In this document: in pieces, positions 1-64,000 of the stretch | Layout of the letters: each line of letters begins with the position of its first letter | Position numbering within the stretch: the first letter of the stretch is position 1 | Source: Candidatus Woesearchaeota archaeon | GTDB taxonomy: Archaea; Nanobdellota; Nanobdellia; Woesearchaeales; JAFGLG01 | Length of the DNA: 64,000 nt | NCBI GenBank assembly: GCA_016928155.1 | Contig: JAFGLG010000004.1 | Span: forward strand, 1-64,000 | Direction of reading: 5' to 3' | Notes under the pieces: generated by a model | What the model saw: the letters and a program-made list of their open reading frames with translations, nothing else | Database searches by the model: none | Told to the model about the DNA's origin: nothing | Translations under genes and position numbers: made by a program

Positions 1-95
1 CTATCTTTGGTAGTTCGTTGGGCTTTATGCCCAACTTGATCCAAGATGCGAGCTGGATTCACAGCTCCGAGATTCCGGACAGAGCCTGATTTATC
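1..95 (+). ncRNA. rnpB: probable 3' end of RNase P RNA (partial)
   Basis: No open frame is seen. The stretch folds into hairpins (GTTGGGC/GCCCAAC at 17-35, GAGCTG/CAGCTC near 50-67). Bases 77-94, GGACAGAGCCTGATTTAT, resemble the universal RNase P 3' segment (GACAGAACCCGGCTTAT in E. coli), and AAGATG at 43-48 sits where the conserved AGATGAATG box would be. The 5' part lies outside the window. It is followed at once by the TATA box of tRNA-Glu. Identification rests on remembered consensus, not on an alignment; another structured RNA is possible. Confidence 0.45.
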
Positions 96-99
96 AGAA

Positions 100-110
100 T
101 ATTTATAAAA
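100..110 (+). promoter_or_regulatory. TATA box of tRNA-Glu
   Basis: The sequence TATTTATAAAA ends 24 bp before the first base of the tRNA at 134, which is the normal archaeal TATA-to-start spacing. A run of six T at 281-286 after the tRNA would serve as terminator. Confidence 0.7.
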
Positions 111-133
111 CCCTTATTTTTCCATTGTTTTAG

Positions 134-277
134 GCTCCGGTAGTGTAGTCCGGTAATGATAGAATCATTGGACAATCAATCATTCCGCCCTCTCGTGATG
201 CAGATCAGGGAAAGGCGAAGACCCGGGTTCGAAAAGTGCTGAGAGATTCTCGCACTGCGACAGTCCCGGCCGGAGCA
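134..277 (+). tRNA. tRNA-Glu(CUC) with three introns
   Basis: Acceptor strands GCTCCGG (134-140) and CCGGAGC (270-276) pair fully and A277 is the discriminator. Removing three segments gives a normal 75-nt tRNA. Intron 1 (154-175, 22 nt) lies in the D-loop: helix GTCC/GGAC between bulges GGT and AAT, with hairpin AATGAT/ATCATT. Intron 2 (196-212, 17 nt) is the canonical 37/38 intron: outer CGCC/GGCG, helix CTCT/AGGG, bulges CGT and AAA. Intron 3 (234-263, 30 nt) is in the T-loop at 59/60: bulge AAA, hairpin AGTGC...GCACT, one unpaired G, helix TTCG/CGAC with one mismatch, bulge AGT. The spliced product has anticodon CTC (192-194), D-loop AGTCCGGTCAAT and T-loop TTCGAAT. Three introns in one tRNA are known mainly from Thermoproteales. 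The reconstruction is by eye but restores every conserved element. Confidence 0.92.
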
Positions 278-440
278 TTTATTTTTTCCGGATATCTTCT
301 GCGAGGCAATCCCTCTTTCGTAACAATCTGCCATTAGCTAGAGTCATTTTCAATAAAAACATATTTTCTCCGATTGTTTCTCAATAATCTATTTGATGAT
401 ATTTTCCTTGACAGGTCCTGATGAGAACCGGAAACTATAA

Positions 441-492
441 ATATCTAATAAGGATAATAGATATCTATCAGGTGATTTAGATATCATCTGAT
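441..492. promoter_or_regulatory. two inverted repeats in the toxin-antitoxin promoter
   Basis: After the TATA-like sequence ACTATAAATAT (about 433-443) come a perfect repeat ATATCTA/TAGATAT (441-447 and 458-464) and a 9-of-10 repeat ATCAGGTGAT/ATCATCTGAT (467-476 and 483-492). They lie between the putative TATA box and the first gene of the pair, the place where a type II antitoxin would bind to repress its own operon. Function is inferred from position and symmetry. Confidence 0.5.
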
Positions 493-516
493 GACCTGCA
501 CTGGAATGGGAAATAT

Positions 517-816
517 GTGCTGTTCACAAGGCATTTCAAGAGTGAATTTGAATTGCTGAATAAGCCTGTAGAGTTCATCCTTGATGTGCTTCAGGATGGT
601 GAGCATATCCTCATCTCCAAAAGGCAGAGAAAATACAATGTCTTTTATCCATTCCGAGGCAGATATTTGTGCCTCTCTTATGTGGATCTGGATGACATAT
701 TGTTGATACATATAAAACCAATGAACAGGAGAAAATGGCTAAAAAGAATAAGTTGGGGATTAGGGAGACTACTTGCTATAAATGCGGTGTTAAGGCTAAG
801 CCTGCAAAAGCTATGA
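517..816 (+). CDS. putative toxin of a DUF4258/BrnT-like family
   Basis: A 99-aa frame starting at GTG. The pattern around residues 4-20 (FTRHFKSEFELLNKP) followed by ILDVLQDGEHI and a run of beta-strand-like segments resembles small RelE-fold DUF4258/BrnT-type proteins, which are commonly paired with a YgiT-type zinc-finger partner, exactly what follows here. The frame is open upstream to a stop at 478-480, and no ATG is available, so the start is uncertain (DLHWNGKY upstream may be coding). The last 82 bases overlap the next gene in another frame, unusually long for an overlap, so the C-terminal 27 residues may be unconstrained. RNase activity is inference only. Confidence 0.5.
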   Translation: MLFTRHFKSEFELLNKPVEFILDVLQDGEHILISKRQRKYNVFYPFRGRYLCLSYVDLDDILLIHIKPMNRRKWLKRISWGLGRLLAINAVLRLSLQKL

Positions 817-1085
817 TGGAAGGGATCAGGCTTGACTGCTTAAGATGCCCAAAATGCGGAGAAGAATATTTTACATCAGGTGAGATGATAAGGTATGATA
901 TTCTTAAGGGAAGGAGGAAGCTTGTGAGGAAATTCGGCACTTTAGGTGATTCTACAATAACAAGATGGCCTCCTAAGCTTATCAAGGATTATAATATCAA
1001 GCCTGGTGACTTTGCACTCTTTGTTGAACGGCCTGATGGGATACTCATCAAACCAGTCTCAAGCAAGGAACTTGAGATGAAATGA
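735..1085 (+). CDS. YgiT-type zinc finger / AbrB-like antitoxin
   Basis: 116 aa. Two CxxC pairs (CYKCGVKAKP near residue 15, CPKCGEEYF near 38) form the zinc finger seen in MqsA/YgiT antitoxins. The C-terminal half (IRYDILKGRRKLVRKFGTLGDSTITRWPPKLIKDYNIKPGD, split as two parts) matches the AbrB/SpoVT swapped-hairpin DNA-binding fold, with strand, proline turn and KPGD. The two halves together are typical of an antitoxin that neutralises its partner and binds the operon promoter. It follows the putative toxin with overlap. It could also be a stand-alone regulator. Confidence 0.7.
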   Translation: MAKKNKLGIRETTCYKCGVKAKPAKAMMEGIRLDCLRCPKCGEEYFTSGEMIRYDILKGRRKLVRKFGTLGDSTITRWPPKLIKDYNIKPGDFALFVERPDGILIKPVSSKELEMK

Positions 1086-1182
1086 TTCTGCCCTGACTCC
1101 TTCTACAGATGAGGGGCTGATAAAAGCATTTTTCTTAGAAACATAGATGGATTTAAATACTAAATAATTATACAATGTCATT

Positions 1183-1503
1183 ATGGAAAAGCCATTTACA
1201 GATGATGAGGACGATGCACGATCTCTTAAGGAGATCCAGCAGGATTCTTTTAAGGATTATGAGATGCCCATGCATGAGAAACAGGTTGTGGCAGAGGTCC
1301 AGAGGATGCTGGACAACAATGAGTACAGGAGCACTGACCAGATGCAGGAGCATCTTGAGCTGCTTGAAGATATTTACAATAAATCTATGGAGATCAGGAA
1401 GCAGGAAATGGCCCTGGAGAAAGCGAACTGGTCATTGGAAAAGGATATTAAGAGAATAAAAAGTGTTGCTGAAAGGCTGACAGAACATATGGAAAAATTT
1501 TAG
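1183..1503 (+). CDS. small acidic coiled-coil protein, unknown function
   Basis: 106 aa, soluble, Glu/Lys/Met-rich and predicted helical throughout, with heptad-like stretches from about residue 40 to 100. A TATA-like ATTTAAATAC at about 1151-1160 lies 25 bp before a likely transcript start near the ATG, so the mRNA would be nearly leaderless. An overlapping frame from 1175 is rejected because its composition is Arg/Trp-rich. No family is recognised. Confidence 0.6.
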   Translation: MEKPFTDDEDDARSLKEIQQDSFKDYEMPMHEKQVVAEVQRMLDNNEYRSTDQMQEHLELLEDIYNKSMEIRKQEMALEKANWSLEKDIKRIKSVAERLTEHMEKF

Positions 1504-1582
1504 TGATTTCAATTTGATGGATGATTAGTTGTGCCAAGTAAAAGAATATGAACCATAAATTAAATCAGTTAAAAAGCAAATA

Positions 1583-1843
1583 CTATTCATTCACAATTTT
1601 TTCTTTCAATCCCAGACACCAACCGGTATGGGGATCATATGTGCCGCCCAGATCTGCACAGTGTGATCTTGATAATCCTTGTACACTGGCATACCCGCTA
1701 AGATCCTGTCCTTCCATACCTAATTGTATCGCATCAGTTTGCTTGTTACCTGATATCAATACCAGTAAAGCTACAACTGCAACAATGGCCACAATGCTCA
1801 CAATCGCAAGATACGCAAAATTTCCGCTCTTTTCTTCTGCCAA
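1583..1843 (-). CDS. small single-pass membrane protein
   Basis: 86 aa. Residues 9-31 (AYLAIVSIVAIVAVVALLVL) form one transmembrane helix after a short charged N-terminus, with a 55-residue outer tail holding two cysteines (SHCADLGGTYDPHTGWC) that could form a disulfide. A ribosome-binding sequence GGAGG (1851-1856 on this strand) precedes the ATG. The Cys-GGTYDPHTGWC pattern recalls small extracellular modules of surface proteins, but no family is assigned. Confidence 0.6.
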   Translation of the reverse strand: MAEEKSGNFAYLAIVSIVAIVAVVALLVLISGNKQTDAIQLGMEGQDLSGYASVQGLSRSHCADLGGTYDPHTGWCLGLKEKIVNE

Positions 1844-1908
1844 GATAACACCTCCTTTTTATGATGTAGATAAGAAAAAATGATTTGGATTTATATAGTT
1901 TATTGACA

Positions 1909-2205
1909 TCACAGGTAATTCTCCTTCATGAACTCTGCCATCCCTTCATCCTCTGCGAGCACAAAAAGCTCATAAGCTTCTTTGTATTGTCCCATTGACA
2001 TACTGTTCTTCGCGTGCTGGTGTATCTCATCAGTCGGCAGCTGTTTTCCTGCAAGCTTAAGCGCCCTGAACCATTCATTGTGCCTATTCTGCCTGTAGAA
2101 TATCTCTGCTGCCTCAGAATAGATCTCCTTCCTCTTTGCCTCAGGGAACATAGAGACATCAACTTTGTCTATGCCCTTCTCTGCAATGAGCTTGGCAGGG
2201 TTCAT
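1909..2205 (-). CDS. small conserved-looking helical protein, unknown function
   Basis: 98 aa, no membrane segment. The sequence has two helical pairs (residues 25-50 and 58-85) with alternating Ala/Leu/Glu spacing, like a short TPR/alpha-solenoid: AAEIFYRQNRHNEWFRALKLAG then SMSMGQYKEAYELFVLAED. A TATA-like sequence (about 2226-2236) lies upstream on this strand. Role unknown; a protein-protein adaptor is possible. Confidence 0.6.
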   Translation of the reverse strand: MNPAKLIAEKGIDKVDVSMFPEAKRKEIYSEAAEIFYRQNRHNEWFRALKLAGKQLPTDEIHQHAKNSMSMGQYKEAYELFVLAEDEGMAEFMKENYL

Positions 2206-2279
2206 TCAGGCAGTTGAGCGAGGGACAGATATAAATTTGACTGAAAGTTTATAAATGAAAGCCTCTTTCCGGGTATCAT

Positions 2280-2418
2280 GCCGACGTCGCATAATCTGGT
2301 ATTGCGGCAGTCTCGAAAGTTGCAGTCAAGAAAACTGCTGTCCTCCGGGACTTCCTGGTTCAAATATTAGTGCTCGAAGCCACCTTCGAACGCTAGTGAG
2401 AAAGTCCGGGCGTCGGCG
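2280..2418 (+). tRNA. tRNA-Ser(CGA) with two introns
   Basis: Acceptor strands GCCGACG (2280-2286) and CGTCGGC (2411-2417) pair; G2418 is the discriminator typical of Ser. The long variable arm GTCC-TCCG-GGAC makes it a type II tRNA. The anticodon stem GCAGT/ACTGC closes loop CTCGAAA with anticodon CGA (2314-2316). Intron 1 (2318-2332, 15 nt) is at 37/38 with outer helix GCAGT/ACTGC, a weak helix CTCG/CAAG with one C-A mismatch, bulges AAA and AAA, and no real inner stem. Intron 2 (2365-2404, 40 nt) is in the T-loop at 59/60: bulge AAT, long hairpin ATTAGTG-c-TCGAAG/CTTCGA-a-CGCTAGT, one unpaired G, helix TTCA/AGAA with a mismatch, bulge AGT. Splicing restores TTCAAAT between CCTGG and CCGGG. 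TATA box TTTATAAAT at about 2248-2256. Confidence 0.9.
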
Positions 2419-2949
2419 TCACGCTTCATTCATCCCTATCATCTTCTCCAGCCTGCATCCTTCTTGCTGCATCCTGTTATGATACCGCAGTGCGCAGTTG
2501 GTTATGCTCAGCATGACTCTCACAAAATCATCATACCTGCCTCTTGACAGGGTGTATGCGATTGCGGGCTCTGACTGCCTCCTCAGGCAGAGGTACATGC
2601 CGGCGAACTCGCGTGTCACAAGTGTTGTCCCTATAACTGCCCGGATCTTTGTCGCCCCGTCTGCCTTCATGCCGGAAAACATATCAGAGGGGTCGCGGAA
2701 TTGCCCGCTGAGCACATAGATGACCTCGGACCTCCCGATGTCGAGGCTCCTTTCTCCTGTTCCTGTGATGTCTTCTGGTCTTGCTATGAATTTTGTCCTG
2801 GCCTTGTATGGCAGGTGCAGGTTTCGGCATTTTGTGTTCGGCATGCAGAGGAACTCGTAATGGCCTTCTTTGAGCCTGGCTGCAGTGATATTTCTGAGAA
2901 GTGCTGTCAGGGAATCATATGCGTTTTCCTGCTGCATTTCAGATGGCAT
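2419..2949 (-). CDS. hypothetical protein
   Basis: 176 aa, soluble, Arg-rich with several cysteines (CMPNTKCRN near residue 35). The stop codon complement begins directly after the last base of the tRNA-Ser on the other strand, so the two genes converge without any spacer. Start ATG at 2947-2949. No domain is recognised; the middle part (RSEVIYVLSGQFRDPSDMFSG, split) has alternating strands and helices suggesting a globular fold. Confidence 0.6.
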   Translation of the reverse strand: MPSEMQQENAYDSLTALLRNITAARLKEGHYEFLCMPNTKCRNLHLPYKARTKFIARPEDITGTGERSLDIGRSEVIYVLSGQFRDPSDMFSGMKADGATKIRAVIGTTLVTREFAGMYLCLRRQSEPAIAYTLSRGRYDDFVRVMLSITNCALRYHNRMQQEGCRLEKMIGMNEA

Positions 2950-2990
2950 GCAGGGTGGTATCAGGGAGTATATAAATAATTTATCAGAAA

Positions 2991-3302
2991 TTAAGCCTCT
3001 ACCATCTCGATCTCGACATTGAGGCCTTCTGGTATAGGCACTCTCATCACAAGGCGCAGGGCCCTCTCATCTATACCGAGGTCGATGAGCCTCTTGTGCA
3101 CTCTCATCTCATATCTTTCCCATGTTGCAGTCCCGTTGCCGCAGGGGCCTTTTCGTGTGGTCACCTTGAGCTTCTTTGTGGGCAGGGGTATAGGTCCTCT
3201 CATCTCAACCCCTGTCTTCTCTACGATGTTCTTTATGTAGTCGCAGACCTGGTTGATCTTGCTTATGTCCGTGCTCGCTATTTTTATCCTTGCTTTCTGC
3301 AT
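2991..3302 (-). CDS. rpsJ: 30S ribosomal protein S10
   Basis: 103 aa. MQKARIKIASTDISKINQVC and GPIPLPTKKLKVTTRKGPCG match archaeal/eukaryotic S10/S20e. The frame is open for ten more residues upstream (to 3332), but the ATG at 3300-3302 gives the family length. It is the last gene of the translation block, 57 bp after EF-1 alpha, keeping the order EF-2, EF-1 alpha, S10 seen in many archaeal str clusters. Confidence 0.93.
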   Translation of the reverse strand: MQKARIKIASTDISKINQVCDYIKNIVEKTGVEMRGPIPLPTKKLKVTTRKGPCGNGTATWERYEMRVHKRLIDLGIDERALRLVMRVPIPEGLNVEIEMVEA

Positions 3303-3359
3303 GTTTGCACCATGGAAATATTGTATCCCCATGAAGGGAAAATAAATGATTAAAAAATT

Positions 3360-4649
3360 TTACTGAAGCTTCTTCTCCACAAGGTCTATGCACATTCCTG
3401 CAGCTACTGTGGTTCCGCTGTCCCTGATTGCAAACCTGGACAGCTGCGGGATCTCTTTCTGCTTCTCGATGACCAGTGGCTGCATCGGCTTGATGACACA
3501 TATTGCTGCATCGCCGTTCTTGACGAAGTCCGGGTTCTCCTGGAGCACTTCGCCTGTGGCCGGGTTCAGCTTCTTCAGTATCTTCTCGATCCTGCATGCG
3601 ACCTGTGCTGTGTGGATGTGGAACACCGGAGTGTATCCTATCGTGACAACAGAAGGATGCTGCAGTATGACCATCTGGGCTGTGAATTCTGTCGCGACTG
3701 TAGGTGGATTGTCCACATGTCCGAGGACATCTCCTCTCGCTATGTCCTTTTTCGCTATTCCCCTGACATTGAAGCCCACATTGTCTCCTGGCTCTGCTTC
3801 AGTCATCTGCTCGTGGTGCATCTCGATTGTCTTGCATTCTCCGACGATTCCCTTCCCTTCTCTTGCAGGGACCACTATGACCTTGTCTCCCACTTTCATG
3901 ACGCCTGTCTCTACCCTTCCTACTGGGACAACTCCGATGCCTGTGATGTTGTACACATCCTGGATCGGCAGCCTCAGCGGAAGCTGTGTGGGCTTCTCAG
4001 GCTCTTTGAGGGTATCCATTGTCTCGAGCAGTGTCTTGCCTGTGTACCAGGGCATCTTGTCTGATTTCTTGACGACATTGTCGCCGACAAGTGACGCGAT
4101 AGGTACGAATGGTATCTCATCTGCCTTGTAGCCTACGCTCTTGAGCAGCTTCTTTGTCTCCTCGACGACCTCGTTGAATCTCTTCTCGTCGTACTTCATC
4201 ATGTCCATCTTGTTCACAGCGACGATCATCTGGTTGACGCCGAGTGTCCTTGACAGGAAGACATGCTCCTTTGTCTGGGCTGAGACGCCGTCATTGGCTG
4301 CGACTACAAGGACTCCTGCATCTGCCTGCGATGCTCCTGTAATCATGTTCTTGACGAAATCCCTGTGGCCTGGTGCGTCGATAATAGTGAAGTAGTATTT
4401 CGGTGTCTCGAATTTCTTGTGGGCCAGGTCTATTGTGACTCCCCTTTCTCTCTCTTCCTTCAGATTGTCCATGACAAATGCGAATTCGAATCCGCCTTTT
4501 CCAAGCTCTTGTGCTTTCTCTTTGAGCTTTCTCATGGTCTGTTCATCTATGGCTCCTGAGTCGAACAGGACCCTTCCTACTGTAGTTGATTTTCCATGAT
4601 CAACGTGTCCTATGAAGACCAAGTTGATGTGTACTTTTCCTTTTGCCAT
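3360..4649 (-). CDS. tuf: translation elongation factor EF-1 alpha
   Basis: 429 aa GTPase that brings aminoacyl-tRNA to the ribosome. Seen: G1 loop GHVDHGKST (residues 14-22), [21 protein letters not shown], then beta-barrel domains 2 and 3 ending [14 protein letters not shown]. Length is normal for archaea. A GAGGAG ribosome-binding site (4654-4659 on this strand) precedes the ATG and the gene has its own promoter region, separate from EF-2. Confidence 0.97.
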
Positions 4650-4702
4650 ATTTGACTCCTCCTTGTGTTTGATTGGATTTGGAAATTCCCCTTTTCAGCC
4701 CT

Positions 4703-4791
4703 TTATAAATGGTTGGACCTAATAATTAAAAAATGGGTCCTTTTTATATCTTTCGCCCATATATGAGGATAAGGTCATTTATAAAGACCTT
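4703..4791 (-). promoter_or_regulatory. EF-1 alpha promoter region and EF-2 terminator-like hairpins
   Basis: Read on the minus strand, an inverted repeat AAGGTC/GACCTT (4771-4776 and 4786-4791) with ATTTATAAA in its loop lies 35 bp after the EF-2 stop, then a TATA-like GATATAAAAAGG (about 4738-4749), an inverted repeat GGACC/GGTCC (4715-4719 and 4732-4736), and a second TATA-like TTTATAAAGG (about 4704-4713), about 60 bp before the EF-1 alpha start. Which TATA is used cannot be told; the TATA inside a hairpin loop is odd. Confidence 0.45.
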
Positions 4792-4825
4792 GACTTTCTC
4801 TGATGTGCTTTTGCTGTTTACCTGT

Positions 4826-7003
4826 CTACTGGTTCTCAGCTAGGCCTTTCCTTGACCTGATATTGGAAATGATCTTGGCCTGCAGCTCCTCTGGCAGCTT
4901 CTCGAAATTCTGGTCCACCAGGAAATGTATCCCTCTCCCTTCTGTGGCGGATCTCAGGTCTGAGGTCATCCCGAACATCTCTGCTACTGGCATCTTTGCT
5001 TTCACAACTACAGTTGAGCCCATCTGCTGCATGTCCAATAGCTGCCCTCTCTTGTTTGAGATGAGCTTTGAGAGCTCTCCCATGTATTGTTCCGGTGCTT
5101 CGAACTGCATCAGCTGGACTGGCTCGAATATGAGGGGATTGGCTGTTCTCATCGCGTCCCTTATGCCCTCCCTGACAGCAGGGTACAGCTGGGCAGGTCC
5201 TCTGTGGATCGCGTCTTCGTGCAGCTTGCAGTCCTCCAGTATCACTTTGACTCCGATGCATGGCTCTCTCGAAAGAGGCCCTGCATTCATGACATCTTCG
5301 AACATGTCCATGATCATCTCGATTATCTCGCCGATGTGGACAACGCCTCTTGTGGCATCCACGAGCATGTTGCCGTTGAATATGTCCCTGACATTCCTTG
5401 ATTCTTTTGCGTCCATGCCGAGTTCCTGGAGAGCTTTCCATGTATCCTGGTCTTTCTTCTTTATCCTTCCTGATGTGAGCTTGCCTTCCTTGATGGCCAG
5501 CTTGTAGTCATCAGTGAGCGGCTCGACCTTGAAATACAGCTTGTTGTGCTTGTTAGGGGATTTACCTTCTGCCGCCTGCGGGCTCGCTTTTGTTATGGTC
5601 TCCCTGTAGACGACAATAGGCGGGCTTGTAGAGACTTCTACGCCTTTCTCTGTCCTGATCCTGTTCTCTATTACCTCAAGGTGCAGCTCTCCCATGCCGC
5701 TCATGAGATGCTCGCCTGTCTCGTCATTTATCTCTATGACTATTGTCGGATCCTCTTTCTGCACCTGACGGAGGACTTCGATGAGCTTCGGCAGATCAGA
5801 AGGCTTCTTTGCCTCGATGGCTTTTGTGACTACTGGCTCGAATATGTGTTTTATCTGCTCGAACGGCTCCATGGGCTCGACTGATACTGTCTCTCCGGGC
5901 ATGGCCCCTTTCAGGCCGACCACTCCTATGATGTTCCCGGACACAGCTTCCTCGATCAGCTCCCTCTTCGCGCCGTTGTAGACTGATACCTGCTGGACCC
6001 TGACATGCTGCTTTGCCCTGTTCAGGTAGACCATGTCACCTTTCCTTATCTTTCCGGAGAAGAGCCTTCCTGCGCATACCTCTCCTGCATGGGGATCGAC
6101 GACTATTTTTGTTACGACAAATGACAGCTGCCCCTCTGGATTGCATGCCAGAAGCGATTGTCCTTCTTTGCTCTCAGGATCACCTTTCCATATCTTCGGG
6201 ATCCTGTATTTCTGCGCTTCCATCGGATTGGGATGGTGGTTTATGGACATGTTGAGTATGACTTCGTGGATGGGCGCTTTCTTCGCGAGAGCCTTTATCT
6301 TGTCCTCGTCTCCTGAGGTGTATGCATCGATTATCTCCTTGAATGTGATCCCCTTCTCCTTCATGTAGGGTATGGACAGCGCCCAGTTGTGGAATGCGGA
6401 TCCGAATGCCACGCTTCCCAGCTCGACATTGACATGCCATTTGGTCCTGTAATCCGGCTCTGCGATCTGGTCTATGAGCTCGTTCATCTTTGTGATGACC
6501 TTGATGAATCTCTGCTGCATCGCCTCTGGTGTCAGCTGGAGCTCTTTGATGAGCCTGTCCACCTTGTTTATGAAAAGCACTGGTTTGACTCTTTCCTTGA
6601 GGGCCTGCCTGAGCACTGTCTCTGTCTGCGGCATGATTCCTTCCACTGCGCAGCAGAGCACGATTGTCCCGTCGATCGCCCTCATGGCCCTGGTCACGTC
6701 TCCCCCGAAGTCCACGTGGCCCGGTGTGTCTATGAGGTTTATCAGGTATTCCTCTCCCTTGAACTCGTGCACCATCGATACGTTCGCTGCATCTATTGTG
6801 ATTCCCCTGTTCTGTTCATCCTCGTGGAAATCAAGGACGCAGGCCTTTCCTGCGAGGTCCTCTGACATCATGCCTGCTCCTGCGAGCAGGTTGTCTGAGA
6901 ATGTTGTCTTTCCGTGGTCGATATGCGCGCTTGTGCAGATGTTCCTTATGTGTGTCGGCTTCTTCATGAGCCTTAATACCTTGTCAGTCATCTTTTCTGC
7001 CAT
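4826..7003 (-). CDS. fusA: translation elongation factor EF-2
   Basis: 725 aa translocase GTPase. Seen: SAHIDHGKTTFSDNLL (residues 25-40), RGITIDAA, DTPGHVDFGGDVTRAMRAID, NKVDR, and the archaeal tip sequence LHEDAIHRGPAQLYPAVRE near residue 600, whose His is the site that diphthamide enzymes modify. It starts 8 bp after the NDK stop, with a GGTGATATA leader, so it is likely cotranscribed with the ribosomal genes upstream. Confidence 0.97.
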   Translation of the reverse strand: MAEKMTDKVLRLMKKPTHIRNICTSAHIDHGKTTFSDNLLAGAGMMSEDLAGKACVLDFHEDEQNRGITIDAANVSMVHEFKGEEYLINLIDTPGHVDFGGDVTRAMRAIDGTIVLCCAVEGIMPQTETVLRQALKERVKPVLFINKVDRLIKELQLTPEAMQQRFIKVITKMNELIDQIAEPDYRTKWHVNVELGSVAFGSAFHNWALSIPYMKEKGITFKEIIDAYTSGDEDKIKALAKKAPIHEVILNMSINHHPNPMEAQKYRIPKIWKGDPESKEGQSLLACNPEGQLSFVVTKIVVDPHAGEVCAGRLFSGKIRKGDMVYLNRAKQHVRVQQVSVYNGAKRELIEEAVSGNIIGVVGLKGAMPGETVSVEPMEPFEQIKHIFEPVVTKAIEAKKPSDLPKLIEVLRQVQKEDPTIVIEINDETGEHLMSGMGELHLEVIENRIRTEKGVEVSTSPPIVVYRETITKASPQAAEGKSPNKHNKLYFKVEPLTDDYKLAIKEGKLTSGRIKKKDQDTWKALQELGMDAKESRNVRDIFNGNMLVDATRGVVHIGEIIEMIMDMFEDVMNAGPLSREPCIGVKVILEDCKLHEDAIHRGPAQLYPAVREGIRDAMRTANPLIFEPVQLMQFEAPEQYMGELSKLISNKRGQLLDMQQMGSTVVVKAKMPVAEMFGMTSDLRSATEGRGIHFLVDQNFEKLPEELQAKIISNIRSRKGLAENQ

Positions 7004-7011
7004 TATATCAC

Positions 7012-7491
7012 CTATAGTGTGTGTATGTCATGCACTGATTTGTATGAATGGAGCTCGTCGTCCTTGAAATACAGAATTATCTCTTGCTTGGCCTCCTCGA
7101 TAGAGCCTGATGCGTGGATGAGGTTCTTTATTGATTTCCCTTTGGCATCAGTGTATTCATATGAATGGTGGGCGAAGTCTCCTCTTATCGTCCCGGGCAT
7201 GGCCTTGCGCGGCTCTGTCGGCCCGACTATCTTCCTGACTGTCTCCACTGCATGAAGCCCTTCCAGCACCATCGCGATGACCGGGCCTTCTGTGATGTAT
7301 TTCTCCAGTCCCGGATAGAATGCTTTCTGGATGTGCGCCGCATAATGTCTTTTTGCGAAATCAGGTGTTATCCAGATGAATTTCATCCCGACTATCTTCA
7401 TCCCTGCGTCTTCGAATCTTGAGATTATCCTGCCAGAGAGCATTCTCTGGACGCAGTCAGGCTTCAGCAGCACCAGTGTTCTTTGCAGCAT
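7012..7491 (-). CDS. ndk: nucleoside-diphosphate kinase
   Basis: 159 aa enzyme moving the gamma phosphate among NTPs. Seen: QRTLVLLKPDCVQR at the N-terminus, FYPGLEKYITEGPVIAMVLEG, and at the active site NLIHASGSIEEAKQEI with the catalytic His. The frame is open 28 residues further upstream inside L24e, but the ATG at 7489-7491 fits the family start. Order L24e-NDK is conserved in archaea; here EF-2 follows where IF-2 commonly stands. Confidence 0.95.
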   Translation of the reverse strand: MLQRTLVLLKPDCVQRMLSGRIISRFEDAGMKIVGMKFIWITPDFAKRHYAAHIQKAFYPGLEKYITEGPVIAMVLEGLHAVETVRKIVGPTEPRKAMPGTIRGDFAHHSYEYTDAKGKSIKNLIHASGSIEEAKQEIILYFKDDELHSYKSVHDIHTL

Positions 7492-7499
7492 TTTGCCCT

Positions 7500-7673
7500 C
7501 TATGCCTTGCGGACAAATTTCTTTGTCCACCTTGTCTCTCTCGGTTTCCTCTTTAGCTTTGTGTTCTTCTGGCATTTTGATGAGCAGAAATAGATCATCT
7601 TGCCGTCATTCTTTATGAGCATCTTGCCTGTTCCGGCCTCGATTTGCTCTCCGCAGAAGCTGCATTTTGCCAT
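7500..7673 (-). CDS. rpl24e: 50S ribosomal protein L24e
   Basis: 57 aa. CSFCGEQIEAGTGKM and YFCSSKCQKN supply the zinc-binding cysteines of L24e, followed by the basic tail RKPRETRWTKKF. The ATG at 7671-7673 is chosen over an upstream start at 7682 because MAKCSFCG is the family start. It lies between S28e and NDK in the usual archaeal gene order. Confidence 0.94.
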   Translation of the reverse strand: MAKCSFCGEQIEAGTGKMLIKNDGKMIYFCSSKCQKNTKLKRKPRETRWTKKFVRKA

Positions 7674-7684
7674 TTGTATCACCT

Positions 7685-7975
7685 TCAGCTGCTTCCTCTT
7701 CCCCCTTTGCTCAGCTGTCTTGCTTCTATTTCAGTCTCTCTGAGCATCAGGATGTCCCCTTCCTGGACAGGCCCTTTGACATTTCGCCTCAGGACCTTGT
7801 TCTTGTCTCTCCCGTCTAGTATCCTGCATCTCACCTGGATGGCTTCCCCTCTTGTGCCGGTCCTGCCGATTATCTCTTCGACCTTGGCAGGCCATGCCAT
7901 CGAGAAGACGATCCCTTTCTTGATCTCTTCGGCAACAGCCTCTTCCTTGCCTTTCATCTTCCTTATCGCTGCCAT
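7685..7975 (-). CDS. rps28e: 30S ribosomal protein S28e, N-terminally extended
   Basis: The core [19 protein letters not shown]...[25 protein letters not shown] is S28e, which is about 70 aa in other archaea. The first in-frame ATG, 8 bp after the L7Ae stop, gives 96 aa with an extra helical, charged stretch [20 protein letters not shown]. An internal ATG at 7898-7900 ([10 protein letters not shown]) gives the normal length. The short spacing to L7Ae favours the upstream start, but both are possible. Confidence 0.9.
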
Positions 7976-7983
7976 TTTGGACC

Positions 7984-8334
7984 TTACTCCTTCCCTGCAA
8001 GTTTTGCTATCTCTTTGATTATGTTCTTTGCTTCGCCTTCCTGCACTATCGCGACGCAGGATGTCTTGACGCCTACGCCTGCTGCTGCGCCTAGCTCTTC
8101 CTTGCTTCCGACTGCTACGCAGGGTATCCCCTTCTCGTCTGAAAGCAGTGGAAGATGCATCACGACTTCGGGAGGTGTCACATCTTTTGCGATCACAACA
8201 AGTTTTGCTGTGGATTTCTCTATCGCTTTTGTGACCTCATTTGTCCCTTTCTTGAGCTTGCCTGTTGTTTTTGCTAACTCTATCGCTTCAAAGACTTTTT
8301 CTTGTTGATCTTTTTCTAGTTCTATGGTTGGCAT
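7984..8334 (-). CDS. rpl7ae: 50S ribosomal protein L7Ae
   Basis: 116 aa K-turn RNA-binding protein, part of the ribosome, C/D and H/ACA guide RNPs and RNase P in archaea. Seen: [22 protein letters not shown] (two parts) and [17 protein letters not shown], the K-turn-binding regions. First gene of the translation block; GAGGTGAAA (8337-8345 on this strand) is its ribosome-binding site. Confidence 0.96.
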
Positions 8335-8709
8335 TTGGTTTCACCTCATAGTAACTGCCTTATTTGATGAAATAAGCTCGAATTGAGCTGTTTTCCTATA
8401 ATCGGGCACAATCCAGAAAGATTTGCCTCATTCCAGCGCATGACACCATTTTCTCGGCATCTGGCTATCATCAATCACAGGTGATATTTCAAAGAAAATA
8501 GGGGGTTAATAAATGTAGCGGATATCGGGGTATACAACGAGTTATATATGAAAATAAATGAAAACCTTATTTCCTTTGTCACTTATCATCTTTATTTCCT
8601 TTATAAATTATTATCTTTATTTCCTTTATCGCCTTTATCACTTTATCAGCTGTCACCTTTATTGCTCCTCCCCTTTATCATCCAACCCTCATCCGCCCTT
8701 ATATCTCTT
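8335..8709. other. intergenic region with CTTTAT-rich low-complexity tract
   Basis: No convincing gene. Bases 8560-8700 on the plus strand are pyrimidine-rich with many CTTTAT/TTTCCTTTAT copies; the two frames over them give Leu/Pro/Ser-rich sequence and are judged spurious. On the minus strand the same tract is purine-rich (ATAAAG) and follows the end of the cis-prenyltransferase homologue. TATA-like sequences on the minus strand near 8507-8517 and 8537-8549 may belong to the L7Ae promoter, giving a leader of more than 150 nt. Confidence 0.5.
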
Positions 8710-9375
8710 TTATTCCAGGTCTTTCGGGCTGAATTCAGAAAAGCTTTTTTTCAGGAATCTCATTTCGCATTTAGGTGAATCCCATAGAAGGAATCCTCCT
8801 GAAGACTTCACATCCCCATAGATGAGCATGATGTCAGGAGGGATGAAGTATGAGCTGTACAGGTTGTCCTTTATCTCCTCTTCTGTTATGTCTTCTATCT
8901 GGAGCTTTCCCATGGTTGCCTTGCGTGTTATCATCCTGCATGCATCTATTATCTCCTCATGGCCGTCATAGTTGAGGCAGAGATTGAGGAAGTAGGAATC
9001 ATAGTCTTTTGTCTCTTCAATGACTCGCTTAATGGTATTGACCACCTCGCCCCCGAGGTCATACCATTTGCCGAGTATGAATACCTTGACCTTGTTTGCC
9101 TTGATGGTCTCATCAGTCTCGAGTTTTGCGAAGATGGAGTTCAGGCAATCTGTATTCTTCTCAGCCCCGGCCAGGTTTATTGTTATTATGGGTATCTCTT
9201 TTTCTGCCTGTGTTCTTATGATCTCGAATATCTTTTCTTTGCATTTTTCTGTATCCTTTTCGGGCATGTTGATTTCTGGTATGTTCAATGCTATTGCTAT
9301 ATGGTTCACCTTGCCCCTTTCGATCTTCCCCAAGCCTTTGAAGCCTGTGAGCCTCTGCATGTATTCTTTGAACAT
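8710..9375 (-). CDS. cis-prenyltransferase (UppS/Nus1-like), catalytic motif missing
   Basis: 221 aa. The C-terminal half fits the UppS fold: FLNLCLNYDGHEEIIDACR (family ALNYGGRAEI), a SYFIPPDIMLIYGD segment (family LPDPDLLIRTGGE) and GGFLLWDSPKCEMRF (family SNFLLWQ.AYAEF). The N-terminal active-site motif HxAxIMDGNxRW is replaced by HIAIALNIPEINMP, without the Mg-pyrophosphate Asp, and the GHxxG segment is gone. Such loss is known in Nus1/NgBR-type partner subunits of heteromeric cis-prenyltransferases. It may be a non-catalytic subunit of dolichol or C55-lipid synthesis for glycosylation. The C-terminal RxG motif of Nus1 is not seen. Divergent from the prepilin peptidase gene. Confidence 0.75.
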   Translation of the reverse strand: MFKEYMQRLTGFKGLGKIERGKVNHIAIALNIPEINMPEKDTEKCKEKIFEIIRTQAEKEIPIITINLAGAEKNTDCLNSIFAKLETDETIKANKVKVFILGKWYDLGGEVVNTIKRVIEETKDYDSYFLNLCLNYDGHEEIIDACRMITRKATMGKLQIEDITEEEIKDNLYSSYFIPPDIMLIYGDVKSSGGFLLWDSPKCEMRFLKKSFSEFSPKDLE

Positions 9376-9428
9376 GTTTTATAATATATTAAAAAAACTT
9401 TATAAAGATTGCTGTTTTGGTCCAGAAG

Positions 9429-10298
9429 ATGCTTGACATTATTCTGTATTCCGCTGCCATCATGGCTCTGCTTATCAGCTCTGTGTCTGACCTGAAGATC
9501 AGGGAAGTTCCGGATTGGGTGAGTTACTCATTGATATTCTTGGCTCTCGCATCCCGGCTGATTTTTTCTCTGCATGAGCATGATTTCATCCCTTTCCTGC
9601 AGGGCTTGGTCGGATTCGCAGTGATGTTCCTCATCGCGCTGGCCATGTTCTATACAGGCCAGTGGGGCGGCGGTGATTCAAAGCTTCTCATGGGCATAGG
9701 CGCTGTCTTTGGCATCCCGTTCAGCCTCCAGCAGATCCCTCTGCTCGTCATATTCATTGTCAATCTGCTTTTCCTGGGAACAGTCTATGGTCTCATCTGG
9801 TCTGTAGCCCTGGTTGTCATCAGGTTCAGGGATTTCAGGAAAGAGTTCAAGGCATTGTTCAGGAAGAGGGTCTCTGTTATGAGCCTCAGGTATGTCCTGA
9901 TCTTCTCCTTCTGCCTTTTCATACTTGTCTTCTTCACGAGGATACGTCTGCTTCAGGTGATGCTGCTGGCCCTTGCAGGCATTGCGATAATCACTTTTTT
10001 TGTGTCCATTGCTATCAAGGCAGTGGAGAATTCTTGCATGTACAAGCATCTTCCTCCTGAAAAGCTGACAGAAGGTGACTGGATTGCAGAGGATATCAAG
10101 GTCAGCGGCAGGCACATCTGCGGCCCTAAGGATCTCGGCATCTCGAAAGAGCAGATCAGGGAGCTTATCATGCTTAAGAAGCAGAAGAAGATAAGCAGGG
10201 TCCTGGTGAAAGAAGGCATCCCGTTTGTCCCTTCTTTCCTTTTCGCGATGATAGCGACGATGATGCTTGGCAACTGGCTTGCGTTAGTGATGAGGTGA
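9429..10298 (+). CDS. type IV prepilin peptidase (A24 family)
   Basis: 289 aa inner-membrane aspartic protease that cuts class III signal peptides of pilins or archaellins. Seen: Asp in SVSDLKIREVPDW near residue 22 and the GxGD-like motif GQWGGGDSKLLMGIGA near residue 82, with about seven hydrophobic segments. A soluble-looking stretch (residues 195-260) interrupts the C-terminal helices. TATA box CTTTATAAAG (9399-9408) lies 25 bp before ATG 9429, so a leaderless start is preferred to TTG at 9417. Its substrate in the window could be the 43-aa peptide at 53588. Confidence 0.9.
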   Translation: MLDIILYSAAIMALLISSVSDLKIREVPDWVSYSLIFLALASRLIFSLHEHDFIPFLQGLVGFAVMFLIALAMFYTGQWGGGDSKLLMGIGAVFGIPFSLQQIPLLVIFIVNLLFLGTVYGLIWSVALVVIRFRDFRKEFKALFRKRVSVMSLRYVLIFSFCLFILVFFTRIRLLQVMLLALAGIAIITFFVSIAIKAVENSCMYKHLPPEKLTEGDWIAEDIKVSGRHICGPKDLGISKEQIRELIMLKKQKKISRVLVKEGIPFVPSFLFAMIATMMLGNWLALVMR

Positions 10299-10302
10299 GA
10301 CT

Positions 10303-10527
10303 ATGATATACTTCGGATATTTTGGTATGGCCGCTCTTCTGGTTTCTTATGCTCTGCTCAATACGAGATATAATGTGCTCTTCGTGCCGATCGCGACCAT
10401 TGCAAGCATTCTCCTCACTCTCCATGCCATACTTCTCACTGACATCCCGTTCATTGTCGTCAATGGATTCATTGTCATCTTATTGGCGGTCAAATGGTAT
10501 AGGGGCGACAAGAGATCCCATCTATGA
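10303..10527 (+). CDS. small membrane protein, three helices
   Basis: 74 aa with three hydrophobic segments (residues 3-20, 24-46, 49-66) and a basic C-terminus. The arrangement and the FIVVNGFIVILLAVKWYRG end recall CBU_0592/SemiSWEET-like small membrane proteins, but this is a weak resemblance. It starts 4 bp after the prepilin peptidase stop behind GAGGTGAGACT, so the two are translated from one mRNA. Confidence 0.7.
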   Translation: MIYFGYFGMAALLVSYALLNTRYNVLFVPIATIASILLTLHAILLTDIPFIVVNGFIVILLAVKWYRGDKRSHL

Positions 10528-10529
10528 TG

Positions 10530-11123
10530 TTATTTACTTTCAAAAACATTCTTCAGGTTTTCCATAGGCCCGGAATCCAGCGGTGAAGGTTCAAGTATTG
10601 GCTCTTCATACGTCTTCGGGCTCGGTATCATTCGGGTTATCAATCCGATCACAAGATAGAATATCGGAGCAAAGAGCAGCACCGCAAGACCGAGTTGTAG
10701 GCTGAGGTCAATTTTTCCGTATATCACTGGTGTGAAAAAAATAATGAAGTAGGCTATCATCCTTATCTTGCCGAGGACTTTGACTCCCTTCACCATCTTC
10801 AGACCGAAGATTATCACCAGTGCGCCATAGATTATTATCAACGCAGAGATACCTATCTTAGCATAGAAATATATTGTCTTCTCGAACCATTGTGTTGTGC
10901 CCGCTAGCGTCCTTAACCAGTCAACACCGGCCCAGATCAGCACCACACCATTTGTTATTGCATTGCCGAGGCTTGTCCCTTTCTTCTCTTGGAAGAGCTC
11001 CGTGAATATCCACATGAGGTATACAGGAACAAGTATCCAGAGGAGTTCGGGGAACCTGAATGGCGCAGAGAACAGCTGGCCTGATATGCTGAGCATCTCT
11101 CCTATGTAGCTTATCGCGCTCAT
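10530..11123 (-). CDS. polytopic membrane protein, unknown function
   Basis: 197 aa with five or six hydrophobic segments (about residues 25-45, 57-75, 85-108, 118-135, 138-165) and a proline-rich cytoplasmic-looking tail. Its ATG overlaps the stop of the HIT gene by 4 bp, so it closes the CYTH-RdgB-HIT operon. It ends 2 bp from the convergent 74-aa membrane gene. Family not recognised. Confidence 0.7.
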   Translation of the reverse strand: MSAISYIGEMLSISGQLFSAPFRFPELLWILVPVYLMWIFTELFQEKKGTSLGNAITNGVVLIWAGVDWLRTLAGTTQWFEKTIYFYAKIGISALIIIYGALVIIFGLKMVKGVKVLGKIRMIAYFIIFFTPVIYGKIDLSLQLGLAVLLFAPIFYLVIGLITRMIPSPKTYEEPILEPSPLDSGPMENLKNVFESK

Positions 11124-11578
11124 TTGATTGCTTCACGGATCTTTTTCTTGAATTTATCTATTTCCATATCGACATATTCGGTATGGCCCGCCTTGAATGG
11201 CTGGTCGTCTGTTATGAATCTCGGTACGATATGGTAATGTACATGCGGGACTTCCTGCCCTCCTGCTTTCTTGATATTGACAAATATGTTGAGTCCGTCG
11301 CAGAGCAGCCCTTCCTTGATGCCTTTGGCGACTTTCATCACTGCCTTCTGGAGCCTGCAGTGGCTCTCGTCATCCATCTGCAGAGGTGTCTCGGCATGCT
11401 TCTTCGGCATGACCAGTGCATGCCCTTTCGCTATCGGGTTTATGTCCAGCATTGCGAAATGCTCATCGTCCTCGTAGATCTTTGCGCATGGCATGTCTCC
11501 TTTTATTATCTTGCAGAACACACAATCTTTGATTGTGTGCTCGGAAATCTCAGATTTCCTTTGGATGCAGTCTGTCAT
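11120..11578 (-). CDS. HIT family nucleotide hydrolase/transferase
   Basis: 152 aa. CVFCKIIKGDMPCAKIYED near residue 19 and the histidine triad VPHVHYHIVPR near residue 129 define the family (Ap4A or AMP-lysine-type hydrolases). The two CxxC-like cysteines of the N-terminus (CVFC) with downstream His may bind zinc, as in many archaeal HIT proteins. GGAGGGG ribosome-binding site. The start overlaps the RdgB stop. Confidence 0.93.
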   Translation of the reverse strand: MTDCIQRKSEISEHTIKDCVFCKIIKGDMPCAKIYEDDEHFAMLDINPIAKGHALVMPKKHAETPLQMDDESHCRLQKAVMKVAKGIKEGLLCDGLNIFVNIKKAGGQEVPHVHYHIVPRFITDDQPFKAGHTEYVDMEIDKFKKKIREAIK

Positions 11579-12108
11579 TTTTTCCCCTCCAGGTATTCTC
11601 TCAGCTTGTCGAGCGCCTTTCTCCTGTGGCTTATCTCGTTCTTGTTTTCCAGTTCAGAGAAGGGCTTTTCATATCCTTCAGGTATGAATATCGGATCAAA
11701 GGCGAATCTCCTGACAGGTGAAGGCTTGCATATCCTCCCTTCGACGCTGCCGACGAATATCTCTGTTGATTTTCCGTCTGTATAGCCGATGTATGCCTTG
11801 GCCCTGGCTTTCTTGTCCTTGTCCTTCACTAGATCATAGAGCCCTTCTGTGCCTAGCTTCTCGAAGAAGTGCTTGATGTAGGGCCCGGGCAGTCCATTTA
11901 GTCCTTCCATTTCCAAGGACACGTCCTCCACTATGCATGGTCTCATGAGATGTGCATATGCTTTTGCCAGTTTGTCATTGATGATCTCGTCAGCTTCTCC
12001 CTGTATCTCATCAATATCAAATTTTTCCTGTATCACGTCGAATCCGGAGAGTATCCTCTTAGCTTCTTCGTATTTGTTCTTGTTCCCTGTCACAAAGACA
12101 ACCTGCAT
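11575..12108 (-). CDS. rdgB: RdgB/HAM1 non-canonical purine NTP pyrophosphatase
   Basis: 177 aa house-cleaning enzyme hydrolysing dITP, ITP and XTP. Seen: VVFVTGNKNKYEEAKRIL at the N-terminus, VEDVSLEMEGLNGLPGPYIKHF, PSPVRRFAFDPIFIPEGY and SHRRKALDKL at the end, all hallmark segments. ATG at 12106-12108 is preferred to a GTG at 12117 because it gives the family start. Confidence 0.95.
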   Translation of the reverse strand: MQVVFVTGNKNKYEEAKRILSGFDVIQEKFDIDEIQGEADEIINDKLAKAYAHLMRPCIVEDVSLEMEGLNGLPGPYIKHFFEKLGTEGLYDLVKDKDKKARAKAYIGYTDGKSTEIFVGSVEGRICKPSPVRRFAFDPIFIPEGYEKPFSELENKNEISHRRKALDKLREYLEGKK

Positions 12109-12113
12109 GAGGA

Positions 12114-12671
12114 TCACTCAAGCCCTTCAAAGATGTAGCCTTTGCTCTCTGCGATTATTCTGGTGTATCCCCTTTGCTCGATCTCTTTGTCATGCACGCC
12201 GATCTTCCTGAATATCTCCAGTGCCTTATTCTTTGCTTCTTCAGGGTTGTCTGTCTTTAGTTCTATCTCCAGGAAAGTGCCCAGTCCTTTTATGTTGTCT
12301 ATGTTGATCTCGAAGTCATCCAGCTGTGCCATTATCCTGTCCTTGAATATGGTGAATATCTCTGTGAAGTTCATCTCGCGGAGCATGCTGTTCATCTCAG
12401 ATGCGTTCTTTATCTCGACATAATGTTCTATCCAGTCCCCGTGCGCTCGGAGCTTCTTTAGGTTTATGCTTTTCTTGTCTACCTCATCCCTCACCCTGAT
12501 TATGAAGGCTCCGGGCTTCTGTATGCTCTGCTCTTGCCCGATGGGCTTGAAGTAATGGTCAACCTGTGTTGTTGATCCGCAGAAGAGTGTTCCTATGTCT
12601 AGAAGTTTCTGTTTCACCTCTTCTAGGCTTTCTATCCTGGCCCTGAGGCCGTATTTGTCAGGATGAGCCAT
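12114..12671 (-). CDS. CYTH-domain protein (CyaB/thiamine-triphosphatase type)
   Basis: 185 aa. The eight-stranded tunnel signature is recognisable: VDHYFKPI, AFIIRVRDE, INLKKLRAHGDWIEHYVEIK, KDRIMAQLDDFEINIDNIKGLGTFLEIELK (listed in parts). The N-terminal ExExK motif that binds triphosphate is changed to KYGLRARI, keeping only the basic end, so activity may differ from classical CYTH enzymes. It heads a four-gene operon with two other nucleotide-cleaning enzymes, which suggests a nucleotide or polyphosphate substrate. Confidence 0.88.
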   Translation of the reverse strand: MAHPDKYGLRARIESLEEVKQKLLDIGTLFCGSTTQVDHYFKPIGQEQSIQKPGAFIIRVRDEVDKKSINLKKLRAHGDWIEHYVEIKNASEMNSMLREMNFTEIFTIFKDRIMAQLDDFEINIDNIKGLGTFLEIELKTDNPEEAKNKALEIFRKIGVHDKEIEQRGYTRIIAESKGYIFEGLE

Positions 12672-12706
12672 ATGGCTTTCTTAAGAAGCTGCATATATAA
12701 ATGTTA

Positions 12707-12845
12707 TGGACCGGTCGGGACTTTCGCCAGCATCATTTTGGTGTTTTGGCATCCATCTGTTGCTGTTTCGAACCCGAGGCCCCTACCACTTTGGAGCTTT
12801 TCAGCCTTGCCAAGGTAATGCTCTACCAGGCTGAGCTACCGGCCC
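12707..12845 (-). tRNA. tRNA-Ala(GGC) with two introns
   Basis: Read on the minus strand, acceptor GGGCCGG (12845-12839) pairs with CCGGTCC (12714-12708), giving the G3-U70 wobble that marks tRNA-Ala; discriminator A at 12707. Intron 1 (12789-12807, 19 nt) is at 37/38 with a perfect bulge-helix-bulge: outer TACC/GGTA, helix TTGG/CCAA, bulges CAA and AGT, inner GGCT-gaaa-AGCT. Anticodon GGC is at 12811-12809. Intron 2 (12721-12766, 46 nt) is in the T-loop at 59/60: bulge AAA, hairpin CAGCA...TGCTG, one unpaired G, helix TTCG/CGAA, bulge AGT. Splicing restores TCGGG-TTCGAAT-CCCGA. Mature length 74. Confidence 0.93.
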
Positions 12846-12890
12846 AAGGATAATGACAAATGAAGGTCTTGGTTATTTTTTTTGCATTTT

Positions 12891-12975
12891 TGGGCCGGAC
12901 AATATAAAGTATGGGCTTGAGCAAAGCGAAACCCATGAAAGTGTCAACTGATTTCTCAGTTGGGCTACCGGCCCA
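12891..12975 (-). ncRNA. putative structured RNA, 85 nt, unknown
   Basis: On the minus strand an 8-bp closing stem TGGGCCGG/CCGGCCCA holds two hairpins: CAACTGA-GAAA-TCAGTTG (a GNRA tetraloop) and ATGGGTTT-(10 nt)-AAGCCCAT. The second stem has a G-U pair on this strand but an A-C mismatch on the plus strand, and GAAA would be TTTC, so the minus strand is the likely RNA. A TATA box at 13001-13011 lies about 30 bp upstream. Its first 11 bases equal the start of the neighbouring tRNA-Ala (GGGCCGGTAGC), but there is no T-arm or anticodon loop. It could be a tRNA-derived RNA or an unrelated sRNA. Confidence 0.5.
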
Positions 12976-13000
12976 TTTGTAGCAGGATTTCCTTGAGCTG

Positions 13001-13011
13001 TATTTATATTT
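13001..13011 (-). promoter_or_regulatory. TATA box upstream of the 85-nt RNA
   Basis: On the minus strand this reads AAATATAAATA, a strong archaeal TATA box. Its centre is about 31 bp before position 12975, the outer end of the folded element, which fits transcription start there and possible read-through into tRNA-Ala. Confidence 0.5.
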
Positions 13012-13094
13012 ATCTGCTTTATTTAGAAAAAACATATATATGCTTGCTTTATGAGCACAGGTTATGGCTCATATGGGGCAGGCGGGATATCAAT

Positions 13095-14795
13095 ATGGAT
13101 GATCTGGATATAAAGAAGGAGATCAGGAATTTTTCATTGCATAATGCTGTCAAGTTCAATGGCAAGGCCTCTTCTGGTGCAGTTATCGGAAGGTTGGTTG
13201 GCAAGCACCCTGACATTAAGGCCCGGCTCAATGAGTATGGCAGGATCATCTCAGACATAATAAAGGAAGTCAATGCCATGGATCCTGATGCGCAGATGAA
13301 GGAGCTGGAAGAGAATGCGCCTGAATTGCTTGAGGAGAAGAAGGAAGTGAAGAAGAAGGATCTTCCGGAACTGAAGCTGATTAAGGATGAGGTCGTCATG
13401 AGGTTTGAGCCTAGCCCGAGCGGTCCGCTCCACATCGGCCATCTCTATCCTCTCGCTTTGAATCTCGAATATGTCAGGAGATACAAGGGGATCTTCTATC
13501 TCAGGATAGCTGACACGAATGCCGACAATATCGACCCTGGATCCTACAGTCTTATCCCTGAGAATGCAGGATGGTTCGCGAAGAGGGAGATAAAGCCCGT
13601 GATCCAGTCTGACAGGATGGAGCTGTACTACAATTATGCGCTCAAGCTCATCGAGGAGGGCTACATGTATGTGTGCGGGTGCACAGCAGATGAGTTCAAG
13701 GAGCTCAAGGCGAAGAAGTCTGAATGCCCCTGCAGGAACCTGAAGGTCGGCGAGCAGGTGAAGAGATGGCACAGGATGTTCGACAGGGAGAAAGGATATC
13801 AGGAAGGCGAAGCTGTCGTCAGGTTCAAGACAGACATGAAGCATAAGAATCCTGCGATGCGTGATTTCCCGATGATTAGGATAAATGATTCTGAGCATGC
13901 GCGGCAGGGATCGAGGTATCGCGTATGGCCGCTCATGAACTTCTCCGTCGCTATAGACGACATGGACATGGCAGTCACCCACACACTGAGGGGCAAGGAC
14001 CATGCAGACAATGCGAAGAAGCAGGCCATGATACATCACGCCCTGGGATATCCGACGCCGTATGCGATCAGCGTCGGGAGGATAAATTTCCTGGGCTTCC
14101 CTGTATCATGCTCGCAGACGAAGGCCGGCATCAAGGAAGGCATGTACGAAGGCTGGGACGATGTCAGGATTCCGTTTGTCCCTGCACTGAAGAGGAGGGG
14201 TTACCGGCCTGAGGCTTTCATCAGGTATGCGCTTGATGTCGGTGTCAGCGCAAATGACAAGAGTGTCGACATCAAAGATTTCTTCAAGACAATAGACTGC
14301 TTCAACAAGGAGGTCCTTGATCCCGTCTCACAGAGGTTTTTCTTTGTCAGGGATCCTGTCGGTATCGATATCTCAGGTTCTCCTGATCAGGAAGTCGAGC
14401 TTGATCTTCATCCTGAGCACAGGAAAGGCGGCAGGAAGTTCATGACTTCCTCTTCATTCTGGGTTGAACAGCGGGATTTCGAGAAGTTCAGGGAAGGCAG
14501 CCTCTACCGCCTGATGGACTGCCTGAATTTCAGGAGGAGCGGGGATTCTTTCAGGTTCGTCTCTGCAGACTACCGTGATTTCAAGGACAACGGCGACATG
14601 ATCATCCATTGGCTTCCGCAGGATGAGACAGTTGATGTCGAGGTCCTCATGCCTGACAACACTGTGGCATCAGGTTTTGGTGAGAGAGGCATTGTTGGTC
14701 TTGATGTCGGTGACATCATCCAGTTCGAGAGATTCGGATTCTGCAGGCTTGAGAATGCCTCAGGCAAGTATTTTTTTGTCTTCTGCCACAGATAG
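13095..14795 (+). CDS. gltX: glutamyl-tRNA synthetase, archaeal type
   Basis: 566 aa class I synthetase charging tRNA-Glu (in archaea commonly non-discriminating, also charging tRNA-Gln). Seen: HIGH-type motif PSPSGPLHIGHLYPLAL near residue 110 after an archaeal helical N-terminal extension, RIADTNADNIDPGSY, LRGKDHADNAKKQAMI, and SQTKAGIKEG in the KMSKS-loop region, then the C-terminal beta barrels. The frame is open upstream to TTG 12960, but that part is Tyr/Cys-rich and crosses the structured element; ATG 13095 (MDDLDIKKEI) is taken. Its likely substrate tRNA-Glu lies at the window start. Confidence 0.95.
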   Translation: MDDLDIKKEIRNFSLHNAVKFNGKASSGAVIGRLVGKHPDIKARLNEYGRIISDIIKEVNAMDPDAQMKELEENAPELLEEKKEVKKKDLPELKLIKDEVVMRFEPSPSGPLHIGHLYPLALNLEYVRRYKGIFYLRIADTNADNIDPGSYSLIPENAGWFAKREIKPVIQSDRMELYYNYALKLIEEGYMYVCGCTADEFKELKAKKSECPCRNLKVGEQVKRWHRMFDREKGYQEGEAVVRFKTDMKHKNPAMRDFPMIRINDSEHARQGSRYRVWPLMNFSVAIDDMDMAVTHTLRGKDHADNAKKQAMIHHALGYPTPYAISVGRINFLGFPVSCSQTKAGIKEGMYEGWDDVRIPFVPALKRRGYRPEAFIRYALDVGVSANDKSVDIKDFFKTIDCFNKEVLDPVSQRFFFVRDPVGIDISGSPDQEVELDLHPEHRKGGRKFMTSSSFWVEQRDFEKFREGSLYRLMDCLNFRRSGDSFRFVSADYRDFKDNGDMIIHWLPQDETVDVEVLMPDNTVASGFGERGIVGLDVGDIIQFERFGFCRLENASGKYFFVFCHR

Positions 14796-14898
14796 CTCAG
14801 TTTTCTTTTTACAGACGGGAAAACGCAGTTTTTTCGAAAGATTTATATAGTAGTTCGGGGGTTTTAGCAGTATTACTCAAATAAAATGGGGTGAAATT

Positions 14899-15060
14899 AT
14901 GTTAGTGGTAAAAGCTAAGATTAAGGATTATGCAAAGGGTTTTAACGTCGCTGGAGATTTTGCTGATGAGTTGAGCAAGAAATGTACTGAGATGATCAAG
15001 GCAGCCTGTACAAGGGCTGAGGCCAATGGCAGGAAGACAGTGATGGCAAAGGATCTGTAG
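14899..15060 (+). CDS. histone-like DUF1931-type mini protein
   Basis: 53 aa. The translation MLVVKAKIKDYAKGFNVAG, then helix FADELSKKCTEMIKAACTR and AEANGRKTVMAKDL resembles small archaeal DUF1931/histone-like proteins, whose last helix and RKTVMxxDL end mimic the histone fold. TATA box GATTTATATAG at about 14839-14849 and GGGGTGA ribosome-binding site (14888-14894). Likely binds DNA as a dimer; function in the cell unknown. Confidence 0.8.
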   Translation: MLVVKAKIKDYAKGFNVAGDFADELSKKCTEMIKAACTRAEANGRKTVMAKDL

Positions 15061-15066
15061 AATATT

Positions 15067-15753
15067 CTATTTCTTGCTTTTATTTTGTTTTAATGCGATG
15101 AGGCTTTTCTTTGCAGAGCCCAGTCTCTGCTTTATCCTCTCGATGTCCTCTATTTTGGTATCCTTTCTCTTCCTGAGCTCTTCGAAGTTTGCCTCCAGTA
15201 TCATGATGTGATTGTCTATTGCATCGACCTCGGCTTTTGTCAGCCTGGCCCTCTCATCTATCTTCTTCTCGAGCTCTTTCTTGAGTTCCTCCTGTATCCT
15301 TGTCCTGTCTGTATTCTGGGTTGCTGTCACGCTTGTCTTCATCTCCTGTATCGTCTTCCTGAACTCGTCTATCTGGCGCTCGTTCTGCTTGAGTTTATGC
15401 TCATAGTTGTTCTGTATGATCTCGAATTTCTCGTGGAGCAGGGAAAGCTGCTCTGAGAGCTGTTTCATTGCCCCGACTTCCTCTTCCTGCCTTGCCATCA
15501 CCCTGTGCTCTGTATTCATGATCTGGCTTACTGTGTCGTGGAGCTTCGCTATCTCCTTCTCTATCCTTTCCTTGGAGCTCCTCTTGTCTGAACTGACTTT
15601 TTTTACCTGCTCAAGCTGGTTTGCCAGTTTCTTCTTCAGGACCTCTTGGTATTGCCTTTTCCTAGAAACAGTTGCCAGTGCCTTCATGAAGGATCTGACT
15701 CTTGCTTTGTCGAGCTGTGGGTAATAGTAGTCAATCTTGTCTGCGACTGTCAT
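15067..15753 (-). CDS. long coiled-coil protein
   Basis: 228 aa. After about 30 residues the sequence is almost pure heptad repeat, rich in Lys, Glu, Gln, without a membrane segment and with a basic end (LKQNKSKK). It lies 42 bp downstream of the next coiled-coil gene on the same strand, so the two probably form a complex or at least share a transcript. No family recognised. Confidence 0.65.
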   Translation of the reverse strand: MTVADKIDYYYPQLDKARVRSFMKALATVSRKRQYQEVLKKKLANQLEQVKKVSSDKRSSKERIEKEIAKLHDTVSQIMNTEHRVMARQEEEVGAMKQLSEQLSLLHEKFEIIQNNYEHKLKQNERQIDEFRKTIQEMKTSVTATQNTDRTRIQEELKKELEKKIDERARLTKAEVDAIDNHIMILEANFEELRKRKDTKIEDIERIKQRLGSAKKSLIALKQNKSKK

Positions 15754-15795
15754 ATTTGGGCCTTGTTTGGGTGATGGATCTGTTTGGTCTGTGAT

Positions 15796-16527
15796 TTATT
15801 TGAAATTGAAGAACCCGCCTTTCTTTTCCTGCGGCTTTATGAGAGGAGGCAGCTTCTCTGGCATGGGTCTCGCCCCCGGAGCGCCCATCGGCGGTTGGCT
15901 CATCTGCCCGAATCCCTGAGGTGCTTGTCCTGGCTGGTTCATCTGCATCCTTGATGGTTCCATCTGCATGCCGGATCCCATCGGCATTGGTTGCGACGGA
16001 TATCCTGGAGGAGAGCTTGGTCTGCTGGATAGTCCTCCCATAGGCATTGCGCTCATCGGTTCAGGCCCGTACATGTCAGGTCTGGGTGAGGGATGCGCCG
16101 GCGCTGTCGGCCCGAATGAACTCATTGAACTCGGGCCTGTATCGAAAGACGGCTGCGGCTTTGATGCTGCCGGCCTGGGCGCCTTGCTCTTGTCCATGAA
16201 TTCCTTGAGCATGTTGGCCATCGTCAGTATTCCTTTGGCGATCTTCTCGTTTGTTCCCATCAGCTCATCCAGCTTGTCATAGAGCGGCTCTATCTTCTTT
16301 GCCACTATCTGGCTTTCGCGCTCTTCTATCTTCATCTCATCGCTCGCCTGTTTGAAAAGGTTCATCATGGCATTCAGGCTGAGTGTCAGGTCATTTATGC
16401 TGCCCATGAGCTTCTTTCCAGAATCAGTTCCCGCAAGGGGATTTTTCTTGAGCTCCTCGACCTCTTTCCTTAGCTTGATTATTTCTTCATGAGGCACTAA
16501 ATCATAATCTTCATCCATTGCCACCAC
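15796..16527 (-). CDS. coiled-coil protein with Pro/Met/Gly-rich tail
   Basis: 243 aa. Residues 1-115 are helical with coiled-coil character (IIKLRKEVEELKKN, IEERESQIVAKKIEPLYDKL); residues 120-235 are disordered, rich in Pro, Met, Ser, Gly (SQPMPMGSGMQMEPSRMQMN), ending in KKGGFFNFK. GGTGGTGGC precedes the ATG. The architecture recalls bacterial and archaeal scaffold proteins, but no named family can be given. Start could also be the second Met (codon 4). Confidence 0.65.
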   Translation of the reverse strand: MVAMDEDYDLVPHEEIIKLRKEVEELKKNPLAGTDSGKKLMGSINDLTLSLNAMMNLFKQASDEMKIEERESQIVAKKIEPLYDKLDELMGTNEKIAKGILTMANMLKEFMDKSKAPRPAASKPQPSFDTGPSSMSSFGPTAPAHPSPRPDMYGPEPMSAMPMGGLSSRPSSPPGYPSQPMPMGSGMQMEPSRMQMNQPGQAPQGFGQMSQPPMGAPGARPMPEKLPPLIKPQEKKGGFFNFK

Positions 16528-16779
16528 CTTTTTTTAATGAAAACAGAGCCGAAACAAAGCCTCTTGGCTTAATTATTGGCTGTATGATATGATATGTTCC
16601 TATATTCCTTTCTTAAATTGCTTTATAAATGTTGTGGTGGATTATTCCCATTTTGATGGTAAAATTTAAATATCAATTTTATCATTATACCTCCAGGTTT
16701 CGTCTTATGGTGTTGTCTGCGATGAGAATGACTGGAATGGAAGACTGATTTCTGATATGGAGACTTTGGAGGAAAAGAC

Positions 16780-16872
16780 ATGAGCAAGGTTGTCACAAGG
16801 TGCCCGAAATGCCGTGCAAAGATTAGCGAAGAGGATATTGTCTGTCCGAAATGCGGCGCTGATGTTGCCTGA
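16780..16872 (+). CDS. 30-aa zinc-ribbon mini protein
   Basis: The short frame reads MSKVVTRCPKCRAKISEEDI then VCPKCGADVA, i.e. two CPKC knuckles 16 residues apart, a complete zinc ribbon and nothing else. A clear TTGGAGGA ribosome-binding site lies 5 bp before the ATG. TATA-like ATTTAAATAT at about 16665-16674 lies upstream. It converges with the L11 gene. It may be an RNA-binding or ribosome-associated ribbon, or a larger gene's remnant. Confidence 0.6.
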   Translation: MSKVVTRCPKCRAKISEEDIVCPKCGADVA

Positions 16873-16914
16873 ATGGGAAATGAAGGCGGGACAGTAGATA
16901 GAATGGTTGATTGA

Positions 16915-17655
16915 CTATTTCTTCGGGGCTGCTGCAGGTTTGGCATCCCCTTCCGCTGCCTTCTTCTCTTCAGGCGCCAGCTCATTGATTATTGTCAGCG
17001 GGATCTTTGCCTCTTTCAGTTTGCTCCTGATCTCAGACTTGGATTTGCCTTCCATTGATGAGATTATTGATTTTGCCGTCGCTTCGAACTCTGCTCTCTT
17101 ATGCTTGATTTCTTCCTCGAGTTTCTTCCTCTCATCTTCCATCTGTTGGACCTCTTCTGCTGAGAGCTCTGTCTTCTCTTCCTTGATCTCCTTGTCGAAC
17201 CTGCCGGCATCCACATCCTTGATTGCCTCGCGGGCCCTCTTTCCTTCAATCATGACACCCATGGAATCGCATGTACCCATGATCTCCTTGATTTTCTGCT
17301 TGAGATCTTTCCCGAGGAGGGCGTCTTCCTTCATCTTTGCGACCTTGATGATGTTCTCAATCCTTACGTCTGCCACGAATTCAGTCGGGTTCCCTGATCC
17401 CTTCTCAAGGTGGGCTTCTTTCAGGATGAGCGCTGATGCAGGCGGGGTGCCTACTGTGATCGTGTATTCTTTTGTGCTCTTGTCGATTATTATCTTGACA
17501 GGCACCTGCATGCCTTTGAAGCCTGCTGTCTTCTTGTTTATGTCAGCTATGACCTGGCCTATATTGAGTCCCATTGGGCCTAATGCTGGCCCTAATGGAG
17601 GCGCAGCTGTCGCTTTTCCGCCTTCGATCAATGCTTCCACTGTATCCTTAGCCAT
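16915..17655 (-). CDS. rplK: 50S ribosomal protein L11 with long C-terminal extension
   Basis: 246 aa. Residues 1-160 are L11 (PPLGPALGPMGLNIGQVIADIN, VGTPPASALILKEAHLEKGSG in two parts, CDSMGVMIEG), part of the GTPase-associated centre. Residues 160-246 are additional: a charged coiled coil (EEVQQMEDERKKLEEEIKHKR), a short SMEGKSKSEIRSKL segment and an Ala/Pro/Lys tail. Archaeal L11 is normally about 160-165 aa. A TATA box AAATATAAATAG about 33 bp upstream suggests a nearly leaderless mRNA separate from Spt5. L1 and L10 do not follow. Confidence 0.95.
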   Translation of the reverse strand: MAKDTVEALIEGGKATAAPPLGPALGPMGLNIGQVIADINKKTAGFKGMQVPVKIIIDKSTKEYTITVGTPPASALILKEAHLEKGSGNPTEFVADVRIENIIKVAKMKEDALLGKDLKQKIKEIMGTCDSMGVMIEGKRAREAIKDVDAGRFDKEIKEEKTELSAEEVQQMEDERKKLEEEIKHKRAEFEATAKSIISSMEGKSKSEIRSKLKEAKIPLTIINELAPEEKKAAEGDAKPAAAPKK

Positions 17656-17828
17656 GATTTACGCAGAAACTAGGAACTATTTATATTTGTTTTGTATATC
17701 AAGGCTCTGTCAGGAGAATCAGCGTAGAGCGTGACTTTGCAACTTTTCACACTTTTTATATATGTTCTAGTGATTTAATTTCAATATTGATGGTATATTT
17801 TTGTAAAAAAGATTCATGATATCTGCAA

Positions 17829-17866
17829 CTGATCAGGCATGGACCCCGGGAACAGACATGGATCAG
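17829..17866 (-). terminator. hairpin downstream of the Spt5 gene
   Basis: Interrupted inverted repeat CTGATC-agg-CATG / CATG-GATCAG enclosing a GC-rich loop. On the minus strand it follows the Spt5 stop by about 80 bp and is followed by TTTTTTAC, so it could end the FtsZ-SecE-Spt5 transcript. It also lies directly before the GNAT-like fragment on the plus strand. Confidence 0.4.
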
Positions 17867-17870
17867 AAAA

Positions 17871-17957
17871 ATGAGTATGGATAAGAGGATCATATTGCGG
17901 CCAGTCACCCATAACGACATTTCATCAATAAAGGGGATAGAAAAAGATTATTCCTCT
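17871..17957 (+). pseudogene. N-terminal remnant of a GNAT acetyltransferase
   Basis: From ATG 17871 the plus strand reads MSMDKRIILRPVTHNDISSI then KGIEKDYSS, which matches the first strand and helix of GNAT proteins (IRPATxxDxxxIxxIE). The frame then runs into the antisense of the Spt5 3' end and loses any family resemblance. It appears that the rest of the gene was lost by a deletion that joined it to Spt5. About 28 residues only, so chance similarity cannot be excluded. Confidence 0.4.
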
Positions 17958-18442
17958 TCCCCTGTCTCATCATCCCTTCTGATGACCTTGATGGCATCCA
18001 TCTTGACAGTGATAGGGATGGGTACTGCTGCCTCAAGAAGCTCGACAACAACCTCTTCCTTCTGCCGGTTGATACGGGTGACCTTGCATTTCTCTCTCTT
18101 GAACGGGCCTGAGATGATCTCTGCGATATCATTCTGCTTGACATTCATCTGCACCTTGACCTGCTCAAGCATGTGCTCGATCTCCTTGTAGTCGATCTCT
18201 TTTGGGAGGATACCTCGGGCATAAGGGATTCCTGTGGTGGCCTGCTCTGCATCCTGCCTTGTCGCAGCCTCCACGAACACATACCCCCTCATCCCGTGGG
18301 GCCTGACGAGCGAGAATACGTTCAGCCCTTTCTTCTCGGCATTTGTCGATACGAAATCAAGGACCTGGTCTTCCCTGTTCGCTGTGGTCCTCAAGGCATA
18401 AAGATGGGTGTCAGCTTTCTGTTCTGCTTGCTCTGCTTCCAT
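17948..18442 (-). CDS. spt5: transcription elongation factor Spt5 (NusG-like)
   Basis: 164 aa. NGN domain (LYALRTTANREDQVLDFV; HGMRGYVFVEAATRQDAEQA in the RNA-polymerase clamp-binding part) and C-terminal KOW domain (DIAEIISGPFKREKCKVTRI). It binds the RNA polymerase clamp for processivity and couples to the ribosome. Acidic tails at both ends. It follows SecE by 1 bp, the common archaeal order ftsZ-secE-spt5-L11. Confidence 0.95.
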   Translation of the reverse strand: MEAEQAEQKADTHLYALRTTANREDQVLDFVSTNAEKKGLNVFSLVRPHGMRGYVFVEAATRQDAEQATTGIPYARGILPKEIDYKEIEHMLEQVKVQMNVKQNDIAEIISGPFKREKCKVTRINRQKEEVVVELLEAAVPIPITVKMDAIKVIRRDDETGEEE

Positions 18443-18443
18443 T

Positions 18444-18629
18444 TTATCCTCCGAACAATGTGGACTTTATCATGGTTATTATGAAACCGAGAAGTCCGAT
18501 TATGATGATGCCGAGGCCCGATACCTTGACTATCGTCTTGAATTCGAGCATTGTCGGCTTCTTCGTCACTTTGAGCACTCGCCAGCACTCTGCGAGATAT
18601 GTCTTTGTCTTGAACCAAAATTCTGCCAT
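18444..18629 (-). CDS. secE: preprotein translocase subunit SecE/Sec61-gamma
   Basis: 61 aa. An amphipathic helix with CWRVLKVTKKPTMLEF precedes one transmembrane helix (IIIIGLLGFIITMI), the standard small SecE. ATG at 18627-18629 chosen over 18638 to fit MAEFW. Part of the membrane protein-conducting channel; needed for the many exported proteins in this window. Confidence 0.93.
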   Translation of the reverse strand: MAEFWFKTKTYLAECWRVLKVTKKPTMLEFKTIVKVSGLGIIIIGLLGFIITMIKSTLFGG

Positions 18630-18652
18630 TGTCTTCACCTGATCTGTATTGA

Positions 18653-19762
18653 CTAATCCACAAATTCTATCCCGAGTTCATTCTCGATGTCTTTCTTGAA
18701 TTTCCTGCGCACGGTCCTCTGCCCGAATATCTGGCTTGACTTGACACCCGTGATTATGAGCAGTGTCCTTATGACATTCGAGAGGTCCTCTGATATCTGG
18801 GCGCCCCAGATCACCCTTGCATCCTCATCGAGCTTCTCTGATATGGTCTCCACGATCCTGCGGGCCTCCTCGAGCGTCATGTCAGGTCCGCCTGCCACAT
18901 TGATGAGCGCACCATTGGCACCTGTTATGTCGACATCAAGCAGCGGGTTGTTGAGCGCCTTCTCCACAGCATCTATCGCCCTGTTCTCTGTATCGCTCTC
19001 GCCGACGCCGATGAGCGCAACCCCTCCGTTGCCCATCACGGCCCTGATGTCCGCGAAATCCAGGTTGACCAGCCCTGCTTTTGTGACCAGCTCTGCTATC
19101 CCCTTGACTGCATTTGTGAGTATCTCATCTGCCACCTTGAACGCAGTATGCAGCGGGAGGTCCGGGGCCAGCTCAAGCAGCTTGTCGTTTGGTATGACTA
19201 TCAGTGTGTCGACGAGGCTCTCCATCTTCTCAAGCCCGAGCACTGCATTCTCATATCGCCTTGCGCCTTCCATCGCGAAAGGCATTGTCACGATTCCCAC
19301 CACTAGTGAACCGAGCTTCTTCGCCACTTCTGCGACCACAGGCGCTGAGCCTGTTCCTGTGCCTCCGCCGAGGCCGCATGTGATGAATACCATGTCCGCC
19401 CCTGCTATTGCGGACTTGATGTCATGCTCATTCTCTTTTGCCGCTTCTTCGCCTATTTTTGGGTTTGATCCGGCTCCGAGGCCTCTTGTGGTCTCTTTGC
19501 CTATGAGCAGTTTCTTGTCAGCTGATGTATAGAGCAGGTCCTGGGCATCGGTGTTTATGGCGACGGTCTCAGCGCCGGAGATGCCTATCTCAGTCATCCT
19601 GTTGATTGTGTTGTTGCCTCCTCCTCCGCATCCGACCACTTTTATTGTGGCCCTCTGCTTGGAGAGCACTTCCTCAAGCTCTGCATCGATCATGTTTGCC
19701 GAATTGTGCGGTCTGCTGAATTCGACCGGCCTCTCTGAGGCATTCTTGATGATTGTTTCCAC
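18653..19762 (-). CDS. ftsZ: cell division protein FtsZ
   Basis: 369 aa tubulin-like GTPase forming the division ring. Seen: VVGCGGGGNNTINRM, AINTDAQDL, the tubulin signature GGGTGTGSAPVVAEVAK near residue 115, and NLDFADIRAVMGNGGVALIG at the T7 loop. A short C-terminal end follows the conserved core. Start is GTG (19760-19762) behind AGAGGTGG. TATA box TTTATATATAAG at 19818-19829 gives a leader of about 35-40 nt. Confidence 0.97.
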   Translation of the reverse strand: METIIKNASERPVEFSRPHNSANMIDAELEEVLSKQRATIKVVGCGGGGNNTINRMTEIGISGAETVAINTDAQDLLYTSADKKLLIGKETTRGLGAGSNPKIGEEAAKENEHDIKSAIAGADMVFITCGLGGGTGTGSAPVVAEVAKKLGSLVVGIVTMPFAMEGARRYENAVLGLEKMESLVDTLIVIPNDKLLELAPDLPLHTAFKVADEILTNAVKGIAELVTKAGLVNLDFADIRAVMGNGGVALIGVGESDTENRAIDAVEKALNNPLLDVDITGANGALINVAGGPDMTLEEARRIVETISEKLDEDARVIWGAQISEDLSNVIRTLLIITGVKSSQIFGQRTVRRKFKKDIENELGIEFVD

Positions 19763-19830
19763 TTTGGCCCACCTCTATTTGAAGATCAGTGATTTTGATG
19801 GCTTTTTTGATGATAAACTTATATATAAAC

Positions 19831-20643
19831 CTATTCTTTCAGCCCTTCAGGCTCTTCAGTGTTGCTCAGGCCTTTCCCTTTCTGCTCTTCTCTCGGATCT
19901 CGTTTCTTCTCTTGCTTCTGCTCTAGTTTCTGCTCTTGCTTCTGCTCTAGTTTCTTCTCTTGTTTCTGCTCTTGTTCCGGATCTTGCTTGGCGGTGATTT
20001 TGACTTCCAGGTTAGTGATGTTTCTGAGCTTCTTTTCGAATTCTGTTATCACTTCATGCGGCAGCTGGATGCCTTTCTTGAACTCGACAGATGCATTTTT
20101 CCCGTCGGCTGATACAACGAACGACTCTTCCTTGACCCGTAGCAGTGTAGTTATGTAAGAACTGATCTGCTTTGCCTTGTCATCTATCTTCCCGAGCACC
20201 TTTACAAGGTATTTCACATTCTTTCCGGATAGGGGATGGTTGAAGTCGACTATCGTCCTCCCGCCGCTCACTGTCTTGACTGTCCCCATCATGCCGTCGA
20301 TATTCACCTCGAGGCCGGGCATAGGGTTGATGTTCTGCTTCTTGAATTTTGACGTCGATATGAGCTGGATGAGCTTTGCGCTCTTCTTGCCGAATGCGTT
20401 CTCGGCATCTAGCTTGATCTGGTGCTCGCCGACATCCTTGCCGACAAGCGCATCTTCGAGACCCTGGAGCATCATGCCTTCTCCAACGCATATGATGACA
20501 GGACCGTATTTCATCTTCTCGTCATGGATGCCTTTCTCCTTCGCATCCTTCTCGATGGTTGTGTCGAAGAGTATGCTGTCTCCTGCCTCTTCATCCAGGT
20601 ATCCTGAATATTCTATCTCAATGAAGTCTCCTTTTTTTATCAT
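19831..20643 (-). CDS. FKBP-type (SlyD-like) peptidyl-prolyl isomerase with KQE-repeat tail
   Basis: 270 aa from ATG 20643 (an upstream ATG at 20739 is rejected: MIKKGDFIEIEYSGY is the family start). FKBP core with the inserted-in-flap chaperone domain: GPVIICVGEGMMLQGLEDAL, SGGRTIVDFNHPLSGKNV. A third region (residues 150-210) is the extra domain of archaeal long FKBPs. Residues 218-262 consist of Gln/Lys/Glu repeats. Cytosolic folding helper. The stop is just inside the ftsZ promoter. Confidence 0.93.
   Translation of the reverse strand: MIKKGDFIEIEYSGYLDEEAGDSILFDTTIEKDAKEKGIHDEKMKYGPVIICVGEGMMLQGLEDALVGKDVGEHQIKLDAENAFGKKSAKLIQLISTSKFKKQNINPMPGLEVNIDGMMGTVKTVSGGRTIVDFNHPLSGKNVKYLVKVLGKIDDKAKQISSYITTLLRVKEESFVVSADGKNASVEFKKGIQLPHEVITEFEKKLRNITNLEVKITAKQDPEQEQKQEKKLEQKQEQKLEQKQEKKRDPREEQKGKGLSNTEEPEGLKE
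19909..19980 (-). repeat. 24-nt tandem repeat coding (LEQKQE-K) units
   Basis: About three imperfect 24-bp copies (plus strand GCTTCTGCTCTAGTTTCTGC and variants) code for LEQKQEKK/LEQKQEQK in the FKBP tail. Copy number would be expected to vary between relatives. Confidence 0.7.
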
Positions 20644-20813
20644 CTTTCTACCCCTATTTAGCTGATATTGTGTTTTGCGTGATACCAGAATTGGGATTGT
20701 TTTAAATGATTTTTGCTGCCATTTATAAATTTTACGCAAAAAGAAGAAGGATTTAGTACTATAAAATAGTAATATCAGTTAGATTTTTATATTATTGTCC
20801 TAAACCTTGTATC

Positions 20814-21626
20814 ATGGTTATTGCGAAAAAATCTGGGAGATCAGCTTCTGAACCCATAGAATTGCCTGAATATTTTGCTTACCTGATGGGTCTCCAAAGG
20901 AATCTCAGGAAAGCGCTTGTCCTTGGCTCAGATTCACCATACACAAGATCTATTCTGAAGAATGGCCTGTCATCAGCCCTCACAGCTGTGGGCAAGGAGC
21001 TGAACCATGCAAGCTCCCGCAGTGTGATGTCCCGGGAGGAATGGGATGCTGCAGAGAAGAAAGCTTATTCTATTGATGTCCGTGTTGATGGCTTGTATTC
21101 CTTCCATCAGGACCTTATCAGGTATCGTTCGAATTTCGGCAGGATAGGCCGGACTTCTGCGGCAGATTGTGCAGCAGGTCTCATGGATACAGTGACACAT
21201 GTCGTGAACATAGAGGATTACATCATGAGATTGCTGGATGATCCGTCAAAACCTTTCTACACATATGGATATATCATGGATAATGTCCATCCTGACATTG
21301 ACCCGGATCTTTTTTCAGGGGTCCGGCATGATCCGTTGATGCTTAATGTGCTTTTCTTCCTGCAGAACAGTGAGACTGTCAGGCCTCAGCCGAATGATCA
21401 GCCTCCGAAGGTATACCCTCACGGGGTCAATGATGGGTGGGGGTGCCCGGAAGAATGGGATGCATTCAGGTATATGCTTGTCGCCGGGAGAAATGCTGAA
21501 GATGACACAAAGCTGACACAGGATGAGTTCAGTGGTCTGCTGAACAGGATGAAGAGCATGGATCTCATAAGGACAATGCATAAGTCAAGGCTTGAGATAC
21601 ACAAGAATTATCGGAAGGATATCTGA
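20814..21626 (+). CDS. hypothetical protein, 270 aa
   Basis: Soluble, no signal peptide, no recognised domain. The first half is helical (ELPEYFAYLMGLQRNLRKAL); the second has a Pro/Gly/Trp segment (VYPHGVNDGWGCPEEWDAF). TATA-like GATTTTTATATT (20782-20793) lies about 26 bp before the ATG, so the mRNA is probably leaderless. It is divergent from FKBP and convergent with the CMP kinase gene. Confidence 0.65.
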   Translation: MVIAKKSGRSASEPIELPEYFAYLMGLQRNLRKALVLGSDSPYTRSILKNGLSSALTAVGKELNHASSRSVMSREEWDAAEKKAYSIDVRVDGLYSFHQDLIRYRSNFGRIGRTSAADCAAGLMDTVTHVVNIEDYIMRLLDDPSKPFYTYGYIMDNVHPDIDPDLFSGVRHDPLMLNVLFFLQNSETVRPQPNDQPPKVYPHGVNDGWGCPEEWDAFRYMLVAGRNAEDDTKLTQDEFSGLLNRMKSMDLIRTMHKSRLEIHKNYRKDI

Positions 21627-21639
21627 ATCATGTCTGGGT

Positions 21640-22203
21640 TCAGCGGTTTCTTTTTGGCCAGTTCCTTTTTGGAGCAGCCTCATCTATCTTGTCCAGGATT
21701 GCCTTCGCGACCTCTTCCGCTGTCCTGTGTGTCGTGTCGATGATAAGGTCATAGTTGCTCTTGTCAAGATAATCAAAACCATAATACCTTATCCAGCGCT
21801 CCCTGTTTATCTCTTCTCTGGCTTTCAGGCTTTTCATGGCTTCATTTTTATCCTCGAAGCTTTCCTCTTCTCTTTTCTGTTTCACCCGTCTGTCGACTCT
21901 TACTGCAAGGTCTGCGTCTATGAACACCTTGAATGCGTGTGGTATGAAATGCGCCCCCAGCCAGGTGTCGATGACGATATTTTCCCGCTCTCCGAGCCTT
22001 GACTGCTTCTCATCGATCAGGGCGTCTATTTTCCTGTCTTTGGCCTCAAGTTCTCCGAGTTCCAGTATCGAGATGCTCTTCTCGCGCGCGATCTCGCGCT
22101 GCAGGTCCCCGATGGATGCATGCGCATATCCGAGTTTGGATGCAAGAATTTTTGCCACCGAGCTCTTTCCGGATCCGCCTGTTCCGCTGACAGTTATTAT
22201 CAT
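21640..22203 (-). CDS. cmk: cytidylate kinase, archaeal type
   Basis: 187 aa. P-loop TVSGTGGSGKSSVAKILA at the N-terminus, ASIGDLQREIAREK in the NMP-binding region, IVIDTWLGAHFIPHAFKVFI, and LIIDTTHRTAEEVAKAIL. Converts CMP/dCMP to the diphosphate. A Lys/Arg-rich tail (KRNWPKRNR) follows the core. ATG 22203 is preferred to TTG 22209. Confidence 0.93.
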   Translation of the reverse strand: MIITVSGTGGSGKSSVAKILASKLGYAHASIGDLQREIAREKSISILELGELEAKDRKIDALIDEKQSRLGERENIVIDTWLGAHFIPHAFKVFIDADLAVRVDRRVKQKREEESFEDKNEAMKSLKAREEINRERWIRYYGFDYLDKSNYDLIIDTTHRTAEEVAKAILDKIDEAAPKRNWPKRNR

Positions 22204-22263
22204 ACCCAAGAATTCAGCTCTGTATTATAAATAGTTTATGGGATTAATAAATAGTTTATGGGA

Positions 22264-23136
22264 TTATTCGACAAACAGGGTTGTCTTGACCTCAGCGAAT
22301 ACCTTGTCCCCTATGCTCATTGTGACTGGTGAGACGATTATGGTGCCGGTCCCTTTCTTCCTGCGTCTCTCTGCGCCCGATACGCAGTAGACCCCGATGT
22401 CACGCCCTCTCCAGTCGAAGGGGAATATCTTGGCGCCGAAACCCATGTAGACGATCTTCCTGCCGTCCATCTCTTCAGGGTCTGCCCTCTTCATGAGATA
22501 CCCTGATGTGAATGGCAGTGCTGCTGTGCCCATCACAAGGTCTGCTTCTGTGAATCCTGTCCGCTCTTTCAGCTTTCCGAGCTGTTCCTGGTTGAGCTCG
22601 CATGCATCCAGTAGGCGCACTGGATATTCGCTGGTCAGGTCAGTTACATGACGGAGTTCTTGCGGGACCTCTGGTCTGACTCCGCCGTTTGCAGAAGAAT
22701 AGGTGAATCTGAAGTCTGCTTTCTGTTTTTTTGTGGCATCATCGAATATGCCGACTCCGATTTCGCATTCCAGTCCGTCGTTGCCTGTCTCTGCTACGAT
22801 GAACTGCAGGTCCCTTGAGGGATATGCCGGAGCCATGTTTCTCATTGTTACAGAAGTCAGATGAAGGCCGGCCATCCTTGGGTACATGGCCTTGACAGCC
22901 ACCTCTGCAAGCGTCAGCATCTGCATCCCGGGCATGACGACATCCTCTAACCCGTATTTTTGAGCGCATGCGCATTCCCTGTGGACTGGATTGGTATCTC
23001 CTGTGAGATTGCAGACTGATGCAAAGCTGCCTGGGGTGGGCGTGTATACGAATGACATATCAGCCAATTGTTTTGGGAAGAGCATTGCAGAAGGTGACAA
23101 TAAGGGGCTATATAAATTTTGACTAATTTCACTCAT
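22264..23136 (-). CDS. MaoC-like hot-dog fold protein
   Basis: 290 aa. CNLTGDTNPVHRECACAQKYGL, with Asp and His spaced as in the R-specific enoyl-CoA hydratase motif (DxNPxH), followed by a GMQMLTLAEVAV helix, marks a MaoC-like hot-dog domain (residues 30-140). The second half (residues 170-290) ends in a further beta-rich region (GTGTIIVSPVTMSIGDKVFA), perhaps a second hot-dog as in double hot-dog hydratases. The substrate is unknown; no fatty acid oxidation genes are nearby, so a role in an acyl or polyketide-like step is open. Confidence 0.75.
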   Translation of the reverse strand: MSEISQNLYSPLLSPSAMLFPKQLADMSFVYTPTPGSFASVCNLTGDTNPVHRECACAQKYGLEDVVMPGMQMLTLAEVAVKAMYPRMAGLHLTSVTMRNMAPAYPSRDLQFIVAETGNDGLECEIGVGIFDDATKKQKADFRFTYSSANGGVRPEVPQELRHVTDLTSEYPVRLLDACELNQEQLGKLKERTGFTEADLVMGTAALPFTSGYLMKRADPEEMDGRKIVYMGFGAKIFPFDWRGRDIGVYCVSGAERRRKKGTGTIIVSPVTMSIGDKVFAEVKTTLFVE

Positions 23137-23216
23137 TCTGATCTTTCAGCAGTCCGGAGCCATCAGTCCCAAAACATATATAAAACAGTATATAAATATG
23201 GGAGTAGGGTAATATC

Positions 23217-23678
23217 ATGATGAAGGCAAGGACAAAGTCAAAAGAGGTTCAGGATATCAATCAGCAGCTGAAGGATTATAAGGAAGAGTTCGGATCTAGG
23301 ATCCTCGAATCAGGCCTTGATGCATCGACGCATAAGTTCAAGCATATGATGGATGACCTCTATGATTATCTTTCTGTCCAGTATGCCCCTGAGCCTGAGC
23401 TTGAGACAAGGATTGATATGAAGCTTGATAATCTGGGCAGCAGGATCTCGACACTCTCGAAGAAAGGTGAACTTTTTCTCTCCTCGATTGAAGGCCTTTC
23501 AGATTCTCTTTATGACTGGGAGCACCCGCCTGCCCCTAAGCCGGTGGAGGCTCCGAAGCATCGCTTTGAGCAGATAGATATGCCGCTCACAGGGACAAGA
23601 TTTGAGCCAATGAAGGATTCTGGACCATCCTTATTGCAGAGGATCATTGATTTCTTTAAGAAGCTCTTTAAAAAGTGA
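23217..23678 (+). CDS. hypothetical coiled-coil protein with amphipathic tail
   Basis: 153 aa. Helical to about residue 100, then a proline-rich linker (WEHPPAPKPVEAPKHR) and a basic amphipathic end (LLQRIIDFFKKLFKK) that could bind a membrane surface. ATG behind AGGGTAATATC; TATA-like sequences at 23175-23195 lie 25-30 bp upstream. Function unknown. Confidence 0.65.
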   Translation: MMKARTKSKEVQDINQQLKDYKEEFGSRILESGLDASTHKFKHMMDDLYDYLSVQYAPEPELETRIDMKLDNLGSRISTLSKKGELFLSSIEGLSDSLYDWEHPPAPKPVEAPKHRFEQIDMPLTGTRFEPMKDSGPSLLQRIIDFFKKLFKK

Positions 23679-23796
23679 ACTTCCCCGCCCCAAAAGATTT
23701 AAATATACCTGATTTCGGATTTCTTGTTGGTGATTAGGGGGTTTGATTGTGGGTCTTATTGCTATATGCTGGTGGTTCAGCATGAGTATATGGCAA

Positions 23797-23861
23797 TTGC
23801 ATAGCATGATCACAACGTTTTGCATAGCATGATAACAATGTTGCTTAGCATGATCACAACG
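23797..23861 (+). repeat. three 21-nt direct repeats upstream of the thermosome
   Basis: Copies start at 23797, 23820 and 23841; consensus TTGCATAGCATGATCACAAC plus G. Each holds the near-palindrome CATGATCA. A fourth partial AGCATGA occurs at 23779. They lie between a TATA-like ATTTAAATATA (23698-23708) and the gene, so they are either in the 5' leader or operators for a nearer promoter. Heat-shock control is a plausible but unproven role. Confidence 0.65.
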
Positions 23862-23890
23862 ATGGATAATTTAACAATGAGGTGAGTTAT

Positions 23891-25522
23891 ATGACAAAAG
23901 AAGTGCAGCCTATTTTCATTTTGCCTGAAGGCACTCAGAGGAGTTCCGGAAGGAATGCCCAGCGGAACAACATCATGGCAGCTAAGCTTGTGGCTGAGAC
24001 TGTCCGCACGACTCTTGGTCCGAAAGGCATGGACAAGATGCTTGTGGATTCTTTGGGTGATGTTGTTGTCACGAATGATGGGGTCACGATTCTTGAGGAG
24101 ATGCAGATTGAGCATCCCGCTGCCAAGATGATTGTCGAGGTGGCAAAGACCCAGGAGGATGAGGTCGGCGACGGTACGACGACTGCTGTGGTCATTGCCG
24201 GCGAGCTCCTTAAGCAGGCTGAGGACCTGCTCGACCAGGATATCCACCCGACTGTACTTGCAAGAGGTTACAGGCTGGCCGCTGAGAGGTCACAGGAGAT
24301 ACTAAACCAGATTGCAGAGAAGGTGACTGAGAAGGATACAGACATGCTGAAGAAGATTGCCATGACTGCCATGACAGGCAAGGGCGCCGAGTCTGCGAAG
24401 GAGAAGCTCTCTGAACTCACTGTGCAGGCCATCAAGCAGGTCATGGAGAAGTCCGAGGATAGGATCAGGATTGACCGGGATGACATTAAGATAGAGAAGA
24501 AGATCGGGAATACAGTGGAATCTTCCTCTCTTATAAGGGGTATTGTGCTCGACAAGGAGAAGGTGCATTCAGGGATGCCCTCGGTCGTTGTCGATGCAAG
24601 GATCGCTCTGATCGACTCAGCGGTCGAGATAAAGAATACTGAGATAGACGCCAAGATCCAGATAACTGATCCTGGTCAGATGCAGGCTTTCATTGATATG
24701 GAAGAGAAGATGCTGAGGAACATGGTCAATAGGATTGTTGACAGCGGTGCCAATGTGGTGTTCTGTCAGAAGGGTATAGATGACATAGCCCAGCATTTCC
24801 TTGCGAAGTCCGGCATCTATGCTGCCAGGCGTGTGAAGAAGTCTGATATGGAGAAGCTAGCCAGGGCCACTGGCGCCAAGATTGTCACAAACCTTGATGA
24901 CTTGGGGAAGAATGATCTGGGTAGGTCTGGCAGGGTCGAGGAGCACAAGATCGGCGACGAGGAGATGACTTTTGTCTCTGAATGCAAGAATCCGAAGTCT
25001 GTGACTATTCTTGTGCGTGGGGGCACAGAGCATGTTGTTGATGAGGTCAAGCGCGCAATGGAGGATGCCATCGGTGATATTGCTGCTGCCTTGAAAAATG
25101 GCAAGGTTGTCGGCGGCGCCGGCGCTCCTGAGATTGAGCTTGCGAAGTCACTGAGGGAATATGCCACCTCGTTGTCAGGGAGGGAGCAGCTTGCTGTGCA
25201 GGCCTTTGCCAATGCAATGGAGATCATCCCGAGGACTTTGGCAGAGAATGCAGGGCTTGATCCTATTGATGTCCTGACTGAGATGAAGGCTGCCCATGAT
25301 AAGAAGCAGAAGTGGGCTGGCATCGATGTCTTCACCGGCAGGGTCATGGATGCCTGGAAGAGAGGCGTGATTGAGCCGTTGAAGATCAAGACCCAGGCTG
25401 TATCCAGTGCATCTGATGTTGCTATAATGATATTGAGGATCGATGATGTGATCGCTTCAAGCGGCAGCAGGAAGAGCGAGGTCCCCCCGCCGGGGATGCC
25501 CCCTGGAGGTATGGGATATTAG
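23891..25522 (+). CDS. thsA: thermosome (group II chaperonin) subunit
   Basis: 543 aa ATP-driven folding chamber subunit. Seen: [20 protein letters not shown] with [47 protein letters not shown], and the Gly/Pro/Met tail [15 protein letters not shown] 23891 is chosen over GTG 23882 because GAGGTGAG (23878-23885) is its ribosome-binding site. The only chaperonin in the window. Confidence 0.97.
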
Positions 25523-25531
25523 AAGCAGATG

Positions 25532-26344
25532 TCAGCAGGTCAGGCCGAACAGCACATGATCATATTTTTCTTTCATTTGGCTGATATCAGGCAGATTCAG
25601 GCCTATTATTAGCTCTTCCCTTTCTGGGATGAACTTAAGATTCTCAAACTCTTGCTGTATCAGTATCTCCGGATTGTCTTCTATCAGCATCATGAGCTCT
25701 GTCTCATTGTCAGGCAGCTCGTAGATCTCAAGCGGTCTTATGGGGAGGTCTGCCTCAGATTCATAGTAATAATATTCGCCCCTGTCCATCTCGACAAATT
25801 CTTTCCTGTCAGGTGAGACGAGTCTCTGTATGGTTCTGCCTTCATGCTCGTATTCATACCTGTACTGTCTTGCATTGTCCCGTATTCTTGCAAGGTTTGG
25901 CTCCAGCGTCTTCTTCGGGCCGCTCTCGCTTGTATAGAGATACTCATCACCTTTGCTTATGAGCACTCCGGCATTGACCCAATCCTGAAGCACGAAATCT
26001 GTTGCGTGGGTTTTCTTGTCCAGCTTGAAGCTCCAGATGGTGCTAAGCTTCTTGGTTTTCAGGTCATATGAATACACATTGGCCTCATTGGCGCATTCCT
26101 TGATATAGTTTGGATACAGAAGAAGTGCGAATCCCTTTGGCTGCCTGTAATAGTATGCCCCGCTCACAAAAGCGATGCTGCGTGAGTCAGGTGAGAAGAC
26201 CATGTTGCTTATGATGCCTGAATCATATCTCATGTTTATCTTGTCATAGCAGCAGAGATATTTGTCTGCGAGGAGCAGTGTTAGCACGAGGACAGAGATC
26301 AGAATCAGCCAGTTCTTTATCCTCCTCTTTGTCATGAATCTCAT
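25532..26344 (-). CDS. membrane-anchored beta-propeller-like protein
   Basis: 270 aa. One N-terminal transmembrane segment (residues 11-28, NWLILISVLVLTLLLA) then an outer domain with a WD40/TolB-like blade NMVFSPDSRSIAFVSGAYYY and VYSYDLKTKKLSTIWSF. Only one or two blades are clear. The ATG overlaps the stop of dtdA by 4 bp, so they are cotranscribed although no functional link is evident. Confidence 0.65.
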   Translation of the reverse strand: MRFMTKRRIKNWLILISVLVLTLLLADKYLCCYDKINMRYDSGIISNMVFSPDSRSIAFVSGAYYYRQPKGFALLLYPNYIKECANEANVYSYDLKTKKLSTIWSFKLDKKTHATDFVLQDWVNAGVLISKGDEYLYTSESGPKKTLEPNLARIRDNARQYRYEYEHEGRTIQRLVSPDRKEFVEMDRGEYYYYESEADLPIRPLEIYELPDNETELMMLIEDNPEILIQQEFENLKFIPEREELIIGLNLPDISQMKEKYDHVLFGLTC

Positions 26345-27198
26345 TTTGTTTCTGTTGTCTTATGGATTTCTTTTGTCTTCATATATTCCAGACCCATTGA
26401 GTCGAGCATCTGGATTATCCTGTCTTTCTGGTCCTTGAGGCCCTTCCAGTCAAGGAATATCATGTCCACCTTTTCAGATGTCTTGTCTATGACCTGGCGC
26501 ACCATGCCCTCGTCAAGATTCTCCAGGTTGTATTTGGGACATACATGCCCGAAGCAAAAGTCGCTCCTGTGCATCAGCTCTGTGAATACGGGAGTATGGT
26601 GCAGGCCTCCTATCCCGAATGCTGCCTTGCATTCCGGCACCGGATTTGATATTATGTAGATGATTGTCTCAGCTATCGCTTTCCCGCACTGCTCATCCCC
26701 CCAGTCTTCCTCTGAGCTGCCGATCTCTATGAACATGACAGGTTTCTTGATTTCTGGTCCATGATGTGTGCATTCCTGTATGATTTCGACAGGGAGTTCC
26801 TTTGCGAGCTCCTTGAGCTTGAAGAGCGCCATCCTGAGATGTCTTGCAGGCGCGATGCACAATGTCTTATCCCTTCCTCCGAGATCTCCTTTCCCCCAGT
26901 TCCCGGGACTGTGCACTGAAAGGCTTTTGATTCCGGATGCGCTCATGTGCTTTGTTGCAAAGATTATCATATCTTCTGGCATCTGCTCGTCATAGTTCTC
27001 GCAATAAACTGGTCTTGTGTCTGTTGTGTAGAATCTTGCATTGTCTATCCCTTTGACATGGAATACCCTGTGCCCGAACCTGTCTTCATCAGTCTCAATG
27101 CACTCTTTCATCTCTTTGAGTCTTGCAAGGATGTTCAAGGATGCTGCATCCTGCGTTGAGAATAACACTCCAAAGCTTCTTATTTCTGGCATAAACAT
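26341..27198 (-). CDS. dtdA: D-aminoacyl-tRNA deacylase, archaeal type
   Basis: 285 aa. Removes D-amino acids from mischarged tRNA (DTD2/GEK1 family). Seen: FATKHMSASGIKSLSVHSPGNWG (two parts), LTHHGPEIKKPVMFIEIGSSEEDW (in parts; here ECTHHGP), and GGLHHTPVFTELM. Start ATG 27198 (GATTGGGGATG); a second ATG at 27192 is possible. TATA boxes at about 27208-27232 favour a leaderless mRNA. Confidence 0.94.
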   Translation of the reverse strand: MFMPEIRSFGVLFSTQDAASLNILARLKEMKECIETDEDRFGHRVFHVKGIDNARFYTTDTRPVYCENYDEQMPEDMIIFATKHMSASGIKSLSVHSPGNWGKGDLGGRDKTLCIAPARHLRMALFKLKELAKELPVEIIQECTHHGPEIKKPVMFIEIGSSEEDWGDEQCGKAIAETIIYIISNPVPECKAAFGIGGLHHTPVFTELMHRSDFCFGHVCPKYNLENLDEGMVRQVIDKTSEKVDMIFLDWKGLKDQKDRIIQMLDSMGLEYMKTKEIHKTTETK

Positions 27199-27205
27199 CC
27201 CCAAT

Positions 27206-27300
27206 CAAGGCACCTTTATAAAGGTATTTATATATAATAAGTATTTTATCAAGTAAAAAATATAACCAAAATATAATAAAATAAATATATTTATATATAA
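27206..27300. promoter_or_regulatory. divergent promoter region of dtdA and giant surface protein
   Basis: AT-rich block. Minus strand: CTTTATAAAG (27211-27220) and TATATATAAATACC (27220-27235) for dtdA. Plus strand: ATATATTTATATATAAG (27285-27301), whose core is 25 bp before ATG 27321, giving a leaderless start for the giant gene. Confidence 0.6.
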
Positions 27301-27320
27301 GTAAATTAGTGCCTGTCCAA

Positions 27321-30300
27321 ATGTACAAATCAGGCAAATTCAGTCAATATCTAGTCATTTTTCTAGCATTGGCCCTTCTTTCCGCATTGGCATCTGCTGA
27401 ATTTGGCGTGATCCCGGTTGAGAATCTATCAGACCCAAATCTGAATTCTTCTGGGATCCCCACAGACAATGAGACATCGCCTGACAATCCCGCTCTGATT
27501 CCTGAAAACCATGAACCTCCGGTGCCGACACCGGATGATCCAGGCTTTCTTGATAACACTACAAACGATAAGGATAATGTGACAATCAATTATGGTAATA
27601 CAACAGTTGATTATGGTAATATGACAGATGATGACAATATAAATGCCTCCAATGATAGTGGTTTTGGAATATTGCCTGTTGCAGATGAAGAGGCTGAACT
27701 GCCGCCGATTACTGGACAGATAATCATCCTTTCGCCCATTGACACAGATGACGACGGGGATCCTGATGTGACTGACTGCGCACCATATGACCCAAACATA
27801 CTTTCTCCAAGATATGGGCTCCATATCAACAGGAGCATCACATTATGCACTGGCACATATAATATATATGACCCTGATAACACAGGCATTTTTACATTCA
27901 GCGACAATGTGACTCTTGACTGCAATGGTTCTGTTCTTGTTGGTAACAGGACTGGCAGAGGCATTTATCTAAACACTAAGAGCAATATAAATATCAGCAA
28001 TTGTGGGTTCAGGGATTATACATATGGTTTTTATGGCTATACAAGCTCAGGCATTTCCGTGAATAACACTTTTTCAGACTTCAATAGTTATGGTTTTTAT
28101 TATTATGGAGGCAGCGGGAACCGCATTGAAAGCTCAGTTGCCAGGAATAACACAAATCCAGGATTTTATATTTATAGTTCCTCAAATTTCAACATCTCCG
28201 GCTCTGCAGCATATAACAATAACAATGATGGTTTCATGATTAGTGAATACAGCAGTAACGTCATGATCCTGAACTCCTCTTCTTATGACAATAACCGGTA
28301 CGGATTTAGTAGTTATAGTTATTCAGCAACAATCGAGAACTCAGCTGCTTATGATACTAAAGGTCGACAGGATACAGGATTCTACCTTGATCGTTCAGGC
28401 AATAGGATAATCGGCTGCAGTGCATATAATAATACTCAGTATGGCATATATTCTTCCTATTTTTCCAGCCAGAACTTATCCCACAATGTGCTTATGGACA
28501 ACAGGATGTTGGATCTTGGGTTGGATATAAATAGTATCTCAGAATGCAATTCTGTGATCCAAAACAACACTGGCTCTGGAAATAGGCCGATCATGTTCCT
28601 AAATGGGCAGTCCAGCCTGGAAGATATTGAGGTTTCCCAGCTGATAATGTGCAATGCAGATGGCTCGAACATCACGAATGTGACTGTTTATGGCTCTGGT
28701 CTGCATGATAATAACTGGATTTATCTTGTTTATACCGACAATGCTGAACTGAGGGATGTCAGGTCACATGGTAATTACTATGGCCTGTTTGCAGATTACA
28801 GCAACAATAATATCATTGTCGATTCAAGCTTCTCCGGTAGCAGCCAGTATGGCCTTTTCTTGACAAACTCCCAGAACAACAGGGTCTATCACAATAATTT
28901 TTCAGATAACCACATACAAGCATCGTCAGACCATGCTTCTAATATTTTCTACAGCAATGATTCTGGCACGCCTGAAGGGAACTACTGGAGCGATGTCTTC
29001 ACCAGTTATCTTAATATCACAGACAGCAATGCCGACAGCTATGGGGATACTGGGCCACATTATCCATATAATCAGGAGAATTTCGGGAATGTCAGGGGCT
29101 CTGTTGCAGATTATGGTCCGGTTATCGACGGTTACTCCCCGCAGCCATGCCTGCGTGTTGAGGCAGACAACACTGTCATCAGCAGTGACGCTCTTCTCTG
29201 CCCGGGCACTTATTATGTGAAGGATGCTGATCTTAATGGTATCCTGAGCATAACGGGTGACAATGTCGTGATAGACTGCAACGGCGCTGTCTTTGAGGGG
29301 GATGGCTATGCCTCTAACAGGCGTACAAGGGGGGTTAGACTGAGTGGGAAGACCAATATCACTTTTATAGACTGCGATTTCACAAGGTATTATTATGCGG
29401 TCTCATCAGAATCATCATCAGGGATAAATATCGTTGATTCTGAGATGTACACCAATTATTATGCCATCTACACTTATTCAAGCACAGGTCTTAATATTAC
29501 CAATAACACATTGCATAACAACGTTTATGGATTATACTCAGCTTCGACTTACAACAGCATCTTCATAAACAACACAATCAGGGACAATAGTTATGTGGAT
29601 TTCAATTTTGCCGCGGGTTCTGCCACACACTGCAACAACACTGTCCTTGACAACACAGGATTCAGCGGCCTTCCGATCAGGTATTATCATGATCAGTCTT
29701 TGGAGCTCAGGGACGGGGAATATTCGCAGCTTATCCTGTGCAATATGGACAATTCTAACATAACAAATATCACGATAAATGGAGGATATCGCAGGAATAT
29801 GCTGTCAGCATTCTTCACTGATTACGCTGTTTTCTCTGGCATCAAGGCTGACAGTACGCTTAACGGGATCTATCTGCAGTACAGCAATGATAATCTGATA
29901 ACAGGCTCCAGCGCAGATAATTTCGCCAGCTTTGGATTCGGTCTTTACTTGAGCCACGGGAACAATATCTCAAACAGTCATGCTGACAGAGGGGGCAGCG
30001 TGACCAGCCAGGGTTTCTATCTCTCATCCTCGCACCATAATATCTTCTCTTCCAACAATGCAACCGGCAATGCGAATAAGGGTGTGAGGGTTTTCAGGTC
30101 TGACAACAATACATTTGTGGATAACAATATCAATAATAACCAGTATGGCATCCATATTAATGAGAGCTCTCTGAACAATTTCTCCCACAGCTCTGTCCAG
30201 AACAACACTTATTATGATGTTTATATAGAATCGAAGAATCCCTCGAATTGTGATAATGATTACACCAACATAACCATTTCCGGGGGTCACGCCCTGGATT

Positions 30301-33300
30301 ATTTTTCCGCGCCGGTAAGCCTGCAGGATCAGGAGTTCTATCAGATAATCCTCTGCGGTGCTGGAGGTTCAAATCTCACTAATCTCACGATTGATGGCTA
30401 TTCTGCAAAGAACAATAATGGCTTGACACTGTTACATTCCGATAATAGTGTTGTGCAGGGGATAAGATCAACAGGCAATTACAACGGCATAAGGGTCCAT
30501 GACAGCGACAATCTGACTATAAGGGATTCAGTGTTTGAAAGCAATCGGTATGGGATATACCATGTTCTGAGCGATAACGGCAACATTACAAACAACACAA
30601 TCACCATGAATTATGGCTCCTACCCTTATGGGATCAATCTTTGGAAATCTTCATATAATATGATAACCGGCAATAATATCAGGGATTCAGGCTATAGCGG
30701 CTATTCTGGGATTATTTTGAATACAGGATCAGATAAGAATGTCATTGTGGGCAATCATTTCAGAAATCTAAGCATGTCAAGTGCCTTGCCGGGCAGTATA
30801 AGATTGCAGCTCTCGAAAGACAACAACGTCACACAAAATGATATGCAGGATGTGAATTCAGGCATCTATATGTACAATGCTTCCGGTTCTTCAGTATTCA
30901 ATAATACCCTCTTAATCAGCGGCTACACATCATATTATGCATTCGGCATGGAGAGGCTGTCCAGGAACAATAATATTTTTGGGAACAATCTTAGCGGTTG
31001 GAGCGCGGGCGGCGTTTATGTTTATAATTCATCTTCAAACAGCATAAAGGATGTGCATGTGAAAGGGAAGTCATCTGCATATGGCATTAACTCTTATTGG
31101 TCATGGAACAATACTTTCAGCAATTTTTCAATAGAGAAATATATTACTGGCATCATGCTTCAGTATTCAGACAACAATTCCTTTTCCGGTTTCTCATCTG
31201 ACAATAACACAAAAAATGGCCTTTGGCTCAGCAACAGCAAAGGCAATAGGGTTTCAGATGGTTTTTTGTCAGAAAACAATGAGTATGACATGATCATCGG
31301 GACAGTCCTGCCAGAGCACTGCAATAACATTGTTGACAATATCACAGGCTCTGGCAACCGGCCTGTTCTATTCTACAACTCTTCTGTGCATCTGTCTAAT
31401 TCTGTAGCTTCAGAGCTGATTCTCTGCAATGCTGACTATGCGGACATCTCGAATGTGACGATTCTTGGCTCAGACACCTTGCAGAACAATTACCTTTACA
31501 TAGGGCAGACAGATCATGCACAGATTGAGTATATCCGTTCTGATGGGAATTTCTATGGGATATATATGGAATACAGCACAGATAATGATTTCCTGGATTC
31601 TTCGACTTATAATAATTATCAATACAATCTTTATGCCGCTTATTCTGATCACAACATGATACATGGCTCTGCATCTTGGTACCCCTCAAGGACTAAGACC
31701 TCCTACTACATATATCGCAGCAGGAACAACACAATAGCAGGAACAAGCATTTACAATTCAAGTTCGGCTATATATCTGTCTCATTCAAACGATACCATAA
31801 TAGAGGAAAATGACATCTATCAGAACACTTATGGTATAAATCTGCAGTATTCGAACAACAATGTCGTGCTGAACAACAATATAACAAGACAATTTTCATA
31901 CGGGCAGTATTTGAGCTCATCATCAGGGAATCATATCGTGAACAATTCCATATACTCTAATCTATACCCGATTTATTTGACATCTGTATCCAGCAATAAC
32001 AATATCAGTTATAACAATGTAACCAGGAATAGCTATGGTATGTACACAAATTCACCCGACAACATATTCAGCCATAATTATATTTTCAATAATTCAAATT
32101 ATGGTATAGAGGTTTATGGTACAGGTTATAATCATATTATGGGAAATAACATATCAATGAATCCCATGGGTATCTATCTGTATTATGCCAAAGATAATTC
32201 TGTGAATGACAATACCATTTATGATAACACCCAGCTGGACCTCTTTTTGCAGACATCTAACAGGACGCATTGCCAGAATGATATCTATGATAACACAGGC
32301 TCCGCAGGCAGGCCGATATTTTATATCAATGATGATTCTGCCTTGAACAATGCAGATTCTGCCTTATTGATATTGTGCGGGGCCGATAATGCCACTGTAT
32401 CAAATGTCACTGTGAAGGGCTCAGATACAATTCAGAACAACCTGGTCTATGTGGTCCGCAGCAGGGATGTTATTTTTAGGGATGTGGCATCCGACAATAA
32501 CTATTTTGGTTTCTATGATGAGTACGGATCAGGCAACTCTTATCTGAACTGCACTGCCGTGAACAACTCAGACAATGGGTTTTATCTGAACGGTAATTAT
32601 CACACAATAAACAGCTCTGAAGCTATATCAAACAATTATGGTGTTTATGTTTTTTATGGAAATGGCCATCAGCTGCACAATAATATTATTGCAGATAATG
32701 CAGAAGGTGCCAGGATTTATTATTCGAACAATTCAGTCATAGCCGGCAATAACCTCACTGATAACACAAATTACGGCATTTACATGAGAGGGAGCATATG
32801 GCAGCGCACAAATTTTTCAGTTCATAAAAATAACATATCCAACAGCAACAGGGGTATCTATTTTGATTCCATTGAGGATTCCCATATCACTAACAACACA
32901 ATATATGACAATTATTATGGGGTTTATGTCACTAATTCTGATAACCTCACATTTTATTATAATAGTTTCATAAACAACACCCAGCAGGCCTATGCCAGCA
33001 ATGCCAACAACAGGTTCTACAGGAACTCGACCCCTCATGGAAATTATTGGGGCGATATCAGGCAGAAAGGTCTTCATATCGTGGATATGGACTCTGACAA
33101 CTTTGGCGATCATGGTATGGATTATCCTTACAGCCAGGCCAATGGCGGAGATGTGAACCAGTATGTCGTCGACTATGGGCCTATGATGGGGGATTATGAC
33201 TCGCCCCCCTGCTACACGCCGACCGGCGATGACACCATGATTGATTTCAGCATTGTGCTGTGCCGCGACAATTACACTATCGCTGACTCGAATTCAAACG

Positions 33301-36300
33301 GGCTTTTTCTCATATCTGACAATGTTGCGCTTGACTGTAATGGCTCTGTTTTCAGTTCATCATCGAATCCTGCAAATGGTTTGGGGATTAGCTTATGGAA
33401 CAAGAGAAACATAACGATCAGGAACTGCATCTTCAGGGATTATAGCCAGGGGATTGCTCTGCAATATAGCAGCAACATAAGTGTCATCAACTCGACAATA
33501 CAGAAAAACCAGTCCACCAATCTGCAGTATGGCATATACATATATCACACAAATGATAGTGTCATCAATGGCACAAGAGCAAGTGGGATCACCTCTAATG
33601 GGTTCAGGCTTGACAATTCTGACAGGAATGTGATCGATATGTTCGAGGCAGTGAATGTGACAAACCATGGCCTTGTGATTGTCAACAGTGACAATAATTC
33701 TGTAACTGATTCAGTTTTTACAGGGAACCTTAACGGCATTTATCTGGCAGCAGGAGAACACAATACAATCTCTGGGAATCTTATGCAGGAAAATCATCTT
33801 TATGACTTCAACATTGACTACGGGATTTCTGCATGCAGGAACAATATCACAGGTAATGTGGGCTCTGGCGGAAGGGATATCCTGTTCTTCAACGGATCTG
33901 TCAGTCTGCAGAACATGATAGCATCAGAGATAATTCTTTGCAAGGCAGATTTCTCAGATCTTACTAATGTGACCATCTTGGGTTCTGATACCATGAAAAA
34001 CAATGGCATGTTTATCATCAACACCAGCTGGAGCAGCTTTGAAGATATCAACTCATCTGATAATTATCATGGTCTGATGATCTACGGCGGGACAGGGAAT
34101 GATTTTTCAGGCATAACCGGATCGGACAATGCTGATGACGGGCTTTCTGTGTCCCATAGTGACAATAACAGCATATCAGGTTCAGATTTCTCCCGGAACA
34201 TTGTATATGGTGTCGACTTATATGAGAGCGATTTCAATTACATAAATGCTGACTGCACTGACAATAATTATGGCATCGTTATCCGACACTCGCATAATAA
34301 TACGATTGACAGGTCTGTTGCCAGGGATAATGCATATAGGGGCATTGAGCTGGAGTGGAGCAACGACAACAGGATATTGGACAGTCAGATTTTCAGTAAT
34401 CCTATGGGGATATACCTTACAGATGTCTCAGGCACAGTCATCAATGATACCATCTCCTGTATGAACAGCGATTATGATATCTATGAGCGTTACACGATAT
34501 GGACATTCAACAACTCAGGCAATAATAATCATTGTTCCAATGTCTATCTATGGGCAGATGAGGGGATGCCGCTTGGCTGCACTGATATCTGCGGGATAGA
34601 CTCGCTCGGGATGGAATGCGAGATTGACGGTTCCTGGCAGGACTGCTCCGATGCTGTCTGGGATGCAGGTATATCAAGGATGAGGATCCAGTGTCTGTCG
34701 AATCTCGGGAGCATAACAAAAGCGGAATTCAATCTGACAAATGCAGAGGATGCTGACACAATATTCTTTGGACCGAACTTCACCTCGTATTTCGGCGGTT
34801 ATTATGAATATGACAACGCAGATTATATCGTGAGGGAATCAGGCGACTGGTTCGCCTCTGCCGCCTGCTATGATGATTATGGTTATAATGCCAGTTTCAA
34901 CCAGACATGGTATGTGCCATTTGGAGAACTGGTTCCATATCTTGTCAACCCTGTATCCAACAGCGAGATTGCACAATATGCTTATGAGGATATCAGGATA
35001 GGTGTGCGTTGCGAAGGAGGAGAATGCGGTGATATAAGGGCCACTCTGGATCCAAGGAATGACTCTGCCAATATCCGTGGTCAGAGCGCGGGATCATCTC
35101 AGGATAAGGGAAATGGGCCTGTCACAGCAGCGTTCCATGTGAATTCCTATGCACCCTCTCTGAAGTGGACATCAGCGGACATGGGCCATGTATCTGATTC
35201 AGCATTGGTCGTTGAAGAGATAAACGGCCGATTCTTTGTATTCGGCACTATCTATGATGACCCTTATGATACAATATTTGCTCTGGATGCTGCAGATGGC
35301 AGATCAGTATGGAATTACTCCACACAGGAACAGGGATGCATTGCGACAACTCCTGTAGCAGGTGACATAGATAATGACGGCGATATTGAGGTTATAGCAT
35401 ACGACTGGTGCGGGTATATCTATATACTGAATGCAGAGGATGGTACAGAAGAGCTCTTGGCTTATGATGAAGATTTCTGGGGTGGTTATTCGGCTCCATC
35501 CCTTTATGATATTGATGGGGATTCATATCTTGAGATCTTCCTTCCTAATGATGGCGGCGGACCAAGTGGATATGGCACAGAGATAAAGGTGATGAATTAC
35601 ACAGGAGAATATGAGATGGTTATGGACAGCAACATGAGCTCTCTTGTATATTATCTTGAGACCATGGCCTCATTTGGTGACATTGACCTTGATGATGAAC
35701 CTGAGATAGTGGTTGCATCAGGGAGGTATGTTTTTGCGTATGATTCAGATGGTTCAAAGCTCTGGCAGTTTGATTCGCAAGGCATCTCAGAATTCTGGTA
35801 CACAAGTGCTATTATTGGTGATTTTGATCTTGATGGCAGTGAAGAGGTCGCTGTATCAGGAAACAGTTATTTTTACATCCTTAATGGCTCCAATGGGGCA
35901 TTGCTTGACAAGAAAGGTGTCTATTCCGGATACAACCAGATAGCTGTCGGGAACCTCAATGGGAATGAATACCCTGATATTGTGGTCGGTGATGATTCTG
36001 CTGTGACGGTTTATGCATTTGAATATAAGCCAGGGGAGTTTGTGACAGGAGGCTGTTCAGGTTTTGCCACACCTTGTTCATTGATTTATTCCTGCGGGCC
36101 TGTATGTAAATCTTCATATTGTGAATCCCAGGAGGGGTGCGAGTGTACGGCATGCATCATCATTAAGTCAGATAATGCTACTGAAAACTGCAACAGTTCG
36201 GGTGAAGGAGATGATGTCAATACTACAGCACCCATACCAATCCGTAATCAGGAATGTAGTGGGAATGCCATACAATGCGATTCCTTCTTGGACCCTGTTT

Positions 36301-37967
36301 TATGTGAACAGCAGTTAGGCTGCAACTGGAGATTCATCAACTATGAGAACAGGACAGGCATTGTCAAGCTCTGGGAATATGATGCAGGAGGGACATGGAT
36401 GGAGACCGGATTCTCCATCGGCGATGCCGATGGGGATGGTGATCAGGATATATTTTTTGTCACGAGCGACAATTATCTCACCATCTTGAATGGCTCTGGC
36501 CAGGAGCTCTCACTTGCTCTTCTTCCTGATGAAGGGGGATCTGGCTCGGGGGACAACTATATGCAGGTCCCTGCCCTCGCAGATATGGATTATGATGGCG
36601 ATCTGGAAGTCGTGGCATACCACAGGTATGGTGCTGTGAGCTCATTTGACCTCAATGGCTCAGCATCTGATTGGCCTGCATTGAATGGCAATAATTATCA
36701 CACAGGCGAATATTTAGGATTCAGGATTGATAGTCTTGCATTCAGCCCAGACAAATTCTCCTTGACATATGATGTATTCTGCTTGGCAGAATTCAGCAGC
36801 AATGCATCTGTTGTCAATTTTACTGTAACCTCACCGGAGGGTATTATTATTATTGACAGCCAGCCGGGATCAGCTCTGACCGAGAATGAGTACCGGTCGC
36901 CGGTCTTCCGCATCGACTCATGGGGTGACTACACTTGCCAGGTAGAAGCGGCAGATGCCCAGGGTATATCAATATCAAGACAGATAGAGAAGAAGACAGG
37001 TGTCATCCAGGGTGCGATACCTATGGATTCAGGCGTGCCTTTCTATACGATAAGCACAAATCCATCAGTGAATTGCTATGATCTGAAGGATGGCGAATCA
37101 TGTGAATTCGCATGGAGGACATATGCGACCGGCAATATAGGGTCTGTCTGGGAGTTCTTCGGCATCTTTGAATCAGTCAATTATCCTGGATTCGGACCGC
37201 TAAGCTTCAGCCCTGCATCATTCGCTGTCCTTGATGTCAATTCATCCAACAGCTCCAGTTTCAATATCACAATCACAGAGAGCAAACCATCTGGAAATGG
37301 AAATCAGACTGATGGAGGGTCTCCGGTTATATTGAAAGCAGGATACATACCAGTATGCGGCGACGGCAACTGCGTCACAGGTGAGGACTGCAGGAGATGT
37401 CCGGCTGATTGCGGGGCTTGCCCAAGAGACGAAGATGATGTTACAAAATCAGGTTACATTGAGGAATGTGGTAATAATCTGTGCGGGAATGGAGAGGATT
37501 GCAGGAATTGTCCTAAGGACTGCGGCGCTTGCGAACTGCCGGATATGAAGATTGTTGGGCCGAACAGGGCAGAGCTCGGGGAGCTTATCAGCATCCTGAT
37601 AACTGATATGGAGGATAATCCTCTGGCTTTTGCCGAGATTCAGGTATTATACGATTCAGGAAGATCTGAAAAATACACCACTGATGAATCAGGTAAGCTT
37701 CAGTTCACTGCATCAGAAGAGGGCAATATCCTGCTCAATGCAAAGATGGAAGGCTACAGGGTGGCCAAGAAAAATATGGATATAACCAGCTTGGTCAAAG
37801 CAGAGAAACCAGGGATAATGGCTTTTTTTGCTTCCATGAACTGGTGGTGGCTGATAATACTCATAGTCAGTGGGACAATGATAGGATATTATATGTATAG
37901 TTACAGGAAGAAGACCCAGGATTTCATTGATGACATGGACAAGAAACTGGAGAAGCTGATGAAATGA
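27321..37967 (+). CDS. giant beta-helix surface protein with FG-GAP propeller and C-terminal anchor
   Basis: 3548 aa. Order: signal peptide (residues 9-27, SQYLVIFLALALLSALASA); acidic Asn/Thr/Pro linker; Ca-binding-like DTDDDGDPDVTDCAPYDP (about 140); three right-handed beta-helix modules, each opened by a TLC..GTY..D....G...I..DNV..DCNG cap (about 170, 610, 1970), NosD/pectate-lyase-like; a seven-unit FG-GAP/VCBS region (2615-3130; GDIDNDGDIEVIAYD, GDADGDGDQDIFFV) interrupted by a Cys-rich loop; two CG(D/N)..C..GEDCR.CP.DCGAC repeats (3345-3405); an Ig-like domain; one transmembrane helix (3505-3525) and a charged tail starting YYMYSYRKK. Many N-x-S/T sites suggest glycosylation. Likely adhesion or polysaccharide contact on the cell surface. 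GTG 27309 is an alternative start. Confidence 0.93.
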   Translation: MYKSGKFSQYLVIFLALALLSALASAEFGVIPVENLSDPNLNSSGIPTDNETSPDNPALIPENHEPPVPTPDDPGFLDNTTNDKDNVTINYGNTTVDYGNMTDDDNINASNDSGFGILPVADEEAELPPITGQIIILSPIDTDDDGDPDVTDCAPYDPNILSPRYGLHINRSITLCTGTYNIYDPDNTGIFTFSDNVTLDCNGSVLVGNRTGRGIYLNTKSNINISNCGFRDYTYGFYGYTSSGISVNNTFSDFNSYGFYYYGGSGNRIESSVARNNTNPGFYIYSSSNFNISGSAAYNNNNDGFMISEYSSNVMILNSSSYDNNRYGFSSYSYSATIENSAAYDTKGRQDTGFYLDRSGNRIIGCSAYNNTQYGIYSSYFSSQNLSHNVLMDNRMLDLGLDINSISECNSVIQNNTGSGNRPIMFLNGQSSLEDIEVSQLIMCNADGSNITNVTVYGSGLHDNNWIYLVYTDNAELRDVRSHGNYYGLFADYSNNNIIVDSSFSGSSQYGLFLTNSQNNRVYHNNFSDNHIQASSDHASNIFYSNDSGTPEGNYWSDVFTSYLNITDSNADSYGDTGPHYPYNQENFGNVRGSVADYGPVIDGYSPQPCLRVEADNTVISSDALLCPGTYYVKDADLNGILSITGDNVVIDCNGAVFEGDGYASNRRTRGVRLSGKTNITFIDCDFTRYYYAVSSESSSGINIVDSEMYTNYYAIYTYSSTGLNITNNTLHNNVYGLYSASTYNSIFINNTIRDNSYVDFNFAAGSATHCNNTVLDNTGFSGLPIRYYHDQSLELRDGEYSQLILCNMDNSNITNITINGGYRRNMLSAFFTDYAVFSGIKADSTLNGIYLQYSNDNLITGSSADNFASFGFGLYLSHGNNISNSHADRGGSVTSQGFYLSSSHHNIFSSNNATGNANKGVRVFRSDNNTFVDNNINNNQYGIHINESSLNNFSHSSVQNNTYYDVYIESKNPSNCDNDYTNITISGGHALDYFSAPVSLQDQEFYQIILCGAGGSNLTNLTIDGYSAKNNNGLTLLHSDNSVVQGIRSTGNYNGIRVHDSDNLTIRDSVFESNRYGIYHVLSDNGNITNNTITMNYGSYPYGINLWKSSYNMITGNNIRDSGYSGYSGIILNTGSDKNVIVGNHFRNLSMSSALPGSIRLQLSKDNNVTQNDMQDVNSGIYMYNASGSSVFNNTLLISGYTSYYAFGMERLSRNNNIFGNNLSGWSAGGVYVYNSSSNSIKDVHVKGKSSAYGINSYWSWNNTFSNFSIEKYITGIMLQYSDNNSFSGFSSDNNTKNGLWLSNSKGNRVSDGFLSENNEYDMIIGTVLPEHCNNIVDNITGSGNRPVLFYNSSVHLSNSVASELILCNADYADISNVTILGSDTLQNNYLYIGQTDHAQIEYIRSDGNFYGIYMEYSTDNDFLDSSTYNNYQYNLYAAYSDHNMIHGSASWYPSRTKTSYYIYRSRNNTIAGTSIYNSSSAIYLSHSNDTIIEENDIYQNTYGINLQYSNNNVVLNNNITRQFSYGQYLSSSSGNHIVNNSIYSNLYPIYLTSVSSNNNISYNNVTRNSYGMYTNSPDNIFSHNYIFNNSNYGIEVYGTGYNHIMGNNISMNPMGIYLYYAKDNSVNDNTIYDNTQLDLFLQTSNRTHCQNDIYDNTGSAGRPIFYINDDSALNNADSALLILCGADNATVSNVTVKGSDTIQNNLVYVVRSRDVIFRDVASDNNYFGFYDEYGSGNSYLNCTAVNNSDNGFYLNGNYHTINSSEAISNNYGVYVFYGNGHQLHNNIIADNAEGARIYYSNNSVIAGNNLTDNTNYGIYMRGSIWQRTNFSVHKNNISNSNRGIYFDSIEDSHITNNTIYDNYYGVYVTNSDNLTFYYNSFINNTQQAYASNANNRFYRNSTPHGNYWGDIRQKGLHIVDMDSDNFGDHGMDYPYSQANGGDVNQYVVDYGPMMGDYDSPPCYTPTGDDTMIDFSIVLCRDNYTIADSNSNGLFLISDNVALDCNGSVFSSSSNPANGLGISLWNKRNITIRNCIFRDYSQGIALQYSSNISVINSTIQKNQSTNLQYGIYIYHTNDSVINGTRASGITSNGFRLDNSDRNVIDMFEAVNVTNHGLVIVNSDNNSVTDSVFTGNLNGIYLAAGEHNTISGNLMQENHLYDFNIDYGISACRNNITGNVGSGGRDILFFNGSVSLQNMIASEIILCKADFSDLTNVTILGSDTMKNNGMFIINTSWSSFEDINSSDNYHGLMIYGGTGNDFSGITGSDNADDGLSVSHSDNNSISGSDFSRNIVYGVDLYESDFNYINADCTDNNYGIVIRHSHNNTIDRSVARDNAYRGIELEWSNDNRILDSQIFSNPMGIYLTDVSGTVINDTISCMNSDYDIYERYTIWTFNNSGNNNHCSNVYLWADEGMPLGCTDICGIDSLGMECEIDGSWQDCSDAVWDAGISRMRIQCLSNLGSITKAEFNLTNAEDADTIFFGPNFTSYFGGYYEYDNADYIVRESGDWFASAACYDDYGYNASFNQTWYVPFGELVPYLVNPVSNSEIAQYAYEDIRIGVRCEGGECGDIRATLDPRNDSANIRGQSAGSSQDKGNGPVTAAFHVNSYAPSLKWTSADMGHVSDSALVVEEINGRFFVFGTIYDDPYDTIFALDAADGRSVWNYSTQEQGCIATTPVAGDIDNDGDIEVIAYDWCGYIYILNAEDGTEELLAYDEDFWGGYSAPSLYDIDGDSYLEIFLPNDGGGPSGYGTEIKVMNYTGEYEMVMDSNMSSLVYYLETMASFGDIDLDDEPEIVVASGRYVFAYDSDGSKLWQFDSQGISEFWYTSAIIGDFDLDGSEEVAVSGNSYFYILNGSNGALLDKKGVYSGYNQIAVGNLNGNEYPDIVVGDDSAVTVYAFEYKPGEFVTGGCSGFATPCSLIYSCGPVCKSSYCESQEGCECTACIIIKSDNATENCNSSGEGDDVNTTAPIPIRNQECSGNAIQCDSFLDPVLCEQQLGCNWRFINYENRTGIVKLWEYDAGGTWMETGFSIGDADGDGDQDIFFVTSDNYLTILNGSGQELSLALLPDEGGSGSGDNYMQVPALADMDYDGDLEVVAYHRYGAVSSFDLNGSASDWPALNGNNYHTGEYLGFRIDSLAFSPDKFSLTYDVFCLAEFSSNASVVNFTVTSPEGIIIIDSQPGSALTENEYRSPVFRIDSWGDYTCQVEAADAQGISISRQIEKKTGVIQGAIPMDSGVPFYTISTNPSVNCYDLKDGESCEFAWRTYATGNIGSVWEFFGIFESVNYPGFGPLSFSPASFAVLDVNSSNSSSFNITITESKPSGNGNQTDGGSPVILKAGYIPVCGDGNCVTGEDCRRCPADCGACPRDEDDVTKSGYIEECGNNLCGNGEDCRNCPKDCGACELPDMKIVGPNRAELGELISILITDMEDNPLAFAEIQVLYDSGRSEKYTTDESGKLQFTASEEGNILLNAKMEGYRVAKKNMDITSLVKAEKPGIMAFFASMNWWWLIILIVSGTMIGYYMYSYRKKTQDFIDDMDKKLEKLMK

Positions 37968-38010
37968 CAAAAATGAATCTTAAAATGAATCTTGATTTGA
38001 GGGGAGTGAT

Positions 38011-41000
38011 TTGATACTTATCAGGCCATTGTTTGTCTTATTGTTCGGGATTCTCATAGCATTGGCCATGTTCTCGCCTCTGTTCAGCAGTCCGACTGGC
38101 ATGGGTTTTGGGATTATGCCTGTAACTGAGGATTCAACAGATGATATTGCAGTTTCAGATGATTTATTCTTGAACAGCACAGGAGAAAACAACACAGAAC
38201 CTGATAGGCCAGATGGATCCGATGTGGATATGGCAGCAAAGCTGTCAGATGATGATCTGACAGATGAAGAACTTGGAGGACAAGAGACTGGAGTTGAGCA
38301 GGAAGAAGTATCATCCCTCACTTTTGTTCATCAAGGGTTCGGTGTCATGGATCTTCCCACACATTCTGCACCTTTGCTAAAATCCCAGTACAGCACAAAC
38401 CATACTGACGAATACCTGATATGCTACAATCAGTCGACAGATGATTCTGACGGGAACAATGTAACAAATATCTATAATTTTATGCTTCATGACAAAAGCC
38501 TCTTCTCATTGATCATGCCTTTTGACACTAATTCCACTACTAACACAAGAGATTATTCCCCTTATGGGAATGATGGAACATTAGGCTCAGGCAGCAATGC
38601 TCCTGAATGGATTGAAGCTGGTTTTGTTGGCGGAGCTTACAGGTTTGATGGCAATGATTATATCAATCTTACAGGCTCTATTCCGGCTCTTGAAGGTGAG
38701 AGCTTCACTATCGAGGTTTGGGTGAATGGGAGTGATTGGAATTGCCCGACGAGCTGGTGTCCGATTGTCACCCAGATAGGCCCGGGTTATGAAGGGTACT
38801 CATTATACATTTATTTTGATGGATCACATGGATATCCATCATTCTTTGCATATGACGGGGTGGACTCTGCATCAATCAGTTCCTCTATATCTATCGCGAC
38901 AGGTGGCTGGCACCATCTGGCTGCTTTGGGAGACGGATCCAATATCACTCTTTTTGTGGATGGACAGCTGGAAGCATCCGATGTCTATCCGGGTTCAGGC
39001 TGGTCAGCCACGCCATCAATAGGTTATGATCCGGTGTCTCCAGAGTATTTTAGGGGATCGATCGATGAGGTCAGGGTATGGGACCGCCCCCTGAGCAGTG
39101 AGCAGATTTCTGAGAATTACAATAGCGGCTCTGGCAGGTTTGACAGGATAGTTGCAGAAGAGACTGAAGTGGGAGATATCTGGACATGCAATGTCACGCC
39201 GAATGATGATACTGGTGACGGCACGACTCTCACGAGCAATTCAGTGACCATAACACAGATCCCTTGCTTGAATATAAGCGGGGATGATATCATAATAGCA
39301 AGAAGCAGTACCCTCTGCAGCGCTGAATATCATATCGATGATTCGGACAGCAATGGGGCCGTGCATGTTGGCGCAGACAATATTGAGATTGACTGCAATG
39401 GTTCGAGACTGATTGGGAGCGATTCAGGATTGGGTTTCAACATATCTGATTTCGAGAATGTGACAATTAGGGATTGCATCATTGCAAACTATTCATGGGA
39501 TATCTTCTCAGAGAATTCGAGCAATCTTGTTATTATGCATTCAAGGCTTAATGGATCGGTCTTTGTCAACTGGACTGAGGGCTCGACATTGGATCTTATC
39601 AACACATCGTCAAAGACAAATAGTGTGAACGGAAACGCTGTGCTCAATAAGACCTGGTACTACCAGACATATGTGTCCCATTATGGAACTCCCCTACCAG
39701 GAGCCTCGGCAAATATCAGTGATATAGATAGTGTCATGATAGCCTCTGACATCACAGACATCACTGGTTACACCGCTGCAAGGACTCTGAGTGAATATGT
39801 GCAGGATTCTGTCTCCATAAAATATTACAGCAATTATTCGGTGAATATCAGTTTTGGAGAGAATCTTGTCCTGGGTGATGAATTCAACATGACACATAAT
39901 CACGTGCATTCTGTCGATATCCCGTGTATTTATCCTTTTGATGGGCTGATAATCAATTCAGATACATTGCTTTGTTCCGGATCATATGACCTCGCTGATA
40001 CAGGGAACAATGGTTTGGTAATAATGAACAGGAGTAATATCATATTGGACTGCAATGGCTCCTCTTTCAGGGGTACAGATTCAGGTTATGCGATATATTC
40101 TTACAGGAAAAACAGCACTGTCATCAGGAACTGCATCCTGAGGGATTATGATTATGGGGTCTATATCAATGGAGGATCCGGGATAAAAATTGAGAACATG
40201 ACTTCTTATGATAATTACTATTATGGTTATTACCTGAATAATTTGCAGAACATCTCAGTGAGTGATTCGATCGCTTCAGGCAACAGGGTCTGGGGATTCA
40301 GGTTTAATAATATCGATGATGGTGTTTTCACTAATCTCAATGCGACTGGAAGCAATGTCTTTGGATTTAGTTTTGAACAGTGTGATAATAATCTTATAAG
40401 TCACTGCAAAGCATATGATAATGACAATAGCGGTTTCCATATTTGGTATAGCAATAATAACAATATCACGAATTGCAGGTCATTTGGCAATATTGATGGC
40501 CAACAATTTGATCTCTCCTATTCTTCAAACAATACATTATCATATTCCACTGCAGTTGGTAATGGGGGGTTGTTCTCTTCAGGTGTATATATAAACACCC
40601 CGAATTTCGGTCCGCATGGAGGCAATACTGTTTACAGATGCAATATCAGTAATGCAGCCAGGGGCATTGTTCTTGCCAATAATATCATCGACAATAAGAT
40701 CATCAGCTGTAATGTTTTTGGTAATAGTCGTCATGGGATTGAGATAAGCAGGACAAACCATACGCAGATAATAAATGCATCTTCTTATGGGAATGGGATG
40801 AATGGCCTTTATTCTTCAGGATATAATCTGACCGTGATAGATTCTGGATTCAGGGACAACAGTGATAATGGGATGTATTTCGCAAATGCTGATCAGGGCC
40901 ATATCTCCAATTCGGATGCATGCAGCAATCTTGACGATGGTATCCGGGTATACAGGTCAAAAAATATGACATTCACAGATGTCACAACCGATAATAACAA

Positions 41001-42102
41001 TAATGGATTTTATGTCATGGATTTATCTGCTGATATCAATATAACGAATTCCTCAATCAGCAATAATACACTGTATGGGATCTGGTTCCGGAATAGTTCA
41101 GACAATAATATCTATTCCAATCATTTCATAAACAACACAATACAGGCATCATCAGACAACATCACAAACCGATTTTATGAGAACTCCACAGGAACCCCGA
41201 GAGGCAACTATTGGGATGACATATTCGAGAATGATATTCTCATATCAGATATGGACCATGATGGCTTCGGTGATTCAGGCGATGAGTATCCTTATAATGG
41301 GACAAACAGGGGTGAGGTTTCAGGATTGGTCAATGATTATGGTCCGATGATTGGGGTGAGCAGCTACTGCGGGGACAATGTATGTGATCCTGATGAATCC
41401 TGCAGCTCCTGCCCTGAAGACTGCGGGAAATGCCCTACAGGAGGCTCTCCGATCGTCCTCAAAGGTCCGGGCACTTATTTTCCATGGTGCGGCGATAATA
41501 TCTGTAATGATGGTGAGACATGTGCCATCTGCCCGCAGGACTGCGGCAATTGCAATGATGGTGATGGGGGAGGAGGTTATATAGAGATATGCGGGAATAA
41601 CCTATGCGGCAACAGCGAGCACTGCGGTAATTGCCCGGCGGATTGCGGAGAATGCATCCTTCCCAAGATCAGGATAATATCTCCGGAAAAGGCCTTTGTT
41701 AAGGATGTCTTTGAGATAAGAGTGGTGGACATGTCAGACATGCCGGTGCCTTATGCTGAGGTGACTGCTGTGTATGAATCAGGTGCAAGCGAAAGATTCA
41801 CAGTGAACAATAATGGCATCTATTATTTTGAGGCAAAGGAATCAGGCCTGGTCCTTTTCAATGCATTCAAGACAGGATATCAGGCTGCAAAGATGGACAT
41901 AGGCATAGAGGATATCCAGAAACCTGTGATTATCCCTCCTACATTCTACGAGAAGGTATCAGCCATAAATTGGTGGTTCCTTATCCTTGTAGTGTTTCTG
42001 ATTGTCGGGAATATCAGCTATTACATATACAGCTACAGGCAGAGAGCCACAGATGAGATAGAAAGGATTGAGAAAAAACTTGAGGAGCTGAGCAGGGAAT
42101 GA
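38011..42102 (+). CDS. beta-helix surface protein with LamG domain and C-terminal anchor
   Basis: 1363 aa, start TTG behind GAGGGGAGTGAT. Signal-like N-terminus (PLFVLLFGILIALAMF); LamG/concanavalin domain at about 165-370 (SPYGNDGTLGSGSNAPEW, GGAYRFDGNDYINL, GSIDEVRVWDRPLSSEQI); two beta-helix modules each opened by the same TLC....Y...D..NNG cap as in the preceding protein; an NYWDDIF...DHDGFGDSGDEYPYNG closing unit (split); three CG..(V/I/L)C...E.C..CP.DCG.C repeats (about 1117-1210); an Ig-like domain; one transmembrane helix; tail YYIYSYRQRATDEIERIEKK. 43 bp after the giant gene, so the two are probably one transcription unit and related by duplication of modules. Confidence 0.92.
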   Translation: MILIRPLFVLLFGILIALAMFSPLFSSPTGMGFGIMPVTEDSTDDIAVSDDLFLNSTGENNTEPDRPDGSDVDMAAKLSDDDLTDEELGGQETGVEQEEVSSLTFVHQGFGVMDLPTHSAPLLKSQYSTNHTDEYLICYNQSTDDSDGNNVTNIYNFMLHDKSLFSLIMPFDTNSTTNTRDYSPYGNDGTLGSGSNAPEWIEAGFVGGAYRFDGNDYINLTGSIPALEGESFTIEVWVNGSDWNCPTSWCPIVTQIGPGYEGYSLYIYFDGSHGYPSFFAYDGVDSASISSSISIATGGWHHLAALGDGSNITLFVDGQLEASDVYPGSGWSATPSIGYDPVSPEYFRGSIDEVRVWDRPLSSEQISENYNSGSGRFDRIVAEETEVGDIWTCNVTPNDDTGDGTTLTSNSVTITQIPCLNISGDDIIIARSSTLCSAEYHIDDSDSNGAVHVGADNIEIDCNGSRLIGSDSGLGFNISDFENVTIRDCIIANYSWDIFSENSSNLVIMHSRLNGSVFVNWTEGSTLDLINTSSKTNSVNGNAVLNKTWYYQTYVSHYGTPLPGASANISDIDSVMIASDITDITGYTAARTLSEYVQDSVSIKYYSNYSVNISFGENLVLGDEFNMTHNHVHSVDIPCIYPFDGLIINSDTLLCSGSYDLADTGNNGLVIMNRSNIILDCNGSSFRGTDSGYAIYSYRKNSTVIRNCILRDYDYGVYINGGSGIKIENMTSYDNYYYGYYLNNLQNISVSDSIASGNRVWGFRFNNIDDGVFTNLNATGSNVFGFSFEQCDNNLISHCKAYDNDNSGFHIWYSNNNNITNCRSFGNIDGQQFDLSYSSNNTLSYSTAVGNGGLFSSGVYINTPNFGPHGGNTVYRCNISNAARGIVLANNIIDNKIISCNVFGNSRHGIEISRTNHTQIINASSYGNGMNGLYSSGYNLTVIDSGFRDNSDNGMYFANADQGHISNSDACSNLDDGIRVYRSKNMTFTDVTTDNNNNGFYVMDLSADINITNSSISNNTLYGIWFRNSSDNNIYSNHFINNTIQASSDNITNRFYENSTGTPRGNYWDDIFENDILISDMDHDGFGDSGDEYPYNGTNRGEVSGLVNDYGPMIGVSSYCGDNVCDPDESCSSCPEDCGKCPTGGSPIVLKGPGTYFPWCGDNICNDGETCAICPQDCGNCNDGDGGGGYIEICGNNLCGNSEHCGNCPADCGECILPKIRIISPEKAFVKDVFEIRVVDMSDMPVPYAEVTAVYESGASERFTVNNNGIYYFEAKESGLVLFNAFKTGYQAAKMDIGIEDIQKPVIIPPTFYEKVSAINWWFLILVVFLIVGNISYYIYSYRQRATDEIERIEKKLEELSRE

Positions 42103-42293
42103 CATCGATAAAAAGGAAGCTTTACAGGAGAGGATCCAGCTTTGAGACAACCATACCCATGCCTCTTCTGTTCGCCCTGGACAGGGATAAGAAACATAAT
42201 GTCATATTCAATTATGAGAAAGAGACCAATCGATGGTACCTCGAGTTTGAGACCTCAGATAAGAGGCCTAAGAAGGATAAGGAGAAAAAATGA
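42099..42293 (+). CDS. AbrB-like DNA-binding mini protein
   Basis: 64 aa. KRKLYRRGSSFETTIPMPLL is the AbrB/SpoVT swapped-hairpin pattern (xRGxSxxVTIPxxLL); a Lys-rich tail follows. The ATG overlaps the surface protein stop (ATGA). Small AbrB proteins act as regulators or antitoxins; no partner toxin is adjacent. It may regulate the surface-protein operon. Confidence 0.7.
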   Translation: MTSIKRKLYRRGSSFETTIPMPLLFALDRDKKHNVIFNYEKETNRWYLEFETSDKRPKKDKEKK

Positions 42294-42673
42294 AGGAATT
42301 CCAGGAATTGTTGGATGTTGTAGAGAAGCTTCATGGCCCTGATGGCTGTGAATGGGACAAGAGACAGACATTAGAGTCATTCTATCCTTTCATCCTTGAG
42401 GAGGCAGAAGAGGTCGTGGAAGCCATCGGTAAGGAGGATCCTGAAGCGATGAAAGAGGAGCTCGGTGATCTTCTCTGGAACATACTTTTCGCCTGCAAGC
42501 TTGCCCAGAAGCAGGATCTCTTCAGTATTGAGGATGTTCTGATAGCTTCGAGAGACAAGATGATCAGGCGCCACCCTCATGTATTCAGCGATGAGAAGAC
42601 AAAGGATATTGATAAGATAAAGGAGAGGTGGCAGGAGATTAAGAAGGAGGAAAAATGGAAGAGAAAAAATTGA
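42290..42673 (+). CDS. mazG: MazG-family nucleotide pyrophosphohydrolase
   Basis: 127 aa single-domain MazG. LHGPDGCEWDKRQTLESFYP, the metal-binding ExxE...ExxD: ILEEAEEVVEAI and EELGDLLWNILF, then RDKMIRRHPHVF. Hydrolyses non-canonical or excess NTPs. Overlaps its neighbours at both ends (4 bp upstream, 19 bp downstream). Confidence 0.93.
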   Translation: MKEFQELLDVVEKLHGPDGCEWDKRQTLESFYPFILEEAEEVVEAIGKEDPEAMKEELGDLLWNILFACKLAQKQDLFSIEDVLIASRDKMIRRHPHVFSDEKTKDIDKIKERWQEIKKEEKWKRKN

Positions 42674-43929
42674 GGATTACATTTCATGGGGCTGCACAGG
42701 AAGTAGGAAGGTCTTGCATTGAGGTTGCATCAGACAACTATCGCATCATCTTTGATGCAGGCATCAAGTTCGGCGAGGAAGGCACAGAATATCCTGTGAA
42801 GATGAAGGATGTAGACAAGATTGATGCAGTGTTCGTGAGCCATGCTCATCTCGACCACACTGGATATCTTCCGCATCTTATGAAGGCAGGACTTGACTGC
42901 CCAGTATATATGACGCATGGCACAAGGGTTCTCACAAAGATATTGCTTAAGGATTCATATGGCATTGATCTGCTGAAGAACCAGCTTCAGTATCACAAGG
43001 CTGATATGAAGCGGGTATTTTCCAGGACAAAGATTCTCGATTATGGAAGGGAAGAGCTGCAGGAAAGCATGAGGTTCAGGATGGATAGTGCGGGCCATAT
43101 CCCTGGCAGTGCTATCACGACAGTTGATATGGATGGCAGGAAGATAATGTACACAGGTGACATCAGGCTGAGCGATACTCTTCTGCTGGAGAAGGCGAAT
43201 GTGCAGGGCAGTCCTGATGTCCTCATCTGCGAGACGACTTATGGGAACAAGTTGCAGAATGACAGGCAGGGCGAGATCAGGGAATTCATCCAGGCGATCA
43301 GGAAGACTTTAAAGGATGGCGGTTCAGTGATAATCCCTGTCTTTGCAGTCGGCAGGGCTCAGGAAGTGATCATGATGATCTATGATAAGTTCAATGTGCC
43401 GGTCTACATGGACGGCATGGGGATTGAGGTGTGCGAGAAGATGCTGGCAATGCCTGAATTTGTCAGGGACAAGAGCCTTCTCAAGACCGCTTTCAGCAGA
43501 GTGAAGGTCATCAAGAGCTGGAAGGATAGGAAGGATGTCATGAAGGAGAAGGCAATATTCGTGACAACATCGGGGATGCTCACCGGTGGCCCTGTGATAG
43601 AATATCTCAAGCATCATTACTTTGACGAGCGCACAGCCATCTTCCTCACAGGCTACCAGGTTGAAGGCACTAATGGGAGGACATTGCTTGAAGAGGGAAA
43701 GGTCTCTCTTGATGGCATGACTGTTAAGGTGAAATGCAAAGTGAGGAAATTTGATTTTTCAGCCCATGCTGACTCAAAGGCATTGAAGGATATGATACTG
43801 AAATTGAGGCCGAAACACCTCTGCCTCGTCCATGGCGAGCCGGAATCTGGCCAGGCAATCAAGGATTTTGCAGAGAAGAGAGGGATGAAAGTGTATCTCC
43901 AGAAACCAGGAGACACGATAAGGATATAG
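42655..43929 (+). CDS. metallo-beta-lactamase/beta-CASP RNase (aCPSF2-like)
   Basis: 424 aa without N-terminal KH domains. Motifs: AAQEVGRSCIEV, VSHAHLDHTGYLPHL (motif 2 HxHxDH), AGHIPGSA, YTGDI (motif 4), then beta-CASP: ICETTYGNK, PVFAVGRAQEVIMMI, TTSGMLTGGPV, and LVHGEPE. Fits the archaeal CPSF2/RNase J-like group acting on mRNA 5' or 3' ends. Start overlaps MazG by 19 bp. Confidence 0.93.
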   Translation: MEEKKLRITFHGAAQEVGRSCIEVASDNYRIIFDAGIKFGEEGTEYPVKMKDVDKIDAVFVSHAHLDHTGYLPHLMKAGLDCPVYMTHGTRVLTKILLKDSYGIDLLKNQLQYHKADMKRVFSRTKILDYGREELQESMRFRMDSAGHIPGSAITTVDMDGRKIMYTGDIRLSDTLLLEKANVQGSPDVLICETTYGNKLQNDRQGEIREFIQAIRKTLKDGGSVIIPVFAVGRAQEVIMMIYDKFNVPVYMDGMGIEVCEKMLAMPEFVRDKSLLKTAFSRVKVIKSWKDRKDVMKEKAIFVTTSGMLTGGPVIEYLKHHYFDERTAIFLTGYQVEGTNGRTLLEEGKVSLDGMTVKVKCKVRKFDFSAHADSKALKDMILKLRPKHLCLVHGEPESGQAIKDFAEKRGMKVYLQKPGDTIRI

Positions 43930-43940
43930 AGGTGATCATG

Positions 43941-44291
43941 ATGCTGAAGGAGATAAAGAGGATTTTTGAGAAGAGGAAGCAGAACCTCCAGAAGAGGCTC
44001 TCTAATAGGATCAGCCCAAAGGATAAGTTCAAGACAGAGGGGGCGATTGAGGAGATTGATATGTTCATCTCTACCCTGGATCACTTCCATGATTACTTGT
44101 CGAAGCAGAAGCTTCTTTCTGATCATCTTGATGATTATCACGAGAAGTCAGGCATTAAGGAGATTTTCAGGAAGCTCATGAGGGAGAAGCAGGACAGGTA
44201 TGACAATATCAAGAAAGGCCTGCCCCATACCAAGCTGACTGATATTGACACATCGATTGATATACCCGAGCCGGAAGAGGTAAGAAAATGA
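43941..44291 (+). CDS. hypothetical coiled-coil protein
   Basis: 116 aa, Lys/Glu-rich helices throughout (MLKEIKRIFEKRKQNLQKRL), ends with an acidic IDIPEPEEVRK. GAGGTGAT (43929-43936) is placed for ATG 43941; ATG 43938 is possible. Its stop overlaps the P-type ATPase start by 4 bp. Function unknown; may associate with the RNase upstream. Confidence 0.65.
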   Translation: MLKEIKRIFEKRKQNLQKRLSNRISPKDKFKTEGAIEEIDMFISTLDHFHDYLSKQKLLSDHLDDYHEKSGIKEIFRKLMREKQDRYDNIKKGLPHTKLTDIDTSIDIPEPEEVRK

Positions 44292-46918
44292 GATACTATG
44301 CCCAAGAGATTGATAAGGTCTATGACGACCTGAAGACTGGTGAGCATGGGCTTAAATCCCTGGATGTCCAGCAGAGGCTCCAGAAGCACGGCCCCAATGA
44401 GATTAAGGAGACCAAGAAGATATCTCCTGTTAAGATATTCTTGGATCAGTTCATGGATTTCATCATATGGATCCTTATTGGTGCAACAATAATCTCGTTT
44501 GTCATTGGTGAGACTGTTGATGCTATTGTCATACTTATCATCCTGATAATCAATGCCATCCTTGGTTTTGTCCAGGAATACAAGGCAGAGAAGGCCATTG
44601 AAGCCCTCAAGAAGCTGACGAGCCTGAAGGCGACTGTATTGAGGGATGGGAAAGAGGTCCAGGTCGGCACAAAGGATCTTGTTCCTGGTGATATCATAAT
44701 CCTGGAAGAGGGCTCTAAGGTCCCTGCAGACGCAAGGCTGGTTTCATTGGCGAACATGGAGATTGATGAATCTGCGCTCACAGGAGAATCGACTCCTGTG
44801 ACAAAATATATCAGGACTCTGGATGAGAAGACTGCTCTTGCTGAGCGCATCAATATGATCTTCTCTGGCACTATTGTCACCAAAGGGAAAGGGAAAGCAG
44901 TTGTCACAGGCACTGGCATGGAGACAGAGATAGGCAGGATTGCGAAGATGATACAGGAGACTGATGATAAGCAGACGCCTCTCCAGATGAAATTGGACAG
45001 GTTCGGCAAGATGCTGGGCTATCTCGTCCTTGCCATATGTTTTGTCGTCTTCATAATAGGCTATCTGTCAGGTGAAGGCACCTTGATGGAGGTGTTCCTG
45101 GCTGCTGTGGCTCTTGCTGTGGCTGCTGTTCCTGAAGGCCTGCCTGCAGTTGTCACCATCTCGCTTGGGTTGGGTGTCCAGAGGATGGTGAAGAAGAAGG
45201 CCTTGGTGAGGAAGCTTGCGAGTGTCGAGACTCTTGGCAGCACGACTGTGATCTGCACTGATAAGACCGGCACTCTCACTCTCAACAAGATGACTGTTGA
45301 GAAGATGTATGTCAATGATAGGATAATTGATGTCTCAGGCCTTGGCTATTCCACAGAAGGGAAATTTTCTGTGGACGGCAAGGAGGCTGATCATAAGGTG
45401 ATTGAGCTTATTCTGAGCATCGGCGCATTGTGCAATGACGCATCCATCCAGGGTGATCAGCAGATTGGTGACCCGACTGAGGTTGCTCTCATCGTATCTG
45501 CGGCTAAGGCTGGCATTTTCAAGGATGCATTGAACGCCCAGTATCCCAGGAAGGATGAGCTTCCTTTTGATTCTGTTAGGAAGATAATGACTACTGAGCA
45601 TGAGATAAAGGGTGCTCGATATGCTTATACTAAAGGGGCCCCCGATGAGCTGCTCAAGAGATGCGCCTACATCCTGAAGGATGGTACTGAGATGAGGATA
45701 AGCGAAGCAGACAAGCAGAGAATCCTTGGCATGAATGAGCAGTTTGCCAACAAGGCATTGAGGGTGCTCGGCTTTGCTTACAAGAAGCTCACAGGTGATC
45801 TCAACGAGCAGAGCCTTACTTTTGTCGGCCTTCAGGGCATGATCGACTTGCCCAGGGAAGAGGCAAAGCAGGCGATTGGGAGATGCGCTACTGCCGGCAT
45901 CAAGGTTGTCATGATAACAGGTGATCATGTCCTCACTGCAAAGGCTGTTGCTGAGAAGCTCGGCCTGAAGGGGAAGGCGATGACAGGGCATGATATCGAT
46001 GCTTCTGCTAACATCGATGATTTTGTTGAAGATGTCAATATCTATGCGAGAGTGTCTCCGAAGCACAAGGTCAGGATTGTTGAAGCCTTGCAGCGCAAGG
46101 GGCATATTGTCGCGATGACAGGTGATGGTGTCAATGATGCGCCTGCCCTGAAGATGGCGGATATAGGCGTTTGCGTCGGTTCTGGCACTGATGTGGCTAA
46201 AGAGGCTTCTAAGATGGTTCTCATGGATGACAATTTCGCTTCGATTGTGAATGCTGTAGAGGAGGGCAGGAACATCTATGATAATATCAAGAAATCCATC
46301 TTTTATCTTCTGTCCTGCAACACAGGTGAGGTTCTCACGATTTTCGTCGCCATCCTGATGAAATTCTCTCTCCCTTTGCTGGCCATCCAGATACTCTGGA
46401 TGAATCTTGTGACAGATGGCCTGCCGGCATTGGCGCTGGCTGTGGATCCTCCGGCTGAGGATATCATGAAGAGGAAGCCGAGGAATCCGAAGGAGTACAT
46501 AATCACGAGGATGAATGGGATCTTCCTGGTCATTGTCGGCGTTGTGATGATGATAGGGACATTGTATGTATTCAGGATGTTCTATGATTCAGGCATGGAG
46601 TATGCAAGGACAATGGCCTTCACGACAATCGTGTTGTTCCAGATGGTCAACATCTTCAACACAAGGTCTGATCATGAGTCTGCTTTCAGGCATTTCTTCA
46701 GGAACAGGTGGCTCTGGGGAGCTATTGCAGTCTCACTGCTGCTGCACTTCATGGTCGTCTACAGCCCATTGAGCTCTTATTTCAAGACTGTGCCTCTTGG
46801 ATTTGCTGATCTTGGCATCTCTCTTGGGATTGCTGCGAGCCTGTTGGTTGTTGGGGAGATTGTGAAGATGTTCATGAGGAAGTACTCCAACAGGGCAGAA
46901 GGGACTTATTATTCCTGA
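44288..46918 (+). CDS. P-type cation ATPase, Ca2+-type (P2A)
   Basis: 876 aa. N-terminal cation-ATPase domain (QRLQKHGPNEIKETKK), actuator TGES (LTGESTPVTK), M4 VPEGLPAVVTISLGLGVQRM, phosphorylation site DKTGTLTLNKM near residue 323, ATP-binding KGAPDELLKRC, TGDGVNDAPALK hinge, M5 CNTGEVL and M6 NLVTDGLPALALAVDPP. The N and E in M5 and N/T/D in M6 match SERCA/PMR1 Ca2+ sites, so Ca2+ export is the best guess; Ca2+ is also the expected ligand of the surface proteins encoded upstream. Ends the run of overlapping genes. Confidence 0.93.
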   Translation: MRYYAQEIDKVYDDLKTGEHGLKSLDVQQRLQKHGPNEIKETKKISPVKIFLDQFMDFIIWILIGATIISFVIGETVDAIVILIILIINAILGFVQEYKAEKAIEALKKLTSLKATVLRDGKEVQVGTKDLVPGDIIILEEGSKVPADARLVSLANMEIDESALTGESTPVTKYIRTLDEKTALAERINMIFSGTIVTKGKGKAVVTGTGMETEIGRIAKMIQETDDKQTPLQMKLDRFGKMLGYLVLAICFVVFIIGYLSGEGTLMEVFLAAVALAVAAVPEGLPAVVTISLGLGVQRMVKKKALVRKLASVETLGSTTVICTDKTGTLTLNKMTVEKMYVNDRIIDVSGLGYSTEGKFSVDGKEADHKVIELILSIGALCNDASIQGDQQIGDPTEVALIVSAAKAGIFKDALNAQYPRKDELPFDSVRKIMTTEHEIKGARYAYTKGAPDELLKRCAYILKDGTEMRISEADKQRILGMNEQFANKALRVLGFAYKKLTGDLNEQSLTFVGLQGMIDLPREEAKQAIGRCATAGIKVVMITGDHVLTAKAVAEKLGLKGKAMTGHDIDASANIDDFVEDVNIYARVSPKHKVRIVEALQRKGHIVAMTGDGVNDAPALKMADIGVCVGSGTDVAKEASKMVLMDDNFASIVNAVEEGRNIYDNIKKSIFYLLSCNTGEVLTIFVAILMKFSLPLLAIQILWMNLVTDGLPALALAVDPPAEDIMKRKPRNPKEYIITRMNGIFLVIVGVVMMIGTLYVFRMFYDSGMEYARTMAFTTIVLFQMVNIFNTRSDHESAFRHFFRNRWLWGAIAVSLLLHFMVVYSPLSSYFKTVPLGFADLGISLGIAASLLVVGEIVKMFMRKYSNRAEGTYYS

Positions 46919-47100
46919 TTTTTTCTTGTTTTTTTATCTTCTTTTTTTATCTTCTTGTCTTACTCTATTCTTCATGTTTTGTTATCTTCTTTTTTCTTCT
47001 TGTCTTATTTTCATTTTTCCCTGTTTAATTATGTTTTTCTTGTTTTGTTATATCTTTCTTGTTTTGTTATATCTTTCATATTTTATTGCATTCTTTCCTG
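46919..47100 (+). terminator. T-rich terminator region with short direct repeats
   Basis: After the ATPase stop the plus strand is a long series of T tracts (TTTTTCTTGTTTTTTTATC and similar), the usual archaeal termination signal, including a direct repeat TGTTTTGTTATATCTTTC at 47041 and 47060. A frame of 61 aa (Phe/Leu/Ser-rich) over it is not believed to be a gene. Confidence 0.65.
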
Positions 47101-47136
47101 AAAAGATTTAAATACACCGCAATTTAACTTATTTAT

Positions 47137-48825
47137 ATGGCAGTCCAGGACTACTTTTTTGGAGAATTGATTGAGTATATCAAGAGGAATAGGCCTGACA
47201 AGGATCAGCTGATGAAAGAGAAGGTCAAGCTCTGCTCAAAATATCACATCAAGGATATTCCTACTGATATCCGGATATACATGAATGCGATGAAAGAAGA
47301 TGCCCACATCATCAGGAAGTATTTGATCACCAAGCCGACAAGAACCATTTCAGGGGTCTCGGTTGTGGCAATAATGACAAAGCCGGCAAAGTGCCCTCAT
47401 GGCAGATGCATCTTCTGCCCTGGAGGCACTGAATCTTTTTTCGGTGATGTACCCCAGTCTTATACTGGCAGGGAACCGGCGACAATGCGCGCCATCAGGG
47501 CAAATTTTGATCCATATCTGCAGGTATTCAATCGTCTTGAGCAGTATGTCGTCCTCGGCCAGATGCCGGAGAAGATTGAGCTGATTGTCATGGGAGGCAC
47601 TTTCCCATCGATGCCTATAAGGTATCAGGATGAGTTCATCGCCTATGCATACAAGGCCATGAATGATTTCTCTCAGGTTTTTGGAGACAGGTTTGATCTT
47701 GAGAGGTTCAAGGTATTCTTTGAGCTGCCGGCTGATGTCAATAGCCCTGGACGCACTCTGAAGATCCAGGAGAAGATCCTGAAGATGAAAGGCAAGGCAG
47801 TTCTTGGGAAGGAGCAGTCAAGGAATGAGAGATCTGCAGTGAGATGTGTCGGCCTGACTATCGAGACAAGGCCGGATTATGGCAGGCTTAAGCATGGCAA
47901 TCAGATGCTGAAGCTTGGCTGTACACGTGTTGAGCTTGGCGTCCAGACCACAAGAGAGAAATTTTTGGTGAGCAGTGAGAGAGGCCACACGCTCAAGGAT
48001 TCTGTTGATTCGATCAGGATTCTGAAGGATCTTGGTTTTAAGCTTAATTTCCATTTCATGCTCGGCCTTCCCGGCTCTGATCAGGGAACAGACTTGGAGA
48101 TGCTCAGAGAGCTCTTCTCAGATCCTGGATTCAGGCCTGATATGTTGAAGATATACCCATGCATGGTGATGCCTGGCACAAGGCTCTATGATCTCTATCT
48201 CGCAAAGAAGTACAAGCCGATCACTACAGGAGAAGCAGTCGACATAATAGCTTCTTTCAAGGGATTTGTCCCTGAATACTGCCGGATAATGAGGGTTCAG
48301 AGGGATATTCCTACAAATGTCACAAAAGCAGGTGTTGATAGGACCAATCTTCGCCAGTATGTGGTTGACGAGATGAAAGATAGAGGCACCAGATGCCGAT
48401 GCATAAGATGCAGAGAAGCAGGAAGGGCTGCCAGGATTGGGCGGATCAGCATCATGTCAAGAGAGTATGATTCATCCGGAGGGAAAGAATTCTTCATTTC
48501 TGCTGAGGATAAGAAGAATGATGTGCTTGTCGGATTCTGCAGGATGCGGTTTCCTTCAGGATCAGAGAGGAAGGAGATCACAAAAGACGCAGCCTTGATC
48601 AGGGAGCTTCATGTCTATGGCACCCAGCTCCGGCTTGGAAAGAGATCCGGTTCATCCATGCAGCATAAGGGATATGGCCAGAGGCTGCTCAGGAAGGCTG
48701 AAGATCTGGCAAAGAGGCATGGGAAGAAGAAGATTGTCGTCATCAGCGGTGTCGGTGCCAGGGAGTATTACAAGAAGCTGGGCTACAGGAGGCAAGGGCC
48801 TTATATGGTCAGATATATTCATTGA
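47137..48825 (+). CDS. elp3: Elp3 tRNA uridine-34 carboxymethyl-forming enzyme
   Basis: 562 aa. N-terminal part, radical SAM with CPHGRCIFCPGG (4Fe-4S cysteines, near residue 88), SYTGREPATMRAIRANFDP, RCVGLTIETRPDY, TRVELGVQTT, and C-terminal GNAT domain with QHKGYGQRLLRKAEDLAKRH binding acetyl-CoA. Makes cm5U in wobble position of tRNA. TATA TTTAAATAC (47106-47114) is 25 bp before the ATG: leaderless. Confidence 0.96.
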   Translation: MAVQDYFFGELIEYIKRNRPDKDQLMKEKVKLCSKYHIKDIPTDIRIYMNAMKEDAHIIRKYLITKPTRTISGVSVVAIMTKPAKCPHGRCIFCPGGTESFFGDVPQSYTGREPATMRAIRANFDPYLQVFNRLEQYVVLGQMPEKIELIVMGGTFPSMPIRYQDEFIAYAYKAMNDFSQVFGDRFDLERFKVFFELPADVNSPGRTLKIQEKILKMKGKAVLGKEQSRNERSAVRCVGLTIETRPDYGRLKHGNQMLKLGCTRVELGVQTTREKFLVSSERGHTLKDSVDSIRILKDLGFKLNFHFMLGLPGSDQGTDLEMLRELFSDPGFRPDMLKIYPCMVMPGTRLYDLYLAKKYKPITTGEAVDIIASFKGFVPEYCRIMRVQRDIPTNVTKAGVDRTNLRQYVVDEMKDRGTRCRCIRCREAGRAARIGRISIMSREYDSSGGKEFFISAEDKKNDVLVGFCRMRFPSGSERKEITKDAALIRELHVYGTQLRLGKRSGSSMQHKGYGQRLLRKAEDLAKRHGKKKIVVISGVGAREYYKKLGYRRQGPYMVRYIH

Positions 48826-48879
48826 TCAGTTGCATCATTTTTCAGAAAATTTAATAAATGGGTTCTCGCATGAAGAATT

Positions 48880-49515
48880 ATGTCAATATACAAACCGCTT
48901 ATGATCTCTGATTTTTCTCAGGCAGTTCATGTACCAATGGATGGCATAATCGCAGTCAGAGAATGCCTGCCGGAGATTGATGAGGATGTTGATAGGATTC
49001 TCATCTCTCCTGCTTGTCTTGATGCAAGGATCAAGGCTCTTGCAGATCAGATAAGGGATCATTATCATGATCATGGCGAACTGGTCATGATTACATTGCT
49101 TGACGGGGCCAGGCCTTTTTCAGATGCTCTTCAGAGATGCATCGGGGATATCCCGGGAACCAATGTCAGAAGGGACACTTTGAGGGTCAAGTCATATGAT
49201 GGCACTGCCTCTACTGGAAGATATGAGGTGCTTAAGCATCTTGATATTGATATCAAGGGGAAGCATGCATTGGTGATTGAGGATATCATAGACACTGGAG
49301 GCACCTTGGTGTTTGTCAATGATTATCTTCGGAGAAAGGATCCGGGTTCAATACAATGGGCAGCTCTTCTCGACAAGAAGGTTAGGCCTCAGATGCCGAG
49401 GATAAAAGCTGACTTCACTGGTTTCATAATACCCCACGAGTTTGTCATCGGCTTCGGCCTTGACAAGGATGATGATTATCGCGATCTACCGTATGTCGGG
49501 GTCTATGGTGGTTAG
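48880..49515 (+). CDS. hpt: hypoxanthine/guanine phosphoribosyltransferase-type enzyme
   Basis: 211 aa. PRPP loop ALVIEDIIDTGGTLVFVNDY, LLDGARPFSDALQRC, VKSYDGTASTGRYEV and LDKKVRP with FIIPHEFVIGFGLDKDDDYR fit class I HGPRT for purine salvage. The N-terminus is about 30 aa longer than bacterial Hpt. TATA-like AATTTAATAAATG about 27 bp upstream. Ends 4 bp inside the convergent glnA stop. Confidence 0.9.
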   Translation: MSIYKPLMISDFSQAVHVPMDGIIAVRECLPEIDEDVDRILISPACLDARIKALADQIRDHYHDHGELVMITLLDGARPFSDALQRCIGDIPGTNVRRDTLRVKSYDGTASTGRYEVLKHLDIDIKGKHALVIEDIIDTGGTLVFVNDYLRRKDPGSIQWAALLDKKVRPQMPRIKADFTGFIIPHEFVIGFGLDKDDDYRDLPYVGVYGG

Positions 49516-50837
49516 ACAATGGGGAGATATGTGTTAAGCTCCCATTTTGTTACTTGAGTCCGGTATGAATCCCATTCCTTCATCTTGGCTTTGATGTATT
49601 TTTTCTTGGTTTCTGCGCCTAGTTTATCAGTGATTGTGCCTTGCTCGAAAAGCAGCACCGCATCATGGAGGCTTCCTGGAAGCATCTCGATGCCTTTCTG
49701 GACCCGCTCTTCATAATTGAATTTGTATACGTCATCACTCTGCGGATCATCCAGGATCAGTTTCCTTTTGATGCCGTCAAGGCCTGCCCAGAGCATCATG
49801 GCAAATGCCATGTAAGGGTTGCAGCTCGGATCCGGGCATCTTATCTCTGCTCTTGTGCTCTGCTCTCTTCCGGGGCTGTATCGGGGTATCCTGATGAGGG
49901 CGCTCCTGTTCTTCTGCCCCCAGCATATGTAGACTGGAGCTTCATATCCGGGAACCAGCCGTTTGTACGAGTTCACTGTCGGGTTGGTCACTGCAGTGAT
50001 ATGCTTGATATGCTTGAACTGCCCTGATATGAATGATTTGGCTGTGTCAGACAATTTGTGGCTGTCCTTTTCATCGAAGAATATGTTCTTTCCTGATCTG
50101 TCGAAGAGGCTCTGATGCACATGCATCCCGCTCCCGTTTATTCCGAATATGGGTTTCGGCATGAATGATGCGAATGTTCCGTGTCTTTGTGCGATGGATT
50201 TTATCGCTGACTTCATGATTATTACCCTGTCTGCGGTCTCAAGAGCCCCTCCATACTTGAAGTCTATCTCATGCTGGCCGTCTGCGACTTCGTGATGGCT
50301 CATCTCGACATCTATGCCCATCGCAGTGACGGCCTTGACCATCTCTCTTCTTATCAGAACAGCTTGATCCCGGGTGCTGTTGTCGAAATAGCCGGCTGTA
50401 TCGTGGGGTATGGGCTCTGGGTTCTGCTTGTCACCGTTACGGAAAAGGAAGAACTCGAGCTCTGGTCCGACCATGTACTCGTATCCCATCAAGTTGGCGT
50501 CTGATATGGCTCGTTTGAGGATGAATCTTGGATCGCCCTCAAAAGGCTTTCCATCCGGTGTGAAGATATCACACATCATCTGCGCTATCCTTGCCTGCTC
50601 CCAGGCCACTGGATTGTATGTGGATGGGTCTGGCATGAGATACATGTCGCTCTCAGATATCCTCGTGAATCCCTCTATTGAGCTTCCGTCGAACCATATG
50701 CCTTTCTCGAATGCTTCAGGCACCCGTTCGCTTGTTATGGTCACGCTTTTGATCTGACCGAGGAAATCAGTGAAGATGAGATTGATCTCCTCTATGCTGT
50801 CATCCTTGATTTTCTGCAGGACATCTCTTGTTTCCAT
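49512..50837 (-). CDS. glnA: glutamine synthetase, type I
   Basis: 441 aa. Makes glutamine from glutamate, ammonia and ATP. Seen: DGSSIEGF near residue 50, MVGPELEFFLFRNG, MEMSHHEVADGQHEIDFKY (EMSHHEVADGQ), FGINGSGMHVHQSLF, VTNPTVNSYKRLVPGYEAP, SRSALIRIPRYS-type segment, AEIRCPDPSCNPYMAFAMML. ATG at 50835-50837 behind GAGGTGGC; a frame 13 codons longer is rejected. Shares its promoter region with an Lrp-type regulator transcribed the other way. Confidence 0.96.
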   Translation of the reverse strand: METRDVLQKIKDDSIEEINLIFTDFLGQIKSVTITSERVPEAFEKGIWFDGSSIEGFTRISESDMYLMPDPSTYNPVAWEQARIAQMMCDIFTPDGKPFEGDPRFILKRAISDANLMGYEYMVGPELEFFLFRNGDKQNPEPIPHDTAGYFDNSTRDQAVLIRREMVKAVTAMGIDVEMSHHEVADGQHEIDFKYGGALETADRVIIMKSAIKSIAQRHGTFASFMPKPIFGINGSGMHVHQSLFDRSGKNIFFDEKDSHKLSDTAKSFISGQFKHIKHITAVTNPTVNSYKRLVPGYEAPVYICWGQKNRSALIRIPRYSPGREQSTRAEIRCPDPSCNPYMAFAMMLWAGLDGIKRKLILDDPQSDDVYKFNYEERVQKGIEMLPGSLHDAVLLFEQGTITDKLGAETKKKYIKAKMKEWDSYRTQVTKWELNTYLPIV

Positions 50838-50875
50838 TATGCCACCTCGCAATGAGAGGCTTTGTCTAATTAACA

Positions 50876-50980
50876 TATTTAATATTTTCTATGATTATTG
50901 TTAACAAAATAACATAAAAAATAAAAAAATATTTATATTTGTTAATATTTTACCTGAAAAGCAAAGTGAAGATTAACAAA
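50876..50980. promoter_or_regulatory. glnA/lrp divergent promoter with palindrome
   Basis: AT-rich spacer. It holds a perfect 10-bp palindrome TTGTTAACAA (50898-50907) and further half-sites: TTAACAAAAT at 50901 and 50973, TTGTTAATAT at 50939, AATTAACATATT near 50870. TATA-like ATATTTATATTTG (50928-50941) serves lrp. Such spaced GTTAAC half-sites resemble Lrp-family operators, so the regulator next door probably binds here and controls glnA and itself. Confidence 0.55.
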
Positions 50981-51424
50981 ATGACACCGGACAGGATTGA
51001 CAGGAAGATACTTAATCTGCTTCTTCAGGATTCCAGGAGCAGTTACAGGGACATTGCAAAGAAGGTTGATGTCTCAGTAGTGACTGTGATGAACAGGATA
51101 AAGAGACTGGAAGCTGATGGGATTATCAGGCAATACACCGCTTTTCTGGACTATGACAAGATCGGATATGATATCACTGTGATTGTCGAACTGCGGGTTG
51201 AGAAAGGCAGGCTTTTCCAGGTTGAGAAGAGGCTCGCTGGCATCCCGAATGTCGTGGCAGTCTATGATATCACAGGTCATTTTGATGTGCTTGTCATTGC
51301 AAAGTTCAGGAACAGGAAATCGCTGGATGTTTTCCTCAAGCAGATCCAGTCTTATGATTTTGTGCAGAGGACAGAAACAAAGCTGGTTCTCAATATAATG
51401 AAAGAGAGATTCCTGGACATCTGA
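50981..51424 (+). CDS. Lrp/AsnC family transcriptional regulator
   Basis: 147 aa. N-terminal HTH (DRIDRKILNLLLQDSRSSYR, DIAKKVDVSVVTVMNRIKRL) and C-terminal RAM domain (VEKRLAGIPNVVAVYDITGHFDVL), the effector-binding part. ATG 50981 is the family start; the frame is open 14 codons upstream. Divergent from glnA, suggesting nitrogen or amino-acid control. Confidence 0.93.
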   Translation: MTPDRIDRKILNLLLQDSRSSYRDIAKKVDVSVVTVMNRIKRLEADGIIRQYTAFLDYDKIGYDITVIVELRVEKGRLFQVEKRLAGIPNVVAVYDITGHFDVLVIAKFRNRKSLDVFLKQIQSYDFVQRTETKLVLNIMKERFLDI

Positions 51425-51459
51425 GATGGGGATTCTCATCGTATCAATATCAAAGGCGA

Positions 51460-52428
51460 TCATATGCTGGTGTTGCCATTGGAGGAATAATAAGCCCCAC
51501 CATTCTTCCTCTCGCAGCTGAGTCTTCCTGATTCAAGCAGTTCCCTGACATAATTGTTTGTCCTGAACCCGAGGTCTTTTGTCATCTGGAGAGGGGTTGC
51601 CGAGCCTTGCTCAAGATATATGATGATGCATTCCATCCTTGCTTGCGGGCTCTGCTTGGTGTAGAATGACTGTGATTGCTTGTAGAGGTCTATCAGGTGT
51701 CTTCTTCCATGATCTGTCATTTCCTTCAATGAGTATCTTGTGTCCCAGCCGTTTGCCAGGCAGAGCACTGGCATTAGAAAATCCTCGAAGAGTTTGCATC
51801 CTGCTGCACTTGGCAGATATCTTGTCTCTCTCCTGTTGACTGGATTTCTCTGCAATAATCCTGCTTCGACAAGTCCGTCAATGCTCTGGTAGAATGAAGG
51901 GTATGTTGTGTCTAATGTATGGAATAGGTCTGTGCTCTTTGTTATCCCATTGCTTATCTGATAGAGCAGGTACATCCTTCTGACTGGCAGGCCGCAGGTC
52001 GGGTCCTCATTCACATTGCACCCGCTGCTTCCCAGGATGGAATGCATGCTGGAATTCATGTCTAGAGCAGTCTGAAGGGCGATCTTTGCTGCATCCCTTA
52101 TGTTCTCCTGCCGCATCCTGTAGGCAAATACTGGCTGGCCGAATTTCTGGCGGAATTCATGGTCGCTTTCCTGTTCCCTGAATTCGATCGGCTTGTGTAC
52201 ATCAGCTTTTTCTTCATTTTCCGCATCAGCTCCAAGTCTTCTCAGATGCCTTGTGATTGTCCTCCTTGTGGGTTCAGCCCTTGCGCCGTTGAAAAGCGCT
52301 GCATATGATTCCCAGATCTCAGGTCCCGGTGTGAATTGGGATGGCACTAGTTCTGCCAGGAGAAGGCTGATGACTTCGCTGTTGAAGTGTCTGAATATGG
52401 AAAAATCATCTGGTGTTGGATGGGACAT
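51460..52428 (-). CDS. putative winged-helix regulator
   Basis: 322 aa, soluble. Two or three winged-helix segments are likely: a first near residues 45-70 (TRRTITRHLRRLGA), a second near 150-205 (MYLLYQISNGITKSTDLFHT ... LVEAGLLQRNPVNRRETRYL), a third near 275-310 (LQMTKDLGFRTNNYVRELLE). Cys pairs in between (CNVNEDPTC). No ligand domain is seen. Function unknown; not paired with any other gene. Confidence 0.65.
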   Translation of the reverse strand: MSHPTPDDFSIFRHFNSEVISLLLAELVPSQFTPGPEIWESYAALFNGARAEPTRRTITRHLRRLGADAENEEKADVHKPIEFREQESDHEFRQKFGQPVFAYRMRQENIRDAAKIALQTALDMNSSMHSILGSSGCNVNEDPTCGLPVRRMYLLYQISNGITKSTDLFHTLDTTYPSFYQSIDGLVEAGLLQRNPVNRRETRYLPSAAGCKLFEDFLMPVLCLANGWDTRYSLKEMTDHGRRHLIDLYKQSQSFYTKQSPQARMECIIIYLEQGSATPLQMTKDLGFRTNNYVRELLESGRLSCERKNGGAYYSSNGNTSI

Positions 52429-52508
52429 GGCAAAAGTGGCTATGAAGGACCTTTATAAGCATTATTATAGAGCATTATATTTATAAGTAAGAAAATAATT
52501 CATGCTTC

Positions 52509-53462
52509 ATGCCATGGGAACTCAAGAGATGGGAGAATTCTGATGATATTGAATTCAAGCCGGCTTTCATTGAAAGATACTCAGCCCTGACTGATTTTGA
52601 CAAGTTCAAGGAATATTCATTGTCTTTTCTCAGGAAATCAATCAGGATAAACACTCTTAAGAAGCCGGTCTCTGAGATTAGGGACAGGCTTATCAGCAAG
52701 GGTTGGGAGCTCGAGCAGATTCCCTGGTGCAAAGAAGGTTTCTGGATAAGGGGAGAGCGCCGTGATGTGGGAAATCTCTCTGAGCATATCCTTGGATATT
52801 TCTATGTTCAGGAAGCTGCTTCCATGATACCTCCTATTGTCCTCCAGCCAGAACCAGGTGAACTGGTGCTTGATATGGCTGCTGCGCCTGGCTCCAAGAC
52901 GACCCAGATTGCTGCGATGATGCAGAACAGGGGCCTTCTCATCGCGAATGAGGTCGACGGATTGAGGATCAAGGCTCTCGGCATCAATCTCATGCGCTCA
53001 GGTGTCCTGAATGCAGTAATCACTAAGATGGATGGCCTGAATTTTGCGAACAAGGATATCAGGTTTGACAGGATCCTGCTTGATGCCCCGTGTTCTGCAA
53101 CAGGCACGATAAGGAAATCATTGAAGACCATAAGCATGTGGAATCCGCAGAGCCTGAAGCGTTTGCCTGCCCTGCAGAAGAAGCTTATCCAGACAGCTTT
53201 CAACTCGCTCAGGCCCGGGGGCACTCTTGTGTACAGCACCTGCACTCTTGAGCCTGAGGAAGACGAAGGCGTCATTGATCATCTGCTCAGGGATAATCCC
53301 GATGCAAGGATCATGCCGATAGAGCTCGACATAGAAAGGAGCGATCCAGTGATAGAATTCGAGGGCCGGGCTTATAGTGATGAAGTCAAGAAATGCCTGC
53401 GCATCTGGCCCCAGGATAATGATACAGAGGGATTTTTTGTTGCTAAGATAATGAAGAATTGA
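52509..53462 (+). CDS. RNA m5C methyltransferase, NOL1/NOP2/sun family
   Basis: 317 aa. SAM site VLDMAAAPGSKTTQIAAMM near residue 120, the two catalytic cysteines in DAPCSATGTIRKS and VYSTCTLEPEEDEGVI, N-terminal segment RKSIRINTLK. Methylates cytosine C5 in tRNA or rRNA; the target cannot be told. TATA TATATTTATAAG (52475-52486) 25-30 bp upstream of the ATG. Confidence 0.94.
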   Translation: MPWELKRWENSDDIEFKPAFIERYSALTDFDKFKEYSLSFLRKSIRINTLKKPVSEIRDRLISKGWELEQIPWCKEGFWIRGERRDVGNLSEHILGYFYVQEAASMIPPIVLQPEPGELVLDMAAAPGSKTTQIAAMMQNRGLLIANEVDGLRIKALGINLMRSGVLNAVITKMDGLNFANKDIRFDRILLDAPCSATGTIRKSLKTISMWNPQSLKRLPALQKKLIQTAFNSLRPGGTLVYSTCTLEPEEDEGVIDHLLRDNPDARIMPIELDIERSDPVIEFEGRAYSDEVKKCLRIWPQDNDTEGFFVAKIMKN

Positions 53463-53587
53463 TAATTTCTTCTATCTGACTAGGTACAACATCACTTACG
53501 CAAGGGGTGGGTGGTCGGGGGTACTGGATGGTGGGCGAGTTCCAAAAATTGGAAAAATATTTAATGGTCAAGATCATACCTCATTTC

Positions 53588-53719
53588 ATGATGAGAATAA
53601 GATTGAAGACTCTTTGCAGTCTGCTGAAAGATAGGAAGGCCCAGGGTGAAGGATTGTTCATCTTTGTGATGATCTTTGTGATTATCCTCATCATAATTGT
53701 CCTTATCTGGAAATTTTAG
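53588..53719 (+). CDS. 43-aa pilin-like peptide (class III signal-type)
   Basis: MMRIRLKTLCSLLKDRKAQG followed by EG and a 20-residue hydrophobic stretch ending LIWKF. A basic leader, then K-A-Q-G-E before the hydrophobic helix, is the pattern of archaeal class III signal peptides cut by prepilin peptidase (encoded at 9429). Nothing follows the helix, so a mature product would be almost only the pilin core. ATG 53588 or 53591 is chosen since TATA-like AAATATTTAA (53554-53563) lies 25-30 bp upstream; the frame is open to 53507. Alternatively a plain small membrane protein. Confidence 0.55.
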   Translation: MMRIRLKTLCSLLKDRKAQGEGLFIFVMIFVIILIIIVLIWKF

Positions 53720-53729
53720 GCCTTGATAG

Positions 53730-54320
53730 TTAATGGAATATCGGCTTATGGGGCAGTTTGTATCTCGTCCGCAATCTTATCTCTCCTTCAGAGAGATGCG
53801 GATACATGATGTGCTCCATCTCGTGTGTAAGCACTTCATAGAAGGCTTCGCCGTGCAGCCTTTCATCTATCTGTATCACGCCAAGCCCTGTGAATGCCCT
53901 TCCCAGCACTCCTTGTCCCAGCACATATTGCGGCACTTTCTCTACCTGGACATTGGTTGGCCAGAAATTGGTGTTTGACATGAACTTCATGCCATATGAA
54001 TCATCCTTTTCATGATGGTAATTGACTGGCTTGTATACCATCTGGAATCCCAGATGCTCGATTATATTCTCTTTTCTGATGGCGTGATAGACACTGCCCT
54101 GTATCTCTTCTATTGTCTGTTCCTGCATATCAATCTCTTTCTGTTCCTCTGCAGATTTTTGCCCTATAGGCATACCTTTTTCCTTGACACTGATCACCTG
54201 CATCTCCCGGAGAATTTCAGGATACATTATTAGGCCTGTGTGAGTTGGGTTTGTACAGATCACTCTATGCACAGCTTGCACTATCTCCTCTAATTCTGAT
54301 GCCTGTGACTCAAAACCCAT
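53730..54320 (-). CDS. putative zinc metallopeptidase-like protein (HExxH)
   Basis: 196 aa. HEMEH within VLTHEMEHIMYPHLSEGEIR near residue 165 is an HExxH zinc motif, with a Glu (EGE) 10 residues on as a possible third ligand. No signal peptide. The first 120 residues hold no recognised domain. Whether it is an active protease is unknown. Confidence 0.65.
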   Translation of the reverse strand: MGFESQASELEEIVQAVHRVICTNPTHTGLIMYPEILREMQVISVKEKGMPIGQKSAEEQKEIDMQEQTIEEIQGSVYHAIRKENIIEHLGFQMVYKPVNYHHEKDDSYGMKFMSNTNFWPTNVQVEKVPQYVLGQGVLGRAFTGLGVIQIDERLHGEAFYEVLTHEMEHIMYPHLSEGEIRLRTRYKLPHKPIFH

Positions 54321-54358
54321 GATTGCAGAAGAAATGAGATTATCGGTTATAGGGATTG

Positions 54359-54886
54359 TTATCTTTCAGGCCACTGGAATGAGACAGTTTGGCCACTCTC
54401 GATGCCGTTGTTCTCGCAGTATCCTGCATTTACTTCCACGACATAAAGGACATCTTCCATTGGCCCGTACTTTTCGCATTCTGCTTCATAGCACGGAGGC
54501 ACTTTCTCCTCGATGTGTATTATCCTTTTATGCGGATCAAGGAATATCATGTCAAGAGGTATTAGCGTGTTCCTCATCCAGAAATGATATACTGCCGGCC
54601 TGTCGAATACAAAGAGCATCCCCTCTTCTTCGGACAGTGATTCTCTGTACATCATTCCCTGTGCGCGCAGCTCTGGTGTGTCAGCCACCTCTGCTGCTAT
54701 GCACCTCTCCGGGAAGCATATCTGGATCGTGTTCTCTGTTGCATTGCTAGCCACACTGCCGGGTATCTCATTGTTTGTTTCTGCGCACCCGGCCAGGCAT
54801 AGGTATGCCAGCATGAGTATCATCATCTTTCTTGTCAGTTTTGCTGATTTTGGGAGTTTTTTTGCTTTTGCCTGTTTTTTGCCCAT
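54359..54886 (-). CDS. DUF192 lipoprotein
   Basis: 175 aa. Basic N-terminus, hydrophobic segment and lipobox LCLAGCAETN (Cys near 34), then a DUF192 domain: VADTPELRAQGMMYRESLSE, GMLFVFDRPAVYHFWMRNTL, IPLDMIFLDPHKRIIHIEE, VLYVVEVNAGYCENNGIESG. DUF192 proteins are extracytoplasmic, function unknown; often conserved in archaea. Confidence 0.92.
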   Translation of the reverse strand: MGKKQAKAKKLPKSAKLTRKMMILMLAYLCLAGCAETNNEIPGSVASNATENTIQICFPERCIAAEVADTPELRAQGMMYRESLSEEEGMLFVFDRPAVYHFWMRNTLIPLDMIFLDPHKRIIHIEEKVPPCYEAECEKYGPMEDVLYVVEVNAGYCENNGIESGQTVSFQWPER

Positions 54887-55089
54887 TCAGGCCTATTTTA
54901 TTTAAAAATATAAAAAGTTATCCTAAAAAACCTGAAAACAGTCCGCCAAGGCTTATAAACCTTAAATTATGTAGATTGGATACAGATTGGCCATTAGAAA
55001 ACTTTAAATATTGCTACTGCCCGAATTATTGATTGAGATATTTATATCCATATTTAAACTTCAACAAACAAAAAAAGAGGTAGGATATT

Positions 55090-57549
55090 ATGGACAAATC
55101 AAAGGCTTTTATCTTGTGGTTCGACCAGATCGGTATTGAGGATGTTCCGCTTGTTGGCGGGAAGAATGCTTCTTTGGGGGAGATGTTCAGGAATCTCACA
55201 CCTAAAGGTGTGCTTGTCCCTAACGGATTTGCAATAACTGCTGATGCTTATCATTATTTTGTAGACAAGAATAACCTGAGGCAGAAGATCAAGGACACTT
55301 TGAAGGGTCTTGACACCCATGACGTCAAGAATATCCAGGTGAGAGGCAAGAAGGTGAGGAATCTTCTTGAAAAAGCAACTTTCCCTGAGGATCTGAAGAA
55401 GGATATCCTGGCCCAGTACAGGAACCTCTGCGGAGCCTATAACCGGGACAGGTCTGATATTGACGTCGCTGTGAGGAGCAGCGCAACAGCTGAGGACTTG
55501 CCGGATGCTTCCTTTGCCGGCCAGCAGGAGACATACCTGAACATCCATGGTGATGAGGCTGTGCTTGAGGCCTGCAGGAAATGCTTTGCATCATTGTTCA
55601 CTGACAGGGCCATCTCATATCGTGAGGACAAGGGCTTTGACCACTTCTCTATCGGACTTTCGATTGGTGTCCAGAAGATGGTGCGCTCTGATCTTGCATC
55701 TTCTGGAGTGATGTTCTCTATTGATACAGAATCAGGTTTCAGGGATGCCTGCTTTGTGACAGCAGCTTATGGCCTCGGAGAGAATGTCGTGCAGGGCGCT
55801 GTCAATCCTGATGAATATTATGTGTTCAAGCCCACATTGCGCCACGGCAAGAGATCGATCATCTCTAAGCATATCGGCTCTAAGAAGATGAGGATGATCT
55901 ATACTGATAAGGTCCAGAAGGACGGCAAATATACAGCGAACATTGATGTGCCTGAGGCAGACCAGAAGAGGTTTGTCCTCTCTGATGATGAGATCCTCAC
56001 TTTGGCTCATTGGGCTGTTGCCATCGAGGACCATTACTCGCAGAAGGCCGGCAAGTTCAAGCCCATGGACATGGAATGGGCCAAGGATGGCCAGACAGGC
56101 AAGCTTTTCATTGTGCAGGCAAGGCCTGAGACTGTCGCTTCAAGGAAGGACTTCAGTGTCTATGAGGAATATCACATCAAGGAGAAGCCTAAGGCCTTGG
56201 CCAAAGGCCATTCTGTCGGCACAAAGGTCGGTCAGGGAGAGGCCAATGTCATATTGAGCGCAAAGGATATTGACAGGTTCAGGAAGGGCCAGGTCCTTGT
56301 TACTGAGATGACTGACCCTGATTGGGAGCCGATCATGAAGATTGCAAGCGCCATCATCACGAACAGGGGCGGAAGGACCTGCCATGCTGCTATCATCAGC
56401 AGGGAGCTTGGCATCCCATGTGTCGTCGGCACAAATAACGGGACTGATGTCATAAAATCTGGCCAGAAGGTCACTGTATCCTGCGCAGAGGGTGATGTGG
56501 GCCTTGTCTATGACGGCATGATACCCTTTGAGAAGAAGGTTGTCGACCTGAAGAAGATCCCGGCCACAAAGACCAAGATAATGATGAATGTGGGGACGCC
56601 TGATCAGGCTTTCAATTTCTCGATGATCCCGAGCGATGGTGTGGGTCTTGCAAGGATGGAGTTCATCATCAACTCTTTCATCAGGATACATCCTCTCGCC
56701 CTCATCCATCCAGAGAAGGTGGCAGATGAGAAGGTCAGGAAAGAGATTGATGAGCACACTGCTGCCTGGGATGACAAGAAGCAGTTCTTTGTTGATCAGC
56801 TCGCTTACGGCATTGCGATGATCGGCGCTGCTTTCTATCCGAAGGATGTCATTGTCAGGATGTCTGACTTCAAGTCTAATGAGTATGCTAACCTCATGGG
56901 AGGCCATTACTTCGAGCCTAAGGAGGACAATCCCATGATAGGCTGGAGAGGGGCTTCAAGATATTACAATCCCAGGTATAGTGAAGGTTTTGCGCTCGAA
57001 TGCAAAGCCATGCTTAAGGTCAGGGATGAGATGGGCCTGACCAATGTAAAGGTCATGATCCCGTTCTGCAGGACTGTTGATGAGGGCCAGAAAGTGATTG
57101 ATGAGATGAGGAAGAACGGCCTGGTTAGGGGAGAGAATGGATTGCAGGTTTATGTCATGTGTGAGATCCCCGCCAATGTCATCCTTGCTGACCAGTTCTG
57201 TGACATCTTTGACGGTTTCAGCATAGGCTCGAATGATCTTACCCAGCTCACTTTGGGGCTGGATAGGGATTCTGAGATTGTTTCATCGATATATGACGAG
57301 AGGAATGATGCTGTCAAGCGTCTCATCTATGAGGTGATCAAGACAGCGAAGCACAGGCACAGGAAGATTGGCATCTGCGGCCAGGCTCCGAGCGATTATC
57401 CTGAGTTCGCCCAGTTCCTTGTCGAGTGCGGCATCGATTCCATCTCTCTCAATCCGGATACTGTCATCAAGACAAGGATCAAGATAGCCCAGAAGGAGAA
57501 AGAGCTTGGCATCAATCCGGATGCAGTCATCCAGCATGTCTATAATTGA
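55090..57549 (+). CDS. ppsA: phosphoenolpyruvate synthase
   Basis: 819 aa. Pyruvate + ATP to PEP, AMP and phosphate. N-terminal ATP-grasp part (GGKNASLGEMFRNLTPKG, RSSATAEDLPDASFAGQQET), central phosphohistidine GGRTCHAAIISRELGIPCVV, C-terminal PEP domain (GVGLARMEFIINSFI, GSNDLTQLTLGLDRDS, CGQAPSDYPEFAQFLVECG). GAGGTAGGATATT before the ATG; TATA near 55037-55048. With the following GAPDH and PGK it forms a gluconeogenic or glycolytic block. Confidence 0.97.
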   Translation: MDKSKAFILWFDQIGIEDVPLVGGKNASLGEMFRNLTPKGVLVPNGFAITADAYHYFVDKNNLRQKIKDTLKGLDTHDVKNIQVRGKKVRNLLEKATFPEDLKKDILAQYRNLCGAYNRDRSDIDVAVRSSATAEDLPDASFAGQQETYLNIHGDEAVLEACRKCFASLFTDRAISYREDKGFDHFSIGLSIGVQKMVRSDLASSGVMFSIDTESGFRDACFVTAAYGLGENVVQGAVNPDEYYVFKPTLRHGKRSIISKHIGSKKMRMIYTDKVQKDGKYTANIDVPEADQKRFVLSDDEILTLAHWAVAIEDHYSQKAGKFKPMDMEWAKDGQTGKLFIVQARPETVASRKDFSVYEEYHIKEKPKALAKGHSVGTKVGQGEANVILSAKDIDRFRKGQVLVTEMTDPDWEPIMKIASAIITNRGGRTCHAAIISRELGIPCVVGTNNGTDVIKSGQKVTVSCAEGDVGLVYDGMIPFEKKVVDLKKIPATKTKIMMNVGTPDQAFNFSMIPSDGVGLARMEFIINSFIRIHPLALIHPEKVADEKVRKEIDEHTAAWDDKKQFFVDQLAYGIAMIGAAFYPKDVIVRMSDFKSNEYANLMGGHYFEPKEDNPMIGWRGASRYYNPRYSEGFALECKAMLKVRDEMGLTNVKVMIPFCRTVDEGQKVIDEMRKNGLVRGENGLQVYVMCEIPANVILADQFCDIFDGFSIGSNDLTQLTLGLDRDSEIVSSIYDERNDAVKRLIYEVIKTAKHRHRKIGICGQAPSDYPEFAQFLVECGIDSISLNPDTVIKTRIKIAQKEKELGINPDAVIQHVYN

Positions 57550-57627
57550 TTTGTTGATTTTATTTATTTGATTATTTTATTTGTTTGATTATTTTATTTT
57601 TTAGTCTTTGTCAAGAGGGGTGAAGTC

Positions 57628-58623
57628 ATGGTAAGAGTTGCAATAAATGGTTTTGGCAGGATCGGAAGGCAGGTCTTTCAGGCTGGCCACGCTGATCCTG
57701 AGATTGAATGGGTCGCTATCAATGATCTTTCAGAGCCGAAGGTCCTGGCTTATCTTCTGAAGCATGATTCTGTGCATGGCCAGAGGGGTTATGATATCTC
57801 ATATACTGAGCATAGCTTGATTGTGAATGGAAGGGAGATCAGGATATTTGCTGAGAGGGATCCCGAAAATCTTCCTTGGAAGGAATTGGGTGTCGACGTG
57901 GTTGCAGAGTGCACTGGCTTCTATAGGGATAGGGAAGGTGCTGGCAAGCATCTCAAGGCCGGCGCAAAGAAGGTCCTCATTTCAGCTCCTGCCAAGAGCC
58001 CTGACATCACTCTGGTCAAGGGTGTCAATGAGCATGAATATGACGGATCAAAGCATCATATTGTCAGCAATGCATCCTGCACTACAAACTGCCTCGCGCC
58101 GATTGTCAAGGTGCTTAATGACAATTTCGGGGTCAGGAGGGGGTATATGGTGACCACTCATGCTTACACTGCTGACCAGAAGCTCGTCGACTCCCCTCAC
58201 AAGGATTTGAGGAGGGGAAGGAGCGCTGCTGTCAATATCACCCCCACGAGTTCAGGGGCTGCTGTCGCTGTTGCTGAAGTGATTCCTCAGCTCAAGGGGA
58301 AGCTCAATGGATTTGCTCTGAGGGTCCCTGTGCCTGATGGCAGCTATGTTGTGTTCACTTGCGAGCTGGATAAGGAGGCCACCAAGGAGCGCATAAATGA
58401 TCTTTTCAGCAAGGTTGGCAATAATCATCTTAAGTCTGTTTTGGAGTATACTGAAGATGAGCTTGTCAGCAGTGATATCATCGGGAATCCTCATTCCTGT
58501 GTTTTCGACTCTGCTTTTACAGACGTCATAGGGGGTAATTTTGTTACTGTATGCGCCTGGTATGACAATGAGTGGGGTTACTCTAATAGGATGGTTGATA
58601 TGCTGAAGCATCTGGTGAGATGA
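57628..58623 (+). CDS. gap: glyceraldehyde-3-phosphate dehydrogenase, bacterial type
   Basis: 331 aa. NAD site VRVAINGFGRIGRQVFQAGH, catalytic Cys in SNASCTTNCLAPIVKVLND near residue 153, THAYTADQKLVDSPHKDLRR, TPTSSGAAVAVAEVIPQLKG, WYDNEWGYSNRMVDM. This is the bacterial/eukaryotic class I enzyme; most archaea have the unrelated class II enzyme, so transfer from bacteria is likely. 4-17 bp before PGK (RBS GGGGTGAAGTC). Confidence 0.96.
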   Translation: MVRVAINGFGRIGRQVFQAGHADPEIEWVAINDLSEPKVLAYLLKHDSVHGQRGYDISYTEHSLIVNGREIRIFAERDPENLPWKELGVDVVAECTGFYRDREGAGKHLKAGAKKVLISAPAKSPDITLVKGVNEHEYDGSKHHIVSNASCTTNCLAPIVKVLNDNFGVRRGYMVTTHAYTADQKLVDSPHKDLRRGRSAAVNITPTSSGAAVAVAEVIPQLKGKLNGFALRVPVPDGSYVVFTCELDKEATKERINDLFSKVGNNHLKSVLEYTEDELVSSDIIGNPHSCVFDSAFTDVIGGNFVTVCAWYDNEWGYSNRMVDMLKHLVR

Positions 58624-58639
58624 ACTTGTGGTGGAACTG

Positions 58640-59914
58640 ATGGGATATCTCAGGCTTAAGGATCTGCAGTACAAGGGTAAGAAGGTTATTGTCAGGATGG
58701 ATCTTGACGTGCCTTTTGACAGGCAGGGCAACATAGCTGATGATTCAAGGCTTGAGAAGGCTCTTCCCACATTGCATTATCTTCTTGAGCATGATGCCAA
58801 GGTAATAATTATGGGGCATGTTGGCAGGCCTAAAGGTCAGGTTGTTGATTCTCTCAGGACTGACAAGGTGGCTTTGAGGATCAAGCGGCTTCTGGACAAC
58901 AGGTATGATGTGAAGAAGCTACATGACTGCATTGGTGTGGAGCACGAGATTGGCTCAATGAAGCCGGGATGTGTTGCTGTTCTTGAGAATCTGAGGTTTC
59001 ACGAAGAGGAGAAGAGCAATGATGAAGGATTCGCGAGGAAGCTCGCTGGTCTGGCTGATATCTATGTCAATGAGTCTTTTGCAACAGCCCATAGGGATAA
59101 TGCATCAGTTACAGGCGTGCCTAAGTTCATACCCGGTGTCATGGGTCTTAGGTTCGAGCAGGAGCTCAGGATGCTTTCCATGATTCATTCGCCTGACAGG
59201 CCGTTTGTCGTCATAATGGGAGGCCTGAAGATATCTGATAAGATTAAGGTTATAGAGACCCTGCTTGAGAAGGCAGATGTCCTGCTTATTTGCGGGGCAA
59301 TGGCGAATACTTTCCTGAAGGCCCAGGGCAAGGGGATAGGCAAGTCGGTTTATGATGAGGCTTCTGTTGATTTTGCCAGGTCATTGCTTTCAAAGAACAA
59401 GCTTGTTGAATACCCTAATTTCGACCAGAAGATTTACAAGGTGATCCTGCCTGTTGATCTGATCTGCGCTGAGAAGCTTGAGGAGGATTCGAAGACAAGG
59501 CTCTGCACTCCGAACAATGTCCCTAAGGATTATTATATCGTCGATATTGGGCCAAGGACTATTGCTTTGTATGAGGAGATAATACTCAATAGCCAGATGG
59601 TATTCTGGAACGGCCCGGCAGGATTCTTTGAGGTAGAGGATTTCGCTTTCGGCACTAATGAGCTTGCTAAGTTCATGGCCCAGACAACTGCCAGGACAAT
59701 TGTAGGAGGCGGTGACACTGCTGAAGCTATCTATCGCATGAAGCTTGAGAGGAATTTCACCCATGTCTCGACTGGAGGCGGTGCTTCCCTGAAGTTCATC
59801 GAAGATAGTCAGTTGCCTGCTGTAAAAGCTCTTGAGGATTCCTGCAGCTCCAACAAAGAAGCCTTCAGGGATCTTAGGATTGCTGATTCTCTGCATCCTG
59901 AACTGCTTCATTGA
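58640..59914 (+). CDS. pgk: phosphoglycerate kinase, bacterial-like
   Basis: 424 aa. VIVRMDLDVPFDRQGNIADD, MGHVGRPKGQ, LENLRFHEEEKSNDEGFARK, YVNESFATAHRDNASV, GGLKISDKIKVIETLL, WNGPAGFFE, TVGGGDTAEA-like TIVGGGDTAEAIYRM, VSTGGGASLKFIE. ATG 58640 fits the family start; GTG codons at 58628 and 58631 exist upstream. Longer than usual by about 25-30 aa, mostly at the C-terminus. Follows GAPDH. Confidence 0.95.
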   Translation: MGYLRLKDLQYKGKKVIVRMDLDVPFDRQGNIADDSRLEKALPTLHYLLEHDAKVIIMGHVGRPKGQVVDSLRTDKVALRIKRLLDNRYDVKKLHDCIGVEHEIGSMKPGCVAVLENLRFHEEEKSNDEGFARKLAGLADIYVNESFATAHRDNASVTGVPKFIPGVMGLRFEQELRMLSMIHSPDRPFVVIMGGLKISDKIKVIETLLEKADVLLICGAMANTFLKAQGKGIGKSVYDEASVDFARSLLSKNKLVEYPNFDQKIYKVILPVDLICAEKLEEDSKTRLCTPNNVPKDYYIVDIGPRTIALYEEIILNSQMVFWNGPAGFFEVEDFAFGTNELAKFMAQTTARTIVGGGDTAEAIYRMKLERNFTHVSTGGGASLKFIEDSQLPAVKALEDSCSSNKEAFRDLRIADSLHPELLH

Positions 59915-60003
59915 GATAAGTGGATTGTTGGTTATGCAGATTTTATTGCATATTTTTCTTACTGAGCATCTCATAATCTGTTTCTTCCTGAAAATCCCAT
60001 ACC

Positions 60004-61563
60004 CTATTTCTTCCTGAGCATCTCATCCAGTCTCCTGTGCAGGTCAGATATCATCTCTGCTGCCTGGCTCCTGTATGAGTAGATGTAGTTTGATATGAAT
60101 CCGATGCTGACAAGCCCTATCAGGAAGAACCACATCACTTCTTTCCTGATGTCTCCCCTCTTGATTGGAGGTACTTTTTCCAGCATTTTTCCTATGACAG
60201 GCATTTCTCTTATTTTTGATACTATCTTTGGTTCTTCTTCGTATTTTTCCCTCTCTTCGGTCTCATTTCCAGAGAACCCGGTTATATTGGATTTTATCTC
60301 TTCTTTCACTCTTCCAGGAGTGGTCATGCCTCCGCCCCCCATGCTCCCTCCGCCACCTGGTTTCTGGGCCTGTTTTTTCTCGGCGAGAGAGAATGCGCTG
60401 AACGAGCTGACATCGACGCATAGATGGTTTCCGTCAGCATAGCTCGCAAGCTCTGCATTGGCGCTTATGCATCTGCCAGTGCTGAAAGAGTAGCTGCATG
60501 TCAGTATGTACGCGTCTGCCGGATCGCTGAATGTGAATTTTGTCATGTCGAAGCATATTGTGGCATTTGAGTGGTTGAATTCAGGCTGTACGGCGACTGT
60601 CTTCTTGAACCTGTATATGTCTGTATCCTGCAGGGTCACATCCTCATCATACCTGAGTAGCAGGAGTATGTTGTCGGTTACCGGCACCCTTTTTATGATG
60701 AGATGATGGTCTGTCGAGTCCAGCCTCAGTATGTAGTAGTCTGTATTGAGGCTGAAGTTTGCTGTCTTGTTGGATGTCCTGTTCTCTAGGGTTGTAATGC
60801 CTGTGACATTGCCGAAGTTGTTGAATCCGGTGTCTGAGAGGCTTATGTTGTACTCATTCCCGTTTGTGCTGTTGGTTATGTTTAGCGACATGTTGACTTT
60901 CCTGAGATAATTCTGTATTGACACTATTATGCTCTCTGTGACATTGTTCTCGCCGTCGCTTACTGTGACATTCACTGAATAGTTCCCTGCATCAGCATAT
61001 CCTGTCTGCCATTGCCCTGTTGAGTTTAATGGATAGCTGTAGTGGAAGGTCAATGGGTCGTTTTCCGGGTCGCTTGCATTCACTGTTATATTGACAAGAT
61101 CTCCTTCTGTTGCTGTTATGTTTGAGATATCTGTGAAGTAGGGCGGGTCATTGTAGTCCACTAGGAAGGTGTAGGTGTCGCTGGTTGAGCTGGCCCCTCT
61201 TGTGTCAGTGCAGTTTATGCGCCAATAGTATTGCTGTTCTATGAGACTGCCCCAGTTGTACTGATATGTCCCGCTGATCAGTAATCCTGTTATGTTGAGC
61301 AGTGTCGTCGGATCGCTCTGGTTGTCCCCATAGATGTCACAGTATATCCCGTCCCCGTCAGGATCGGACAGGGTATAGTTCAATGTTGCCTGCAGGTCTG
61401 TCACGGTTGTGTCGTTTGCTGGTGTGTTTAGTGTTATTGCCGGAGGCTCATGCACTGAGAAGAATGCATTGGTGATTGTCGAGGAGCCGTATGATATGGG
61501 TATGACTAGCAAGATCATCAAAAGCATGATATACAGTTTTCCTTTGCTAATCTTTGGTATCAT
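60004..61563 (-). CDS. surface protein with Ig/cadherin-like domains and YIYSYR anchor
   Basis: 519 aa. N-terminal hydrophobic signal-like segment (LYIMLLMILLVIPISYG); Ig/Fn3-like domain (TLNYTLSDPDGDGIYCDIYG) and a cadherin/PKD-like domain (TVNASDPENDPLTFHYSYPL, VNVTVSDGENNVTESI), both Asn/Thr-rich with many N-x-S/T; a further beta-rich part with Cys pairs; Gly-rich GGGGSMGGGGMT linker; a transmembrane helix (VMWFFLIGLVSIGFIS) and the tail NYIYSYRSQAAEMISDLHRR. The tail is the same type as in the two beta-helix proteins. Preceded on this strand by a lipoprotein gene 4 bp away. Confidence 0.88.
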   Translation of the reverse strand: MIPKISKGKLYIMLLMILLVIPISYGSSTITNAFFSVHEPPAITLNTPANDTTVTDLQATLNYTLSDPDGDGIYCDIYGDNQSDPTTLLNITGLLISGTYQYNWGSLIEQQYYWRINCTDTRGASSTSDTYTFLVDYNDPPYFTDISNITATEGDLVNITVNASDPENDPLTFHYSYPLNSTGQWQTGYADAGNYSVNVTVSDGENNVTESIIVSIQNYLRKVNMSLNITNSTNGNEYNISLSDTGFNNFGNVTGITTLENRTSNKTANFSLNTDYYILRLDSTDHHLIIKRVPVTDNILLLLRYDEDVTLQDTDIYRFKKTVAVQPEFNHSNATICFDMTKFTFSDPADAYILTCSYSFSTGRCISANAELASYADGNHLCVDVSSFSAFSLAEKKQAQKPGGGGSMGGGGMTTPGRVKEEIKSNITGFSGNETEEREKYEEEPKIVSKIREMPVIGKMLEKVPPIKRGDIRKEVMWFFLIGLVSIGFISNYIYSYRSQAAEMISDLHRRLDEMLRKK

Positions 61564-61567
61564 ATGC

Positions 61568-62416
61568 TCACTCTGCTTTCACCTGTATGAATGCCTGGTA
61601 CATCGGCCTTCCTAGCTTTGTCATGCCTCCTGATGTGTAGAGGTTCTTGTATTCGAGCACCCATTCTTTCTCTTTCTCATCGTCGACCTCACTCGAATCT
61701 ATCCCGATCACATAATTCCCTGGCTCTGCGAATTCTGTCGCTGTTATCTTGAGTGTTATCTTCTTTGTGCCGTCGATTCTGTAGATGGGGAAGTTTGGCT
61801 CAAGGATGAATTCTTCAGGCCCTATATCAACCTCAAAGTACTTGGTTGCCTCATCTGGATCCTGCTGCACTGATTTGGCTCCTCCTGGAAGCTCATATCC
61901 TGTTGTGATTGATCCGGATGCTGGATATACCACATTGAGGTTCATGCCCTGATATGTCTCCACAAGGTATCCGCTCTTTATCCAGAATATTGCCTCTGAC
62001 ACCCCTCCCGGTTTCAGCACTGTGACTGAATCTGCAGGATAGACGCTGAATCCCTGTGCGCCGAACCTGTCTTTTGGAGGGCTCTGCAGCATCGGCACTC
62101 CGATATCCTCAAAGTGTGGGAACCATTCTGGCTGCTGCCAGTACTCTTCTCCTATTGTACTGAGGTCCTGGAGCTTCCCGGATATGACAAGGATTCTCAT
62201 TTGGTAGAAATCCTCTGGAAATCCAGGCAGGTTCTTGAACATCGCCTCTGGAAGATAGTTTGGCCTCTCTGATTTTGAGGTTCCGTTCTCTGCTGCTGCT
62301 ATCCTTTGTGCAAGCACATCACTGTAAGGTGTGTCATCCACTTTGTCTGGTGGGCCAGCACATCCAGTGATAAGCATTGCTGCTATCGCTATTAGCAATA
62401 TGATTCTGTTTCTCAT
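61568..62416 (-). CDS. putative lipoprotein, unknown
   Basis: 282 aa. Signal with lipobox AAMLITGCAGPPDK (Cys 19), then a soluble beta-rich domain with a C-terminal Ig-like part (ITLKITATEFAEPGNYVIGI). GGAGGAG-type ribosome-binding site upstream. Cotranscribed with the anchored protein that follows; the pair may act together outside the cell. No family recognised. Confidence 0.8.
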   Translation of the reverse strand: MRNRIILLIAIAAMLITGCAGPPDKVDDTPYSDVLAQRIAAAENGTSKSERPNYLPEAMFKNLPGFPEDFYQMRILVISGKLQDLSTIGEEYWQQPEWFPHFEDIGVPMLQSPPKDRFGAQGFSVYPADSVTVLKPGGVSEAIFWIKSGYLVETYQGMNLNVVYPASGSITTGYELPGGAKSVQQDPDEATKYFEVDIGPEEFILEPNFPIYRIDGTKKITLKITATEFAEPGNYVIGIDSSEVDDEKEKEWVLEYKNLYTSGGMTKLGRPMYQAFIQVKAE

Positions 62417-62477
62417 TGTTTCTCCTCCTCTTAAGGAAAATTAAGCCAGGGTATCAGTAAGATACCCAGCCGTTTCC

Positions 62478-63023
62478 TTAAGACTGGGTACCGTTTGTTG
62501 TTATTGTCCTCGTGGTTGAATCTGTATATGTGCATCCTGAATAGTCTGCTGCCATATACCACACGACTCCATTGCCTGCCGCGAAGTTGTTCTGCACTGC
62601 CACAGGTGTTGTTGACATTGCACTTCCTCCAGACTCTGCTCCTGTGAATGTCTGAGCTCCTGTCAATGACATGCATGCCGGCAGTGCTGTATTCAGTGCA
62701 ACTGACAGGTTGATGGTCACAGTTCCTGTGTTGTTGTACTGGAATATTGGTGTGCCATCAGACTGGCATGTTCCTCCTACAACACATGCACTTATGTTGA
62801 ACTCTGTTCCGCTTGTGCTGTTGAATTCTATGTCTGTTGTTGCTGCTCCTCCACCAGTTGATTCTACAGCTACCTGTCCTGGCAATGTCAGCGTGAATGC
62901 TATGTTGCTCGGGACATTGAAGTGCGCTATCGTTGTTATGTACTCTGACTGTGACATCGCGACTGGCAGCATCAATAGCAGGAATGCTCCGGCCACGATC
63001 AATGCATTTTTGTTCATTTTCAT
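62478..63023 (-). CDS. secreted protein with TLPGQ/NTG domain
   Basis: 181 aa. Signal peptide (NKNALIVAGAFLLLMLPVAMS) followed by a single beta-rich domain, FTLTLPGQVAVESTGGGAAT ... TCQSDGTPIFQYNNTGTVTI ... ending STTRTITTNGTQ. The domain is repeated in the next upstream gene, so these are tandem paralogues. Asn/Thr-rich, with two Cys in VVGGTCQSD. No transmembrane anchor is seen. GGAGG ribosome-binding site (63026-63036 region on this strand). Confidence 0.85.
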   Translation of the reverse strand: MKMNKNALIVAGAFLLLMLPVAMSQSEYITTIAHFNVPSNIAFTLTLPGQVAVESTGGGAATTDIEFNSTSGTEFNISACVVGGTCQSDGTPIFQYNNTGTVTINLSVALNTALPACMSLTGAQTFTGAESGGSAMSTTPVAVQNNFAAGNGVVWYMAADYSGCTYTDSTTRTITTNGTQS

Positions 63024-63093
63024 TTTTTATTCCTCCGTTGTTTGTTTTTCACTCATTTCCTGTCGAACTCTTGGATCCTTTTTCTTTATCACC

Positions 63094-64000
63094 TCATGTC
63101 TTGTGTGTGAGGGTCCTGTTTGTGGTGTCGCTCACTGTGACTCCGTTGAAGTCTACCCACATCCACACATCTCTTGTCTCGCTTGTTGCTATGTTTGAAT
63201 AGGTTATCCAGGGTGTTGTTGTTATTGTCGTTGCGCCTGTCGGATCATTGTCTGTATCTCCTTTCAGCACTATGTTTGCTGGCATGCTTGCATTCAGGTA
63301 TAGGCTCCAGTTCAATGCGATACTCCCTGTGTTCTGGAACTGGAAAAACGGCAAGGTATCATTCTGGCAGTCTGTGCTTTCTCCTACGCATGGAACAGTA
63401 TTTGGTGAATTGTATCCTGTTGCATTGAAGAACATTACTCCTGTTGTTGGATAAGGTGCTGATGTATTGGATAATACAGGGCTCTGTCCTGGCAGTGTTA
63501 TTGTGAATGAAAGAACAGGAGTCACTGTCACATTATATGTGACATTGAAATAGAGCACATCCCAAGTTATGTCAAAGTAGCCATTGGCCCCTGCTCCGGA
63601 ATGCACCAGTTCTGACTTTGCCAGTGCTGCGTCTGATGCGAAGAAGTTGCTGCATGTCCAGCTCTCGAGTGAAGTGACATCGGTGCATGTCATTGCTCCT
63701 GGTTCTGTTGTTCCTGGGCAGGTTGTTGTGACTGCTGTGTAGCTTGCTCCGTGGTCTGCATCAACGCTTATGTCACATGTTTGTATTTCTGCTGTAGCTG
63801 ACCACCATTTGTAGCAGAGCATCACTTTTGTTATTTCAGAGCAGTCAGTGACTGATGTGTTTGTGGAATTTATCCTCAATCCTGCCCAATACCCAGAACC
63901 TTGCTTCCTGACCTGATGTACCTCATAGGTTGTATCATCATAGAATAGCGCTGTTCCTGGGTATGTGTTGTCGCATACTGTGCCCCATGTGCCTGCTGAT
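63094..64000 (-). CDS. secreted or surface protein, 5' end beyond the window (partial)
   Basis: At least 301 codons open to the window edge on the minus strand; the stop is at 63094-63096. The visible first part (WGTVCDNTYPGTALFYDDTT) and middle (ITKVMLCYKWWSATAEIQTC) suggest Cys-containing beta domains; the last 140 residues repeat the domain of the neighbouring 181-aa protein: FTITLPGQSPVLSNTSAPYP, DCQNDTLPFFQFQNTGSIAL, LYLNASMP and DTTNRTLTHKT. No C-terminal anchor. A methionine within the frame (TTG at 63877) is not needed since reading continues upstream. Confidence 0.8.
   Translation of the reverse strand, partial: SAGTWGTVCDNTYPGTALFYDDTTYEVHQVRKQGSGYWAGLRINSTNTSVTDCSEITKVMLCYKWWSATAEIQTCDISVDADHGASYTAVTTTCPGTTEPGAMTCTDVTSLESWTCSNFFASDAALAKSELVHSGAGANGYFDITWDVLYFNVTYNVTVTPVLSFTITLPGQSPVLSNTSAPYPTTGVMFFNATGYNSPNTVPCVGESTDCQNDTLPFFQFQNTGSIALNWSLYLNASMPANIVLKGDTDNDPTGATTITTTPWITYSNIATSETRDVWMWVDFNGVTVSDTTNRTLTHKT

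Follow-up and report, generated by a model that had tools for sequence, protein, structure and literature searches.

Archaea possess many disrupted tRNA genes. The palindromic elements of Rickettsia and the small dispersed repeats of cyanobacteria are tiny and mobile and can insert into genes, those for RNAs among them, but neither has a well-known enzyme. The RAYT-mobilised REP sequences and REPINs of bacteria are very small, dispersed and hairpin-forming, and their structure is kept by compensatory change (PMC3116915). Long direct repeats of variable length (8–514 bp) are associated with IS1634 and IS1549, and no mechanism for them had been proposed as of 2008 (PMC2266710). In Caldiarchaeum, an upstream tRNA fragment and the gain of an intron have been ascribed to an integrase element (PMC3293823).

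The window analysed here is a 64,000-nt stretch of DNA from a Candidatus Woesearchaeota archaeon, in which a tRNA-Ala(GGC) gene shows the same layout as the Caldiarchaeum locus, namely a truncated tRNA 5' end, an insert and an intact tRNA. The Caldiarchaeum insert is 1.8 kb long and carries a putative recombinase gene, whereas the element in the window belongs to a 52-bp type with many different targets. We conclude, at a probability of roughly 0.88, that positions 12910–12962 on the minus strand are a copy of an about 52-bp two-hairpin miniature mobile DNA inserted in the D-arm region of this tRNA gene. Similar to REPINs and REP sequences, the element is tiny, hairpin-forming, compensated and dispersed; unlike them, it is archaeal, targets tRNA genes and is flanked by long direct repeats. 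From the Rickettsia and cyanobacterial repeats it differs in its sequence, its host, its long target duplications and its two defined hairpins. We found no description of the two-hairpin family in Rfam or in the literature accessible to us, most subscription journals being outside reach.

Anatomy of the window copy and its target gene

An initial annotation had described the 85-nt segment 12975–12891 of the minus strand (TGGGCCGGTAGCCCAACTGAGAAATCAGTTGACACTTTCATGGGTTTCGCTTTGCTCAAGCCCATACTTTATATTGTCCGGCCCA) as a folded element, closed by a stem and preceded by a TATA box, that might be a new RNA gene upstream of tRNA-Ala. The features of the locus are as follows.

12910..12962, minus strand: core of the mobile two-hairpin element, 53 nt (covariance model R1)
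12945..12962, minus strand: hairpin A, CAACTGA-GAAA-TCAGTTG (sequence and fold; compensated pair variation in 28 copies)
12911..12936, minus strand: hairpin B, ATGGGTTTCGC-TTT-GCTCAAGCCCAT (exact core pattern in relatives)
12964..12975, minus strand: left direct-repeat copy TGGGCCGGTAGC, the duplicated 5' end of tRNA-Ala (12-bp exact repeat)
12835..12846, minus strand: right copy of the direct repeat, TGGGCCGGTAGC, where the intact tRNA-Ala begins (sequence)
12891..12898, minus strand: CCGGCCCA, 3' strand of the initially described closing stem, outside the conserved element (outer-stem comparison)
13001..13011, minus strand: TATA-like box AAATATAAATA, read as the original tRNA-Ala promoter (position and the insertion model)
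12707..12845, minus strand: two-intron tRNA-Ala(GGC), the target gene (ARAGORN after intron removal)
13095..14795, plus strand: divergent neighbour, glutamyl-tRNA synthetase gene (NCBIfam gltX_arch, E 2e-152)

The described fold was reproduced: on the minus strand, an 8-bp closing stem, a 7-bp GAAA hairpin and an 8-bp hairpin form at -32.7 kcal/mol (z = -4.3), and none of 200 shuffled sequences folded as well. The plus strand folds nearly as well (z = -4.0) and also beats all 200 shuffles, so the strand is not given by the fold alone. The proposal of a minus-strand RNA had been drawn from the GNRA loop and a G-U pair; the U-G pair of hairpin B is invariant among 28 aligned copies from the family. 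The TATA-like box lies about 25 nt ahead of the 5' end, and the first 12 nt of the segment recur at the start of tRNA-Ala, both much as had been stated. Neither ARAGORN nor Rfam reports a tRNA at 12891–12975, and a cloverleaf after intron removal is obtained only for the adjacent 12707–12845. The Rfam search proposed at that time (4,227 models, curated score) yielded no family matching the folded element, and inspection by eye revealed no box C/D, H/ACA, hammerhead or group II domain V match within it. Nothing typical of a guide RNA was found either.

Conservation among the relatives is limited to the inner 53 nt, which run from hairpin A through an 8-nt linker into hairpin B and score 69.5 bits (E 1.6e-13, covariance model R1, own genome), the second-best score among all copies scored. 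The outer stem TGGGCCGG/CCGGCCCA is absent from other copies, and outer stems around these are not enriched (mean 4.72 vs 4.57 bp in the control); in the window the stem may reflect chance (about 1% by the control) or a local feature. Its 5' strand comes from the target, being a second copy of the start of tRNA-Ala, and what resembled a tRNA-derived RNA owes its tRNA-like start to this duplication. The relation to the tRNA-Ala gene and the unusual conserved hairpins had been recognised correctly; the closing stem is not a feature of the family.

The left repeat stops 1 nt short of the core, an arrangement found around other copies as well. With a direct repeat of only 12 bp, whose two copies have promoter regions that can no longer be aligned, the insertion in the window looks old. 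A repeat of this length is weak by itself, and the reading of the window as an insertion thus rests on the family. Under the insertion model, the TATA box at 13001–13011 is probably the original promoter of tRNA-Ala.

The target gene has introns at about 12788–12807 in the anticodon loop and at about 12720–12765 in the T-loop, which is why it was missed by ARAGORN and at the Rfam cut-off; after their removal ARAGORN recognises a standard tRNA-Ala(ggc) with the G3:U70 identity pair. T-loop introns ending in about GAAAGT or GGAAGT before the 3' T-stem were also observed at L031 (719–870), L032, L033, L034 and L143, and seem common in tRNAs of the order, including the tRNA-Ala located between 16S and 23S rRNA.

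A dispersed family with compensated hairpins

A first search with 341 bp around the element in 60 genomes of the same order returned tRNA 5' halves and repeated matches to hairpin B only. The exact pattern of the hairpin B core matches about 87 places, which are spread over 50 of 288 same-order genomes, whereas the reversed control pattern had no match in any genome listed. The composite unit consists of hairpin A, which is variable in sequence, a linker of usually 7–11 nt and the hairpin B core GGGTTTCGC..GCTCAAGCCC, which is invariant among the pattern matches because the pattern required it. Covariance model R1 finds the element in 64 of 145 same-order genomes, including at least seven copies in the genome of the window; these copy numbers are underestimates, since the main-type model weakly scores a sub-family of that genome (L309, L310, L311), whose hairpin B differs from the main type (GTGGGACTT..AGTCCCAC or the like) and which is flanked by exact repeats of 22–36 bp. 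Most of the named records with the element are from Candidatus Woesearchaeota or Nanoarchaeota; a few come from Altiarchaeales and other archaea. Among viral contigs, none of six pattern matches was convincing, and the bacterial matches were set aside as chance occurrences, about 19 being expected in 257 Gb.

Hairpin A is present at the expected place in 60 of 97 matches as compared to 85 of 990 control positions. In an alignment of 28 copies, 97% of the pair cells hold standard pairs. Nine pairs are changed on both sides, including every pair of hairpin A, and covariation reaches 0.279 vs 0.095 in shuffled alignments, a value inflated by the choice of hairpin A members partly by their pairing, whereas the comparison with control positions is independent of this choice. 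The covariation check recommended in the initial annotation thus revealed compensatory changes in both hairpins. In hairpin A, structure is kept more than sequence.

Compensated hairpins, a stable fold and a well-placed TATA box would also be expected from a functional small RNA gene, that is, an 85-nt RNA with its own promoter and either a role in trans or that of a regulatory leader of the tRNA. We regard such a gene as very unlikely: the conserved part ends with the inner 53 nt, the 5' arm is target sequence, and Rfam holds no match. In addition, the copies occur in either orientation, in tRNA introns and at the ends of protein genes, and share no promoter. The inner 53 nt are thus a dispersed mobile element of many contexts rather than a stand-alone new RNA gene, and the early concern about a trivial repeat was half justified, as the element does match a dispersed repeat, though not a trivial one. 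The leader proposal may still hold incidentally, as the element separates the intact tRNA-Ala from what was probably its original promoter. For genome annotation, the element is a generator of false small-RNA candidates and tRNA fragments.

Target duplications, an empty site and tRNA genes as targets

Of 84 copies, 31 are flanked by exact direct repeats 14 bp or longer, as compared to 1 of 850 positions drawn at random from these loci. The repeats are target sequence and hence target duplications, which usually leave one copy of the gene whole; the exact ones span 12–74 bp with a median of about 20, and imperfect ones perhaps exceed 100 bp. In the clearest example (L296), perfect 74-bp repeats of the SRP54 gene 3' end enclose exactly 52 bp and the gene is intact on one side of the insertion, which defines the unit of the element as 52 bp. 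Other protein-gene insertions include one with a 46-bp repeat at the end of a 103-aa gene (L094) and two at gene starts, namely in an oxidoreductase-like gene with a 39-bp repeat (L146) and in the adenosylhomocysteinase-like gene of an Altiarchaeales record (L233). A further protein gene, in the genome of the window (C7:173626), has a repeat that is exact over 36 bp and imperfect over about 110 bp. An empty site is known from one locus with about 70% identical flanks, a histone-like gene where genome AR15 carries about 81 bp more than its congener G244; the element together with a single copy of the repeat accounts for the extra sequence.

The element mainly targets tRNA genes, where about two thirds of the copies lie. 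A tRNA-like sequence lies within 150 bp of 54 of 85 copies vs 23 of 850 control positions, 37 of these copies having the same orientation as the tRNA and 17 the opposite one. In the genome of the window, six of seven copies adjoin tRNA genes, of which three are tRNA-Ala, -Tyr and -Trp, with an expectation of about 1% per site. Across the family, the element is also found beside Tyr, Trp, Glu, Pro and Ser tRNAs, beside protein genes and inside tRNA introns. The preference could in part reflect the survival of harmless insertions. At repeat-flanked tRNA genes, the left repeat usually contains 11–23 nt of the tRNA end as judged by eye, which places the junction in the D-arm for same-strand copies or the T-arm for opposite-strand copies, and the tRNA is complete on the far side of the element. 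Some copies are located within otherwise intact tRNA genes at intron positions, specifically in tRNA-Gly (L091), tRNA-Pro (L087), L147 and the T-loop of L143. An element that occurs both at duplicated tRNA ends and at intron positions within tRNA genes, with clean insertions and an empty site, would supply a concrete, testable source of archaeal tRNA introns and fragments.

Two further explanations start from the tRNA sequence at the locus. A tandem duplicate of tRNA-Ala that lost its middle part and gained a repeat would account for the 5' tRNA sequence and for CCGGCCCA, which looks like a tRNA 3' acceptor strand. However, the inner 53 nt are not tRNA sequence and are common to copies at other tRNAs and at protein genes, and the insertions in SRP54 and other protein genes contradict such decay, which leaves this scenario hardly credible. 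Likewise, a remnant of site-specific attB/attP integration into the tRNA by an integrase-bearing plasmid or virus would present the same picture, in which a 5' piece of the tRNA, cut short, precedes a complete copy; this was proposed for Caldiarchaeum, and the study also ties such a fragment to intron gain (PMC3293823). Here, merely about 52 bp separate the repeats, one conserved unit recurs throughout, and the repeats differ from site to site and also derive from protein genes; we find an att remnant just as hard to credit.

Candidate driver enzymes and a proposed mode of movement

The element occupies many non-homologous sites, duplicates its target and has an empty site in a relative, and thus belongs to miniature mobile DNA in the broad sense. 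Similar to MITEs, it is non-autonomous, short and flanked by target duplications. In contrast to MITEs, its ends (CAACTG.../...GCCCAC) are not inverted copies of each other, so that terminal inverted repeats are absent, its duplications range from 12 to 74 bp or beyond rather than having one short, constant size, and no partner transposase was found. Since it fails the tested defining features of both MITEs and REPINs, we file it under neither. IS1634 and IS1549 offer a precedent for its long, variable direct repeats, but they are full insertion sequences with a DDE transposase and inverted ends, whereas profile searches detected no DDE_Tnp_1 (PF01609) in the genome of the window or in 9 of 13 other copy-bearing genomes.

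The same searches, which for transposases covered Y1 and DDE_Tnp_1, for polymerases covered RVT_1, and whose absences hold at profile-search sensitivity, found neither Y1_Tnp (PF01797) nor the reverse transcriptase domain RVT_1 (PF00078) in the genome of the window, AR15 and G134, with 7–8 copies each. Y1 transposase, reverse transcriptase and DDE_Tnp_1, all absent from the genome of the window, were accordingly rejected as drivers. Across 145 genomes, Y1 is not associated with the element (23 of 48 genomes, 21 expected, p = 0.59), nor is RVT_1 (12 of 36, 16 expected).

These distributions bear on two other routes of movement. A palindromic element of the REP/REPIN or IS200/IS605 type, moved in trans by a Y1 (HUH) transposase, would be consistent with short imperfect hairpins around an invariant core, and REPINs are themselves hairpin-forming miniature mobile DNA (PMC3116915). 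We judge this route decidedly unlikely given the lack of Y1_Tnp, and thus of any Y1/RAYT gene, in the three copy-rich genomes and the missing association. Long target duplications are, to our knowledge, not expected from Y1 chemistry. A SINE-like retroelement, in which a 52-nt RNA is reverse-transcribed into nicked targets, agrees with the variable duplication lengths, as in target-primed insertion, with the conservation of hairpin A structure above sequence, and with intron copies that would leave as RNA, but the distribution of RVT_1 speaks against it and makes it rather unlikely.

Since the searches revealed no enzyme that would drive the two-hairpin element and its ends lack terminal inverted repeats, its movement is deduced from comparative anatomy only. 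That an element of about 52 bp makes target duplications reaching 74 bp or beyond, in genomes lacking the usual transposases, calls for a mechanism that is not an established one. The target may be broken with a wide stagger, about 15–100 nt apart, and the element joined between the break ends while the overhangs are copied; such a break with copied overhangs would duplicate the target end and leave one gene copy intact. The hairpin pair would be recognised by its structure, as single-stranded DNA or RNA, by some enzyme. In the window, the truncated left tRNA copy would retain the old promoter, upstream of the intact tRNA-Ala, whose leader would contain the element until tRNA processing removes it. 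We tentatively raise the possibility, doubtful as it is at present, of a new mobile class: a 52-nt structured unit with no dedicated transposase or reverse transcriptase that uses host tRNA-processing or break-repair machinery, enters tRNA arms and loops with duplications sometimes longer than the unit itself, and seeds tRNA fragments and new introns in DPANN archaea.

Several loci depart from the simple unit. Adjacent element copies form arrays at L291, L292 and L293, with tRNA ends or repeated units interspersed. Two copies (L112 and L308) have extra sequence inside the hairpin A region, which may thus accept inserts. Finally, a roughly 300-bp dispersed repeat of genome G039 (L286, L287, L289) contains a hairpin-A-like stretch and may be a larger relative of the two-hairpin element.
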